Of a stretch of DNA of 64,000 nucleotides, positions 1 to 64,000 are shown piece after piece. How positions within the stretch are numbered: the stretch's first letter is position 1; every line of letters begins with the position of its first letter. Made by a program: the position numbers and the translations under genes. Below the pieces are notes generated by a model, which was not told where the DNA came from, did no database searches, and saw only the letters and a program-made list of their open reading frames with translations. Source of the stretch: Alternaria dauci (taxonomy: Eukaryota; Ascomycota; Dothideomycetes; Pleosporales; Pleosporaceae); NCBI RefSeq assembly GCF_042100115.1, contig NC_091277.1, forward strand, positions 806,001 through 870,000, in the 5' to 3' direction.

Positions 1-1871
1 CCTTTTTCCAACTGAGCATAGCTGGCTATGTTCTCGAGGACGACTACATGACGGACTTTTACGGGGCCTTTGACTTCTTTACCGGACCCGACCCGACAGA
101 GGGTTTTGTACAGTATGTCGATGAAGCTACGGCAAGACAGACCAACCTTATCAACTCGTCTACCTCGGCGATCTCATGGGGCGTAGACACACAGAACCAG
201 ACACCAGAAGGAAGGCCTAGCATTCGTATTGAGAGCAAGAAGACATACGATAGTGGGCTGATCGTGGTGGATGTCGCCCACATGCCCTTTGGCTGTGGTA
301 CGTGGCCGGCGTAAGTAGACTCGACTTGATATACAGTTACATAACTGACGCACCATAGCTTCTGGACCACCGGTCCTAACTGGCCAAAGAACGGCGAAAT
401 CGACATCATCGAAGGCGTCAACGACCAGACGAACAATGGCATGACCCTTCACACAGGCCCGGGTTGCCAGATTGGCGAAGACACCACCCAGTTTGCCGGT
501 TCGGTAACCACAGGAAACTGCGATGTTGCTGCCGAGGGTCAGTTAAAGAACGCAGGATGCTCCATCGAACACCCATCAACCAAGAGCTACGGTGCAGGCT
601 TGAACGCCATCGGCGGAGGTGTATACGCCACCCAATGGACTGCCGAAGCCATTAGCGTCTACTTCTTCCCACGCGACTCTATCCCGGAAGATGTTCTCGG
701 TGACAGCCCAGATCCCAGTGGCTGGGGTAAGCCAGCTGCCAAGTTCGCCGGTGCTTGCGACATTGAGAACACATTCAAGCAGCAGCAGATCGTTTTTGAC
801 ACTACGTTTTGTGGACAGTGGGCGGGCAGCGCTAGTGTGTGGAACGCCACGGGCAGTTCTTGCAGCAAGAAGGCATCGACGTGCGAGGAATGGGTACGAG
901 ATAACCCAGAGGCTTTTACCGAGGCATACTGGACCGTCAATTCGCTCAAGGTGTACCAAGACGACGGTGGCTACGGCGCTGTCCCTCAGCCCTCCTCTGT
1001 GCCCGAGCAGAGCAGTGCTGCTTATATCCCTCAATCTTCTTCAGTGCCCGAGCAGAGTAGTACTGTCTCTGCCCCTCAGTCTTCTTCAGTATCCGAGCAG
1101 AGCAGTGCCGCATACGCCCCCCTACCAGTTCCATCGGAGACGCCAGCTGTGTCTTCTGGCCTTCCTGTGGAACCCGGATACCCTGCAGTCCCGACTTCGC
1201 TCATCACTCCTTCGGCGTCCGGCATCTTTGCACCAATCCCAACAAGCGAGACACTTTCTGTGGCTCCCTCTGCGATACCCAGTGCCCCAGTCGCATCGCC
1301 TCCTGCCGACGACGCTTCTCCCAGCATTCCCCCTGAATCTCCAAGCCCAATCGTTGCACCGACTACACAGGTCAATGCACCAGCTCCGGCACCAACAAAC
1401 AACGGTCCTATGTCCGGTTTTCAGTGGCCCAAAGCTGGAGCAGGTAGCGGCGATGAACCTTCGAATGAGACGCCGCCTTCGACAACAACTGCCGCGTCGC
1501 TTCCTGAGGGTACCAACACTCCGACCCAAAACTCGAGTGGCGCAGTGGCCGCTCCTAGTACAGTGCAAAGCATCGCTCAACCTTCCAGTGTACCCGCTGT
1601 ATCTCAAGCGCCCGCCGTGCCTGCTCCAGCGCCCACCGACGCTGTCAACGCCCCTCCAGTGGACGCAGTCGTCCCAGCAGACCCCGCCGCTCCTACTGTC
1701 ACAGATACCGTTCAGGCTGTGCACACAGTTTATGAGACAGTTTATGCCACTGTCACCGCTGATATTCCCGCCGCGACGCCGGCGCCTGCTGCCGCGGCCA
1801 GAAATGCACGCATGGCAAGACATGTCAGGGAGCACAGGCAGAGGCTCACGAGGCACCACGCAAGGCACTGA
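1..1871 (+). CDS. GH16 family endo-1,3(4)-beta-glucanase, 5' partial
   Basis: Secreted glycoside hydrolase family 16 enzyme that cleaves beta-1,3/1,3-1,4-glucan. The 5' end lies outside the window; bases 1-21 may be the end of an intron, because a pyrimidine tract is followed by catag before the conserved GYVLEDDY. One intron at 311-358 (48 nt) rejoins PFGCGTWPA to FWTTGPNWP. The catalytic signature GEIDIIEGVND follows, with both acid/base glutamates and the aspartate present. After the catalytic domain (to about base 960) comes a roughly 300-residue Ser/Pro/Ala-rich tail with three 15-residue repeats. The last 20 residues are rich in Arg and His, not a hydrophobic GPI signal, so a GPI anchor is not supported. 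Family assignment is firm; the exact glucan substrate is inferred. Confidence 0.9.
984..1118 (+). repeat. In-frame 45-bp tandem repeat, 3 copies, in the GH16 tail
   Basis: Units 984-1028, 1029-1073 and 1074-1118 each encode 15 residues built on PQ(P/S)SSVPEQSS. They are diverged at synonymous and some non-synonymous sites, so this is not a very recent expansion. It sits at the start of the Ser/Pro-rich linker. Confidence 0.85.
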
Positions 1872-2391
1872 GCGGTGCTTGGCGGACGATGACAATGGTT
1901 TGGCTCGTCACACTGGTTGCTGACTTGCTGGTTTGGGTGGTTGGATACGGCGCACATATACCCCGAGTTTCTTTGTATATATCTTTTGAGCATTGGCAGC
2001 AATACATTTGGATGATCTGCATATTCTTTGCCCTTGGTCATGGTGATGTTTCGTGCTCTGCTCGCTCTCTGAAGCGGACAGGCGAGCGGTATTTACTACT
2101 TCGTTAATGTGATTAATACAAAAGGAAAGTCCAGTCTCCTTGAGACAATGTTCATGGCTGGTCTTTCGTTTTGGTCTCGGACGGAAGTTTGAGAATTCAC
2201 CCCTCGCGTTCGCTGCACAGCCATCTCTTGCAAAAAGCAGCACTCAAACACCATCTAACTTCGTTGCACGTAGCGAAAACAAACAAGAGCAACCGCAAGA
2301 ACAGCGAAAAGAGCATGGAAGACACCACACAACCTGGTCCCCGCGGCCACTAAGCATGCTCACTCAGTCTAGGCGCAGGCAAAAAAAGTGC
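1872..2391. other. Intergenic, nothing recognised
   Basis: 3' flank of the glucanase gene and the space before the oppositely oriented tRNA gene. No convincing coding frame or repeat was seen. Confidence 0.5.
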
Positions 2392-2396
2392 AAAAA
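2392..2396 (-). terminator. RNA polymerase III terminator of tRNA-Ala
   Basis: Five A on the plus strand (T5 on the transcript strand) lie 5 nt past the tRNA 3' end. A second A7 run at 2381-2387 could serve as back-up. Confidence 0.75.
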
Positions 2397-2401
2397 CAAT
2401 G

Positions 2402-2488
2402 TGGACGCTGTGGGAATTGAACCCACGACCTTTCACAAATTACGCAGAAGTATGCGAAGCGAAAATCATACCCCTAGACCAAGCGCCC
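2402..2488 (-). tRNA. tRNA-Ala (anticodon CGC), with a 15-nt intron
   Basis: The minus strand folds as a complete tRNA: a 7-bp acceptor (GGGCGCT with AGCGTCC), a 3-bp D stem, a 5-bp anticodon stem (TTCGC/GTGAA), a 5-nt variable loop and a 5-bp T stem (GTGGG/CCCAC) with loop TTCAATT. The intron, 2438-2452, lies one base 3' of the anticodon, the standard eukaryotic place, and contains TGCG, which can pair with CGCA of the anticodon loop as in typical pre-tRNAs. The spliced length is 72 nt plus CCA. The anticodon CGC reads GCG (Ala). Acceptor pair 3-70 is G-U and the discriminator is A, the classical alanine identity set. The 5' half and D arm look more like fungal tRNA-Pro. Confidence 0.88.
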
Positions 2489-3565
2489 GCTTAGGTAATC
2501 GATGGCAATTTCCACAGCTATGCAACATATATCCCCATTGGCACGACGATTCAAGCCATTGTTGAAAAAGAGCATCATGTGGGGCATGAAGACCACACTT
2601 ATGGTGGGGTGGAGGTGCAAGATTGGAAGGTGGGGTAGAAGGCATTCTAGCATGCCAGAAGGACACTTTCCAAGGTTGTTGAGCCATTCACTTTTTCCTA
2701 AAGGATTAGGCGCTGGAATACTAACAGCATCGTTTCGAGTTGCGACAACATGGACTAGGCATGTGTCTAGGTACTGTAAGTACCCTCCAGGTCCTTTTCC
2801 AGTCTTCCATTCATCCTTGGTACTTTCCCTACCTACCTAATCCAAAAGACCTAGTTCTGCAAGTCCAAAGCGTCAAAATGCCTGCTGATGACCATCATTG
2901 CGTTCATCCTCGCCTGCTCACTCGATGCGAACTGAACCAAACTCATGTCGTGTACCACAAGCAGACTGAACTTATCGGTGCATATAAAACGTTCCTCGGT
3001 AGTGTCTTAGCGCTCACTCATTCCTTCTTGTCGGTCCGCGCTCAAGAACGAGTGGATAAGCGCTGCGGGAGATTCTGAGACGACTGGGAATGCAAATCAT
3101 CTAAATCAGGCCGTTAGCGCCGTCACAAATCGTTTCATCGCCTTACCCACCTATAGGTAGTTGACATTGTTGGAGAGGTACTGTTGGGCGCAACGAGGTG
3201 TAGACATTAGGCGCTCTACATGGGCCTCTTTGGGCGGCTATTGAGAAAGCGTTCACGCAAGATCGTACCTGACGCTACATAAAATGCAAACATATAAATG
3301 TCTATTCAACCCAGTGTCTTCTGTCCAACACATTGATCAAAACCTCTCCCAGTAACACAATTTTGCTGCCTTGATTGCTTCTTGTCCGACCGTAAAGCTT
3401 GTCCTATCCATAATCGCACCGTTCTCGAATACGCCAAACGCAACGTGGTTATACGCCATACTCTCTACGAAAGAGCCCACCCTCCTACCTCACTGAGTTT
3501 TCCGGAGAAGAACCAAAGCAACGCCACCAGAACTACAGTCCCACGTGCAGTCACTGGTCAGCACG
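2489..3565. other. Intergenic with an ATG-free leader
   Basis: No gene was recognised. From about 3301 to 3565 there is no ATG on the plus strand, and a TATA-like stretch (catataaatg) lies near 3290. This fits a transcribed 5' leader for the Nudix-like gene starting at 3566. Confidence 0.45.
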
Positions 3566-4111
3566 ATGACCGGAAATGCCGTCCTTTTGATGGTATTACG
3601 CCCGAAAGACGAATACCACAAGAAATATGTCATCTTCATAGCGTCGCCCCAGGCTCGCGCACTCAAGGAGCCGTATCTTGAGCTCCCAAAGGGAGTACCC
3701 GACGCTTCAGGGAGAATGACTGGAACAGTAGTGGAGAAGATGTCGCAGGAATTGAGCCTCAAGGCCCGCAAAGAGGAGCTCATCAACCTTACATCATTGG
3801 TGATACAATACCCACACTGCAGACAAGATCGGCATCCAGACTCGGTGATCAAACCAGCATACATTGACCCGCACAGGCCTGTAATGCTATGGGAAAAGGC
3901 CTTTGACAGGAAGGAGATCGAGAACCTCCTCGGCAGGTTCGGAGAGCAAGGGGTGCTTAGCGCGAAAAGTGATTTTCGAGTACTGGACTATTCCAACTTG
4001 TGGAAGGCGGGTAAGAGCAACGCGGAGCTCATGTCTGCTTGGGCGATGTACGAAAATTTGAACTCTAAAGGAGTTTTGGAGCAGCAGATACGAAACGTGA
4101 GGATTGGATGA
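3566..4111 (+). CDS. Nudix-like protein related to ADP-sugar diphosphatases, degenerate Nudix box
   Basis: 181-residue single-exon ORF. The start is the first ATG after a leader of about 265 nt without ATG; the frame stays open upstream only to a stop at 3494, without another ATG. The layout resembles the plant/fungal NUDX14 class: a YLELPKG strand-loop at residues 37-43, then a G-A-M-L-type segment, an acidic/hydrophobic beta region, and a C-terminal YSNLWK...ELMSAWAMYE helix. The Nudix helix, expected as REUxEExGU, reads EKMSQELSL (57-65), so most of the metal-binding glutamates are gone, and the usual N-terminal region is missing. It may be a non-catalytic paralogue or a gene in decay. The family call rests on overall similarity judged by eye. 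Confidence 0.55.
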   Translation: MTGNAVLLMVLRPKDEYHKKYVIFIASPQARALKEPYLELPKGVPDASGRMTGTVVEKMSQELSLKARKEELINLTSLVIQYPHCRQDRHPDSVIKPAYIDPHRPVMLWEKAFDRKEIENLLGRFGEQGVLSAKSDFRVLDYSNLWKAGKSNAELMSAWAMYENLNSKGVLEQQIRNVRIG

Positions 4112-4475
4112 GGCGTTAGTCGTCAAAGTAGATACACAACTTGTACATATCCCGACGTCCCTGGATATAATATAAGTGCTTGTATGAATTTCAGATCATC
4201 GAATATGAGGTGCAATGTCCGATCTGACCAAACTCTTTCGCCAGTCGAGCAAGCTAGTTGTTGGGATGGCTTTGGGAAGGGTTGATCAATGAAGCTTCAA
4301 AGCCTTCCTAGAATAACACGTTAGTAGGTATACAGTTGTCAGAAGTCCTAAGCCTTGGAAAGAATGAGATGAGGATGCAAAAGTTATTCCATAATGACAT
4401 ACACTGAACACTTCACCATCCTTTACTAAAGATGCCTATCGAAATCGGCCTTCTTGCACACTGATAAAACCCCAA
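4112..4475. other. Convergent intergenic spacer
   Basis: 3' flanks of the Nudix-like gene (plus) and the HET gene (minus) meet here. It is AT-leaning and no feature was recognised. Confidence 0.5.
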
Positions 4476-6700
4476 TCAGCATAAGCATATGATCTCATTT
4501 GTGGTTTCTTCTTTCAACGCATTGTGTTCATGTTCGTTCGGAAAGGCACTCAGCTTCGCAATACCAACGCGTCGAAACGCCCGGTACCGTCCTTCCTTCC
4601 GCCCGTTTCCACTTGAAGTGAAGGAAATCGAGCCTTCGTATTTGAGTAACAGGCACAAGAGATCTCTATCCTCCTTCTTCTCCGTTCGCTCTCCGTATGC
4701 AGCTGGCATGCAATACATTTGCACGTCAGCACGAAAGATTTCCACGTCGGAGTCTGGAGCGTCGAGATATATGTTCGCATACTCTTTCGGTCGTTTGGGT
4801 GGAGGCTCAATCTTGAGGCGCCAGGCGAATGGTGACTGAAGCCACACTGGTAATTTGTACAATTCTATACGGCGGAGGTGGCGTGGTGCGAGAAGTAGTC
4901 GGCCTCCGGTGACCATCCCAAAGGGGTTCTCTGGGTCAGCTAGTTCGATGCTGTAGTCTACTGCCTTGAAGAGCAACTCTCCAGCGGTGTCTGATGACGA
5001 CCTGTAATCCGTGACATCATTGTAGGTGATGCCATGTGGACTGTCAATTGACGCCCATGAAAACGAAGGTCCACTGTCTGTGTGACGTTGGGCGGGGTTG
5101 TCGAAGACGCCGTTGCCTTTGTAAACATCATTGACGCTCCAGAGTAACTGGCTTTCGAGACAAGTACCCCATAATCCGGCAAAGTATTGCGGTCTGGGTT
5201 CCAGTTTGAACAAGGACTCCTGGAACAGCCTTGCGACGCCACTTAGAGCAATGAGCTTGTCCTCGAACTTGGTAAGCTGCATCCGAGAGTACGTCTCAAC
5301 GACCATTTTCCACAGTTCGTAGGTATACAAGTCTCGTAAGTGCAGATCTGGGTCCGGCCTGCCCTGCAATCGCATGTCTCGCAACGTAAGCCCAATGGCG
5401 GGCGTCAAAGGCTTTAGACGCCTCGTCTGTGAAACATTCAGCTGCTCATCAGAATGCTCCTCGCTACTTTGGAATTCACAGCACTCCCATGCAAGCTGAT
5501 TGTAGCCAAAGTGTATAACTCGTGGCGCTAGCAGGCGCTCCTGGAATACCCAGGCTCGTCGGTTGACAGGGGCTAGTTGCACCAGATTGTCCCAAGCGGC
5601 AGTTTCAATCAGCGTGCATCTTGTATAAGCATCGAGCTCTGCCATACGAGGATTTTTCGATACAAAAGAATCGTGATTGGGGTAGTAGACATTGACATTA
5701 TTTTCCCAGAGGTTCTTCGGACGCTGATCGAAGAACAGCCCCTCGTTTCCATTAGATGATGCGGTTGCGGAGATGTTCAGAAAACCCTTTTGATACACAG
5801 TCCCCATGTATCGGCTTTGCTCGAGCCAATCTTGCATTTGGTCCGCCGTATCCGAGAGGGGTTGTCGTGTACAAAGCGAGTCGATCCATATAAAACCAAC
5901 CTTGTCTAGGCGCGAGGCGAACATAACAGCATCTCGGAAAGTCTTTGGCAGCTCTTGCAGTCTGATGCCTTCTGTCTTGAAACGGTTCTCGGTTAGACAT
6001 GTCAGCCTCAAAGGCATCACGCCAGGCTTTGAGGTGCCCCAGCAATGGCTCAACGTAACATAGCGGTCGTCCTGGCGCTTTGATCTGACACGATGCCTTC
6101 TACTGTTACTTGTCCGTAGACCTGGACACTCTGCTGACTCCACCAAACGAATCCTTGCGTTGTCCGGGTCTTCTGGATTAACGCGCAGCTCGTGCAAGTC
6201 CAGCAGGCGACGAGGATACCATCTCTCGTTAGATATCTCCCAAGACTTTGCGCATTTGCATGTCGCCATCCACGTCCATGCCGTCTCTAGGACGTTATGT
6301 GACATTTCCCGGCGAGAAGCTACACGAGCTCTAGGGTCTGCACTTGTTTGTAAAGCCTCGTTTGAGCAGTCGGGGTGGTCATACCATTCTTCTTCAAGAA
6401 AAATTTACATTTGCGATCCTCTCTAATATCGAATCCCAAAACAAATTCGTATGCCTTCGAAGAATCTCGCATCTGAGCTTCCTTCCAAAGGGTGGCTCGA
6501 ATGGCCACAAATTGATCTCTCGAAAGGTCAATATCCTGGCGGAGCATTTGGGCCAAGCGTGCGCAGATTGGACAATGCATGCTGATCGATTGTCGAAGCG
6601 TCCGTGTGGATTTATGATGTTCAAAGACAAAGTCCATGGAGCCATTGAAGGTTAGTCCCGCCCGTCGGGTGAGCATGTCAGTGCACACGTCGCAAAGCAT
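4476..6700 (-). CDS. HET-domain (heterokaryon incompatibility) protein
   Basis: Exons 6700-6385 and 6337-4476 with a 47-nt intron (donor GTATGA, acceptor GTGCAG), giving 725 residues. An N-terminal cysteine-bearing segment (residues 1-105, CDVC...CPIC) precedes WYPRRLLDL and then the HET domain at about 198-300, with its three hallmark blocks: YVTLSHCWG, LPKTFRDAV...IWIDSLC, and MGTVYQKGFLNISATAS...EGLF. The block after IDSLC normally reads I-I-Q-D; here it is TRQPLSDTADQMQDW, a substitution plus a short insertion. The C-terminal 400 residues have the usual variable HET tail (WVFQERLLAPRVIHF, ALSGVARLF). HET proteins trigger cell death after fusion of unlike strains; the partner is unknown. 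Neighbours are also accessory-type genes. Confidence 0.9.
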
Positions 6701-7877
6701 GCTGAAGGATGTTGTAAAGAGTTTGTTGAGATGATGTGTGCAGGCGGTCTTCGTCTGGGGGGTTCAAATACGAAATGCGCCGCCCTTTACACAAGTCTGG
6801 ATTCGCCGGGATTGTCGCTGATGTCGGTTTGTACGCGCCCTGGTGGATATGGTCTGGGGTGCGAGTTATACCTAGGTATCCGTTGTAGCGCTTTGCAGCT
6901 CCAGTGGGGAGGAAGAACCCGCGCGGCTCTGCCTGGTCGGCGCTTCGCCCTCGCAGCTTGGACCTGTACACCTATAGTGCATGGTCTAACATGAACGCAT
7001 CTCAGGTATTGTTTGCGTATAAGTGCATCTTCTGGATGGCTTTGGAGAAGCTTAGATTTGACATCGACGTGCGGAATTTGAGCGTGCCTAGGTAGAGACG
7101 CAGCAAAGGTATACGATGTCGTCCGCCTCATCAACCTACCATCGCAGAGTCGTGTGCATGTCTAGGGTGAGCTTCTGCCCAATTCCAGGTACAAACAAAC
7201 GAGCTTCTGCATGGCGCGAGATCTCGTTTGACCCGCACCGACCCGAAGCCCACCCGCGCACAGCTCACCCTGGCGCACCACCGCCTAGCTCGCACCACTT
7301 GACCACGCAGTGTGCCAAGCCACCCTGTCTATAAAACCCAGCGCGGTTCGGGCCGCTGATTTACCTGCTTTCTTCTTTTGGATTTTATACTTACCTTCTT
7401 GCGATTACCCAGCTCAAAGATTGGGTTAATCTGGGCGTCTGGTCTGCATTGCACAGCGCAGCACTCACGAGCTTCCTTCGGGGATCTCGGCGGGGCAATT
7501 TTTGCTGGTCGCACATGTGTGCTGCTTTTTCATTGACGACATCGCTTCATGTGGTGTCTCAAGCGGTGTAATGGAAGGCAAGAGATGTTAGTTTTGATTC
7601 GATCCTCCAAGGCTTACTCGTGCATACTCATGCTTACGCCTCGGCACGACAATGCTATGTTACATGTTTATCGAACAGCTCAGCATGAGGCTCTTGAGGA
7701 AGAAAGGGTGGCGAGAGATCCAAGAGAATCATTGTGGTATCATCTGTCACCCGTGAGAGGACTCGACTGTCAACAAATCCTACTTATAGCCCCGGTTTCT
7801 GCTGGGTGACAGCAATCACTCTTCAGAGAAAAAAATCAGTTGTCACATACCTTTTCAGATAATACCAGTCGATCACG
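6701..7877. other. Intergenic, nothing firmly recognised
   Basis: Upstream region of both the HET gene (minus) and the DUF6594 pseudogene (plus). A TATA-like ctataaaac lies near 7330. Several short open frames exist but none resembles a known family. Confidence 0.45.
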
Positions 7878-8882
7878 ATGGCGGCCAAAGCGAACTCTGG
7901 TCAGATCAACAGTGCGCCTTCGGTCAAGGAACGCATCGAAGCTCTATACAACCACAGTAGACTCTTCGAGATGATTGCCAATTGTCCACAAATTGGAATC
8001 TACAGGATTTTCAGTAGGGAACTCGCGCTATGTCTTGCGCACATGGAAGGCGAGGTTTACCAATGTGGAAGAGCAGTCGAAGACTTCCTACAAAAGAATG
8101 CACAACGCGAGGGATCCACGCCGTCTGAGGCTGAGTACAAGAGAATAATGAATGACCTGGCCAATACACTGCTGCTTTATGGTATGTATATCGGTGTGCC
8201 ATAGTTCCTCACCAACGGCTGATGGTATTGGCAGGACGTGTCTTCGAGATGTCGCAGAAGATGAGCTCGTCAACGCCGTCTTCGAAGACATCCATGAACA
8301 GATACCGCATTAACAGTCTTGTTGATAGAGGTGGTATGCGCGGTGCAAACTAGGAGATGGCTTCGATGTATGGCCAGGAGGGCGATCATATCCCGTACGA
8401 TCTAGCCGTGTTGGAGGACGAAGGTCTTTCGCCGATGGCGCTCTTCATCCGTGAATGGATCTTGAATCCTCTGGTCGATTTTATCGCTTCGCCTTCACAG
8501 GACCTTTTGATGAGACTTCCGGTGTACAGGCGCAGATATCAAGAGAGGGAAAGGGACAACAATGGTCGGATTATCAACAGCAAGACAGTATCAGCCGCTG
8601 CAAATGCGTCCGTATCCGTGTTGGCGATACTGATTCTCATTGCCCCGATTGCTACCTTCAGTGTTATGAAAGAGCAGTCACTTCGAATCATGATTATGCC
8701 ACTGTTCTGTCTACTCCTGGCCGCGTCAGCACAGCTCATGGGATCAGACGCAATGCCTTCGTACACAATTGTAATCGGGTAAGGACGCACAATCATCATT
8801 CACACTTGGTAACAAATACTGACGGACCGAAAGGTACTTCCAGGCAATGGTCTTTTTCATAGGTCCTCCGAACGATGTATAA
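7878..8882 (+). pseudogene. DUF6594 membrane protein gene, disrupted
   Basis: Recognisable exons are 7878-8181, 8235-8778 and 8834-8882. Introns 8182-8234 (53 nt, GTATGT...GCAG) and 8779-8833 (55 nt, GTAAGG...AAAG) splice cleanly. The product has an N-terminal helical region (LALCLAHMEGEV), LAVLEDEGLSPMALFIREW, and two C-terminal membrane helices ending VIGYFQAMVFFIGPPNDV, the fungal DUF6594 arrangement. The reading frame is broken in exon 2. In the spliced frame there is a TAG at 8351-8353. The segment 8236-8310 reads better one frame over (DELVNAVFEDIHEQIPH), which itself ends in TAA at 8311 with two more stops soon after. At least one frameshift and a stop are therefore needed. TAG and TAA could come from CAG/CAA by C-to-T change. 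Confidence 0.7.
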
Positions 8883-9980
8883 CAAAATGTAACATTGTAG
8901 TTGTTCGTCGACGACGCCGAGTACCTGTTTCCTTCACCGCCAGTTGGAGCTAAGACCAAAATGGAGCGCCATGTCCTCCTGTCAACACTACGAGTCATGC
9001 CCCATGTAACAGATTCAAAATACCATCAGCTACTAGTGCGAGCATCAGAATTTCATACTAGAATGCTCACTATGGACTTACGTATCTGCCTCACAGCTCA
9101 ATATTAAAGATTCAGGTCATATACTAATGTAAGCTTTACAGCTCCATCGCTGATCCAGTGCGACATTTCCGATGACCGCTACCACGAGATCGATTCCCAG
9201 TACCGACTGGAGACGACTCGTCGTGGTTTCCATCACGAGCGGCTTCGATGTAGCGGAGTGTCATCCACAGCGTCGCCATGTCGACAGGGTTTTCTAGGTA
9301 AGGATAGGAGTCGAACAGACAGTGTTTCGGGTGAACCAGAATGTGAACCCGCCTCATTTCTTATCGAATTTCATTGCAAGGCTGGCTTTTGTTGCCTGCC
9401 TTGCCCATCGATCGTACTTATTACCCCTCAGCCACATCGTCGCTTAGGGGCCAGTCCCACTGTCCAAATTCACATATCATACAACGATTACAACACCGGC
9501 TCACCCAGAAGAACACGTAAAGGGTTGCTGTTTCCCATAACTCAAGCTCTACCTCACCTCACATCCAACAGAGGAAGATTGGACACGCCCTTCTTGCGCT
9601 CTACAAACACCATGCCAGCAGGTAATAAACGTACGAGACTCGTGATCTTGAACAAAGATCTGAGAGATGATAGTATGAACCCTTTTCATAGAGAGAAGAC
9701 TGTATATGGGCTGACTGCGTCATAGAGAAAGAAATTGCTTCGCTGTCTTCATCTACAGGTCAGAATCCCGGCCCTCCGTTACCTAGGAGCGAACACGACG
9801 AGGAGAACGAGCACGACAAGAACGAACCCACCGGTGATAAGACAAATCTGAAGCACTGATCTGTGCTCTCGAGTAACAGAGCACGTCGGGTGACTCAGAT
9901 ACCACGTTGCTCTTCCCAGTCAGCGGCATCGCCATGGGTGCAGCTTCATGACGCGTCGCACACTTGGTCGTTTTTACGCA

Positions 9981-10068
<88 letters not shown>

Positions 10069-11813
10069 ATAGACCTTACATCGAAGGTACAATTATCAGA
10101 GAGGAGGGACACACCATACTAGGGCGTACTGCTGGTCTTGTCTTACGAATGTAAGATGTGGCAGGTATCTTGCTCCTTGATTATGTAGCTATCTGCTTCC
10201 AACGATTTGCTTCACAAGATACGGGTGCTAGTTTATACTGCTCCTGTGAAATTCTCTTTGATGTTCTTGCAACCCGTGCAGTTCCGTAGGCGTAAAGCAA
10301 GGTTTACTCATTACCATGAAGAATACCAACCTGCGGCCAACGCTTGTCGCTTGCTACTCAATTTGCAAGTCATAGTAAGGCTAGACCATTGCTGTATGCA
10401 TACATCTCCTATAAGATCGTGTAGCGCTTTCATCCCTCGTACGCGTATGTCATCTGATCTTCCAAGTCCTCAACGTCGCAACACACGATGTCAACGATGC
10501 ATAGCCTAGCTCCGAAATACTTAGACAGTATCCTATGCACGTTATACAAGGGGGAGATCAAACGCTTCCCTGAAGTTGCTTACGTAGAGTGTTTGATGTT
10601 TTCCCTAACATGGCGTGTAGAGACTCCTGTGGCCACTAGGTAGATCCTTTTCGTATTTCAGGACGATGCGTCCGTCAGCGATACCATCACATTGACTGAC
10701 AGTATGGCCCTATTGCTCATCCAGTCCAGCTTTGGAGCCAGACGTAGCGCTACATCCACGCTATACAATCGCCCACTTAACGTTTGTATGTGGACTGTCC
10801 CCATATCGGCTCAGATCGACCGAAAAGGGCAGGTTTCATTGGGTTGTGTAGTATGCCGTTTAACGTTGGGAAGAGTACGCGTCGCTAGCCTCCAGATGGA
10901 TAAATGTCTTTCGAGAATCTAGAAACATGATTGCAAGACGCGTTAGCCCTTGTTGAGGAGAGGATCGGGATATGTGAATGGAGGCGGTATAACAAGGCAG
11001 TTATCCGCCCCCTAGAATGGGCTGCCGTAAAGCTTCGAAGATTTCAAGGTCTGACCTAGATACGCTTGCCTGTGTGATGTAGAAGTAATTGTTTTGGGTT
11101 CTTGGGGGCCAGATTGGCCATCGCAAGAGTGTCGTCAGCAACTACAGACGATGTGATGTTTGTGTTAGTGCTCGAAAGCGATTGAAGGGAGTAGTTAGAG
11201 TTATGATGGTAAGACACAAGTGAAGAGATAGCAAAAGAGGCTAAATTTTGCGATGGCTGGATGAGTTTGGGGCTTTGGGGGCGCGTTATGGGGAGATGAG
11301 CGAGCACTGACCTTACGCCCAGGGCGCTAAGCGGTGAAGGACGACGGAGTGACAAGAACATCCGCATGCGATAGTGAGCCTATTACATTCTCGCCTCTGC
11401 GGATCGGATCAGTAAGAAGTTTTGTGTTTTGTCAATAGCGATGGGTGGTTGCTACTCATAGGAATAGGGATGGCACCTATGTAACCGCGATTACCTAGGT
11501 AGTGTTAAGAGGGATACGTATGCCAGCACTACTTCGTTTTCCTGGGTACAACTTATTGAGAGGAGCATTTGTCAGTCTCACACGTGGTGGCTGGCACAGG
11601 AAGTGGCATGTTTGAAGGCTAGACGAATGCATAGTATGTCCATCTGTTGAACCCCTCAATGCATGCTCATAGGCAGTGTGACAAATAGCCCGATCGGTGA
11701 AGAAAAAAACTCGCTCCGTGATATCGTAGAATTTTTGAAACCCACCACCGTAATGCCCTAAAACGCCGTTGCAATGCAAACTCTTCCACCCATCGAGATC
11801 CAATAGAGGTGCT
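8883..11813. other. Gene-poor stretch of 2.9 kb
   Basis: It holds the (CA)41 microsatellite at 9985-10066. Short ORFs occur on both strands, but none shows a family motif or a believable intron structure. It separates the accessory segment from the housekeeping block. Confidence 0.5.
9985..10066. repeat. (CA)41 dinucleotide microsatellite
   Basis: An uninterrupted run of 41 CA units. It creates artificial His-Thr or Cys-Val open frames on either strand that should not be taken as genes. Confidence 0.98.
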
Positions 11814-13055
11814 CTATTTCTGCATCTCATCCAACCCCCTCTTGATTCTCTGGCACTTGATCTTAAGAAGTTTAACACTCTCCAAGAACAGCTCGTCACT
11901 TTCCCACTGTCCTGTGCTCTCCACCTTGAAGATGAAGTGATCCCGTATCCTACCTAGCTTCACCTTGTCCTTGAACTCGGGATGCCTTAGGCACTCTCTG
12001 CTAACAGTGTCGTTCATAGCGTTCTCGACTACAGCTTTTGGCTCGCCTTCCTTGCCTTCTAGCTCAGCGTGTTTCTGGGCGTCTTCAGAGGTGACTTTGT
12101 CGAGCCTAATCACCCCGCGGGGGAAGCAGCGAGCGAACTTCTTGGCGTCTGCGCCGATGATAGGCTTCGTGATATCGATGGTAGGCATGAGGCGGTACGA
12201 AGCCGTCGCTACGGGCGAGAACTTGGCGTGATCTTGTCCGATGCCCTTGATGGCGTGCATACTCAGGGCTATGCTCTGTCCAGGTCTCATCTTGGCGATT
12301 AGGATATCCGGGTTCGTAGATCGGATCTCTTTTCCTTCGCTGTGCGCAAACACGTCCTTCTGGCGACCATGGGGCTCAAAGACAATATCTTTAGCGTAGA
12401 CATTGTGGCCGACGTAGAGCTTGTCGGGGTCGGTCTCTCCGGCTACTGCTCGTTGAAGACCGCCGTCTTGCCATTTGCACTCCACGTCCAACCGTAGTAC
12501 TACAGTGTTATAGTCGGCAGGTGTTCCTGAGCCTGCGTCGTCGTCTGTAGGCTTCTTGTACCATTTCATCCAGCGTAGACCCTCGCGGTCGCCGCACAAG
12601 GGGATTAGACCGAGGCGGTGGGCGAGTACCTCGTCTTGGATGATGGATGTGTTTTGGTAAATGAAGACGTCTTCTATGGCGAGGGTAGGGATTTCGGAGA
12701 GGAGAATGCGGCGAAAGGCGTTGGCGACCGAGGTGTCAATACCAGTGAGGGAGAATTCAGTGTCGTTGGGCGAGTGCTTGTGGAAGGTGACGTTGAAGTT
12801 CTGGGCTTGTGGTCAGCATACAGTCGAGTATGTAGGGCAGTTTTATGGTCGCACATACACGCTTGAAGTGTTCCAGGTCCCATTCATGGTTCTCGCCAGG
12901 CCAGTGTCCTGGGAAGTCGGTAGACTGCTGGTTGGTGACGGTCTCTGGACCCACGCCAAGCGTCTAGTCGTTGCATTAGCGAGAAACAAATGGTTTATTC
13001 CAGGTCGCGTAAGTACCTTGCGCTTCATGAGCTCCTGTGCACTCGGTGTCGACAT
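11814..13055 (-). CDS. RPC40: DNA-directed RNA polymerases I and III subunit AC40 (RPAC1)
   Basis: Three exons, 13055-13017, 12963-12859 and 12800-11814, with introns of 53 and 58 nt, give 376 residues. AC40 pairs with AC19 to form the alpha-like platform on which Pol I and Pol III assemble in the nucleus. Recognisable parts are the N-terminal WDLEHFK-NFNVTFHKHSP entry, the alpha-like D domain (GIDTSVANAFRRILLSEIPTLAIE; VLAHRLGLIPL), the insert domain, and the C-terminal FIFKVESTGQW return to the D domain. The start ATG (MSTPSAQELMKRK) is followed at once by a GTACTT donor; an in-frame ATG at 13100 is possible but less like the family. It shares a 231-bp upstream region with the complex I 49-kDa gene. 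Confidence 0.95.
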
Positions 13056-13286
13056 GGTTGCGGTGTTGGGGTCAAGTTTGGTGTGCTCGGTGGGGAGCAC
13101 TTTCCATGTTCACAAAAAGTTCGAGGAAGGCGCCGGCGCGCCAAGACCCACCCAGCCAATGGCGGTAGGCTCAATCTGGTAGCATCATCGATATGAGGAA
13201 AGCTCCCCTCCAACGCCACGACCGCCCTCTCCACTCTACACGCCCATTGAGGCCCATATATCGACGCAGGGAGAGATCCAACCACC
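13056..13286. promoter_or_regulatory. Divergent promoter region, RPC40 / complex I 49-kDa
   Basis: 231 bp between two divergent start codons must contain both promoters and 5' leaders. No specific factor site was identified. Confidence 0.6.
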
Positions 13287-14764
13287 ATGCCCGTCTCCTT
13301 TGCGCGTCTGGCCGGCCCCGCGGCGAAGCGAGTGTGCCTCCACGCCTCCCGACCCCAGCTCCGAACCGCAATCCCTTCACGACCCATTGCGCGATGCCTG
13401 TCGACCACATTCCCTCGCCGGTACGCTGAAGTCGAAGAGAGCCAGCGGACACGCCTGGTGCCGACGGATTCCAACTTTGGTGGCGTTGCACCGGCCGAGA
13501 CGGCCCAGGAAACGAGGGCCGAGGAGGACGACCATGTAGACACCAGGAAGATCCGGCATTACACCGTCAACTTCGGGCCCCAGCATCCCGCTGCCCACGG
13601 CGTGTTGCGCTTGATTCTCGAGTTGAACGGAGAGGAGATTGTGCGCGCCGACCCGCACGTTGGACTGCTGCACAGAGGAACAGAGAAGCTCATCGAGTAC
13701 CGCACATACCTCCAGGCCCTGCCCTACTTTGACCGGCTCGACTATGTCTCCATGATGACCAACGAGCAGTGCTTCTCGCTGGCTGTCGAGAAGCTACTGA
13801 ACATCGACATCCCGATCCGTGCCAAGTACATCCGTACCATGTTCGGCGAAATCACCCGCATTCTGAACCATCTCATGTCGGTTTTGTCCCACGCCATGGA
13901 TGTTGGTGCTCTGACGCCTTTCTTGTGGGGTTTCGAGGAGCGTGAGAAGCTCATGGTGAGTCGTGCATGGTCACACTATACATCACGCTTGCTGATTACA
14001 TGCAGGAATTCTACGAACGTGTTTCCGGTGCCCGTCTCCACGCCGCGTACGTCCGCCCTGGTGGCGTGTCACAAGATCTTCCCCTCGGTCTGCTCGACGA
14101 CATCTACCAATGGGCTACCCAATTTGGTGACCGCATCGACGAGACTGAGGAGATGTTGACAGACAACCGTATCTGGATTGGCCGTACAAAGGGTGTGGGT
14201 GTCGTCTCAGCTGCTGACGCCATCAACTACTCCTTCTCCGGTGTTATGCTTCGAGGATCTGGTGTTCCCTGGGATGTCCGCAAGTCGCAGCCATACGACG
14301 CCTACGACAGGGTTGAGTTTGATGTCCCAGTTGGCGTCAACGGTGACTGCTATGACCGTTACCTCTGCCGTATGGAGGAGTTCCGTCAGTCGCTTCGCAT
14401 CATCCACCAATGCTTAAACGACATGCCAGCTGGCCCCGTCAAGGTCGAAGACTACAAGATCGCGCCACCACCACGTGCTGCCATGAAGGAGAACATGGAG
14501 GCGCTTATCCACCACTTCCTGCTCTTCAGCAAAGGCTACACCGTTCCACCTGGTGAGACATATAGCGCCATTGAGGCGCCCAAGGGAGAGATGGGTGTCT
14601 TCTTGGTCTCAGATGGTAGCGAGAGGCCGTACAGGTGCAAGATCAGGGCACCTGGATTCGCACACTTGGCCTGCATGGACCAAATCTCAAGAGGCCATTT
14701 GCTCGCAGATGCCGTCGCCATTATCGGGACGATGGATCTGGTATTCGGCGAAGTCGATCGTTAA
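13287..14764 (+). CDS. nuo-49: NADH:ubiquinone oxidoreductase 49-kDa subunit, mitochondrial
   Basis: Exons 13287-13955 and 14006-14764 (50-nt intron, GTGAGT...TGCAG) give 475 residues. This nuclear-encoded core subunit of complex I (NuoD/NDUFS2) helps form the ubiquinone site in the matrix arm. The N-terminus is an Arg/Ser-rich mitochondrial presequence ending near the [11 protein letters not shown] region. The mature part has the diagnostic blocks [62 protein letters not shown] and the terminal DLVFGEVDR. Length and motifs are complete, with no damage seen. Confidence 0.97.
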
Positions 14765-15997
14765 ATTGCGGTAGAAGCAAGAGGTAGAAAGGCGGTTAAA
14801 TTCTGTTCTGAACCGAGCGGGAGTCGCAGGTGGTAGGTGACCAATTGTACATATGGCACTTTGACAATTTCTTGAAATTCAATGACATGAGTATGTATTT
14901 CATGTCTTTATATCCGTGCGTCCATGATAGAAAATTACTTAGAAAAAACAGTATTCATGAAAGAAATTGTTACGAGTTGCGTCAGACCATGCTCCTCCTG
15001 CTCACTCTACGATCCCATACAAAAAATAAATCGAACATCTCTGTAGTTGTCTAAGTATGGTGTTGCTATGTAAGAGAATGATTACAACTCCCGCTGTAGT
15101 TGCCTGGGTAGTATATTGCTATACGAAGAAGAGGTTAGACGCTTCCAAATATTGCCTAGGTAGGTCATTGCTACTAAGAGAAAGATTATATGCTCCCCTG
15201 TAGCTACCTTGGTAGGGTATTTAATTATTCCAAGGTTCTCTTGTCTGGCGTGCTGCGGCGAACTGCTGCCTGCATCATTGTACACGTGACATCGACATGA
15301 AAGCGAGTATATAGGCTGATACATAGTGTCGTGCCGTATCCAGTATAGAACGAATGTTACTCGCGACTGTGGGTGACAGGTAGAGGACTAAACACATCAA
15401 GTTGCTACCTTTCATAACATTCCTCATGTAGCTCCCTATGTTAGTTCACACTCAACATACAATTCGTAGCCTCGGACACTTCCTATAGCCCTTCCTGTAG
15501 ACGTGTCGATTATCGTAGCAATATCTCTGTCTCGACCAAAACTTGTCTAGTTCAATATCAGTAACCTTGGTCTACTGCAAAATCTAGCATAGTCCTTGCT
15601 TTCATTTACATCGTTACATGCGCATCTATAAAGATTAAGAGGATGGCATTACGCGGCATACATTCCATACATACAGGGGATTTTAGAGCAACATGCAGTG
15701 TAGAAGAGAAAACTTGTTTATACTAATACAAATAGAAGTTCGTAGCCAAGGCGTGGATATACAGAAATCGTCGCTTTACAAAGAGAGCCAACCAAAAGAT
15801 TCTAAACCGGGGTATACGAGACGTCATCCTCCTCGGACACCTTGCTAAATAAACACAAAAGCAAGTCGTATGGGGCATGTGCATCGTTACTGATCCTGGG
15901 GGTGAAAAACCCCCTTTGTGCGTTCGTCATCCGTGTCTTGATTGTCGTGTACGTGGGTTATGGAGAGCGTTCCACACAAATTTAGCTGCACCGTTTA
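14765..15997. other. Intergenic, AT-leaning, with a minisatellite
   Basis: Contains the degenerate 52-bp repeat at 15063-15219 and several nearby cctaggtag-like words. No coding frame was recognised. Confidence 0.5.
15063..15219. repeat. Degenerate 52-53-bp minisatellite, 3 units
   Basis: Units 15063-15115, 15116-15167 and 15168-15219 each begin ttgct(a/t), carry an aaga-rich segment near position 15, and end in a (g)cct(a/g)ggtag-like block. Conserved words are spaced identically in the three units, although overall identity is moderate. Confidence 0.7.
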
Positions 15998-17000
15998 TTA
16001 GAGATCTGCCAGTGCATCGTTGCACAGCTTCCGCACGCTCTCAGGATCAAAACGTGGTCGGAATGTCACGTTCCTCCTCTTCTCTCGTAGGTTTTCCCTC
16101 TCCTCCTCCTCTGACAGCGGGCTACTCTTCGAATCCCTAAACCACGACTTTGTGGGTGAGGGCGAAGGCGTTGGAAAGGCAAATCGGACAGCCCGTACAC
16201 CAGTAGTTTCTTTTAGAGCTTGCACACTAGCAAGATGGCCCTCTACCAGACGGACGAAAGCGGGGGTGCCATTCGGAAGCCGGACCCCTGGTTTCGATCG
16301 CACCCGCTCAGTTGATAACGGGGATAGAACACTCTGGTTGCCAAAGTACGGGGACAGGGTTTTGGGCTCAGCAGGCGCACTCCAATTCGCATCTGTTCCT
16401 GGTGGTGATGGAAAGCGGAAATTCCTAAGCGCAAGATCTGGGTCCTGCTCCAAGTCAAAGGCGTAGGAACTCGTGCTTGAGGTCGAGCTGCGATAACTGC
16501 TAGTGGAGTCGAAAGATCTCGTCCTAGATGATCGCCGGAACCAAGCCTGCTCGTGTGGAATGGTGGCCGAGTCTGGAGTCATGGGTTGCTCATCGTCCAC
16601 GGTCGGTGCAGTAGAGGACGGCAAGGGAGGTGTAAGAGCAGCGATAGTCTCTTTGTAATACTTCTCCGCTGCATTCAGTTCTTTACGGCGGGTTTTAAGA
16701 GTCGCTTCTCTTGCCAGTGTGTCGTGAGAGAGTGCAATGTAGAAGTTCAAGTAAGCGGTGTGTAGAGGATGAACCTGTTGGTGGTCAGCTCTTGCTTCCC
16801 AGATTTCACGCCTGTCTCAGCCAGCCTCCAATTCATGGCAGGTGGACGGTGTCATGTGCATCGCCACGTACCTTGTCGTCGACTTCGCCCAGCAGATGCT
16901 CTCCAAGATTTGCGCACTGCATGTAGCGCCGACTTGTGTATAGATCTTTGAGAACTTTCATCTTCTCCTTCAATGTATTAATTCTAGCCTGCGCCAACAT
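15998..17000 (-). CDS. Conserved fungal protein of unknown function
   Basis: Exons 17000-16872 and 16774-15998, with a 97-nt intron (GTACGT...AACAG), give 301 residues. The first 90 residues are helical and repeat-like (LKEKMKVLKDLYTSRRYMQCANLGEHLL; LHTAYLNFYIALSHDTLAREA), reminiscent of a TPR-type hairpin. A long Ser/Pro/Thr-rich region with RSSRTRSFDSTSS follows, then a charged C-terminal part (KTLSPYFGNQS...FVRLVEGHLASVQALKE). The start is uncertain: the frame stays open upstream of 17000 (through DSLNTSTL and QLSTADNF) with no ATG before a region without coding character, so a further 5' exon is possible. I do not recognise the function. Confidence 0.75.
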
Positions 17001-17992
17001 ATTGCTCAAGCGGTTGAAGTTGTCGGCCGTAGAGAGTTGGCCCAGATCAAAATTTAGGAATGCGCAGAGAGAATGGTGTTGTTGCGAACGTGCGCTTGAA
17101 CGAGATGTGGTTAGGATAGAAGCAGGAAGGGAAAAGGGATGTGAAGCCAGCTTCAGGGTCGAGGTGTTGAGGCTGTCGATGTGGGTAGATGCCAGCTCTG
17201 CGAAAACGGCTACCGGAGCACTCTGTGAAGAATCATGCGAACGACAATAAAAGCAATGCGAAGGCCCACAATAGAGCGTATTATATGGCGCCTGAGGCCC
17301 TGACGTACTATCTCTGCAGCGAGGGTGTGGTCAGAGGGGCGGTTTGTTTCAACGACGCCGGTAATGTTTCACCGACAAGCTACCTAGGCATCCCTACCCT
17401 TATCGAGTGCCAAGCTCTGCTGAGAAGGTCAGGAACCGCATCATAATGGGCTAAAGCATGCAGAAGGTTTGAAGTACCCTGTCTGCACGGCTGATTTACC
17501 GTATCAGAAGTGCTGGTGTGAGTAGTGTCCGTAGTCATGTAGTCACCTGGCTAAGAGGCGCACGGGTCTGCCCGGAATATACACCGTCCATTACTTTTGG
17601 CTGCATCCAATAAGAAGATGAGACAAATCACAAATACTTTCAGGTGGCTGATTTAGAAGCCCGTGACGATGCGCCGTAGAACACACCCAAGCTTCTAGCC
17701 AGGCCAGGTTTTCGATCTAGTAGAGAACGGGGCGCTCACAAACCAGGAAGGGCGATGCACGTGATGAATTATGACCCTGGACATGCGGGTGCTGCCCAAG
17801 TGTGACGCAGAGACCGTGACGTATATGCAGTCAAGAAGCACACATGGCGCATGCAGACACAAATCTAGACCATGAACAATCTCCACGAACTGGCTGATAC
17901 AAAAGAGCTATGAACGGATGTTTATTCTACACAGCCCATAAGGGAGATGGAACCAGATTCCCGGGATATCAAGTCTAAAGCTCCTAGAGCGC
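17001..17992. other. Intergenic between two minus-strand genes
   Basis: The part next to 17000 may be 5' leader or a further exon of the unknown gene. The rest is the 3' flank of the ATP synthase gamma gene. Nothing else was recognised. Confidence 0.45.
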
Positions 17993-19065
17993 TTAACCCT
18001 CGGAAGCAGCCGCACCGGTGATAATCTCGACAAGTTCGCCAGTAATGACAGCTTGACGCGTTCGATTGTAGAGAATCTGGAACTTGTTGATCATCTCTCC
18101 AGCGTTCTTGGAAGCGTTGTCCATGGCGTTTTGACGCGCAGACTGCTCGCAAGCGTGACCCTCGGCCAGCGCCCAGAAGAGCGAGTTGGCGAGGGCGTAC
18201 TCGCGGAGGTTGGGGAGAACCTCATCCTCAATCTCGAAAGCAGCGAAGTTGGCTAGATGTTCGGTTAGGCATGGTCCATTGGACTGTAGAGTTGCAACGT
18301 ACCAGACTGGGAAATAGCCTCCTCAGAGAAGGCCTCCTGGATGGTGGCCTCGTAACTCGAAGCATTGATAAACTTGTTGTAGACGATCTTGACGGAAGCG
18401 TAGTCGGTGGGCAGCATGGAGATCTGGTCGGCAATGTGCAGGGAGTCGGCAAAGGTAGGAACGTCCTTTCCGGCACCAGCGAAAGACAGAACCATGTTCT
18501 TTCCGTTGGAACGACCCAGTTGCGCCTTGCACTTCTCGCCAATGACGGCCAGATCAGTCTCGGGAGCCTCAGCAAGCATAGCCCTGACCTTCCTCGACAT
18601 TCCCGAGTGGATACCGCCGCAGAGACCCTTGTCGGAACTGCAGACGATGATGAGGTTCTTCTTGCCATCACCCTCGATGGGCTTGGTCTCGGCGCTCTCG
18701 AAGACGGTGTTGGACGTCTGGCCGTACTTGCGGGACTCGGTCATGGCCCTCTGGGCGCGGGTGAGCTTGGTGGAGGCGACGACCTTCATGGTCTTGGTGA
18801 TCTTCTCGATGTTGCGAATCGACTTGAGACGGCCCTCGATTTCACGGAGCGTGGCATAGCCGGCGGCATTGGAGGCAGTAAGGGTGGCGGGACTATATAC
18901 ACGAACTTCCAGTCAGCACTTGACGCAGTTGGCGATGCAATGGATCCGGCAATGGGGGGGTTGCAGGGCGCGAGAAAAGCTGCGGGCGCAGGTGGGAGCG
19001 TACCGGGCGGCGGTGGCGGCCATGCCCGCCTTGAAGGCCGGGCGCGCAGCTCGTGAGATCATCAT
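17993..19065 (-). CDS. ATP3: F1F0 ATP synthase subunit gamma, mitochondrial
   Basis: Exons 19065-19004, 18892-18303 and 18252-17993, with introns of 111 and 50 nt, give 303 residues. Gamma is the central rotary shaft of mitochondrial ATP synthase. A short Arg/Ala-rich presequence ([14 protein letters not shown]) is followed by [26 protein letters not shown], the N-terminal coiled-coil helix, then [12 protein letters not shown] in the Rossmann-like domain, and the C-terminal coiled-coil helix ending [23 protein letters not shown], the family signature. Both terminal helices are intact. Two ATGs stand in tandem at the start; the first was used. Confidence 0.96.
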
Positions 19066-19882
19066 GGCTACGAATTGAGATGAGTGGAGATGGCGACAGC
19101 CGTGTGGTGGTGCTTCACTGCTGTCTTTGCTGAGCGGGAGCTGTGTCGGGCAATCGGGACGCTGAATTGCTTTGCGCGCTAACATGCCAAGGGTCACGTG
19201 ACTTTATCCAACACAGCACGCCGGATGCGATGCCTTCTACCCGCGCTGCCACACTCATCGAGGCTCGAGCGCAGTGTTAGGTGCGTCTTTGTCTGGCAAT
19301 GAAGCTTTTGATGCCCAAAAATGGCTCCAAACACAACATCGCCATGACAACATTAGGCGGACATAGGCAGGAGCAACTGAATGAACGGGTGGCAAGCACC
19401 ATGTCCCAGAGCCGTGACGCATGGTTCCGCGTCTTTGGGAAAAGCAAGCAGCTTGCATGCTGTCTGCTGTCTGTGGTAGCTTATTTGCAGTGTCCTAGTG
19501 CATGAATCGGTGGTGAGGTTACGCATCTGTTACGAAAGTCAGTGGCCCAGATTTGATAGAAGGCCGAATGCCCGTGCGCCGATGGACTTAGTGAAGCAGG
19601 CAAGTCGTGGCTCCTCCCTGGGGCTGCGCTTCACTTAAACCCAGCACTCCTCTTGTCACTCGCCTTCTCCCCTGCGTCTTTCCTCCTCTATCCTTCACCA
19701 TCGCGTCACTCACACGACTCGTCTGCCCTCGCCCGGCACGCCTCTCTCTGCGCCTACCACCCTTCCACAGGGTCCGCTCTTTCGCATCCGCTAGGTTTCT
19801 TCGATCGGTGCCAGACTTCGCTGAGCACGCCCGTCCGGTTTTTAATTATCCACAATCTCGGCGCGCGCCTGCCTTTCGCATC
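19066..19882. other. Divergent intergenic, ATP3 / TOP1
   Basis: The 817 bp hold both promoters. Pyrimidine-rich tracts (ctcctct, ctctgcg and similar) upstream of 19883 look like the leader of the topoisomerase gene. No further gene was seen. Confidence 0.5.
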
Positions 19883-22800
19883 ATGTCTTCTTCAGACGAC
19901 GACACTCCCCTTGTGAGAGGAAAAGACCAAGGTGAGTGCGCCCGACTATCTGCACGCGCCACGACTATCTCCCTCTCGCGCGCCCGTTGCCCTTGTCAAA
20001 TTCAACAATCTCACCACCCAGCCTCGCCAACTCTCACCTCCTCCCAATGCTCCCTCTCTCTGGCGCGACTTTTGCATCCGTATTGAAGACTCAAGACGGC
20101 TAACAATAATTCCTCAGTAGCCAAATCGAACGAACAGATTACCGAAGAGGAAGACAGGAAAATGGACGCTGAAGTCCCCTCCAACGGCCACGTCGAGCCC
20201 GGCATCTCAATCCGCATGGGACCAGTTGTCGACGACGACAAGATGGATGTGGATGCGCCTGAGACCAACGGAAAGCGCAAGTCGCGCAGCAGCGTCACCA
20301 ACGGCAAATCGTACAAAGACGCCAGTAGCTCAGAGGATGACGATAAGCCTTTGGTGGGTCGCCCTGAACGCATCCTGTACGCGTTACCATGAGCTAACTT
20401 TCTGGCAGAGCAAGCGGCGACGGACCTCGGAGCAGGCGAAACCTTCCAAGGACGACTCCGACTCCGAACTCAGTGACGTGCCCTTGAAGGCTAGAGTCCT
20501 CCCCAAAGCAAGCGCTGAACAGATCGGGGAGTCTGCCGACTCTGACGTGCCTCTTGCCAAGAAGCTCACAAAGAAGAAGGAATCTATTGAGAAGGCCGCT
20601 GCCAAGGAAGCTCAGGCTATGCGCAACAAGGAGAAGGCCACCCCAAAACGCAAGCAGAAAGTTGAGAGTGACAGTGACGACGACATTCCTCTTGCGAAGA
20701 AGAAGGCACCAGTGAAGAAGGCGAACGGCGTAAAGAAAGAAGAGTCCGATTCCGATGCACCACTCGCGAAAAAGGCTGCCCCGAAGAAAGCCACCAAGGC
20801 AAAGCCTGCCGCTGCTACCGCCGCACCTGCAAAGAAGGGCAAACTCAAGAAAGAAGAGACTGAGCAAGACGATGAGGCTGAGGCTGAGGAGGACGAGTAC
20901 CGCTGGTGGGAGGATCCAGGCAAGAGCGATGGTACCAAAAAGTGGGATACACTGGAACACGCCGGTGTTGTCTTTCCTCCCGAGTACGAGCCGCTCCCTA
21001 AGCACGTCAAATTGGTGTATGACGGCATACCTGTTACTCTGCATCCAGAGGCTGAGGAGGTGGCTACGTTCTACGGAAGTATGCTGAACTCCACCCACAA
21101 CGTCGAGAACCCAACCTTCAACAAGAACTTCTTTGAGGATTTTACTACTTATCTGGACAAGACTGGACACGGCAAGGACAAAGACGGAAACATAGTCAAG
21201 ATCAAGAAGTTCGAGAAGTGCGATTTCAAGCCCATCTTTGAGTGGTTCGATGCAGAACGCGCAAAGAAAAAGGCTCTCCCGGCAGCAGAGAAGAAGGCGC
21301 TCAAGGCCGAGAAGGAGGCCGCTGAGGCTCAGTATATGTACTGCATGTGGGACGGCCGCAAACAGAAAGTCGGTAACTTCCGTGTTGAACCCCCTGGTCT
21401 ATTCCGTGGTCGTGGCGAGCATCCCAAGACTGGACGCGTGAAGAAGCGTGTTATGCCCGAGCAGATTACCATCAACATTGGTGAGACGGCTAAGGTCCCT
21501 GAGCCGCCCGCAGGTCATCGCTGGAAGGAGATCAAGCACGATCACGAAGGCACATGGCTCGCCATGTGGCAAGAAAACATCAACGGTGCCTACAAGTACG
21601 TCATGCTTGCTGCCAACTCCGATATCAAGGGTCAGAGCGATTTCAAGAAGTTTGAGAAGGCACGAGAACTGAAGAAGCATATCGATCGCATTCGGAAGGA
21701 CTACCGAAAGGATCTCAATTCGAAGATGATGGCTGACCGCCAGCGTGCTACCGCTATTTACCTCATCGATCAATTCGCCCTCCGTGCTGGTAACGAGAAG
21801 GGGGAAGACGAGGCTGACACGGTCGGTTGCTGCTCACTGAAGTTCCAGCATATCACGTTGAAGCCTCCGGAGACTGTCATATTCGATTTCCTGGGTAAAG
21901 ACAGTATTCGGTTCTACGACGAAGTCAAGGTCGATCCACAAGTCTTCAAGAACCTCAAACTTTTCAAGAAGGAGCCCAAGACCACAGGAGACGACATCTT
22001 CGATCGACTGACCACGTCGGGCCTCAACAAGCATCTTACGAGCTACATGCCCGGTCTCACTGCAAAGGTTTTCCGTACCTACAACGCTTCCTACACGATG
22101 GCTCGATTACTCAAGGAGATGAAGGCTACTGGTACGATTCAAGAGAAGGTCAAGGCTTACAATGACGCCAATCGCGAAGTCGCCATCCTATGTAACCACA
22201 AGCGTACTGTCGCCGCAAGTCACGCCACTTCCATTGAGAAAATGAATGAGAAGGTGTGTTGCCATGATTTGTTTGACCCTTGACAGTGCTAACTTCTATC
22301 AGATTAATGGTCTTCGTTATCAAGTCTGGAGGACCAAGATGATGATGATCGATGTGGACCCAAAGATCAAGAAAAAGAAGGGTGCCGAGTACTTTGAGCG
22401 ACCTGAAGATCTCGACGATGAATGGGTCAAGCAGCACCAGGAGGCGGAGGTCGACGAGATGCGTCAGAAGATTATCAAAAAGTTTGAAAAGGACAACGAG
22501 AAGCTCAAGGCCGACGGTGAGAAGGAAATGAAGCCCAAAGAGCTCGAGGAGCGCATGGATAAGGTTAACGAGTTGGCTGCAAAATACAAGAAAGAGAACA
22601 AGACTGGCAAGGTCGAAGCTGAGGGCAAGGGCCCGACAGTTGAAAAGCTCGAGGCCAACATCGAGAAGCTCAACCAGCGCATCGAGAACATGAAGATCCA
22701 GATGGAAGATAAGGAGGGCAACAAGGAGGTTGCTCTCGGCACATCCAAGATCGTAAGTCATCTCATAGCCAGCTTGTAAAGATATCTGACTAACCACAAC

Positions 22801-22938
22801 TAGAACTATATCGATCCTCGCCTTACTGTAGTCTTCTCCAAGAAGTTCGACGTCCCCATTGAGAAATTCTTCTCCAAGACACTTCGGGAGAAGTTCGACT
22901 GGGCCATCAAGTCGGTTGATGAGACCTGGGAATTCTAG
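19883..22938 (+). CDS. TOP1: DNA topoisomerase I (type IB)
   Basis: Five exons, 19883-19931, 20118-20353, 20409-22253, 22303-22752 and 22804-22938 (introns 186, 55, 49 and 51 nt), give 904 residues. The nuclear enzyme relaxes supercoils via a 3'-phosphotyrosine. The N-terminal 230 residues are a disordered Lys/Ser/Asp-rich region with repeated SDSD-(V/I/A)PLAKK motifs, probably nuclear-localising and phosphorylated. The core starts at YRWWEDPGK, with [20 protein letters not shown], and the catalytic domain has [26 protein letters not shown] and [10 protein letters not shown] Lys/Glu coiled-coil linker precedes [14 protein letters not shown], where Tyr862 is the nucleophile, in the last short exon. 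All catalytic blocks are present. Confidence 0.97.
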
Positions 22939-25008
22939 AGCAAAGCATCTATGCAGAGTGGGTTTCTTTCGTCTTCGGACACGTTCATCTATTTGCATTG
23001 GATGCGTACAGCGTCCCAGAGTGAGACTGAATGGGCGACATTCGGCGAAAAAAAAAAAAAGCATGATGGCATTTTGTACTACTCTTCTATGCAAATGGGT
23101 AGGTGGCACGAGTCGGCGGGCATGCCGCATGACTTTGCGATCTTATTATGCTTAAGGAGTCATTGCATATTCATAGTAGCTCTCTGATCTAGTCCCTCTT
23201 ATATAAAGATATATCGAATAGAGATACTCAGATGATTCTAATTCGCGGATGCATATGCAAGTGCGGGACGATCACCATAGTTAGTCGGTGTTCTATGCAT
23301 GAACCACTGTTCGACATAAGGGTTGTGCATGCATACTTTCATATGCACCGTGACTCAGTGTGATCTGGATGCAAAACCTGCACGTCGGCTGTGTCGCACA
23401 ATCACCGTGGAGGAGAGACAAGTGGTACAAAGCGGTGGTAAGAGGGCGTCGCAGCCAGTTACAGGCGTTGTGTACTTGCCTTGCTTTATCGACGAAAAGT
23501 ACAGATCGAGGAGATCTCTAGATTCGCATGCTGTGCTACGAGGTGCGAGTAGATCTCGGCACCCAGAAGCCGTGTGACATGACGCAGGTACAGACTTTGA
23601 AGGTTTGCGTCGCCGTCCTGAAGCTTGACGAGTACTAGCAAGTCGCTGACAGCATTGGGCTGGAGAATAGACGCGGCAACAGCCAGCACTTGGCCGTCCA
23701 CGACTTCTTGCTTGACTCGGCGGCCAGAACATGGAACACATGTCAAGGATGCCGCGAAGCGAACACTCCTTCGTAATGCCTGTCGCCTGAACATCTGAAG
23801 TCGTCATGAAGCGAGGGTTTTATGCAGGCTAGACGTTAAGCTAGAAGAGCAACCCCAGCAGTGCACCTCTTAAAGGGAAAGGTGAATGAGCACCAGATGT
23901 CGCGGCTCCGCATTTGTTTGCTTTTTTATTCGGCAATCGCTCGTCAACTCGTCAATGGATCGCGAATGTGGCTTACACATTACACAACGACGTCTAGAAA
24001 GGCCCAGAGACGGATCGCTGCCTCCGCAAGGGATTGCCTGATAAAAGTGTTCGTCTGAAAGGACGTATTGCACTTGCCCCTGAGTTAACCCCCACCTTGG
24101 GCTGTCATGCGACCCAAGTTTTGATGCTTGAGACAAGGTCCAGCACTGCGGGAGGAGCGCGCGCCGTCGTTCACCGCCCGCTTCTTGTACATCTCCCGCG
24201 ACAACCGCAGTGTCTCCAGGAGAAGGGAACAGCAAACGTCATGGTGTGAAGCTGGCGTGGTGTGGCAAAGCAGATGCCACTACTGCACAAACATGGTGTC
24301 TGCACAACACCTGCATCCCGAGATGGTGGTGGCGTAAGGCGCCTTCAACACAAATACATCGGGGTCTCGCTACATGAAGAACAATGCCCACACTAATCTC
24401 GGTCGACTTGCTTGCGGAGCGGACCACTATGGTGTGCATAGGATCAGCCACATGTGCCCGACCAAGGCTGGCTGGCTGCTATGGGCGCCCATATTTTGCT
24501 TTTTCTCCAATGCGAATAGCCTCAGTGATGCAGGCGGCTCTCCTCTGAAGAGAATTATCGCCGGGCTTGGGTGTGCACATTTAAATATCGGCCTGACCTG
24601 TCCCCTCTCCTGCAGGTCAATGAGTCGTACATATTGGGCCTGAGCTATATGACATCGTTGTTGTGCCGCGGTATCCTACTTTGAGCATTCCTCTTCACGG
24701 TTTAGTCCCTCTTTATTCCAGCCCAGCACACACATACGATCGCGAGGGCCGCGTGTTATCTTCGTCCCAACATAACGTGAGCAGGGCAGACGATCGCAGA
24801 ATATTGCCTCGCCTATAGCAGCCGTCATACTGTCCTTTTCCTTCGGATTACCACAACAAGGTCTGAGCGCGATCCGCAACGCCCAAATCTCCACCCCCGA
24901 CTTTGACATAGCAAGACACCATCCGCCCACTGCGCCGTCCGAAATCTCCTAGCGACTTGCTCTTGCGCGCATAGCACGCATAGATCACGAACACACGCGA
25001 CTTCAAGA
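22939..25008. other. 2.1-kb intergenic region
   Basis: Carries an A13 run at 23048-23060 and one weakly supported minus-strand ORF (23486-23794). The last 350 bp before 25009 are the promoter and leader of the epimerase gene. No transposon terminal repeats were seen. Confidence 0.45.
23486..23794 (-). CDS. Possible small ORF, 102 residues, unknown
   Basis: An ATG-to-TAA ORF with a basic, presequence-like start (MFRRQALRRSVRFAAS) and a fairly regular hydrophobic helical body (VLAVAASILQ, DLLVLVKLQD, YLRHVTRLLG). It has no recognised family, no visible introns and no supporting neighbour. It could be a chance ORF or a gene remnant. Confidence 0.25.
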   Translation of the reverse strand: MFRRQALRRSVRFAASLTCVPCSGRRVKQEVVDGQVLAVAASILQPNAVSDLLVLVKLQDGDANLQSLYLRHVTRLLGAEIYSHLVAQHANLEISSICTFRR

Positions 25009-26391
25009 ATGGCTTCAGAACAGGCGACCAAGCCTTCGGTGCTGATAATAGGAGGGTTGGGTAAGGCTTACTCTGATGAGCACCACCCACGTACGACACG
25101 AGGGCTGACCATGTGGATTAGGCTACACCGGGCGACACCTGACCAAGTACATCCACGATAACGATCTGGCATCGCAGATACGCATCGTCGACAAGCACCT
25201 CCCAGAACTAGCATGGCTCGCACCCGAATTCAAGGAAGCGTGCTCGAGAGAGCGATTTATACAGGCCGATGCGGCGCAGGAAAGTGCGTACCCCCCTGAC
25301 CACATCTCTGGGTGCAAGGGATGTTCACAAGCAGACGTTCCGAGGCTAACTCGAATCCCCCAGGATCCCTACCGCGGATATTCGATCGTGAAGGCGGAGC
25401 TGAATTCGACTACGTCTTCAACTGCGGCGGCGAGACACGCTTCGCCCAAGATGAGAAGGTCTACGAACTCCGCTCCTACGGCCTATCTATGGCCGTCGGC
25501 CGCGAAGCCGCCAAACGCAAAGTCAAGTGCTTCGTCGAACTCAGCACTGGCATGGTCTACAAATCCGACAGCACACCGAGCAAGGAGTCTGACAAGCCGA
25601 AACCGTGGTCGAATCTGGCAAAGTGGAAACTCAAGGCTGAGGAAGACCTCGCCAAAATCGACGGACTAAACCTGATGGTTATGAGGATGGCACACGTCTA
25701 CGGTCCGTATACGAGCAAATTCTTGAGCACAGCGCTTTGCATGGCGCGGGTATACCAGAGCAAAGGAAAAGAGATGCGTTTCCTGTGGAAGGAAGACCTG
25801 AGAACGAATCTGGTGCATGTCGAGGACTCCACCAGGGCGCTATGGCATGGTGTGCAGTGGTATATCAAGGGTACCCCAGGGCGCAGGCCGGCGCCCACTT
25901 TCAACATTGTGGATCACGCAAATCACTGTACGGATTGCCACTCTTCATTCTTGAACTTGCCACAGTACTAACATGACTCTCAGCGCAAAAGCAAACAGCC
26001 CAGCTCATGGGCGAGATCTTCAACATTGAAACCGGCTTCCACGGCACACTCATCTCAGCTTTTGCACGACTGAACCTCGACCACGTCGTGGACGAAGTAA
26101 ACGACGAGACACTAGACCCATGGGCGGAACTGCAGCAAAAAGCCGGCATCAGCTCATCGACACCACTCACACCATACATGGAGAAGGAGCTGCTGAAAGA
26201 CGCAGATTTAAGTATGGATGGAAGTTTGTTCGAAAAGGAGACGGGATTCAAGTGAGTTGTTCCGATCAATGCAGGATGTACGGGAGATGACAAGATGCTA
26301 ATACAATGACAGATACAACGTAGAGAAGATCACAAGAGAAAAGGTCGAAGAAATCATCGAGAGTTACAAGAGGATGAACTGGTGGCCATAG
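25009..26391 (+). CDS. NAD-dependent epimerase/dehydratase family protein (extended SDR)
   Basis: Five exons, 25009-25060, 25122-25283, 25364-25927, 25984-26251 and 26313-26391 (introns 61, 80, 56 and 61 nt), give 374 residues. The N-terminal Rossmann motif is IIGGLGYTGRHL, with IRIVDKHLP at the adenosine-ribose acidic position, DYVFNCGGETRF, and CFVELSTGMVY as the SDR Ser/Thr strand. In the place of the catalytic Y-x3-K the sequence is SNLAKWKLKAEEDL, so the lysine is kept but a tyrosine is not seen there; Tyr may come from another position or activity may be altered. The later blocks RMAHVYGPY, LRTNLVHVED and FNIVDHANHSQ fit extended SDRs. The substrate is unknown. Confidence 0.88.
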
Positions 26392-27378
26392 CCGTCTTGC
26401 GCTCAACTCAACCGCTTCTTTTCATCGATACCCTCTCTTGTCACGACCTTTCTCACGACGACCACCTATTTCCTCGTATATCCGAATCCTGCCAAAAGCC
26501 ACCTTTACATCTTTCGAAACGACGATTATTTGCTCCGTTGGGCATAATAGCATAATAGCGCAAGTATGCATTATCTGGAGCTTTTGATAGGGTCATGTTC
26601 GACACGATTCGACATGTTCACACTGGTCTTCTTATGTCTTGTAGGCACTAGTATACGGCGGTGGCATTTGCCTTGCGTGTCACGGTTTCTCTTTTCTGAA
26701 GTGTATTGGGGAATGTATCTGGTATGTACACGTTACTGTATGGTGTTGGTCTTGTTCTGGTTGCTGTGAGAGCATGCGAGTTATGGTGTTACATACCCCT
26801 CAATTCAAGTATTTATTCGTATACACTGTCACCTATCGTGAGGTAACTCACTATGCTGAAATATTCTCCGGCTGTTGGACATCTCAGGGATATGTGATGC
26901 ATGGAGAGAATATCTGGGGATCGGGCCAACTTTGAACAGTTAGAACATGGTTCAGGTCAAATATATACGGAGCGGTAGAGATAACGTTCAGTCATGTGAG
27001 GAAGCCTCAGCGAGTGGCCCTGGGACATGCGGTACTGCGTATTTGATAGACGTACTGGTGACAAGACGTAGGCACAAGACTGTCGAGTTACACAGTATTG
27101 TATCGCGGTAAAAGTGTATTTTTCAAACACGTTACTTCACTTACTTTACAGTACGTAGCTGTTAGCTGTGTGTGGAACATGCAATACACGCGTTGAAACG
27201 ATGTTTTGCTGAATACCTACCATCTTGGTCTGGCGAGACACAAGATTTCGGCAGACAGAACAAGATCAATTTCGGCCTTTTCCCAAGCCTGGGGCACTCT
27301 CTCTATATTAGACGAGCTTGACTATTGCACAGATTTATATAACATTGAATGGCTTGACTGGTGGATGCTATAGGACGC
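26392..27378. other. Convergent intergenic spacer
   Basis: 3' flanks of the epimerase gene and of ATP4 face each other. AT-leaning, with no coding or repeat structure recognised. Confidence 0.5.
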
Positions 27379-28270
27379 TTATGCCTTCTGGGAAACGATC
27401 CCTAATGTCTGTTAGCCTGTGTCATGGGTTCGAAGTGGGTTTCGACATACTCTCAATGTCAGTGACGCTCTGGTCAAGGATTTGCTTGAGGGTCTTGGGG
27501 TTGTCAAGCTCCTTCTCAATCTTGGCAATGATGGAGTCAGCAAGCTCCTTTTGCTGCCTCTGCTTGACCTGGCCCTCGTAGCGGACCCATGAGTCGAGGA
27601 CAGACTTGGCCTCGGCGGCGATGGCGGTCTTCTGCTCGAGCTCGAAAGCCTGGGCCTCGAGCTGGGCGGTCTCCTGTGGTTTCGTCAGTCTCGTGTGCCT
27701 GCATGCGCTCAATCGCCGGGTCGCACCTTGGAAACCTCGAACAGGGTCTTGGTGATGTCAATGACACCGCCAAGGTCCTGGACGCTCTCGATGCGCTGCT
27801 TGACAGCGGTGGTGTGGTCCTGGCGGGCAGCGTTCAAGATGCCTGTGATCTTGTCGACCTGCTGCTGCGCATAGTCTCCCCACGCAGGCCCAGCGTACTT
27901 GGCAACGGCCCAGAAGATGGTCAGGAGCGAGAGGGCGACAATCGACTCCTCGTTGACGACGTAGAGCTCGTTGCTGATAGCGGCGACACTGAGACCGGCT
28001 CCCGCGGAGAGGACAGCGGCCTTGGTGAGGGGGCTGTTGCCGGGGACGGGTATCGCGTCGAGGACAGACTGGGCCTTCTTCTTGGGGTCCTCCTGGGGCA
28101 GGTTGGACTGATAGCGGGCCTGGACGGCGATGGAGGGCAGGGCGCGGAGAGGGAGCGATGGGCGGAGACGGGCGGCGCCTATTGTGGGTGAGCACGGGGG
28201 TCAATGGCATGGCATCTTCATCGGAGTGCTGCTACTCACCGACCGCGCTCCTTGCAAGACGTGAGGCCAT
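27379..28270 (-). CDS. ATP4: F1F0 ATP synthase subunit b (subunit 4), mitochondrial
   Basis: Four exons, 28270-28240, 28178-27727, 27673-27451 and 27401-27379 (introns 61, 53 and 49 nt), give 242 residues. Subunit b is the peripheral stalk that anchors F1 to the membrane. Visible are a presequence (MASRLARSAVGAARLRPSL), two hydrophobic segments (AVLSAGAGLSVAAISNELYVV; SIVALSLLTIFWAVAKY) and a long helical stalk (QDHTTAVKQRIESVQDL...ELEQKTAIAAEAKSVLDSWVRYE). The 23-nt last exon was chosen because GAGA followed by GTATGT is a strong donor and GCTAAC...CATTAG supplies branch and acceptor; splicing gives DIERIVSQKA, the family ending. Without splicing the ORF ends at 27422 with an unrelated tail. 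Confidence 0.95.
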
Positions 28271-28481
28271 GGCTGTCTGATGAGAGTGGGGAGTTTGGGT
28301 GCTTTGTCGTCGTCGAAAGCTAGCTTTTCGTGATGCTGCCTCCACCCAAAGAGCCAAGCGCCGACGCCCATGCGCTAACCGAACTTCGCCCGGCCCTGCC
28401 TTCACTTTTCGACATGGCCGACTTTTTGCGCTCGTGAGCAATTCAACACCACGACACGGGACACGTCCAAGGGAAAAAATA
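28271..28481. promoter_or_regulatory. Divergent promoter region, ATP4 / NOC4
   Basis: 211 bp between two divergent start codons. It must drive an oxidative-phosphorylation gene and a ribosome-biogenesis gene. No defined motif was identified. Confidence 0.6.
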
Positions 28482-30174
28482 ATGTCAGGCACAAAGGCCG
28501 CCAGTCTGTCTGGCGTCAAGAGGAAGAGGGATCCAACCAAGGCCGAGCGCATCGAATCAAAATCAAAAAGCAGGCGCAAATCCCCCAGCGACGATGGCGA
28601 GCATCTGCAGTCCGAAATCCTGCAGCTCGAAAAACAGATACTCGAATCGCGGAAACACTACAACAACATCGCCACTCTTCTGCAGCGAGCGAGACAAGCA
28701 GACGCCGACAATGACGGGCCAATACTCGCTGCCGTCGCCCTCTGCCGGGTCTTCTCACGACTCCTGGTAACCGGCGACATGGTGAAGAGCAAGGGCATGA
28801 GTGAGGCCGAGGGCGTCATCGTAGCGTGGCTGAAGGAGCGCTACCGCGAGTTCTGCGACGTCCTGATGGACGACTTCCTGGGCAGCGAACACCCCCCGAA
28901 GCAGTCGGTGGCCCTGACACTGGTTATGCGGTTAGTCAAAGAGGAGGCAAAGTCATCCAAGGACTACAGGATCAAGAATGGACCGCTGCCGCGACTCATT
29001 CGGGTGTTGCTATGCCTTCCCCTGGACGATCTCAACCGCGACGAGTTTGCCGACAAGTACCTTACGCAGTTTGACGATATCCGATACCAGACATTCCAGA
29101 CCATCCAGTAAGTGCATAGGCCCACCAAGGTCCACCACTGATTCTAATGTATTCAGACATGTACTTGACAGCGATCTCGACATCACGACGCGCCAACTCG
29201 TAGCGGCGAACGGCCTGTCCCTTCTGTACACACTTACCGAAGTTCCCAAGTCCAAGACCGACATCCAAAACTTCTACGTGCAGGTACAAGGGAAGAGTCC
29301 GATACCCTCTCTTCAGGCATACAAGGAGAAGGCGCAGGCAGCATGGTTGGCAACCATGCGCACAGGTCTCTCCAAGGAACAACGGAAGACCATCCTGCAC
29401 AACTTTTCCCACCAGATTGCACCGTGGTTCCACCAGCCTGAGATCCTGTCAGACTTCTTGACAGACTCGTACAATGTGGGCGGCGCAACCTCTCTGCTGG
29501 CTTTGTCTGGAATCTACTACCTCATCTCCGAGAAGAACCTCGACTACCCATCCTTCTACCTCAAGCTGTACTCCCTTCTAGACGAGGGCCTCATGCACTC
29601 AAAACACCGATCGCGTTTCTTCCGACTGCTAGACACTTTCATGTCGTCGTCGCATCTGCCCGCGAATCTCGTTGCCAGCTTCATCAAGCGTCTCTCGCGA
29701 CTAGCACTTCACGGACCGCCAGCCGGCGTCGTCGTCGTGGTACCGTGGGCCTACAACATGTTCAAGAAACACCCAGCCTGTACCTTTATGATGCACCGCG
29801 AGATCCGGGACCCAGCTCTGCAGGAGGAGCTGGAAGAGGAGGGCATGGACGATCCATTTGACATGGAAGAGCAGGATCCTCTCCTCACAAACGCCATTGA
29901 AAGCAGTGTCTGGGAGCTAGAGGCACTACAGTCGCATTACCACCCCAACGTAGCGACGCTGGCAAAGATTATTTCGGAGCAGTTTACCAAGCGAGCGTAC
30001 AACCTGGAAGACTTCTTGGACCACTCGTACACGGCGCTGCTCAATGTCGAACTAGACCGCGACCTGAAGAAAGAGCCAGAAGTCGAGTTTGAGATACCAA
30101 AGCGCATCTTGACGGCAGACGAGGGACTAAATACGTTTGGGCAGCTGCTCACGCAGGTAGTGGAAGCAAAGTAG
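28482..30174 (+). CDS. NOC4: Ribosome biogenesis protein NOC4 (CBF/MAK21 family)
   Basis: Exons 28482-29107 and 29157-30174 (49-nt intron) give 547 residues. Noc4 works with Nop14 in 40S subunit assembly and export in the nucleolus. A basic N-terminus (KRKRDPTKAERIESKSKSRRK) is followed by helical repeats and the C-terminal CBF/Noc domain: NVGGATSLLALSGIYYLISEKNLDYPSFYLKLYSLLD, then SRFFRLLDTFMSSSHLPANLVASFIKRLSRLAL, then the WAYNMFKKHPACTFMMHR block and DPFDMEEQDPLLTNAIESSVWEL. These are the hallmark Noc4 elements, and the gene is intact. Confidence 0.95.
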
Positions 30175-31119
30175 CTGATGTATATGTGGTTGGAGAATGA
30201 TACCCGAAGATGTGTATTAATTGATGAGCCTTATTCACCCATGCATAGCAAGTGCACGTCTTGGTCTGCCTTGCGCTAGCTGTGTTGAAGGCTGATGGAA
30301 AATGGTTGAGACGCAGCACTGTGGTTGACTGGTTAGCGCAGTGTCAGCCAGGCGCAAAAAAACAAGGTTTTCTAGCTTCAAAGCTTGTGGCTTGCTCGAG
30401 TAGCGTTTTCCTTAGTGTCGACAAGCTAATGCAACGGCACAAGCTCGTTAGTCCGGGGCCGCCCGCTGTCTTGCTCGTGTTGCGTGTACGATAAGATAGG
30501 CACGTCGTTGTGGAGGGAGCAGAAGATGAAGAAGCGGGCGATGAAGGTGTACAATGATATAGATGAGGCATGTTGCAGATGCATGACGTAGTCAGTTTGG
30601 GACATTGTAGGGCTGCTTGCAAGACAAAAAGGCAGGTCGGCGATTATCTTGCATCGATTGGCGTGGGCACTTGCAGGTACCACAGATTTCACATTGAACC
30701 GCATAGCTTCGAGCTTCCACATGCATGTGTCAAGTGACAGGGGTCAGGCGTTTCAGAGGAAACGCCTATCAGGTAGATGTCGGTACGTCGAGAAGTTTCA
30801 CGAAACAGCCAATAGAAAGATTGTTTTTAGAGCGCCTCTCGGCAGCCAATATCTCATTGTAATTATCTATACATGCCAAACCATGTGTATGCATCCCCAT
30901 GGAACATTACCGCGTTGGCAGGACACAGGGATCCAGTACCTCATTCATAGCCCATCCAATTCGCGCCTTTTCAAGTCTGAAGATTAAAAACCCCCACCAT
31001 TAATGCTGTGTTACTCCGTGTTGCTTTTGAACAAACATGCAACCCAGTCGTGACCGAGTTGTTGGTATATCGTGAAGAAGGGAAAAAGAGCGGATGCTCT
31101 GCTAGCCAAAAGGAGACGC
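30175..31119. other. Convergent intergenic spacer
   Basis: 3' flanks of NOC4 and of the GPI-type protein gene. Nothing recognised. Confidence 0.5.
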
Positions 31120-31685
31120 TTATGCGAAGACAGCGGCACCGATGGCGAAGACAAGTCCACCAAAGGAGACCATGTTGCCGGCGGCGGCACCAGTGGACTC
31201 GGGGACAGACGCGCTGTCGGTGGCGCTGCCAGCGACACCAGAGGTAGAGGACTCCTCCGCAGAGGGGGTGGCAGAGGCAGCGGAAGAGACGGCAGCTGAG
31301 CCAGTGGCAGAGGCAGTAGAGTTACCACCGACGATGGGAGTAACAATGGAGCCGCTGGGGGCAACGGGAGTAGCAGTGGGGACAACTACAACCGAGGTGA
31401 CGGAAGCGGTCTCAGTGACGGCAACTGTGAAGTTGTTAGTTTTGTTACTGGTGTACTAGGTCGACAAGATGACTTACGGGTAGAGGTGATGTCGGCAGAG
31501 GTGGCACCGGCGGGGACAGAGACATCAGACGGCGATGGGATAGGGACAGGGGAGCCGACAGCGGTGGTGGCAGGAGGAGCCTGGATCTGACCGTCGGAGA
31601 TCTGAGAGATGGGCTGGACGCCGTACTGAGGAACAGCGGCGACGGTAGCGGCCATGATGGCAACGGAGGCGATGGTGAAACGCAT
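31120..31685 (-). CDS. Small Ser/Thr/Ala-rich secreted protein, likely GPI-anchored
   Basis: Exons 31685-31478 and 31424-31120 (53-nt intron, GTAAGT...TTCACAG) give 170 residues. A signal peptide (MRFTIASVAIMAATVAA, cleavage near AVP) precedes a Pro/Ser/Thr/Val-rich chain with one NST sequon, and the C-terminus has the small-residue run TGAAAGN followed by a hydrophobic tail ending FAIGAAVFA with no charged residues, as expected of a GPI attachment signal. Such short wall or surface proteins are common in filamentous fungi; the function is unknown. A G12/C12 homopolymer lies 13 nt upstream of the start codon. Confidence 0.82.
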
Positions 31686-34023
31686 GTTGATGGTGGTTGG
31701 GGGGGGGGGGTTTTGGTGGGTTGGGTATTAGAAGCTAGAAGGTGTTTGACTTGAAGATAGCGACTGGATGGATCGACTCGTAGATTGGGAGAGTTGAGCG
31801 GGTGAATCTGTTTGTGCGTTGAGTGGATGAGGAGGCAGAAAGGAGGCCGCAGGCACATCTATTTATTTGGCTGGGACAGCAGCGCAAACCCACGGGCAAG
31901 GCTTGCGGCTGTTGTGTCGCAATGCGGTGGGGGACCCACTCTTAGCCAATCGTGGCCTGTGCGCTGGGTAGTGGAAGGGGAGTTATTGGAGTGAGTAGAA
32001 CCACCCAGCCCCGGCGCACAGACGCAAGGCCACTGTGCGATTGGCAGATGGACAAGCATCGTTCCAAGAAATCCAGCCGCTTTCTTCCAACTTCCACCCA
32101 CTCGAACCGTTGGGCGAGGCTAGTCCCCTGCCCGAGAGGCTGTAGAGGCTGTCACGCTGCTGAATACCGCCGAGGTGCTTCGTCGTCTGATTGCCTGGCT
32201 GCCTGCCTCTCCCCGTCGCACCACAGCGAGCATCCGAGTGCAACCCGCCACCTGGATCTTGCAGCTCCAGCCACAAACAAAAATGCCAATTCGTCCAAAC
32301 ACGCAAGCAACAGTGAAGACTTTGACGGCCACGCAACCTCTCTCCACTGCACATCGCTTGTCTGCACCTTATCGCAACGCCAGCAAACGCCTCCCGCCCA
32401 GCGGCCGGGCCACTAGCAACCATAGTGCCAGGGGCAGCTCCGTCACCATTCGATCGGCTGAAGCCTGTCCATGGCCAAATGCAGATCGCTGCCCGGTACA
32501 GCTGGCGGCCCCAGGCAGCCCTCAGGATATTGTTGCCAACAGTTTCTCTGCGCGTCGCTGGCCGACCGTGTTTCGTCTGTTCGCCTCCCAATCCTTGCTT
32601 TTTACTATCCTTAGCAACAGCACCCAGAATTCATACCAAACTTCGCCAACTGCGTTTCTTTTTTTGACTCTCCGTCGTCGTGGGCGACGCGTGTCCCTTC
32701 TTCATCGTTTCGACCTTCGCTAACGCGCAATCGATCCATGTTTCTGCCCGAATGCTTCCTCTCCTGATGATCCCTTGCTGCAACAAAACGCCATCGGCAC
32801 AAAACCATTGCGGTCTCCCCGAAAATCCCAAGAATCCTGCACAAAGCCCTTGCAGGCGCAATCTATTCAAATAAACAAAGTCAATCTGTACCTGCTCACA
32901 TAGTACCCTCAAACATCAGGCGCATGCAGCAAAAGGTTAAAATGCACGGCCAACCCCAGCCCATTCTCCGGACTTTGCACCAAAGGCCCATGCTCGTAAT
33001 CTCGTTTCGCATGATTTCCCTGCCCCTGCCGCTGCCGTGATAACGATTCAAGGGGAAGGAGATCATGACGTCGTCTTCCTCCCGCTTCGTATTCAACGGG
33101 TTGCCCTCACGCTGCCAAACGGCCATGTCTGATGTGGTGTGCGAATCGGCGGCCCGCCGCGTGACTGCGGACAAGCTCACGAGAGAAGCCACTGGGAGCA
33201 TGTAGCGCGTGCTGTGAATGTTCGGCGGAAAGGCCGACGGCTCCAAGGAGGTTCTTTCGACTTCGGCTGTCCGACGCTGCGACTTGCATCTGACGTGCTG
33301 CACTTGCGCAGGTCCAAGACGCACAACTGCAGCCCTTCTGGCATCGCGCCCAAAACCAACCATCCAGATCTGTCACCGCAACGCTGTCCACGCATCATGG
33401 AGAAAAAGCGGTTGGGTGATTGTTGCCCCGGTTACCAACCTTCCCAGCTGCTCCTGCCACCACGGCTTGCCGCTGAAACGTCCTGCGTGCCGATATCTAG
33501 GAGTGTTTCCAAGGTTTCGGCAAAAAAAAAATTGAGTGCGCCACCAGTTGCAGGTACGCGGCTGACTTGCTGTGGTGTTGGCTCATTGTGAACCCTCAGC
33601 CAGTTGATCAAGTTTGCCCAGGGCTAAGCGATGCATAAGACATTTGTGCATGCGACAAGCATGCATAACATTATGTACACATGTCGAACCCGGACAACGC
33701 GCAGCTGCACATTACTGTCCGTAGTCTGGACGGTTTACCTAGACGTTATTGCTTTTGATCCAATTCAACAATGCATTGGCAAGCCCAAGGATTGCTTCTG
33801 CCGCTCCGCCCATCTTGGCAACTCAACACTTGATGATAAGAGCAGCAAAGGTTTGAGCCGATCAGAGTACTTGTTGTAAACATCTTCATTATCTGTGCCA
33901 TAGTGCAGCCTCTACGTCGAGCGCGAGACGATGAAAACGCCTTTGTAATGCTATAAAAGAACGATAACGCTAACAATTAATTTTATCCAAACATCGACAT
34001 CCAACATCTACTTCATGGCTCCA
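31686..34023. other. 2.3-kb intergenic region
   Basis: Begins with the promoter of the GPI-type gene, including G12 at 31699-31710. Many overlapping short ORFs on both strands reflect GC content; none has a family motif or consistent splice sites. Confidence 0.45.
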
Positions 34024-36101
34024 CTAGAGCTGTCCGTTCTTCTCTCTCGTAATCCCATCCGCTGAGTCGCTTTCCGACACCGACTTGGGCGCCATCATAG
34101 GCTCAGGGCCACTTGACGAACCGGGCGTGGTGCGCTTGAAGTAGTTGTGTACGTCGAGATGGTCGTCCTCATCAGGGTCAACACCTTCCCAGCCGTTCTT
34201 CTCAGAGAACTTGTGTTGCTGGCGTTCGAGCCACTCTGCGCGCATCTCGGTAATTTTCTGCTCGTAGTCGAGCTTGGCGTCGTAGCCCTTGTGCTGACCA
34301 CGGAAACGCTCCCACCAGGACAGATGCTTCCAGTGGATGGCAATGCCGTGGTAGTCGTGCTCTTTGCCTGCGCGGATGTATGCCCAGCGACGCTCTTGCT
34401 CCTTGAGATCCAGGCCGGTCGTGTCTGGGAGGAAGAGCAGGGTGAGAAGAGCGCCAGCAAGACCGAACCAGGGAACAAAGTAAAACTTGGTTTGGGTGTC
34501 GATGTAGTTGTACAAGACAGCGGCGAGTAGGGCACCGGCCTTACCGCAAGCAGCACTGAAACCGTGGGCCGTGGCGCGGACCGGCGTAGGGAAGACCTCG
34601 GCAGCAACGAGGAAAGTGACACTGTTGGGGCCGAATTGGTTGAAGAACGAGGACAAAAAGTACATGGCTTGGAAACCGTGAATGTTCTCAGGCGATGTGA
34701 AGTAGTCGAGAGCGAAACCGGGGATGATGAAGAGAACAAAGTCGGCCAAGAAACCGACAATCATCATCCATTTACGTCCGTAAAGCTTGTTGTCGATGAG
34801 CAGAGAAGCGAGGTAGTAACCACACAGCGATACACCGACGTTGATCAGGTTGTACAGCCAGCCTGTCATGACAGACTTGTTACCAGGCGTGATGATGCTG
34901 ATGAATTCGTTCTGGAAAAGCTTGTTTCCGTAGAAGAAAACATCGTTGGCAAACCAGGCACCAGCAGTAGCCAGAAGACGGGGTCCAAAGTACGTGAAGG
35001 TGAGCTTCAAAGACTGAACGTCGTAGCCGGTAACGTTGGACTTCTTCTTGGAAAGTGCGAGCTGCCTCGAAGCCGATTTCATCTTGTAGTAACGGAAGTA
35101 GACCAGCCAGAGCGTACCGACAGCAGGGATGGCAAAGGAGACACGGTAGGTCCACTGAGCCAAGGTCTTGGAGTATGGTGGGGATGATCCGCCATGGAAG
35201 ATGAGGAGCAAGATGATCAGAATGACCTGATTGAAGAATTGACCCCAACCTTGCATCAGGAAAGCACTGGTAACTTTCCTGCCACGGTGAAGACGATCGT
35301 CCTTGGTAGAGACTTTTCCGGAGCCGACAGCGTTCTCCATACCAGCAGTGGCAGTCATGGGGTACTCGCCTCCGACACCGATACCGTAAAAGAACAAGGC
35401 CCAGACGTAGCAGATGACCCATCCGTTCTGGGTGATGCCCCAGGCGGCAGTGAGCATGAGGAGACCGACAAACATGATGACTGCGTCTTGGATAAGACCG
35501 AAGCGGCGGCCGAGCCAGTCACCAACAACACCAACGAGGATCTGACCAACAATGATACCGCAAATCTCAAGGTAGTCGATAGCCTGTAGCCAGGTCTCAT
35601 CACAGATCTCGTGCTTGCCCCAGCATTCTGGGAAAGCAGCCTGCAGGAGAGGTCTGACGTTACCAATGGAGAAGAGAACGTAGCTAGATTCATGTTAGTG
35701 ACGACTTGAGCGACAAGATAGAATTCAACGTACCCCTCGAGACCAAGACCCATGCCGGGAATTACACAGGTCCGGAAGTAGTGACCAAAAGGCGCAAGCG
35801 GGTCTTTCTTAAACATGTCCCAGAAGTAGGATGCTTCGGCCTTTGCTTCAGCTTTGTCGACTTGCCCAATGAATTTGACGCGTTCACGTACGGGCATGTC
35901 TGCCCAGTAGGTGCCGTTGGCATTGTAAAGGTCGTCGGGATGGAGCAGAGCATGGAATACATTAGACTCGTTGGCGCTCATGTCGTTGCGGATGTCAATT
36001 TCCTGGGTAGCTTGGTGCTCGCCGGTCATGTTGGGACCATGGGGTGCAGCCACGCCATAATCCCGGAGGGATGGTGGTGTAGGTTCGTAAGAATTCGCCA
36101 T
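34024..36101 (-). CDS. MFS transporter, phosphate:H+ symporter-like
   Basis: Exons 36101-35734 and 35683-34024 (50-nt intron) give 675 residues. A cytosolic N-terminus of about 115 residues (YWADMPVRERVKFIGQVDKAEAKAE) leads into about 12 membrane helices. MFS signatures seen are GDWLGRRFGLIQD in loop 2-3, FYGIGVGGEYPMTATAGMEN, a long central loop with KMKSASRQLALSKKKS, YGRKWMMIVGF, and FFNQFGPNSVTFLVAAEVFPTPVRATAHG in the second half. The GVGGEYP block is typical of the phosphate:H+ symporter group (Pho84-type), so inorganic phosphate or a phosphate ester is the likely cargo; this is inference. The C-terminal 130 residues are hydrophilic and acidic, possibly regulatory. The closest subgroup could not be settled by eye. 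Confidence 0.88.
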
Positions 36102-38127
36102 AGTAGCGACAACACAACGAGGGCTGGGCCGGGCTCGTTGTTAAATGCTGATGGTGGGATGGCTGGGAAAAAGCGCTGTCCAGAGCCACGGGTCCTAGTC
36201 GAAGCTTATATGCGCTTTGATGCTAGTCCAAGAAGGCGGATTGTCCCAGAGATATTACAGTTTTTTGACGATGTGGATTGCGCAAGTAATCCCACGTACA
36301 ATGCAGAACCGCAGCACGTTCAATGGGATGGCTTCTAAGTGGTCGATGGGATCTGCGAATCGACGCAATGCCAGATGCTAGTAATAGCCGGGCGGCCCGA
36401 TGACGAAGTTTCCGATATGGTATACACGGATTGGTGATGGATGCACGCCTCCAATTGCCTGTGATGCGTCGTTCCTGTTCCAAAACGTCGCCGCAGACGC
36501 GCGGTGGGCAGGAGTAGAGGGTCAGAGAGGTAACCGGCTGAGCCAGGTTCAGCCGGGGGGGAAAGACGAGGCAGAGGCGCACAAGGGGCGTGAACTTGAG
36601 TGAACAAAGTTGAGCATCTCATACAAGGCGAAGAGGTACAGGCTATATAAGGGTCCAATGATGGGAAGAAAATTCTAGTGTAGAGACGGTCGCTTCCGGC
36701 GGGGGCTCAAGGTTACTGTGGACGGGAGGATACTAGAGGTTTGCAAGCCCCACCCAGTCTGGCAGGAGCTCGTGCGACAGCAAATCCCAGCCTTTTCGGC
36801 ACAAGCAGCACCTTCTCTGCCCCATAGTCGCCAAATTCCGAGGCTGTTGAGGACCCTTCGTGCGCCTCGGACCTGTCCCCAGATTTCTGCCCTCCCAAGG
36901 AACTGTCCGCGATAGCTGATAAAACCATGACGTTTTTACCAAGCCTTCTGGGGAGTTTGCACAAGCACACCAAGCCTGCGGTCGAGAGGCATGGCAACGC
37001 ATCCGTTGCCCAGCCCTGCTACGCCATTGACGCATTCCTGCCGCGTCGCCACGGACTTGCACGTACGAGGCGATGAAAACGTCTTCGAAGGATCAGGTGC
37101 CGAAGCGCCAATCACAACACACGACGGAGAACGTGGGCGAGATCAATGGACAAGGCGGGGTCCGAGACTCTGGATCAAGGCGGGACGTGCGCGGCTGCTA
37201 TGGTGCTTGGCCTCCTCCATCCTGGTCCTTTCTGCCCGAGTATCCACACTTTGTCCGCTGCCATCGTCCCATGTCCCCCTCAACACCACCAATAATGCTG
37301 CCACGCTGACAACGATGCTCATCATCTCCGAGTGTGCCGGGCTAGCAGGGACGCTGCTTGCTTGTTGCCGTTCAATAAACACCTGTCCGAGGGCATCTCT
37401 GCTATGCACTTTTGACGTGGAACCACCCGGGCAATACTGCCATATCCCGACCTTCGTCTCCGCTCCTCTGACAATCTTGAACGACTACCACCATGCCGGC
37501 ATCTAGAGGATGGAGGCGAGATTTCGATCCTGTACGAGGAAGCCACGTCGGACCCTGCAGTCCAAGTGCCGAGAAGCAACGCCTTTGCATCATCGCTCGC
37601 TTGATTGCCCTTGATGCCTCGATTTTGCCATCCCAGATCTATGCTCGATATCCACCGTTGGAGCTGGCTAAACAAATGGGCCCGGGGATATCAGCGGAAA
37701 TGCTACGGCAACATCCGACGGCACTGCTCAGTATCAACCCTGCCTCAAATCGCCTCGTCGAGCCCCATGTGGACCAAACACATACCGTGACTACACTTGA
37801 CCCTAGCGGCAGTTTGCAACGCTTACGATTCATAGACTTCATGTGGAGGGCTCAGTGCTGAGTAATTGATATCACTTAGTATTAGCTACGACTAAATATA
37901 TGGTTTTATACAAGAATGCCATCCAGTGGGTGAGTATTACAAGTGCGCTCAATCATGTCGCCGACAAGGGAAGCCACTTTTTCTTTGCATAACAATGATG
38001 TTGGAGATGCAAAGGCGCTGCATCCTTCATGCGCAAAAGACCAAACGCCATGCGAAATTCCAGCAATCTGGAACCGTTCATGCAACACAAGGAAAATTCG
38101 TCGCTAGAATCCAGAACAAGTGGAGTC
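36102..38127. other. 2.0-kb intergenic region
   Basis: Promoter of the MFS gene and 3' flank of the next minus-strand gene. ORFs present on the plus strand lack motifs, and nothing else was recognised. Confidence 0.45.
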
Positions 38128-41100
38128 TCAACTTAACCAGTTCTGCCACTGGCACCGGCAGCCGCCAGTCCCACCGTCTATGGGTCCGCTGACACTACCT
38201 TGCCCCTGCGTACCTTTGACGAGGTTGCCTCCGAACCCGCGGTCTTCAAACCGGAACGACTTTTTCGATTCTTCGTCTTTGATCGACCCGTCATCCTCCA
38301 TCTCGTAGCAATAGAGGTTTTTTTTCGCTGCATCGCCACCGTGGCGGTCGATGGTGATGGTGACAGGGTACGGAAAGGTGCCTGGCCGCTTGAATACGTC
38401 TGATTCGTCCGCAGCTGAACGCTGCAACAGTGTCTTGCTTTCTTTGCTGCGAGTCCAGATCTGCACCAAGAAACGTGTCTCTGAATATGTACACCTCAGT
38501 TTGGCAGCGTCCTTTGTACTTCCTCCCTCGACGTCGGCAGGGTTACCGCCGCGGTTGGTGCCGTTGATCTGTTTCAAGAAGATTGAGCGATCAAAATAGT
38601 TGTAGAAGCCATAGTGCTCGTTGTCTTTTCCGCGATTGTACAGTCGAAGTGGCTGCGCAGATGGAAAAGGCAACAGATTTGCAGGCGCGGCGGTTCCATC
38701 AGAAGCCAGCATAGGTGGTGGAATCACTGCTGTAATGTTCGTTGGGTCGCTCGCATCTGCACGCTTCACCATCCGCGACGCACCAACGGTGGGATCCTGC
38801 ATGCTGATGAACAAGCCAGTATCTTCACCATCAAAGGGTGCAGAATTCCCGTCTGTAGTTTGCCCTAGAAAACTCATGTCGGCTGTTGATGGAGGCGCAG
38901 GTGAGGGCGAAGCTGCGGCACGTGCATGCAACAATGACCGAACAAAGGCACCAGCTGAGACTGGATTCATGGCCCTCTTCACGCGTTCAGACTTGGGCAG
39001 CTCAGCTACGCTTCCGTTCTCGAAGGTGATTTCAATTTGGAAGTTTGGCTGGTCGGGTTTGTTGGGCGCGACGGATTGCTGAAGCTCTTTCGGCAGCGCA
39101 CAGCTCCACAACGTAGTTGGTGCAACACAGCCACTCTCTTCCTCGACTGCTTCGGGTTGAGCGACGGTCAAGATACCGGTAGGTATGGGAGGATAGTCTG
39201 TGAGATTGAGCCACTGGTTGCCGATGTCTGCACTCGGTTGAGTCGGCGTTGGCTTGTTGTCGTTGTTGTCGTTGTTGTCGTTTCCCTTCCTTGTAAGGAC
39301 TACCACCACGGGGATGATAATTGCCAGTAGTACGAGAAAGATCAGACAGCAACAACAACTCCAGAAGCAGATGCCTCTCTTCTTTTTCTTCTCCTTGTCA
39401 GCTCCCTGCGGGTTTTGGCTTCGTTTCTTTCCAAACGGCCAAATGCTCATCATGTCGCAGACTTTGCGGTGCTTCTTTCCTCCTTTGAGATTGGGAGAAG
39501 ATGCTTGTGAGCTGGAGCGACTGACGTTATCGTAGCTCCAGTGCGAGTTTTTTTGCGCAAACTTGGGTGGCGGAGCAAATACTGGCAAGCTCTGCTGCGA
39601 CGTGTTGGCGTTTGTGTGTGGAAACGCTCCGCTCTCAGCTTGCGGTGCTGGCGCTGACGTGTGCAAATGCTGTAAAGGTGGTGGATAATTAGCACGAACG
39701 GAATAGCTGTCCGCCGTTGGCCGCCTATCTTGCAACTCGATGTTGACGTTGATCTGTCGTGGCTCCTCGACCTGACGCGGCATCAAGACGGTTCCAATAG
39801 CCGCTGTACCCACAACTGGGGAGGCCGACATGGTAGAAAGAGGCGATGTGACGCCACGATGAGGGTCCGATGATGGTTCTGGAGTTGGGTGGAATACCAC
39901 CTTTTCCGAGTCTCTCTGTGATGGAGCACTGGACACTGCAATCGCTGTGTTATCTGGCCCTTTGGTAAGAGGGATTGACTCTTCTCTCTGACGTGTACCA
40001 TACTGGAGAGGTACTATCGGCACATCCGGTGTTCGATCGCCATCACGCCCGGGTTCAGTCCACGTTGAAGATTTCGGTGTCATGACGAATGGGGTGGTAA
40101 TAACATTCCACCATCCTTGCGATCGCCGTGGAGTGGGCACCATGGAAGTGTCAATAGCCAAAGAGTTCTCTACAGTCCTCTCTCTTAGAGGCGTCTCGTC
40201 CTCTTCGAAGACAGTACTGGTGGACATGATACGGTCCTTCCTTTTAGAGTCATCGTCTTCCTCAAAAGCAGTTCCAGCTGAATCCAAGGTGTCGTTCCTG
40301 GCGTGGCCAGTCGCTCCTTGCGTGTCTCTGGCAGTCTCGGCACCTGATGCCTGTGACAAACCAATAGGTAGAGCCGGGACTGGAGGTACGTTGGAGTTCG
40401 CAAAGGTCGATTGGTAACGAGAGTAGATGCTGGGCGTGTAATCGGACTCTGTAAAAGGCGTATCTGGCGACCAGACGGACTTGACTGCCGCGGGAGTGAT
40501 GATAATACTTGGGGTTACAAGAGTAGAGTCACTGCCAGCACGATGCCGACTGGCTTGAAGCGTGCTAAAGTCGGAAATGCTGTCAGTCGGGACCGATATT
40601 CCAATTGGTATGCGTCGATCCCAAGGCGAAATCTCTTGCCACGATTTGCTCCCCGGCGTCATGGAAATGGCGGTATCAGCTTCGCTTCGGTCGATGCTGG
40701 GTTTCTTCTGATGTGTGTTTTCTGGTTGAGGTGTGCCCTTGGTGATACCCAAACCCTTGTTCCTGGTCGATGACCGTCCTAATCCGAACCATGGGGATCT
40801 CCGAACGGACCCAGAGCCTCTCTCTCCTCCATGCGGAAACACTTGATGAGGCTCGGTGCCTCTATGCCTTGTAAAACTCGTATCAACGGTGATGCCAGGT
40901 TTCGCCGGCCTTCCCAGAAGCTCTCGCCTCCGGCTTTTCTGCCTTGAGACACGTCCTGCAAAGGATCGCGAGTTCTGTCTTGACGTCGCTCGCTGTGAGT
41001 CAACATAGGTCTCGGTATCGAAGGTTGACCTGTCTAGGTTCCGACTTCCCTCAAAGCCATCGTTGAAGTGAACCGATATTTGTTCGTCTGAAGGGGTATG

Positions 41101-41214
41101 TGGGTCGTGTGCGTGTGCGTCGCCATCCGTCTGATATGCGGTATTAAATGTCGATCTCGAAAATGATGTAAGTGGTGGCTGCTGGCCGTGCATGTCTCTC
41201 CTCGTGGAACTCAT
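38128..41214 (-). CDS. Large single-pass membrane protein, fungal-specific
   Basis: An intronless ORF of 1,028 residues. The first 600 residues are low-complexity, basic and Ser/Pro/Thr-rich, with recurring phosphosite-like patches (AFEEDDDSKRK, VFEEDETPLRE), and end in a lysine-rich stretch (FGKKRSQNPQGADKEKKKKRG). One membrane helix follows at about 612-640 (CFWSCCCCLIFLVLLAIIIPVVVVL), with four consecutive cysteines at its cytosolic edge that could be palmitoylated. The 390-residue C-terminal part is probably outside, with paired Cys, N-glycosylation sequons (NGS, NLT, NGT, NIT) and PFPSAQPLRLYNRG...YGFYNYFDRSIFL. Similar proteins in Pezizomycotina are sometimes labelled glycoprotease-family; I see no catalytic motif for that. 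Confidence 0.85.
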   Translation of the reverse strand: MSSTRRDMHGQQPPLTSFSRSTFNTAYQTDGDAHAHDPHTPSDEQISVHFNDGFEGSRNLDRSTFDTETYVDSQRATSRQNSRSFAGRVSRQKSRRRELLGRPAKPGITVDTSFTRHRGTEPHQVFPHGGERGSGSVRRSPWFGLGRSSTRNKGLGITKGTPQPENTHQKKPSIDRSEADTAISMTPGSKSWQEISPWDRRIPIGISVPTDSISDFSTLQASRHRAGSDSTLVTPSIIITPAAVKSVWSPDTPFTESDYTPSIYSRYQSTFANSNVPPVPALPIGLSQASGAETARDTQGATGHARNDTLDSAGTAFEEDDDSKRKDRIMSTSTVFEEDETPLRERTVENSLAIDTSMVPTPRRSQGWWNVITTPFVMTPKSSTWTEPGRDGDRTPDVPIVPLQYGTRQREESIPLTKGPDNTAIAVSSAPSQRDSEKVVFHPTPEPSSDPHRGVTSPLSTMSASPVVGTAAIGTVLMPRQVEEPRQINVNIELQDRRPTADSYSVRANYPPPLQHLHTSAPAPQAESGAFPHTNANTSQQSLPVFAPPPKFAQKNSHWSYDNVSRSSSQASSPNLKGGKKHRKVCDMMSIWPFGKKRSQNPQGADKEKKKKRGICFWSCCCCLIFLVLLAIIIPVVVVLTRKGNDNNDNNDNKPTPTQPSADIGNQWLNLTDYPPIPTGILTVAQPEAVEEESGCVAPTTLWSCALPKELQQSVAPNKPDQPNFQIEITFENGSVAELPKSERVKRAMNPVSAGAFVRSLLHARAAASPSPAPPSTADMSFLGQTTDGNSAPFDGEDTGLFISMQDPTVGASRMVKRADASDPTNITAVIPPPMLASDGTAAPANLLPFPSAQPLRLYNRGKDNEHYGFYNYFDRSIFLKQINGTNRGGNPADVEGGSTKDAAKLRCTYSETRFLVQIWTRSKESKTLLQRSAADESDVFKRPGTFPYPVTITIDRHGGDAAKKNLYCYEMEDDGSIKDEESKKSFRFEDRGFGGNLVKGTQGQGSVSGPIDGGTGGCRCQWQNWLS

Positions 41215-43305
41215 GATTGGCCTTGTCCGTCCGTGTCTTTCGTTCGTGGGCTACCAAGATCAAAAGAAGGTCGGGGGAACAACACAGCTGTCTTGAAAGA
41301 AGGTCGCCGCAACGATGGGTTGTCTCGATATAGACGCAGTCCCGAAAGTGAGACAGTTTTGTGGTGGTGCTATTGTTCCTGGTATTGTGTAGATATGTTG
41401 CGGGGCCCGAAATGTATTACGTGACCACAAAAAAAACAACAACGAGGAAAACGGTATAAAGCAACAAGGAGAACGGAAAAAGAGAGGAATGAAGAGGTAC
41501 GGAAGACGGTAAAGGCGGATCAAAAGGAGAAAGGTGAGGCTCTTGGTCGGACACGCGACCCCAGATCTTTACATGGCCGTCGATGGCCCTATCGCCTACC
41601 AGGCAAACCACTGCCATACCGCATAGTGCATAGCTCCTTCACCTAGACTTTCTACTCTAGCCTCTAATCTGCCAGAACCGCCGGCCACGAGTGGAGGAGT
41701 CAAAGCGTGCTGGTCGCAACAGGCCTTGTCAACGGGTCCCGAGTGAAGGTGATTGGAGCCACCAGGTGGATCTGCTTCATGTCGAGCGCCATGATTCCAG
41801 GCTTGAGGCTCAGTAGCCGCCCTGGATTCGCTGGGCTGGAAATGTACAACGCTATGCAAGACCTGAGACGCTCCAGAGGCATAGCTGGATGTCGTGTCTA
41901 GTGAGCGTTGGGATGGGCCAGTCAGAGGAGGGGACGACGTAACTCAAGCGCCAGATCAATCAGGGCGGCCACCAACCGTTGGACGAGAAAGGCGCCGCCA
42001 AGATGGCGCTAGCTAGCCGTCGGTGCGGTCTGTATGCGCCGACCATTTCCCTGTCTACTCTATGACCGAAGTCCTTATAAGTGTCATTGGAATGCCCTTT
42101 TCAAATCCACGAGAACGTAGTCAGTGGCAGCAAGGGCGAACTGGCGGAGATTGAGTAAATGGTGTTTGACCAAACAGCTGCTTGTCGTTTGAAGCACCAT
42201 GTACCACCACTTTGTGGAAGCCGTTCCGTCGTCACTCACAGAAGCCCTGGGGGACGTTACAGCATGTAGTGACATGCTTGTGTGTCGGTGACATGCATGG
42301 CCAGGCGGCCGTTTGTTGCTCAAGGGTGCACAGTATGGTCCGCCGAAGCTGCGACCACGCGTTCGCACTTGTCCTGTCAAAATACTCATGGACACGTAAC
42401 CACAGTGCGATGTGCCGGTATTATCTGAGAAACCGCAGAAACGGCGTCTGGGGCTGCCAGGCGTACAACAATCCATGACTACTGTTGTTCAAAGTCATGC
42501 GCATGTCCACTGGCAATGTCGGTGCAGCCATGCCATCCGAATACGAAGTATTAATATCACCACACGATGCCACGGCTATCTATCAGCGCCTTGCGTCGTC
42601 GTCCAGCCCCATTGAGCGTCGCAAAGTCGTACATGGAGCATTCAGTACGCCGGCGGAATAGTTTGGGGCGGAAGCAAATCAGCATGGAGAGTGTGTGCAA
42701 GGCAAGGTGGAGATGTAGGCCAGCACTAGTTCCGCTCCTTTTGGGCCTATGCCAAGCGGCGGACCGGAAGACCCAAATCGGTTTATCGCCAGCTCCTTTC
42801 CCACATCGAGGCCTTGACGAGCTGTAGTATCATATCGCTTCCAGACTCTCGTTTTGCCCATAGCCATTGAAGAGACGAGAGTTTCGACGTTGCACGGCAT
42901 CCTCCCCGACGCTCCCTTCCGCCCCCAGTGCAACCGCCTCGCACCTGCCGTTCGAGGACTTGGATACATACCATCCGCCAGCTGTCCTCAGCAATATCAG
43001 AAAGTCTGTCTCTGCGGCACCGCACGCCCGAGCAGCTACCGCCGCACCGCCCCGGCCTTCTTAGTTGAAATCCACGTGGCCCGTTGCACGCCAATAAAGT
43101 CACGCTGGCTTCCCAAACCTCCTTCTCCGCTTCCGCTGGCCAACGCAGGAGGCGCTCCTCTGCTGCACGGCAACCGCCACCGAATAACATCAGTCTTCCG
43201 GATAGTACAGAGTCGCGAAGCAGACTAGGCACAAGCAGCGGTCTCCACGGCCGCTCGCTGGGCGACGCCTTACCCTCGATTCCTGGCACCCCGGGCGCCT
43301 TCGAA
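41215..43305. other. 2.1-kb divergent intergenic region
   Basis: Promoters of the membrane-protein gene (minus) and the GT34 gene (plus). The frame of the GT34 ORF is open from 43084 to its ATG at 43306 with protein-like composition but without an ATG; it may be coding if an upstream exon exists. Confidence 0.45.
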
Positions 43306-44765
43306 ATGTCAAGATCGCCTTCCCCGCAGCCTGGGGGGTGGTCGAGTCCGGGCCTGAACGCTCCAGACTACAATGGCGGGCGCACAAGTCCGTATGCCAA
43401 TGGCTCCTCTTCACACAATGTCACCTGGGCGTCGGCTCAGGCGCGGAGCGCAGAGGTCAAAGGATATCCCGCCTTCACCCCAAGAAACCAAGGCTTCTTC
43501 GGCAAGCACTTTCGCAGGATATCCACAAGCCTGCCTTTCAACCACGGCAACAAGGAGAAACTAGGCCGTGGGCGACCCCAAAACAGAATCATGCGCTTCC
43601 TGAATGCCATAGCCTGGACAGCATGGCGTCTGCGCAAGCGAGTCGCATTGGTCTTGTTCGTCATATTCTTCTTCATTTTCTACAATTCAAACACGCGTAA
43701 GTCGCGATGCTCTGCGACCCCTCTTGTGGCGACTGGTACTGACAAATGTAGCCCTACGTCGCATGTACAGACGCTCCGCATGGTTCGGCGGCGGCAGCAA
43801 ATACGTCGTCATACTCGCAGCAAACCAGGGCGGAGGCGTCATGGAATGGAAGGGCCCCCGCGAGTGGGCCATCGAACGCGACAGTGTCAAGAACAAGAAG
43901 AGGTACACCAAGAACTGGGGCTACGAATTGGAGATTGTCGACATGAGCACCAAGAAGCGTTATGCGCACGAGTGGAGAGAAAGTTGGGAGAAGGTTGACA
44001 CCATTCGCAACGCTATGCGAAAATACCCCCATGCTGAATGGTACGTCTTCTGTCCATGTCACGTCAGCAAAGCTAACAAGTGCCAGGTTCTGGTGGCTTG
44101 ACACAAACACCTTCATCATGGAGCCGACGTACTCTCTCCAAAAGCATGTCTTCAAGCAACTACAAGACGTGACATATCGCGACATCAACGTATACAACCC
44201 CCTCAACATTACACATCCTCTAACCGACGAATACCTCGACCCTGAAACACGCTCGCCAGTGGGAGATGGCAAGGTCGATTCCGTCAACATGTTGCTACCT
44301 CAGGATTGTGGTGGTTTCAATCTGGGCTCCTTCATGGTGAAGCGAAGCGTGTGGACCGACAGACTGCTTGACATCTGGTGGGACCCCGTCGGCTACGAAC
44401 AAAAGCACATGGAGTGGGAGCACAAGGAGCAGGACGCTTTTGAGTACATGTACCAGAACCAGCCGTGGATCAGGCCCCACGTTGCCTTCATTCAGCAGCG
44501 CCAGATCATGAGTTTCCCACCAGGCGCATGTGGTGAGAACGGCGATAATCCCGACATTCACTACCAAGAACAAGATCGCGACTTTTTGGTCAACATGGCT
44601 GGTTGTGAATGGGGTCGCGACTGCTGGGCCGAGATGTACAAGTACCGCCAACTCAGCAACCATCTGAACCGTACACCTTGGGAGAAATTCAAGGACGGAA
44701 TTTCAGACTTTTTCAAGAGGAGGACGAAGAAGGAAGAGAACAAGGACGAGAAGAAGAAGAACTAG
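43306..44765 (+). CDS. GT34 family alpha-1,6-mannosyltransferase (MNN10/MNN11-like)
   Basis: Exons 43306-43696, 43752-44040 and 44087-44765 (introns 55 and 46 nt) give 452 residues. It is a type II Golgi membrane enzyme: an N-terminal cytosolic region (MSRSPSPQPGGWSSPGL), one signal-anchor helix (VALVLFVIFFFIF), then the GT34 domain with YVVILAANQGGGVMEW, WEKVDTIRNAMRKYPHAEWFWWLDTNTFIM (the DxD-like metal site), LLPQDCGGFNLGSFMVKRS and HKEQDAFEYMY. MNN10 and MNN11 build the alpha-1,6 mannan backbone in the mannan polymerase II complex; which paralogue this is cannot be told, and alpha-1,2-galactosyltransferase is a family alternative. A Lys/Glu-rich C-terminal tail closes the protein. Confidence 0.92.
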
Positions 44766-46204
44766 GGAATTCACAACATGAGGCGAGGCATGGTCTGGAT
44801 GGACTGGGACGCATTTCTGACATTTTCTGGATATCCTATAAGCCTGCGGTTTGGCTTGTGATTTTGTTATAATACCCGCACGCATAGAAGGGGGGTGTAC
44901 CACGACGTAAGATGGCATGATTTCTGCATGGATTGGAGTCGGCAATTCTGTGCCTGTACCATACGAAACTGACCTTCGATGAGCTGGTACTGAGACGGAT
45001 GATGTGTTTGTATTTTGATTCGCAGGAGTGCTACTATTGGGGCAAGGTCGCCCCAGTCATCTACCCCAAGCACACCAAGCACTCCAGACTGTACGGGCAG
45101 TATACAAGATCAGGAAGAAGCAGATCAAGCCGGCAGTGGTGAGGCAGGATGTATGGTATCTGGGGATGCGGCATCTCCTGTAAAAGGCCCATGTTCACTA
45201 TTCATCCCTACATGGAAGAGGAAGAACGAAACATACGTGGCGCAGCTCGACTCGCTTGACATGGTGGATAATGACGTGATAGATGGCGTGTTGTAAACAA
45301 GCCTCGAGGTAAGTGGAGCAATAATGTATCTGCATGAGCATGCGTATGGTCCTGTGTCGTAGGGATAGACAATAGTACGCGATCATGTCTTGCAGAGGGT
45401 AGACCACAAGGCAGATAAGCTCAGAAGATACCTGCGCATGTCTTGTATGGGGGCAGGTGAGCACGTCTAGACTCGCCAGCCTCAAACAGAAAGGGAGTGA
45501 GCGAGGCCTGATTCGTCCATGTCCCACCCCCATGGCCCAATGGTCATACGCCAGTGAGCACACGGGACACGGGGCCAGGAACGAGCATTCGTCTACTTTC
45601 CTCGACTGCAACCTCGAGATAGCCTTCTTACACCGGCTTGTCCGTCTTCCTGTTCCATCTCTCGCTTTCGGTCGTGTTCCTTCGTGCCCCTTCCCCCCGC
45701 CCCAACGCGACGACCCCGATCTGCGCTTCTCTCCCTTTCCCCAGAACCGTCATCACGCCTAGACCCTGGCCGTGCGCAAGTTGGGGAGCCAGTCTACATA
45801 GCGTCAGCTCGCTCGCGGCCTTAGTCTTATCTCCAACTGCGACTCGCAGCGACGCAGCGACAGGATCGGGCCGGCTTTGCGTTCCGCTTCCTGTTTCTGG
45901 GCGCCGATAAGCTGTTTCAGAGCTGCGCTGGTCCTTTGCTGCTTCCATCACGTTTCTTCACCATCGCCAGTCCAAACAAAGAGCCGAAGTCGGAACGGCC
46001 CTTGGGCTCCACTTGAGCGCATACTCCCCACGTCCGGTCAACCTAGGGTCTAGAGATATAAGGCCTATCGCGGAACGTCCAAGATCGCAGCGCTCTTGCC
46101 ACGACTCGAGTTTCTGAAGTTCCGGTGTGATGCATGATCATCGTCCACCACGAGCAGGCAGACAAACTATACGAGCCCAAGATACGCACCACCAGGACCA
46201 AGCC
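44766..46204. other. 1.4-kb intergenic region
   Basis: 3' flank of the GT34 gene and promoter of the next plus-strand gene. Short ORFs only; nothing recognised. Confidence 0.5.
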
Positions 46205-47438
46205 ATGCCTCCGTCGCGCCATACCGCTTCGTCCTCGAGGCAGCGCTCAGAAGGTATGCTCCGTCTCGTCTTCTACTTACATGCACTTGTCCATCGAGCA
46301 TGAGCTTACGTGGCTTTCAGAGTCATGGATCGATCTCGCATCGGCGCCTTCCTCCACCTCCCTATCGTCTGCGACCGACGAGATCATCACAACAGGACTC
46401 ACCGTGCAGCACGACTCGAACGCGCACAGACGGCAGAGCAGACGCTCACGAGGTGGCGGTCAGTTCTCCATAGGAACTGGGCATAGGGTTACGGCAGGAG
46501 GCAATAGCAGCCAGGAGGAGTATGAAGAGAGTGAAAGTGAGTCGGATAGGGTTATGACATCTTCCAACGAGGCCATCGGTCCATCACCCCTGAGACATCC
46601 ACAGTCTGTCGCGTCTTCGGAGACTATGTCGGAGAGGGAGGACGATGACGACGATGAGAACGCGACAGCCGTCAACTATCCACGCTCCTCGAGGCGAGAG
46701 TTCCAGCCGCGACCGAATGCCTTCTCCCACCCAAACAATCAGCAAGCAATCCGGTCGCAGTCTGGCACTTTATACACGCCTCGCAGGAATGTCAGGCCGG
46801 CAGGACAACGACAGCACTCATACCCACAGCATCATCCTTACAACGCCATCGCGCCCAACTACCAGCCCGATCACGACGAGGCCCTCCGCGCTAGCCTGTC
46901 TACCTTGCTCTCCGCTGCCGCTGCCGTGCGGGGACTCCCGAAGCCGGGTCAACCACACGCGAACCCACCTCCATCTACTCGGGTCGATCCAACCTCTCTC
47001 CGCATGGTTCCCGAGTCTGTAGCGCTGGGCAACATATCCGAGGAGACTGCATCATCTCCATGCAGCACTAGCAGCAGCCCTCCAGAGAAGCCCAAGCGTA
47101 AAGTGAGTCCGCCAGTCGCTAGTGTGCGTAGCAGTAGCAAGGACCGCCGTGTTACCAAGAAAGCACGCAAGACTAGCCCGATGATGATTGAGGAGATCAG
47201 TCCGACCCTGCTTACCTGGGTCGTTAGCGCTGGCGTCGTGGTCCTTGTCAGTGCCATTGGCTTCTCCGCTGGTTATGTCGTTGGCAAGGAGGCAGGCCAT
47301 GCCGAGGCTATGGGCCAGATTGGTTCTGCAGGTTCCGAGGCTGGACGTTGTGGTAAAGAAGCAGCTGCAGGCATCAAGGGCACTGGCCTGGGTCTGCGGA
47401 AGCTGCGATGGACTTCGGGAGCCGGCATCCGTGTCTGA
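46205..47438 (+). CDS. Low-complexity protein with C-terminal membrane helix, unknown function
   Basis: Exons 46205-46253 and 46321-47438 (67-nt intron, GTATGC...TTTCAG) give 388 residues. The start MPPSRHTASSSRQRSE was chosen because it splices cleanly into ESWIDLASAPSSTSLSSA; reading through the intron from an ATG at 46134 gives a poor N-terminus. The protein is Ser-rich with an acidic patch (MSEREDDDDDEN), a helical patch (DEALRASLSTLLSAAAAVRGLPKPG) and a basic stretch (KDRRVTKKARKTS) just before one membrane helix (LLTWVVSAGVVVLVSAIGFSAGYVVG), followed by a Gly/Ala-rich tail. It could be tail-anchored, perhaps nuclear or ER membrane. The family was not recognised. Confidence 0.8.
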
Positions 47439-48197
47439 ACAAGTAACGATGACAACCTTCACGATGATATGCATGGCTTTTGGCGAACACGAATTTGCAA
47501 AGTACTGGGGCGTTATATCTCATTGCATATTGATATCACTTGGCATGGCGTTGGTTTGGCGCTGCTCGGTCTGAAATTCATCACATCTAAGAGTCGTGGT
47601 TACGGCGCCATGGAAAGTGACAAGCTAGTCGATGCTGTTTAATCCACGTTATAATGTAGCGGTCGTATTGGTCTGCCAAGTGCAGGTGTATCTAAAGATT
47701 CAATATATCCATTTTCTTTCTTGAACATAGCATCATCGTTGATCTGAGGTCGGGTACTCCATCTGGACTCCAAAGACAACGTCAAAGGATGGTTCCTAGT
47801 AGAGAGTATCAGTTGTTGGCAGGATGAAAACGGTCTTCGACCAGAGTGCAAAGGACCATAAAAGCGCAGCGCACTTTCACAACACCTCACAGGGCACAAG
47901 ATTTGCAAGCGCTAGCGGAATAGAACAGAACTAAAAGTATCCCTAAGTACCTAGCCACATGAGCGGTAAACTTTTAAAGTAGACTGAAAGTAAAGGGATG
48001 TGACCCTGCTCTACTGACCTACCGATACAGTTGATCATGAGCTGGAAACGCTATACACATGAGAACATAATCTTCATCTTGATCCTTTCCTTCCTAGATC
48101 TTGACCCGACCTGACCCCACATTTGGGTATATCTCCTGTAATGAATACTTATTTTCTCGGCAAGACACCGAACCCTGTCCCAATAGCTTACAATCGT
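47439..48197. other. Convergent intergenic spacer
   Basis: 3' flanks of the preceding gene and of the carbamoyl-phosphate synthase gene. Nothing recognised. Confidence 0.5.
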
Positions 48198-51100
48198 CTA
48201 CAATGGTCGACCGCCAACGAAGTCGCTCCATGACCTAACCTCACTAGGAATACCTTCCTTCTTGGGCAGCTTCTCGCTCATACATTGGGCGAACAGAACG
48301 GCAGTCTACATTGACGTTAGCTTTTCGAATCACTGACGATAGAGATCATCGACTCACCTTGGGCTCCATGAACAGCGGTACACCAAAGTCGACTGCGTTC
48401 CTCCTCATTACGTAGTCCTCGTCAAACAGACCGCTCGCCCTGTACTTGGCCAGGTTGAAGCAGCCACGGATGTCGTTCTTCTCGAACACCTCACGGAGTT
48501 TCCTCTTGTCATCCTTGGGGAACTCGATGACTTCAACGCTGATGCCTTCAGTGTTCTTCTCCAGAAGCTCCTTTACGTCCTTGTTCGCAGCAAGGAATCT
48601 ATAGCCCAGTGCGTGCACGTACTTGGCGATTTGAATAAGAGAGTTGGAGTGAAGCGAACCAGGTGTGACATCACCACCGAAGAGAAGACCCTCGCCGGGC
48701 TGGGGAAGGCGGAAGTTCATCTGCGATTGTGCGGAAGCCCAGTAGGCCTCAACGAGGTCCTTACCGAAGCAGGCCATCTCACCAGTGGATGCCATCTCAA
48801 CGCCAAGGTAGGGGTCAGCACCTGCCAACCTAGTCCAGGAGAACTGGGGGACCTTGGTGGCGAGGTAGTTCCTCTCGACACTCATAAGGTCAGTTGGTTC
48901 GGGCACGTCGCGGCCAACGAGGGCCTTGGTGGCAACTTCAATGAAGTTGGTACCAAGGACCTTGCTGACGAAGGGGAAGGATCGAGAGGCACGTAGATTG
49001 CACTCAATGACCTTTAGGTTAGGCTCAGAGCCCTCAACCTCCTCCTTGATAATCTGCATGTTGAAGGGACCGGTGATGTTCCAAGCCTTAGCAACCTTGT
49101 CCGCGATCTCCTTTACGCGCTCTTGGATGCGCTTGTCGAGATTGACAGGGGGAAGCACCAAGGTCGCGTCTCCGGAATGAACACCAGCGTTCTCGACGTG
49201 CTCACTAACAGCGTGAACAAGAACGTTTCCGTTGGAAGCAACAGCGTCGCAGTCGATCTCTTGGGCGCCGTCGATGAACTTGGTGATGACGACTGGGTGG
49301 TCGGGCGAGACGTTTGAAGCAGCAAGAAGCTTCTCTTTCAGCTCGTCCTCACCACGGATGACAGTCATGGCAGCACCTGACAGAACATACGATGGACGGA
49401 CAAGAACCGGGTAGCCAACAGAGTTTACGAACTTCTTCGCATCCTCGTATGAGGTAAGCTCCTTCCAAGCGGGCTGGTCAACGCCAATTGAGTCCAAAAT
49501 GGAAGAGAATTTGTGACGGTCTTCGGCCTTGTCAATGTCATGTGGGTCCGTTCCCAAAATTTTAGCCTTTCCAGACTACAGTTGTGGAGATGCGAAGTTA
49601 GTGTATGTCTCATATGCATTTCGTACAGTCATAACTCACCTCCTGAAGCTTGAGAGCAATGTTCTGGGGAAGTTGACCACCGACAGAAACAACAACTCCG
49701 CTAGCAGTCTCCAACTCATAGATATCCATGACACGCTCGTAGCTGAGCTCCTCGAAGTACAGCTTGTCGGCAACGTCGAAGTCAGTCTGAACACGTGTTA
49801 GTCAAGATTCAATAGAGGCATTGATGTTGCTTACAGAGTATGTCTCGGGGTTGTAGTTGATCATGACAGTCTTCTTTCCGAGGGCGTTGAGGGAGCGGGT
49901 AGCGTTGACAGCACACCAATCAAATTCGACTGAGCTTCCGATCCGGTAGACACCGCTACCAAGTACGAGAATACCATGGTCGTCGAAGGTGACGTCGTGC
50001 GACGAGGCGTTGTAGGTGGTCTGAATGAAGAGATTAGTACTTGGGGTAAGTGACAACAAATACACCGTGTATTATGAGTGATAAAGAAAGAAAGTGGCCA
50101 AAAGGGTTCCAAAACGTGTGACTCGATGGTAGGGAATCACTCGAGCTCGGAGCTCGAGGATTCAGCGACCTTCTTCTTGTGGCGCTTCGATCGACAGTGG
50201 TCATTCCAGCTGCTCGACTTGTTGGTGTGGTACCGACAAGGCTCGCAATTGAAGCGGCAGTCATCAAAGGTACTGGCGACGTTGCGGAGGTGCTTGGTTG
50301 TGCCTTCGTGTTCCGTGAGATCGGACTGCGTCTGACAGACTGTGTTGCAAAGCTCGCAATGATATGTCTTCTTGATGACGTGCTTCGCTCGGTTGGCGTT
50401 CTCCCAGGCCCTGTGCTCTTTATGCTTCAGAGTTTTGCGTCGGCGATTCCGATCGTTCATTGCATCAAGGTATTCGCGATAGTTGAACTCCATCTGCTTG
50501 AAGTGGTACTTGGCGTTGTAGCCTTTCTTGCGCTCCTTCTTCTTGACAGCCAACTCTTCGAGTTGTTCAGGAGATAGAGAGAAGTCGCCAGCGATACCCT
50601 CGTGCAGGCAGCAGTGAGAGCACAACCCAGTATACTCGAGGGCGAGACGATCCCAGGGACAGATGTGTGCCATGCCGTAGTCCTTGCCGTTTGCAGTCCT
50701 CATAGCCCAGAAGATGTATGCGAAGGTAGCTTCCAGCAGGAGGAAGAGCAGACGTAATACAGGCTGTATTCCAGGCGGAGGAATGGACGACGTCCAACAC
50801 AGTAGGCCTCGAGACGCCACAGTGAAGCCTTCTTTCAAGCTCGCATTGTAGTATTTGGGAAGCTGGATTCCGCGATCGTAGCAATACCATCGAGCGATGA
50901 TACCGTAGTCTGCGCTGGTGGCGCTTCCGACATAGACGCGGTCTGCATGTTCAGTCTTGCGGAGAACGATGAGATAGACACCCCAGCCTTTGATGGCCAC
51001 ATTGGAGAGCGTCTGAAAGTACTGTACGGTCGGCGGCACCTCACTCTGCAGCACCTCTTCGAGGCCTTGAGCGAACTCAATGGGGTGAGATGAGAACACA

Positions 51101-53627
51101 TCCAAGAGCATCGTCTCACTCGATATGAACTCATCGAAGTAGAGGTTCTTCTGGTTCTCGGGTGTATCACTCAGGCACTGCCAGGCTGATGACAGGATGG
51201 AAGCCTCAACGTCGAATTCGCCAGTGGCGATGGCTGTGAGAGTGACCACCGGCATGCTTGCGGGAGTGACCGCCGGCATACTTGCTCAGAAGTGAGGTGA
51301 GACGTAAGGCACGATGCAGGTGAGTGAAGATCGAAGCCGTCGCAAGTGAGAGAAGACTGAAGCCGTCGCAAGTGCAGGTAAAAGAACGATGTGCGAAGAG
51401 CGAGGCAGTCGAGGATGCAGGTGAGGGAGTGAGGTACCAGAGCAGCTGGCAATACACTGTGAATCCAGCGAGGTAGGCGCCATGAGGCGTGCGAGGCAAG
51501 AGCCATGACAAATCGTTGTTGTGAGGAAGGTGCCATGACCAAACATGCCTGGGATGGAAGGAGCAACCAACAACACCAAATGGGCGGCGTCCGAAGTCGA
51601 TACTGGTGGTTGTTGCAAAGAAAAAATCACGAGGAAAAAAAGGAAACAGATCAGGTACTTACATAAAGATAGTTCGTGTTGGCAGGAAATCTTCAGAACA
51701 AGTCAGTATACGTCTCAAATGAAGTTGGACGAGGGCAATGCTTACTCCGCAGCGAGAGTATCGATTCTTTTCACGAACGGTTTGATTCCGAAGCTTTTCC
51801 TGCGTGCGCGAACCTCGTCTTCAGTGCTGTTAACGGCCTTGGCAATCTGCTTGTCAGAGAAACCGAGCTTCTTGGCCTTGAGAATAATCTCTTTCTTGAG
51901 GCCGAACAAGCTGCCTATCTCCTCAAGCTCGTGAGTGAGGTCGACGATGTTCTGGAGCTTGTACAAGAACCACTTGTCAATCTTAGTCAAATCATGCACC
52001 ATGTCGACGGTGTAGCCTTCGTGGAACAGCGCCTGACCAACGGCAAGCCATCGTCGATCGGTAGGGTTCTTGAGTTCCTCGTCAAGGTTCTCGCCGTACT
52101 TCTCGCCCTGGAAACCAAGGAACTTGGGGTCAACTTGACGGCAAGCCTTCTGGAATGACTCCTCGAATGTGCGACCGATAGCCATGACCTCACCAACTGA
52201 CTTCATGGAACTTCCAATGTCGCGCTTGACGTTCTGGAACTTGCTAAGATCCCATCGAGGCATCTTGGTGACGACGTAATCCAAAGAGGGCTCAAAGTTT
52301 GCGGTGGTGGTCTTAGTAACGGCGTTGGGCAGTTCAGGGAGGGTGTGTCCGAGACCGATCTTTGCTGCAGTGTACGCCAGAGGGTATCCAGTCGCCTTGG
52401 ATGCCAATGCAGATGAACGAGAGAGACGGGCGTTGACTTCGATGACCCTGTAGTCGAGACCATCAGGCTGTAGACAGTATTGCACATTGCACTCGCCAAC
52501 GACTCCCAAATGCCGGACGATCTTGATGGACGCAGACCGGAGCATGTGGTATTCCTCGTCGCTGAATGTCTGACTTGGCGAGACAACGATACTGTCACCA
52601 GTATGTACACCAAGGGGGTCAAAGTTCTCCATGTTGCAGACTGTGATGCAGTTGTCGCTGGCATCACGGACGACCTCGTACTCGGCCTCCTTCCAGCCCT
52701 TGAGAGACTTCTCAACCAAGATTTGAGGTGAAAGCGTGAGCGAACGAGCTGACAGATTCTTCAGCTCCTCTGGGTTGTTTGCGAAACCTGAACCGAGACC
52801 GCCGAGCGCGTACGCGGCGCGAACGATGATAGGATATCCGACCTTCTCGGCCGCGTCCAGTGCCTCATCGACAGTGGAAACGGCAATCGACTTGGCAATG
52901 GGAATGTTGATCTCGTCGAGAGCGCGTGCGAAGAGATCACGGTCCTCGCTGGTCTTCAGAGTCTGAACGCTAGTTCCGAGCACCTTGACGCCATACTTCT
53001 CGAAAATGCCCTTGGCATCCATTTGTACACCCAAGTTTAGCGCAGTCTGTCCACCGAAGCTGAGGAAGATGCCATCTGGCCTCTCCTTCTGGATGACATA
53101 TTCGGCGTATTCGGGTGTTACAGGCAGGTAGTAAATTTCGTCGGCGAGCACGTGGGACGTTTGGATGGTAGCAATGTTGGGGTTGAGAAGGACAGACTTG
53201 ACGCCAGCTTCCTTGAGGGCCTTGAGTGCTTGTGAACCTGAGGGCTGGTTAGCATGGCCCAAGTTTCCGTGTTGCACGAGTGCGTACCTGAGTAGTCAAA
53301 CTCTCCGGCTTGACCAATGCTGAGTCCACCACTACCGATAACTAGGACTTTCTTGACATCAACCAGATCCTGCGCGCCGGAAATGACGCCGCTCTTTAGA
53401 TATGCCTCTGCATTAGGCGCGGTCTGTGTCTTGTTAAATGTGGACGCGACCTTTGTGAATGCCCGCAGCTGTCGGAGGGCGGCAGGTGACTCAGTGCTGG
53501 AGCGGAGCGAAGTCAACGGCCGAGCGCTTCGGGTAGTGAAACTTCGAGAGTATGTAGAAGGTGCAATGGAGCGAGTAGGACCTGTAAGGCAAGGTACGCG
53601 ACGTGCTAGACGCCCGCAGAGAGCCAT
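48198..53627 (-). CDS. CPA2: Carbamoyl-phosphate synthase, arginine-specific, large subunit (mitochondrial)
   Basis: Seven exons, 53627-53288, 53237-51746, 51690-51663, 50020-49835, 49786-49640, 49575-48358 and 48305-48198, give 1,172 residues. It makes carbamoyl phosphate from ammonia, bicarbonate and 2 ATP for arginine synthesis. An Arg/Ser-rich presequence ([21 protein letters not shown]) suggests the mitochondrial matrix. [23 protein letters not shown] opens the first ATP-grasp half; [33 protein letters not shown] and the second-half block [21 protein letters not shown]...[17 protein letters not shown] are intact, and the C-terminus [17 protein letters not shown]...SDFVGGRPL is the family ending. 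Introns are 50, 55, 1642, 48, 64 and 52 nt. The third contains another ORF on the same strand. Confidence 0.96.
50137..51279 (-). CDS. GIY-YIG nuclease-like protein with two C2H2 zinc fingers, nested in a CPA2 intron
   Basis: An intact 380-residue ORF inside the 1,642-nt third intron of CPA2 (50021-51662), same strand. GIY-YIG landmarks are G100-V-Y, Y116-V-G-S, R130 after a short helix, and a candidate metal-binding glutamate at 183 in [18 protein letters not shown] Cys/His cluster (GLCSHCCLH, 218-226) and a basic, Lys/Arg-rich helix (245-300) precede two U1-type fingers: C308-x2-C-x12-H-x5-H330 and C345-x2-C-x12-H-x5-H367. The pattern nuclease plus DNA-binding fingers fits a sequence-specific endonuclease. 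The start is ATG 51279; a 24-bp duplication places a second in-frame ATG at 51255. No internal stop or intron is needed. Expression would need its own promoter or a retained-intron transcript. Activity is inferred. Confidence 0.85.
   Translation of the reverse strand: MPAVTPASMPVVTLTAIATGEFDVEASILSSAWQCLSDTPENQKNLYFDEFISSETMLLDVFSSHPIEFAQGLEEVLQSEVPPTVQYFQTLSNVAIKGWGVYLIVLRKTEHADRVYVGSATSADYGIIARWYCYDRGIQLPKYYNASLKEGFTVASRGLLCWTSSIPPPGIQPVLRLLFLLLEATFAYIFWAMRTANGKDYGMAHICPWDRLALEYTGLCSHCCLHEGIAGDFSLSPEQLEELAVKKKERKKGYNAKYHFKQMEFNYREYLDAMNDRNRRRKTLKHKEHRAWENANRAKHVIKKTYHCELCNTVCQTQSDLTEHEGTTKHLRNVASTFDDCRFNCEPCRYHTNKSSSWNDHCRSKRHKKKVAESSSSELE
51238..51285. repeat. 24-bp direct duplication containing the nested gene's start codon
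   Basis: Units 51238-51261 and 51262-51285 share agtgacc(a/g)ccggcat(g/a)cttgc. Each carries an in-frame ATG for the GIY-YIG ORF on the minus strand. Confidence 0.85.
51320..51371. repeat. 26-bp direct duplication upstream of the nested ORF
   Basis: Units 51320-51345 and 51346-51371 share gtgag(t/a)gaaga and gaagccgtcgcaa, with two or three differences between copies. It lies within the CPA2 intron, 40 bp 5' of the nested start. Confidence 0.85.
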
Positions 53628-54576
53628 TTGCAGGCAGTCAAGCAAGTGGAGAGCGTCGAGCGCGACAAAGGATGGAGAGGGAGGATGAGGCGTCGAACGC
53701 GCAAGAACAAGGTCGCTCGGTGGCCGACTGGTGCAATTGAAGGGCTTTTAGCTCGACCCGGCTGAGCAGAGCACGAATGACTCCCTCAGGGTTTATGTAT
53801 AATCTGTGGGGAAGCTGTGATGCGGCAGCCAAAAAATTCCAATGATGCGCGACGGGGCCAATCAAGCTATCTCCGATAACGCACAGATAAGACCGTCGGC
53901 GATCCTCGAAGACGCGATGGAGGAAGGGTAGTGTCAAGTCATTTGCGTTCATTCTCGCTTTTGTAGAATGCGCTGCTCGCATCTGATTCACCCAAGACAT
54001 GCGATTCAGTCACGACTAGGTCCGATGCAGTTGCAACCTTCACTGTTGTTGCCATCTTGTCGTGGAGAACGTCGATGCGGAGGACCGATTGCGGCGCCGA
54101 AACTCAGATCCCCAGCATCTGACGCGAATGAGAAGAAATTTTGACATGGTCGCGCAGAGCTTTCTCAATGGGTACAGTCACACGGGAGCTAACTATTGCA
54201 TCTGTGCGTTGCGGGTACCTGTGCATTACTGCTTTCAGTACCGTGTGCACCTCTTTAGTAGTCATAAGTCCCTTTGAGGACTCGTAACATGAATCGCGAC
54301 TCCCAAACATGCACATTGAGTCGTAGAGCAAGTCGACGATCCATATACCTGAGAAGGCTTTCCTTGCAGTCATCACAACCCAAGTATCCCAAGAATTACA
54401 AACAATAATAAATGCCAATACGCTAACTCGCTTTGTGGGGTCTTCGGACCGTTGGTGACTCCTCGTGGCTTGGGCCGGCACGATGAACAAGGCTGGCGCA
54501 TTCTCGCCTCGATCGCAGCACTTGTCTACTTCTTGCATGTGAGCAGCGGTCTGGCAGTCTCCCTCGCCCAACTTCT
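53628..54576. other. Intergenic between two minus-strand genes
   Basis: Promoter and leader of CPA2 and the 3' flank of LCL3. No upstream ORF of the arginine attenuator type was recognised, though that element belongs to the small subunit in other fungi. Confidence 0.45.
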
Positions 54577-55474
54577 TCATCCTGCCTTCTTTGCCTTGTC
54601 CGCTGCGTTGTGTCGATTTTTGTATTCGCGTGGGCTCTCCAGTGTCTTGCTGCTTGTGCTCACCAGTCTTTGCGTAAAGCTCGGCTTCGCCCACATGCCA
54701 ACTTTGCTCTCGCGAGCCTTCCTTTCCGCAGCGCGGTATTTTTCTTCAGCAGTACCAAATTCGGCACCTGTTTTGGCCTCGTATACTGTAGCCAGTCCAG
54801 TCTTCAACATCTCCAGTCCTACATCTTTCTTCAAGAGCCATCTGCGTACAAAGACTTGGGCTACTACACGATCGTACTGATCGCGTCTGTATATGTATGC
54901 GCGTACTCGGCGGTTGTGGATCAAACTGATGAGCAATTCTTGCGCCTCCTTCGCGAACGGCTGAGCTTCTCGGCCCCAATGTGCAAGTTCTGGTGCGTCG
55001 ACTCCAGCAATTCGAATGTGAAGCTGGGCATAAAGTCAGCCATTGATTGGAGAGAATACACCCACCGCGATGCCTAGTGTCTTCTTGTTCTAGACTACTT
55101 ACTGTCTGCCTGACCAAGTCCTCTCTTTTCGTTGGCACCTGCTTCCAGGGCAGGATACCCCACCCAGCTATCCTCCCACCTGGCGTGTGGAACAGCCTGA
55201 AATTGTCTGCATCTCCAACACTTGTTACCTGACCGAATATACCCTTGCGACGGTAGTAGTGTGGCTTGATATGGTTGACGGTAGGTATGCGACGCAGATA
55301 AGTCTTGTAGAGCCGGACACCAGCAATAGTTGAGCCTGCAAGAGCGACAGCCGGAATCAGGGTCCGTGGCTCATACAGCGCGCTTGACCAAGTGTCCGAC
55401 TTCGCTAGAGGGGCCAGTTGAGGCAGTCCACTTCTCTGTTGGTCATCGTCGTTGCGTGACCAAGGCCATCGCAT
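54577..55474 (-). CDS. LCL3: LCL3-type membrane-anchored SNase-like endonuclease
   Basis: Exons 55474-55103 and 55023-54577 (79-nt intron, GTAAGT...GCCCAG) give 272 residues. A single membrane helix near residues 38-57 ([18 protein letters not shown]) is followed by the staphylococcal-nuclease fold: [23 protein letters not shown], then [15 protein letters not shown] (metal-site Asp and catalytic Glu region), [20 protein letters not shown] (second catalytic Arg region) and [16 protein letters not shown]. The C-terminal tail is basic. In yeast, Lcl3 is a mitochondrial protein linked to lifespan; the biochemical role is unproven. Length and order match the family. Confidence 0.94.
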
Positions 55475-56996
55475 TGTCTATTGTGCGAGGTAGTGAGTTG
55501 GAAAAGTAAAGACAAAAGACGGTGTGCTCCAATGTTGGTAGTCGGCGCGACACAATCGCCTCGGCATACGGAGGGTTCCAAGTTAGCGTCGACAAAATGC
55601 ACCACGTGATAATCACCAGTTGTTCAAGGCCGTATAATCAGATCTCACAATTCTAAGCGGCATGGAGGACGAAAGTGCACCTGATATGTTTGCAATGACT
55701 CGTATGGTTTTTAAGTAAGCTGGGAGGAGAATGTCAAGTACTTGAGGTCCAAAATGCCTAGCTAGCACTTGGCCTAGAGCCGCAAAACCGTGGCGCACCA
55801 GGGTACAAGTCTACTGCCCTGCAAGTACAGACGCTTGCTCTAATACTGTGTGTTCCAGAGTCACCGGAGAGGCAGCCAGGAGTTGTGCTAGCAGAGTTCA
55901 ATTGTCCTGACTTATTGTGGAGCGCTCATCATCGGCCTCAAAGTATGCCATCCACGGTCGAGACTATCATGACCCACACGACACCCAGGAGGTTGTGAAC
56001 TGGCTGACACGTAAATCTGCAATCAAGCAAATGGCGTCTCAGATGGTATATTTGTGGCCTACAGCGCGCTGAAGAGCGTTGAAATATGACATTGAAAAGT
56101 CAGAGGATGGCGACTCGCACAGGCGGTGTAGATGTTGAGTTTCGGTTGATACGTGTTATACAGTCGCATTTCTGACTTCAGATTGGGAGAGGCTTGCGCA
56201 GGAGTTTATGCAGAAAGATGGCTTCTAGGATCCTGTATGTCTTGATCAGTCCTGATCTAACCAAAGTGATACATGCATATTGAAGACGAACCTACTGTAT
56301 ACCGCCACCCCTCTCAACTTCCTCTTGTGTCTTTCTGTCAGCTGCACGGTTTGCTGCGCCGCATGAAACTTACCTCATGGCGCGCAATGAGATCAATGAA
56401 GATACGTCGTGCACAATCGAGACCCCAAAGATATGCTACCACACTGCCGACGCAGCAAGAGGAGAGTATATGTATGCCTCATACGATGCACAGACCCAGA
56501 CGAAAGACTTTGAGATGGAGACGTGGATGTCTCGAGCTGGGTGTCGCAACGGGTTGTAGTACTGCTCGCTTCCGTAAGAGCGGGGTCGGCGTGCAGGTGT
56601 TGGCGCTTCCCAGATGCCAAGCTACACATTAACAATAAGATCTCTGTACGCGTCCGCCATCGCCATGATGGATGACAGATGGATGCTCAGACGTGGCCGG
56701 GATAGGGATGAGGTCAGGAAGGACGGGGATGGCTTGGACGGAGTTTGCCTAGGCGGGTATGGTGCGTTTCTTTTCGTGCCTCGACCTCCACAAGTCTGGG
56801 CATCAGTCTATCGTCCATCTGCGCCCTGCCACCACCATCGCTACAACTTCAACCGAACCTCTCATGCTTTCGCAACAAATTTCACTCGTTACAAATACTG
56901 ACAATCTTAGTGGAATTGTGGCCGACGACTGACTGCGGCCTGTAGCCGCTTCCTTGTCAGGTGCCTCCCATTTTCCCTCACCACATCTGCATCAAC
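55475..56996. other. 1.5-kb divergent intergenic region
   Basis: Promoters of LCL3 and of the LSD1-like gene. Short ORFs only; nothing recognised. Confidence 0.5.
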
Positions 56997-59900
56997 ATGT
57001 TCAACATCGAATCCACAGCCGATCCTACCGCACTCGATGACGGAACCTACCTCTTCGACCAAACTCACGATGATCTCCTATCGATGCCAATGTCCAATGA
57101 TAGCATACATCTGAAAGGCGGCATTGCACCTATAACTGGGCTTAGTAACTTGGGCTACGGCCGGGAATCGAGTGCATCGTCCGTGCACTACGGCGATTCT
57201 CATCATACATCGGAACTGGGTACAAGTCACGAGGGAGAAGAGTCTACTCCAGGCGCTTTTGTTAATGGATATGGGACCAACTATACTCCTTCGCCACTGC
57301 AAAAACCCTTCACACCAAACTCAGCCACCAATGGCATGATTAATACCCAGAACAAACAAATGTCGCACCTGAACAGCGGCAGTTCGCATGCGATTATCAA
57401 CGGAGACGACGCGAAATCCCATCTATCATTAAGGAATCATCAAGGGGACACTGCGTTCATGGCAAGAACACCACAGAGCCTGAGTCGCGCATCACAATCG
57501 TCTTCGACTCCTGAGCTCCCACAACCGCACGAGCAGCAGAAGAAGCATCGGAGAACAAATTCGCTTTCAGTAAAAGGAAAGGTCGTCGAGATGAAGGCGA
57601 ACTCCAGCATACCTGCAGAGCTCTCATGGCCAGAGTTTGGCCGACAGTGCATTTTAGCAGCGGAGAACAGCCGGCTGAACCCGTTCACCTTACATCCTGC
57701 GGAGTACAAGTTGTTACGAGATCATGTAACTCACGCGCAGGTCACCATTTATCTCAACATTAGGAACGCGATACTTCGGCTATGGCATCGTAATCCTCTG
57801 GTGTATGTCTCTCCCGAAGAAGCTGCAGGATGCGCTCGCGACAAGCGCCACTTCGGTCTAGCGAGAGTAGCATATCTGTGGCTTATGCGAAACGGGTACA
57901 TCAACTTTGGATGCGCTGAAGTACCTGACACTACTGGCACACTACCGAAATCGAAGGTCAAAGTCGCACGGAGGCGTTCGATTATTGTAGTTGGTGCGGG
58001 TATGTCAGGGTTAGGATGCGCTCGCCATCTGGAAGGATTGTTCGCCCAGCTTGGTGATGAATTAACGGAAGCGGGCGAACTTCCACCGAAGATTACTGTA
58101 CTCGAAGCTCGTCCGCGTGTTGGCGGCCGGGTATATTCGCATCCTTTTCTTAATCAGCTCAGCTCAACGCTCCCAGCGGGACATCGTTGTACGGCTGAGA
58201 TGGGCGCCCAGATCGTTACCGGATTCGAGCACGGCAACCCGTTGAACGCAATCATCCGAGGTCAGCTCGGTATACCCTACCATGGCCTTCGCGATAACAC
58301 AATACTCTACGACTACGACGGGACGGTGGTAGAGAGAGATCAGGACATGCTGGTGGAGAAGTTGTACAATGACGTCTTGGAAAGGGCGGCAGTGTACCGG
58401 AATAAGCCAGCAGCTCACAGGACGGTAGAAGGCGATCGTAACTTGATGGCCTTTGGTCGTGAGCCAGCCGATGTCGATGGGCCCACCGTTGCCGAGCTAG
58501 AACATTCTGATGCTCCTTTGGCCGCGAATGCTACGAGCACAGCGTCAACGAAGCAGGAGAAACCAACGACGGGGGTAGAAAAGCTAGCGGGCAGGGCATA
58601 TCAGCTCAGCGCAGGCTTCAATCCGGATGTTACAGCAGCTCAAACGGTGCAAGGTATGGGTTGGGAGCTCAAAGCGGGTGCATCGAAGATGCAGTCTTTA
58701 GATCTCGACACGATTGCGAAAGCATCTGAGTATCCCACACTTGGACAGACAATGGACGAAGGTCTTCTTCAATACCAATCATTGGTTGATCTCAAGCCCC
58801 GAGACATGCGTCTGTTGAGTTGGCATCACGCTAATCTCGAATACGCAAATGCTGTAAGCGTCAACCAGCTTAGTCTAAGCGGCTGGGATCAGGATATCGG
58901 CAATGAATTCGAAGGCGAACACAGTGAAGTAATAGGAGGCTATCAACAAGTGCCGCGCGGCCTATGGCAGTGTCCCAGTAAATTGGACGTCCGCTTCAGC
59001 ACCGCCATCAAAGCCGTCCATTACAGCACCGATGAGCAGCTCAAAGGCAAAGCTGTTAGGATCGAGTGCGCAAACGGCGAAGTCCATGAGGCCGACCAGG
59101 TCGTTCTAACAACCCCTCTTGGAGTGCTGAAGTCTGGGTCGATCAAGTTCGAACCTCCTCTTCCTGACTGGAAGCAGGATGTTATCGAACGAATGGGTTT
59201 TGGTCTCCTCAACAAGGTCAGTTGAGCTGTTCAGTCATTGCTTCCCTTTCTGACAAGATACGTAGATTGTTCTGGTGTACGAAAAGGCCTTCTGGGAGCC
59301 AGACCGAGACATGTTCGGCCTGCTCAACAAGGCAGAAGACGAAGCCAGCATGCGACCCGAGGACTACTCTGAGAAGCGTGGACGGTTCTATCTCTTCTGG
59401 AACTGTATCAAGACGAGCGGAAAGCCAGTGCTGATAGCGCTAATGGCAGGCGATGCTGCTCACTACGCCGAAGCAACATCGAACGACCAGCTCATCAAAG
59501 AGGTGACGGACCGCCTCGATGCCATGTTTGCACCCAACCACGTTCCCCTACCGTCAGAAGCGATTGTAACGCGGTGGAAGAAAGACCCGTTCGCCCGAGG
59601 CAGCTACTCGTATGTTGGGCCAAAGACACAGGCAGGCGACTACGATGTGATGGCGCGGCCACATGGCCCGCTGCACTTTGCGGGTGAAGCGACTTGTGGC
59701 ACACATCCGGCAACGGTGCACGGGGCGTACTTATCAGGCCTTCGGGTCGCTGCAGAGGTTGCTGAGACAATCTTGGGGCCCATCAAGATACCAAGTCCAC
59801 TGGTTGAGAAGAAGGCGATTAAAGTGGAACAGTCTCCGGCGACACCAAGCGTAGAGGCGAAACGACGATTCGAGCCGGCGGTTGCAGTGTCAGGCTCCAG

Positions 59901-60390
59901 AGAGAACAAATCTGGGCGAGTACAACGCGACGAAGACTACGAAGCTGCCATTATCGGGGCTATTCTGGACCAGATTGGTGAGCGTCCAATCAAGCCAGGA
60001 CGTACAGGTGTCAACCCGTTCCTGCTGTTTACCAAGGACTTCTGGTACATTTGCAAGCAGGAGTGCGACGACGCTCACAAAGCGAGGACAGGCAACCCCG
60101 AGGCCAAAGCACCGAAACAGGAGATTCGTAATGCAGTTGGGTTGAGATGGCGGACAGCAGAGCAACAAGTCAAACAGCCGTACCTGGACCAAGCCAGTAG
60201 TGCACGAGAGGATGCGACGGCGAGCACGGCAGACTTTAAAGAACGCGTGGATACGTGGGACAAGGAAGCTGCACGGATACGGCGCGAGTATATCCAGGCC
60301 AACCCGCCAGAGGGTGGCAATGAAGAGGTCATTCTCAACAGTCGCACAGCGATTGAGCTGGGGGCTGGCAAGCGACTGCGGAGGCTCTGA
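56997..60390 (+). CDS. lsd1: LSD1-like flavin histone demethylase with SWIRM, amine oxidase and HMG-box domains
   Basis: Exons 56997-59216 and 59266-60390 (49-nt intron) give 1,114 residues. The order is a disordered N-terminus with PSPLQKPFTPN, a SWIRM domain (about 203-305, LNPFTLHPAEYKLLRDHV...VAYLWLMRNGYINFG), the FAD-binding motif RRRSIIVVGAGMSGLGCARHLEG (about 325-347), the amine-oxidase core with ARPRVGGRVYSH, QVVLTTPLGVLKSG and PLHFAGEATCGTHPATVHGAYLSGLRVA, and a C-terminal HMG box (about 980-1068, GVNPFLLFTKDFW). Unlike animal LSD1, the core has no tower-type coiled coil that I can see; fungal homologues usually carry HMG instead. It probably acts on chromatin in the nucleus. The start is the first ATG; the frame upstream lacks one. 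Confidence 0.95.
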
Positions 60391-61697
60391 GGCTGCTGTC
60401 GTGGCGGCATTTTTTTGGTTGCATCATTCATGTGTTATACCTGTGTTAGTGGGCGCCATTAACATTTGCCCGATGTTTGTTTAGTCTTGTTTTTCTATTC
60501 TATTGTTTGCATGAAAGCTGCGATGGAGTTGGGGTAAAAAGGGTGAATGAGAAGTCGCGTGGCTGTTTGCAGCGGCAGGCGCACAACAAGACAGGGCCGC
60601 CCCCCCCCCCCCCCCCCCCGAGCGAGGCTTTTCTGTAGAGCGATGGCGCTTCGCGGATGTGTGCTTTCTGTAGTATGTCTAGGACAAGTAATACAAATCT
60701 AGTGGATAATGTTAGGCGTGCCAGCAGCAGTACTTGGCACATGGGCTTTCGTCCGGACCCATGACGCTGACGCCGTGTGGTCCAAGCCGTATGCGGGGGA
60801 TGTGTGCCATGCGTGCAGCGTCATACGGGAGCGTGCGCACTTGTCAAGACGGAGATGTATTGTTCCAATGGCAGCAGATGCGAGGGGGGAGGCAGAAAGC
60901 ATTTTGCTGACCGGGCCAGGTGTAGTGGTGCTCTGGACTCGCACAGTGCATGTCACAACCACAGTGCGGGAAGACGCTAGAAGACGTTCGTCCGTTCTCC
61001 AATGGCGATCTCTGCGAGGGCGGCCAACAAGCGCCACGGTTGCTTGCCAGTCTTGTTGTGGAAACGCGGCGCATGAGTGGTGGGAGCTTAGCCTCGCCGT
61101 CGCCGCAGCAGCAGCAGCGGCAGCAACAGGGCACTCTGTCGGGAAGCGTCTGGGACACAGGGCCAAGGGGATGGATGAGTGGAATGGCGAGTGGTTCTTC
61201 TATGCATGTTCTTCGGTATGGCGCCCCACCACGGCGGCGACACAATTCGCTGGCTGGGGCAGCAGTCGAGGGAACCTGTGGCTTCGGCGCGTTAGTCCCG
61301 AGCGGTTCCTCGTTGGCGGGGTCGCGTGTGCCAGGTCGTGGGGATCTCTCGGCCTGGCTGGCTATCCCAAACAGCAAAGCCTCGCCGCGCCTCGCCTCGC
61401 CTTGGTCCGCTCCGGCGCTGCTCCCCCCAACCAGCCTGCCTGCCAGCCTGCCAGTCTGCGCAAGCCGTGTGTTGCGTCAATTGTTGCTGCAATCCTTCAC
61501 CTCGTCCTCCCCAAACCCCCCATGTTTCCCTTGGCTCTTGACCTCTTCCTGGGCCAGCCCCCAGCACCTGCTACTGCTACCGCTACCGCGACCCCGACAC
61601 GTTCCCCCGTCGCCTGAAGTACCGTCGCATTCATTAGCCGTCGTCGTACATCGTCTGCACCCCACCCTTCCCTGCTCGCGCTCCATACCCGCCAGCC
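60391..61697. other. 1.3-kb intergenic region with C20
   Basis: 3' flank of the LSD1-like gene, a C20 run at 60600-60619, and the long promoter/leader of the deubiquitinase gene, which becomes pyrimidine-rich from about 61370 on. No gene recognised. Confidence 0.5.
60600..60619. repeat. C20 homopolymer
   Basis: Twenty consecutive C. Its length is prone to sequencing and assembly error. Confidence 0.95.
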
Positions 61698-64000
61698 ATG
61701 AGTTCCTTTTTCAGTCGCATCAAGTCGGGTGCGGTAAGTCCAAGCAGCCACGCAGAGTCGCGCGCGCAACCACTGACACGTCCCTCTTCCACAGCCGCCC
61801 TTGAGCCCGGCGACCGGCACCCTACCCGTCAAGAAGGACCCCAACGCGCCCGACGTGACGCCGCTCGAGAAGCTGCTCCTCAACGCGGGCCCTCTGCGCG
61901 GCGACGGCAGCGACAAGTTCTTCGGCTTCGAGAATGTAAGTCGGCCAGCCCCAATGCCGCCTCGATACAAGTCCCGCCTGCTGACCGCGCCATGCTCTAG
62001 TTTGGAAGCACGTGGTATGCACACGCCTACACAGCCCACGCCCGCTGAGGACCCATGCTGACTGTCCGCCAGCTACTGCAATTCCATCGTACAGTGTCTC
62101 TACTACTCAGTCCCCTTCCGAGAACAGGTCATCAACTTCCCCGCCCGCTCGCCCCCAGAAGCCCTCGAAAGGCCCTCATCCGGCCTGCCCAAACTCAACA
62201 CAAACCTCCCAAATGGCCACTCGTCAGCCCTCTCCCCCGCCGGCCGCACCTCGCTCTCCAGCCCAAATGCAAAAAGTCCCGCAAAGCCGGCAACCACTCC
62301 GGGCGCCGCCATGCAGCCTCCAGGCACCAAGCCCGAGGACAACAAGGACTCGCCCGAGTACAAGAAGAAGCAGGCCTTGGCCGCCGGCCCGGTCCTGCAG
62401 ATGGACTATGAAAACGCAAACGCATACGGCATGAACGAGTCACTATTTTCTTCCCTAAAAGACATATTCGAAGCCGTAATCGCACACAGGTCGCGCATAG
62501 GCGTAGTCAGCCCACACAAGCTTCTTGAGATACTGCGCAGAGACAACGAAATGTTCCGGACACCCATGCACCAGGACGCACACGAGTTCCTCAACCTGCT
62601 GCTCAACGAAGTCGTAGAGAACGTCGAGCACTACTCCAAGACCCGCCCAGCCCTGGTCGAGGACACGACCGAGAATGGCGAGACAACGTCCAATGGCCAA
62701 GTGGTAACCGCGCGGAACTCGGTCGCTTCGGCAAAGTCAAACTCCGGATGGGTACACGAGCTGTTCGAAGGCACACTAACATCCGAAACACGATGTCTCA
62801 CATGCGAAAACACCTCGCAGCGAGACGAGGCATTCCTGGACCTTTCTGTAGATCTAGAACAGCATTCGTCCGTGACGAGCTGTTTGCGCAAGTTTTCCGA
62901 AGAAGAGATGTTGTGTGAGCGCAACAAATTTCATTGCGACAACTGCGGGGGTCTGCAAGAGGCGGAAAAGAGGATGAAGATCAAGCGGCTACCCAAGATC
63001 CTTGCCTTGCATCTCAAGCGCTTCAAGTACACGGAGGATCTCCAGCGACTGCAGAAGCTCTTCCATCGCGTCGTATATCCCTTTTACCTCCGGCTCTTCA
63101 ACACCACCGATGACGCAGAAGATCCGGACAGGCTGTACGAGCTATATGCCGTAGTGGTGCATATCGGAGGTGGTCCGTATCATGGTCACTATGTATCCAT
63201 CATCAAGACACAAGATCGGGGCTGGTTACTGTTTGATGACGAGATGGTAGAGCCGGTAGACAAGGCCTACGTCAGGAACTTCTTTGGTGGAGAGAATGTT
63301 CTGGCTTGCGCCTATGTCTTGTTCTACCAAGAGACAACAGAAGAAGCCATGATGAAGGAGCAAGAAGCCGACGCCCTGGCCGCAGCAGAGCAAGCCGCCA
63401 AGATGGCACAGGAAGAAGTCACAACACCGAAAGCGAATGGTGTCAACGGTCAGTCATATCATACTTTCCACAATGCAACGACACCTACATTCGAAGAGGC
63501 CGACAAATTCGCAAGCCTCGATCACGCAGCTACCGCTCCGCCGCTCGCCCACGTCGAGACCAACACCGACCACCACCCAGTCGAGCATACCACAACACAA
63601 GTCCCCGTCCTCGGTGCGCGGAAAAGTAACCTTGGGCTCTTTGGCAAAGGCAAAGAAGAGAAGGAGCGCAAGGCTCAAGAAAAGGAGCTTGAGAAGCAGG
63701 CCAAGCAGAAACGCAAAGAGATGGAAATCCAGCGACGCGAAAACTACCGCAAACAAGAAGACGACCTCCGTGCAGCGCTCGAAGCTAGCAAAGCATCAGC
63801 GGTGGAAGAGGAGAAGAAGCGCGTTGCGAATGGCGAGGGACCACCACCCACAACGGCTGGGGCGGGAGGCGACAAGGAGAAAGCGGCGAATGGCTTTGGA
63901 AGCGTCAAGGGTATGAGCGGATTGAGTCGTTTTAGGCATACCTCGATGAGTCTCAAAGGCAAACCCAAGTTCTGGACAAAGGACAAGCAAGACGACGAGC
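61698..64000 (+). CDS. creB: Ubiquitin carboxyl-terminal hydrolase, CreB/UBP9-UBP13 type, 3' partial
   Basis: Exons 61698-61733, 61795-61935, 62001-62014 and 62073 to beyond 64000 (introns 61, 65 and 58 nt); 706 codons are visible and the frame is open at the window edge. The USP Cys box is [17 protein letters not shown] with Cys64 as nucleophile; its codon is split by the third intron, after a 14-nt exon. [13 protein letters not shown] follows, then a zinc-ribbon pair (TRCLTCE...HCDNCGG), [14 protein letters not shown] and the His box [19 protein letters not shown] (His about 436) with [11 protein letters not shown] charged coiled coil ([30 protein letters not shown]) lies C-terminal, as in Aspergillus CreB, which acts in carbon catabolite repression with the WD40 protein CreC. 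The start is [12 protein letters not shown]. Confidence 0.95.

Follow-up and report, generated by a model that had tools for sequence, protein, structure and literature searches.

The arginine biosynthesis gene CPA2 of Alternaria dauci is interrupted by a long spliceosomal intron that contains an intact reading frame for a putative GIY-YIG nuclease with zinc fingers. This copy is probably one of a family of mobile spliceosomal introns that home into conserved genes by means of such a nuclease, with an altered target. In the model we favor, each family intron of 1.6-1.9 kb would encode its own site-specific nuclease of the GIY-YIG type, with C2H2 fingers as its likely DNA-binding tail, and the leader would drive expression of the nested ORF. 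The fingers and the helical tail would bind a short conserved coding segment in the intron-less allele of an essential gene, and the GIY-YIG core would cut that allele. Repair off the intron-bearing allele would copy the intron together with its flank (homing). The spliceosome would remove the intron from the mRNA, leaving the host protein unharmed, and the rewritten flank would be a protected target, co-converted and/or selected, that escapes further cutting by the enzyme. We infer DNA cleavage, homing, leader-driven expression and a role of the rewriting in immunity. A homing-like element had been suspected in the first-pass annotation of this DNA, and the suspicion is supported by seven further places at conserved genes, a matching insertion site in paralogues and empty CPA2 sites in relatives.

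The nested intron of CPA2 and its product

All positions refer to the window, the whole 64,000-nt stretch of DNA analyzed; the features of CPA2 lie on the minus strand. The gene was named by database matches to its spliced product (P0080, P0103). The nested intron (50021..51662, 1,642 nt, phase 0) has a canonical donor, GTAAGT at 51662, and a canonical acceptor, CAG ending at 50021. Its removal joins the exons in frame (FPANTNYLY | TTYNASSHD), and the previously reported boundaries and splice were exact. It is also much longer than its neighbors, as had been stated: in the partial models of the six host genes described below, 17 of the 18 other introns measure 48-64 nt and one measures 325 nt. 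Codon usage is normal over the first 60 nt of the exon directly 3' (49835..50020, TTYNASSHD...). On the other side lies a microexon of 28 nt (51663..51690), which encodes the end of ...FPANTNYLY. It is immediately preceded by a short intron of 55 nt (51691..51745) that splices in frame and had not been mentioned before.

An intact ORF on the host strand (50137..51279, 380 aa plus stop) encodes a GIY-YIG-fold core followed by C-terminal C2H2 fingers. It had been described as filling nearly all of the intron; the ORF is indeed intact and on the host strand, but it covers about 70% of the length, between a leader of 383 nt and a trailer of 116 nt. The leader (51280..51662, from donor to ORF start) is pyrimidine-rich (66% C+T) and is a candidate promoter of the nested ORF. 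Within it, at 51316-51410, a 26-nt unit occurs in three imperfect copies. The trailer (50021..50136) carries a branch-like TACTAAT (about 50039-50033) and the acceptor. Stops, leader and trailer cut the ORF off from the CPA2 exons, which join via GT-AG.

A database search gave 40 homologues of the nested ORF at E<=0.001. The AlphaFold model of its product has a mean pLDDT of 86.8, and I-TevI is the top structural match for models from both family clades. By its predicted core fold, which matches a GIY-YIG structure, the protein falls into this superfamily. The GIY-YIG-like domain (50611..50988, model residues 98-223) contains the conserved Y102, Y116-V-G118, R130, Y134 and E183. In the family alignment (A2, 17 rows) Y102, G118, R130, Y134 and E183 are invariant and Y116 is present in at least 90%. 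A profile alignment puts GIY ... YIG, R and E in GIY-YIG register. Assignment as a GIY-YIG protein is based on the fold comparison and this motif register. The Pfam GIY-YIG model (PF01541), which is one detector and not the definition of the superfamily, had no match by hmmscan in the nested ORF or in the other scanned family proteins, and the eight family places are absent among the 12 PF01541 matches of the genome. The landmarks read in the first-pass annotation are real, family-wide and backed by matching folds, but they escape the Pfam model. A profile search without a GIY-YIG fold had been named there as a counter-argument; the Pfam search indeed gives no GIY-YIG match, but the fold comparison does.

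The two zinc fingers that had also been noticed were both detected by Pfam and are of the C2H2 type: finger 1 (zf-met, PF12874) at 50290..50364 and finger 2 (zf-C2H2_jaz, PF12171) at 50176..50256. The zinc-finger regions show weak structural similarity to finger folds of RNA-binding and spliceosomal proteins. In 12 of 15 protein pairs, which we picked ourselves, the tail shows lower conservation than the core and also than the N-terminal part; in two of these 12 the gap is under 2 points. The tail of the CPA2 element is nearer to P0003 (64%, versus 45% to P0002), and its core is nearer to P0002 (84%, versus 71% to P0003), as expected if tail exchange changes targets.

Several known classes of element do not fit. 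Rfam returned no group I or group II intron or other family in the window at 49900-51800 (E<=1) or at six loci (gathering threshold); no ribozyme core was found, which speaks against group I and group II introns. An intein is excluded by the missing in-frame protein-splicing domain, the position of the ORF outside the exon frame and the GT-AG splicing of the exons. Pfam found no reverse transcriptase domain in the window ORF and 9 further proteins, which speaks against a Penelope-type or other GIY-YIG retroelement. No inverted repeats of >=14 nt occur within 49980-51720, and this, together with the divergence of the eight copies, speaks against an introner element. By contrast, two hallmarks of a homing endonuclease gene were found: the ORF lies in an intervening sequence at a conserved site that is removed as RNA, as deduced from splice sites and reading frame, and relatives have empty CPA2 sites. 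The element would work like a homing intron, yet stands outside the group I, group II and intein classes.

Related introns in conserved genes and their flanks

The genome (34.9 Mb, 10 contigs) was searched for the same ORF elsewhere, as the first-pass annotation had proposed, and seven further family places were found. Four protein queries returned the same eight places, with some further weak matches that cover the tail only: CPA2, an SSB-type Hsp70, ATP2, VMA1, TEF1, ATP1, an alpha-tubulin gene and another cytosolic Hsp70. All eight copies are on the host strand and at very conserved genes. In CPA2, the SSB-type Hsp70 (L018), ATP2 (L019), VMA1 (L020), TEF1 (L021) and ATP1 (L022) the ORF lies in a coding intron of 1,612-1,875 nt, and the six spliced host products show no interruption. 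For five of them, yeast or fungal structures of the named proteins align over the whole query, through the junction, with little or no gap: ATP1 matches ATP synthase alpha in one stretch (query 1-311 = chain 71-381), VMA1 V-ATPase subunit A (1-384 = 79-462), the SSB-type Hsp70 SSB1 (1-359 = 256-614), TEF1 EF-1alpha (1-376 = 4-380) and ATP2 ATP synthase beta (1-363 = 23-385). The alpha-tubulin (L024) and Hsp70 (L023) hosts were also named by searches.

Identity among the family copies is about 20-49%, with a single copy per site; the closest pair seen within this genome is formed by the ATP2-site and VMA1-site proteins (47-49%). The SSB and ATP2 copies look truncated in the finger region. The alpha-tubulin copy (L024, minus strand) lies at the 3' end of the gene between two differing versions of the terminal exon, which start 53 and about 2,526 nt past the last shared exon. 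L023 carries a decayed family fragment (about 4600-5120, plus strand), about 900 nt before the ATG of an SSA-type cytosolic Hsp70. The TEF1 copy is housed in a stwintron, where a short internal intron splits the external donor G|TATGT (L021, about 6091-6042, minus strand). Non-canonical short introns adjoin the ATP1, ATP2 and alpha-tubulin elements (acceptor TTG; donor TTACGT; no GT donor), although their removal is required by conserved reading frames.

The host DNA next to the nested introns is unusual. Using weights from codons more than 150 nt away from the nested intron in the same six genes, we observed a steep drop of codon adaptation beside the nested introns, mostly on one flank. In CPA2 the drop covers the last 90 coding nt upstream (51663..51807, a stretch that includes the 55-nt intron), in ATP2 90 nt downstream, in VMA1 30 nt downstream (weaker to 90), in SSB both sides, in ATP1 about 20 nt upstream and in TEF1 the upstream side (weak). 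Minimum flank z ranges from -2.9 to -4.5 across the six genes. In five of them no far site was as low as the flank, and in TEF1 5% of far sites were; none of 20,000 random site sets reached the summed flank value. Control introns (n = 8, from genes other than VMA1 and SSB) gave z from -2.7 to +1.1, and none reached the flank level. Downstream of the ATP1 element, a second dip appears at 90-120 nt. The last 90 nt before the alpha-tubulin element gave z of -2.7 to -3.6, with at least one far window equally low.

Amino acids are largely retained beside the nested introns, which indicates that the flank DNA was rewritten while the protein stayed constrained. The cause may be selection that destroys the nuclease target, co-conversion from a foreign allele, or repair scars. 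In CPA2, ATP2 and ATP1, extra short introns occur on the side of the dip; SSB has them on both sides, and the VMA1 model has none near its element. The microexons in the CPA2, ATP2, ATP1 and SSB models measure 28, 17, 20, 14, 20 and 8 nt. The SSB-type Hsp70 gene packs four introns (the nested one included) into about 42 coding nt, leaving microexons of 14, 20 and 8 nt.

Insertion sites in relatives and in paralogous ATPases

The spliced CPA2 product (335 aa) was used as a query, and among the best 120 of its 3,769 matches the junction pattern was recognized in 118. The nested site is without an intron in 117 of these 118 relatives. The first-pass annotation had proposed to look for relatives with a short intron of about 50 nt here; the long intron is indeed missing from these alleles, but they have no intron at all rather than a short one. 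A long intron in every related species, which had been named as evidence against mobility, is thus not what is seen. The 55-nt upstream intron is absent from all 118, with the microexon contiguous with the upstream exon, although this follows from how the junction pattern was defined. Three of the 118 are entries with NCBI protein names, possibly annotated with introns already removed; the remaining ones are assumed to be intron-blind gene calls, as the single exception, P0174, suggests. P0174 (144 member sequences) is identical in 218 of 224 residues and turns to unrelated sequence exactly at the junction, starting V-S and staying open for 47 codons. It seems to have an intron at this site that is longer than the usual 50-60 nt, with V-S as the translation of a GT donor. 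Three of the six differences between CPA2 and P0174 fall in the last 20 of the 224 residues (Fisher p 0.01, for a stretch picked post hoc), a cluster that would suit co-conversion from a foreign allele. From these alignments the nested CPA2 intron looks recent at its site yet common to a close relative. The distribution may partly reflect vertical descent, because the near relative P0174 seems to bear an intron at the same position.

In a protein alignment, the nested introns of ATP2, VMA1 and ATP1 are found in the same column and phase and split the same glycine codon: VALT[G]LTVAEYFRD in ATP2, SIYT[G]VVISEYFRD in VMA1 and APFS[G]CSMGEWFRD in ATP1, with the pattern G|xxxxE(Y/W)FRD. These genes are ancient paralogues, which makes a common ancestral intron at the matching site not plausible. 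On a plain reading, the alignment points to independent, sequence-guided insertion.

A search with the VMA1-site protein gave 38 matches, including gene models in which an ORF of this kind is fused to ATP2. In Alternaria alternata and Elsinoe australis the ORF stands directly before LT(V/L)AEYFRDEEGQDV; the Ascochyta clinopodiicola model has it ahead of EGQDVLLFIDN. In all three species the fusion is at or just after the nested-intron point, and they span Pleosporales and Myriangiales. Family members are also present in Cadophora (Leotiomycetes) and Flavoplaca (Lecanoromycetes). The ATP2-site elements of other species are strongly divergent. Between our genome and A. alternata, the ATP2-site proteins share 60% identity. 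A. alternata and A. gaisen are near kin, yet identity between the ATP2 element of the former and its relative in the latter (P0062, P0057), about 62% overall and 42% in the tail, is far below what this kinship leads one to expect. A quick tree of 78 rows rejects a single clade of the four known ATP2-site elements (AU p 3e-72), and the VMA1 element shares a starred group with the one at the ATP2 site of Ascochyta. ATP2 could be an old site.

Alternative explanations and known mobile elements

Spread in the manner of introners or transposons, or by an RNA template, into highly expressed open genes, with the nuclease only part of the machinery, is an unlikely alternative to nuclease-driven homing. 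Introner-like elements are described as multiplying in fungi (PMC11889510), all host genes are probably strongly expressed, and extra short introns cluster by several elements. Against this, no inverted repeats of >=14 nt occur within 49980-51720, there is a single copy per site, the copies are only about 20-49% identical, which does not fit recent multiplication, and the shared column and phase in three paralogous genes imply sequence targeting. It is quite improbable that the ORFs are ordinary nested host genes, that is, a domesticated nuclease/zinc-finger family serving the cell. Family ORFs stay open across long divergence, elements occupy the ATP2 site both in our genome and in three named species from two orders, and a near relative seems intron-bearing at the CPA2 site. 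A cellular role is disfavored, however, by the placement of all eight copies at ultra-conserved genes on the host strand, three of them at a homologous site, by the lack of the CPA2 intron in 117 of 118 recognized relatives (among the best 120 of 3,769 matches), by the low identity between the A. alternata and A. gaisen elements, and by two copies that look truncated and one that is a fragment.

We regard as very improbable that the nested protein is an intron-resident regulator, acting on the host transcript or DNA in autoregulation or defense and kept for its benefit. The host strand of all eight copies and the finger regions, with their weak likeness to RNA-binding and spliceosomal folds, would agree with it, but the host functions are unrelated, and the GIY-YIG core, the homologous-site insertions and the rewritten flanks would be left unexplained. 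An assembly or annotation artefact, to which the few non-canonical splice sites next to elements could point, is hardly credible given eight loci, six hosts spliced in frame, homologues in metagenomes and named species, and ATP2 fusions in other assemblies.

If the family consists of homing spliceosomal introns, as we favor, several known systems are close to it. Group I intron homing endonuclease genes of the I-TevI type likewise place a GIY-YIG nuclease ORF in a conserved-site intervening sequence that is removed as RNA. Here, however, the intron is spliceosomal (GT...branch...AG), no ribozyme core was found in Rfam searches, and the hosts are nuclear protein-coding genes; a 2013 review (PMC3679873) states that nuclear group I introns are known from rRNA genes only. 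Inteins with a homing endonuclease are likewise selfish nucleases at strictly conserved sites of an essential nuclear ATPase and other genes, and are described as favoring conserved sites (PMC2814812). The present elements differ in being removed from RNA and not from protein, with the ORF in an intron between leader and trailer. The putative nuclease of the nested element is of a different family from that of LAGLIDADG inteins. The yeast VMA1 intein is a homing-endonuclease intein. Our VMA1 query aligns with the 1,071-aa chain 9cop_A up to residue 213 of the query, which is probably the place of the intein, and the nested intron is at residue 259, so that the two sites differ.

Introners come as large numbers of nearly identical copies of an intron, frequently with terminal repeats, and introner-like elements also occur in Dothideomycetes. 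They are likewise spliceosomal introns that multiply as mobile units and are known in fungi (PMC11889510), whereas the introns described here encode a nuclease, occupy homologous sites of paralogues and are divergent, with a single copy per site. Engineered home-and-rescue and cleave-and-rescue drives likewise combine a nuclease against an essential gene with a recoded, uncuttable target, as presented in PMC7968924 and PMC7951863. The putative drive proposed here would be natural, with GIY-YIG in place of Cas9 and a spliceosomal intron as housing. The TEF1 copy resembles stwintrons, the spliceosomal twin introns of fungi, in its external intron with a donor split by a short internal intron; we know of no stwintron with a nuclease ORF.

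Nuclease-bearing mobile introns are already known as self-splicing introns and, at the protein level, as inteins; our literature searches turned up no description of a spliceosomal intron that carries a nuclease. If the interpretation is true, an element that uses the spliceosome adds a type of mobile intron to nuclear protein-coding genes and offers a direct route for intron gain at defined sites, and the rewritten flanks are a case of nature reaching the same solution as engineered rescue drives. Tentatively, the family may even be a natural home-and-rescue drive: self-spreading spliceosomal introns of filamentous ascomycetes (Dothideomycetes, Leotiomycetes, Lecanoromycetes), with a GIY-YIG/zinc-finger nuclease that would cut conserved codons of essential nuclear genes, and an inserted allele whose target would be uncuttable, having been rewritten mostly synonymously and shredded by introns. 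New targets would arise when elements jump from one paralogous ATPase gene to the homologous site of another and when finger tails are exchanged, and the process would seed new spliceosomal introns.

Gene annotation can take such elements for a piece of the host gene; the ATP2 fusion models of three species are examples. A separate observation concerns the PF01541 matches of the genome: 11 of the 12 lie in C3:3345871-3425765, several of them with in-frame TGA, and a mitochondrial genome (or a large copy of it) appears to be joined near the end of contig C3.
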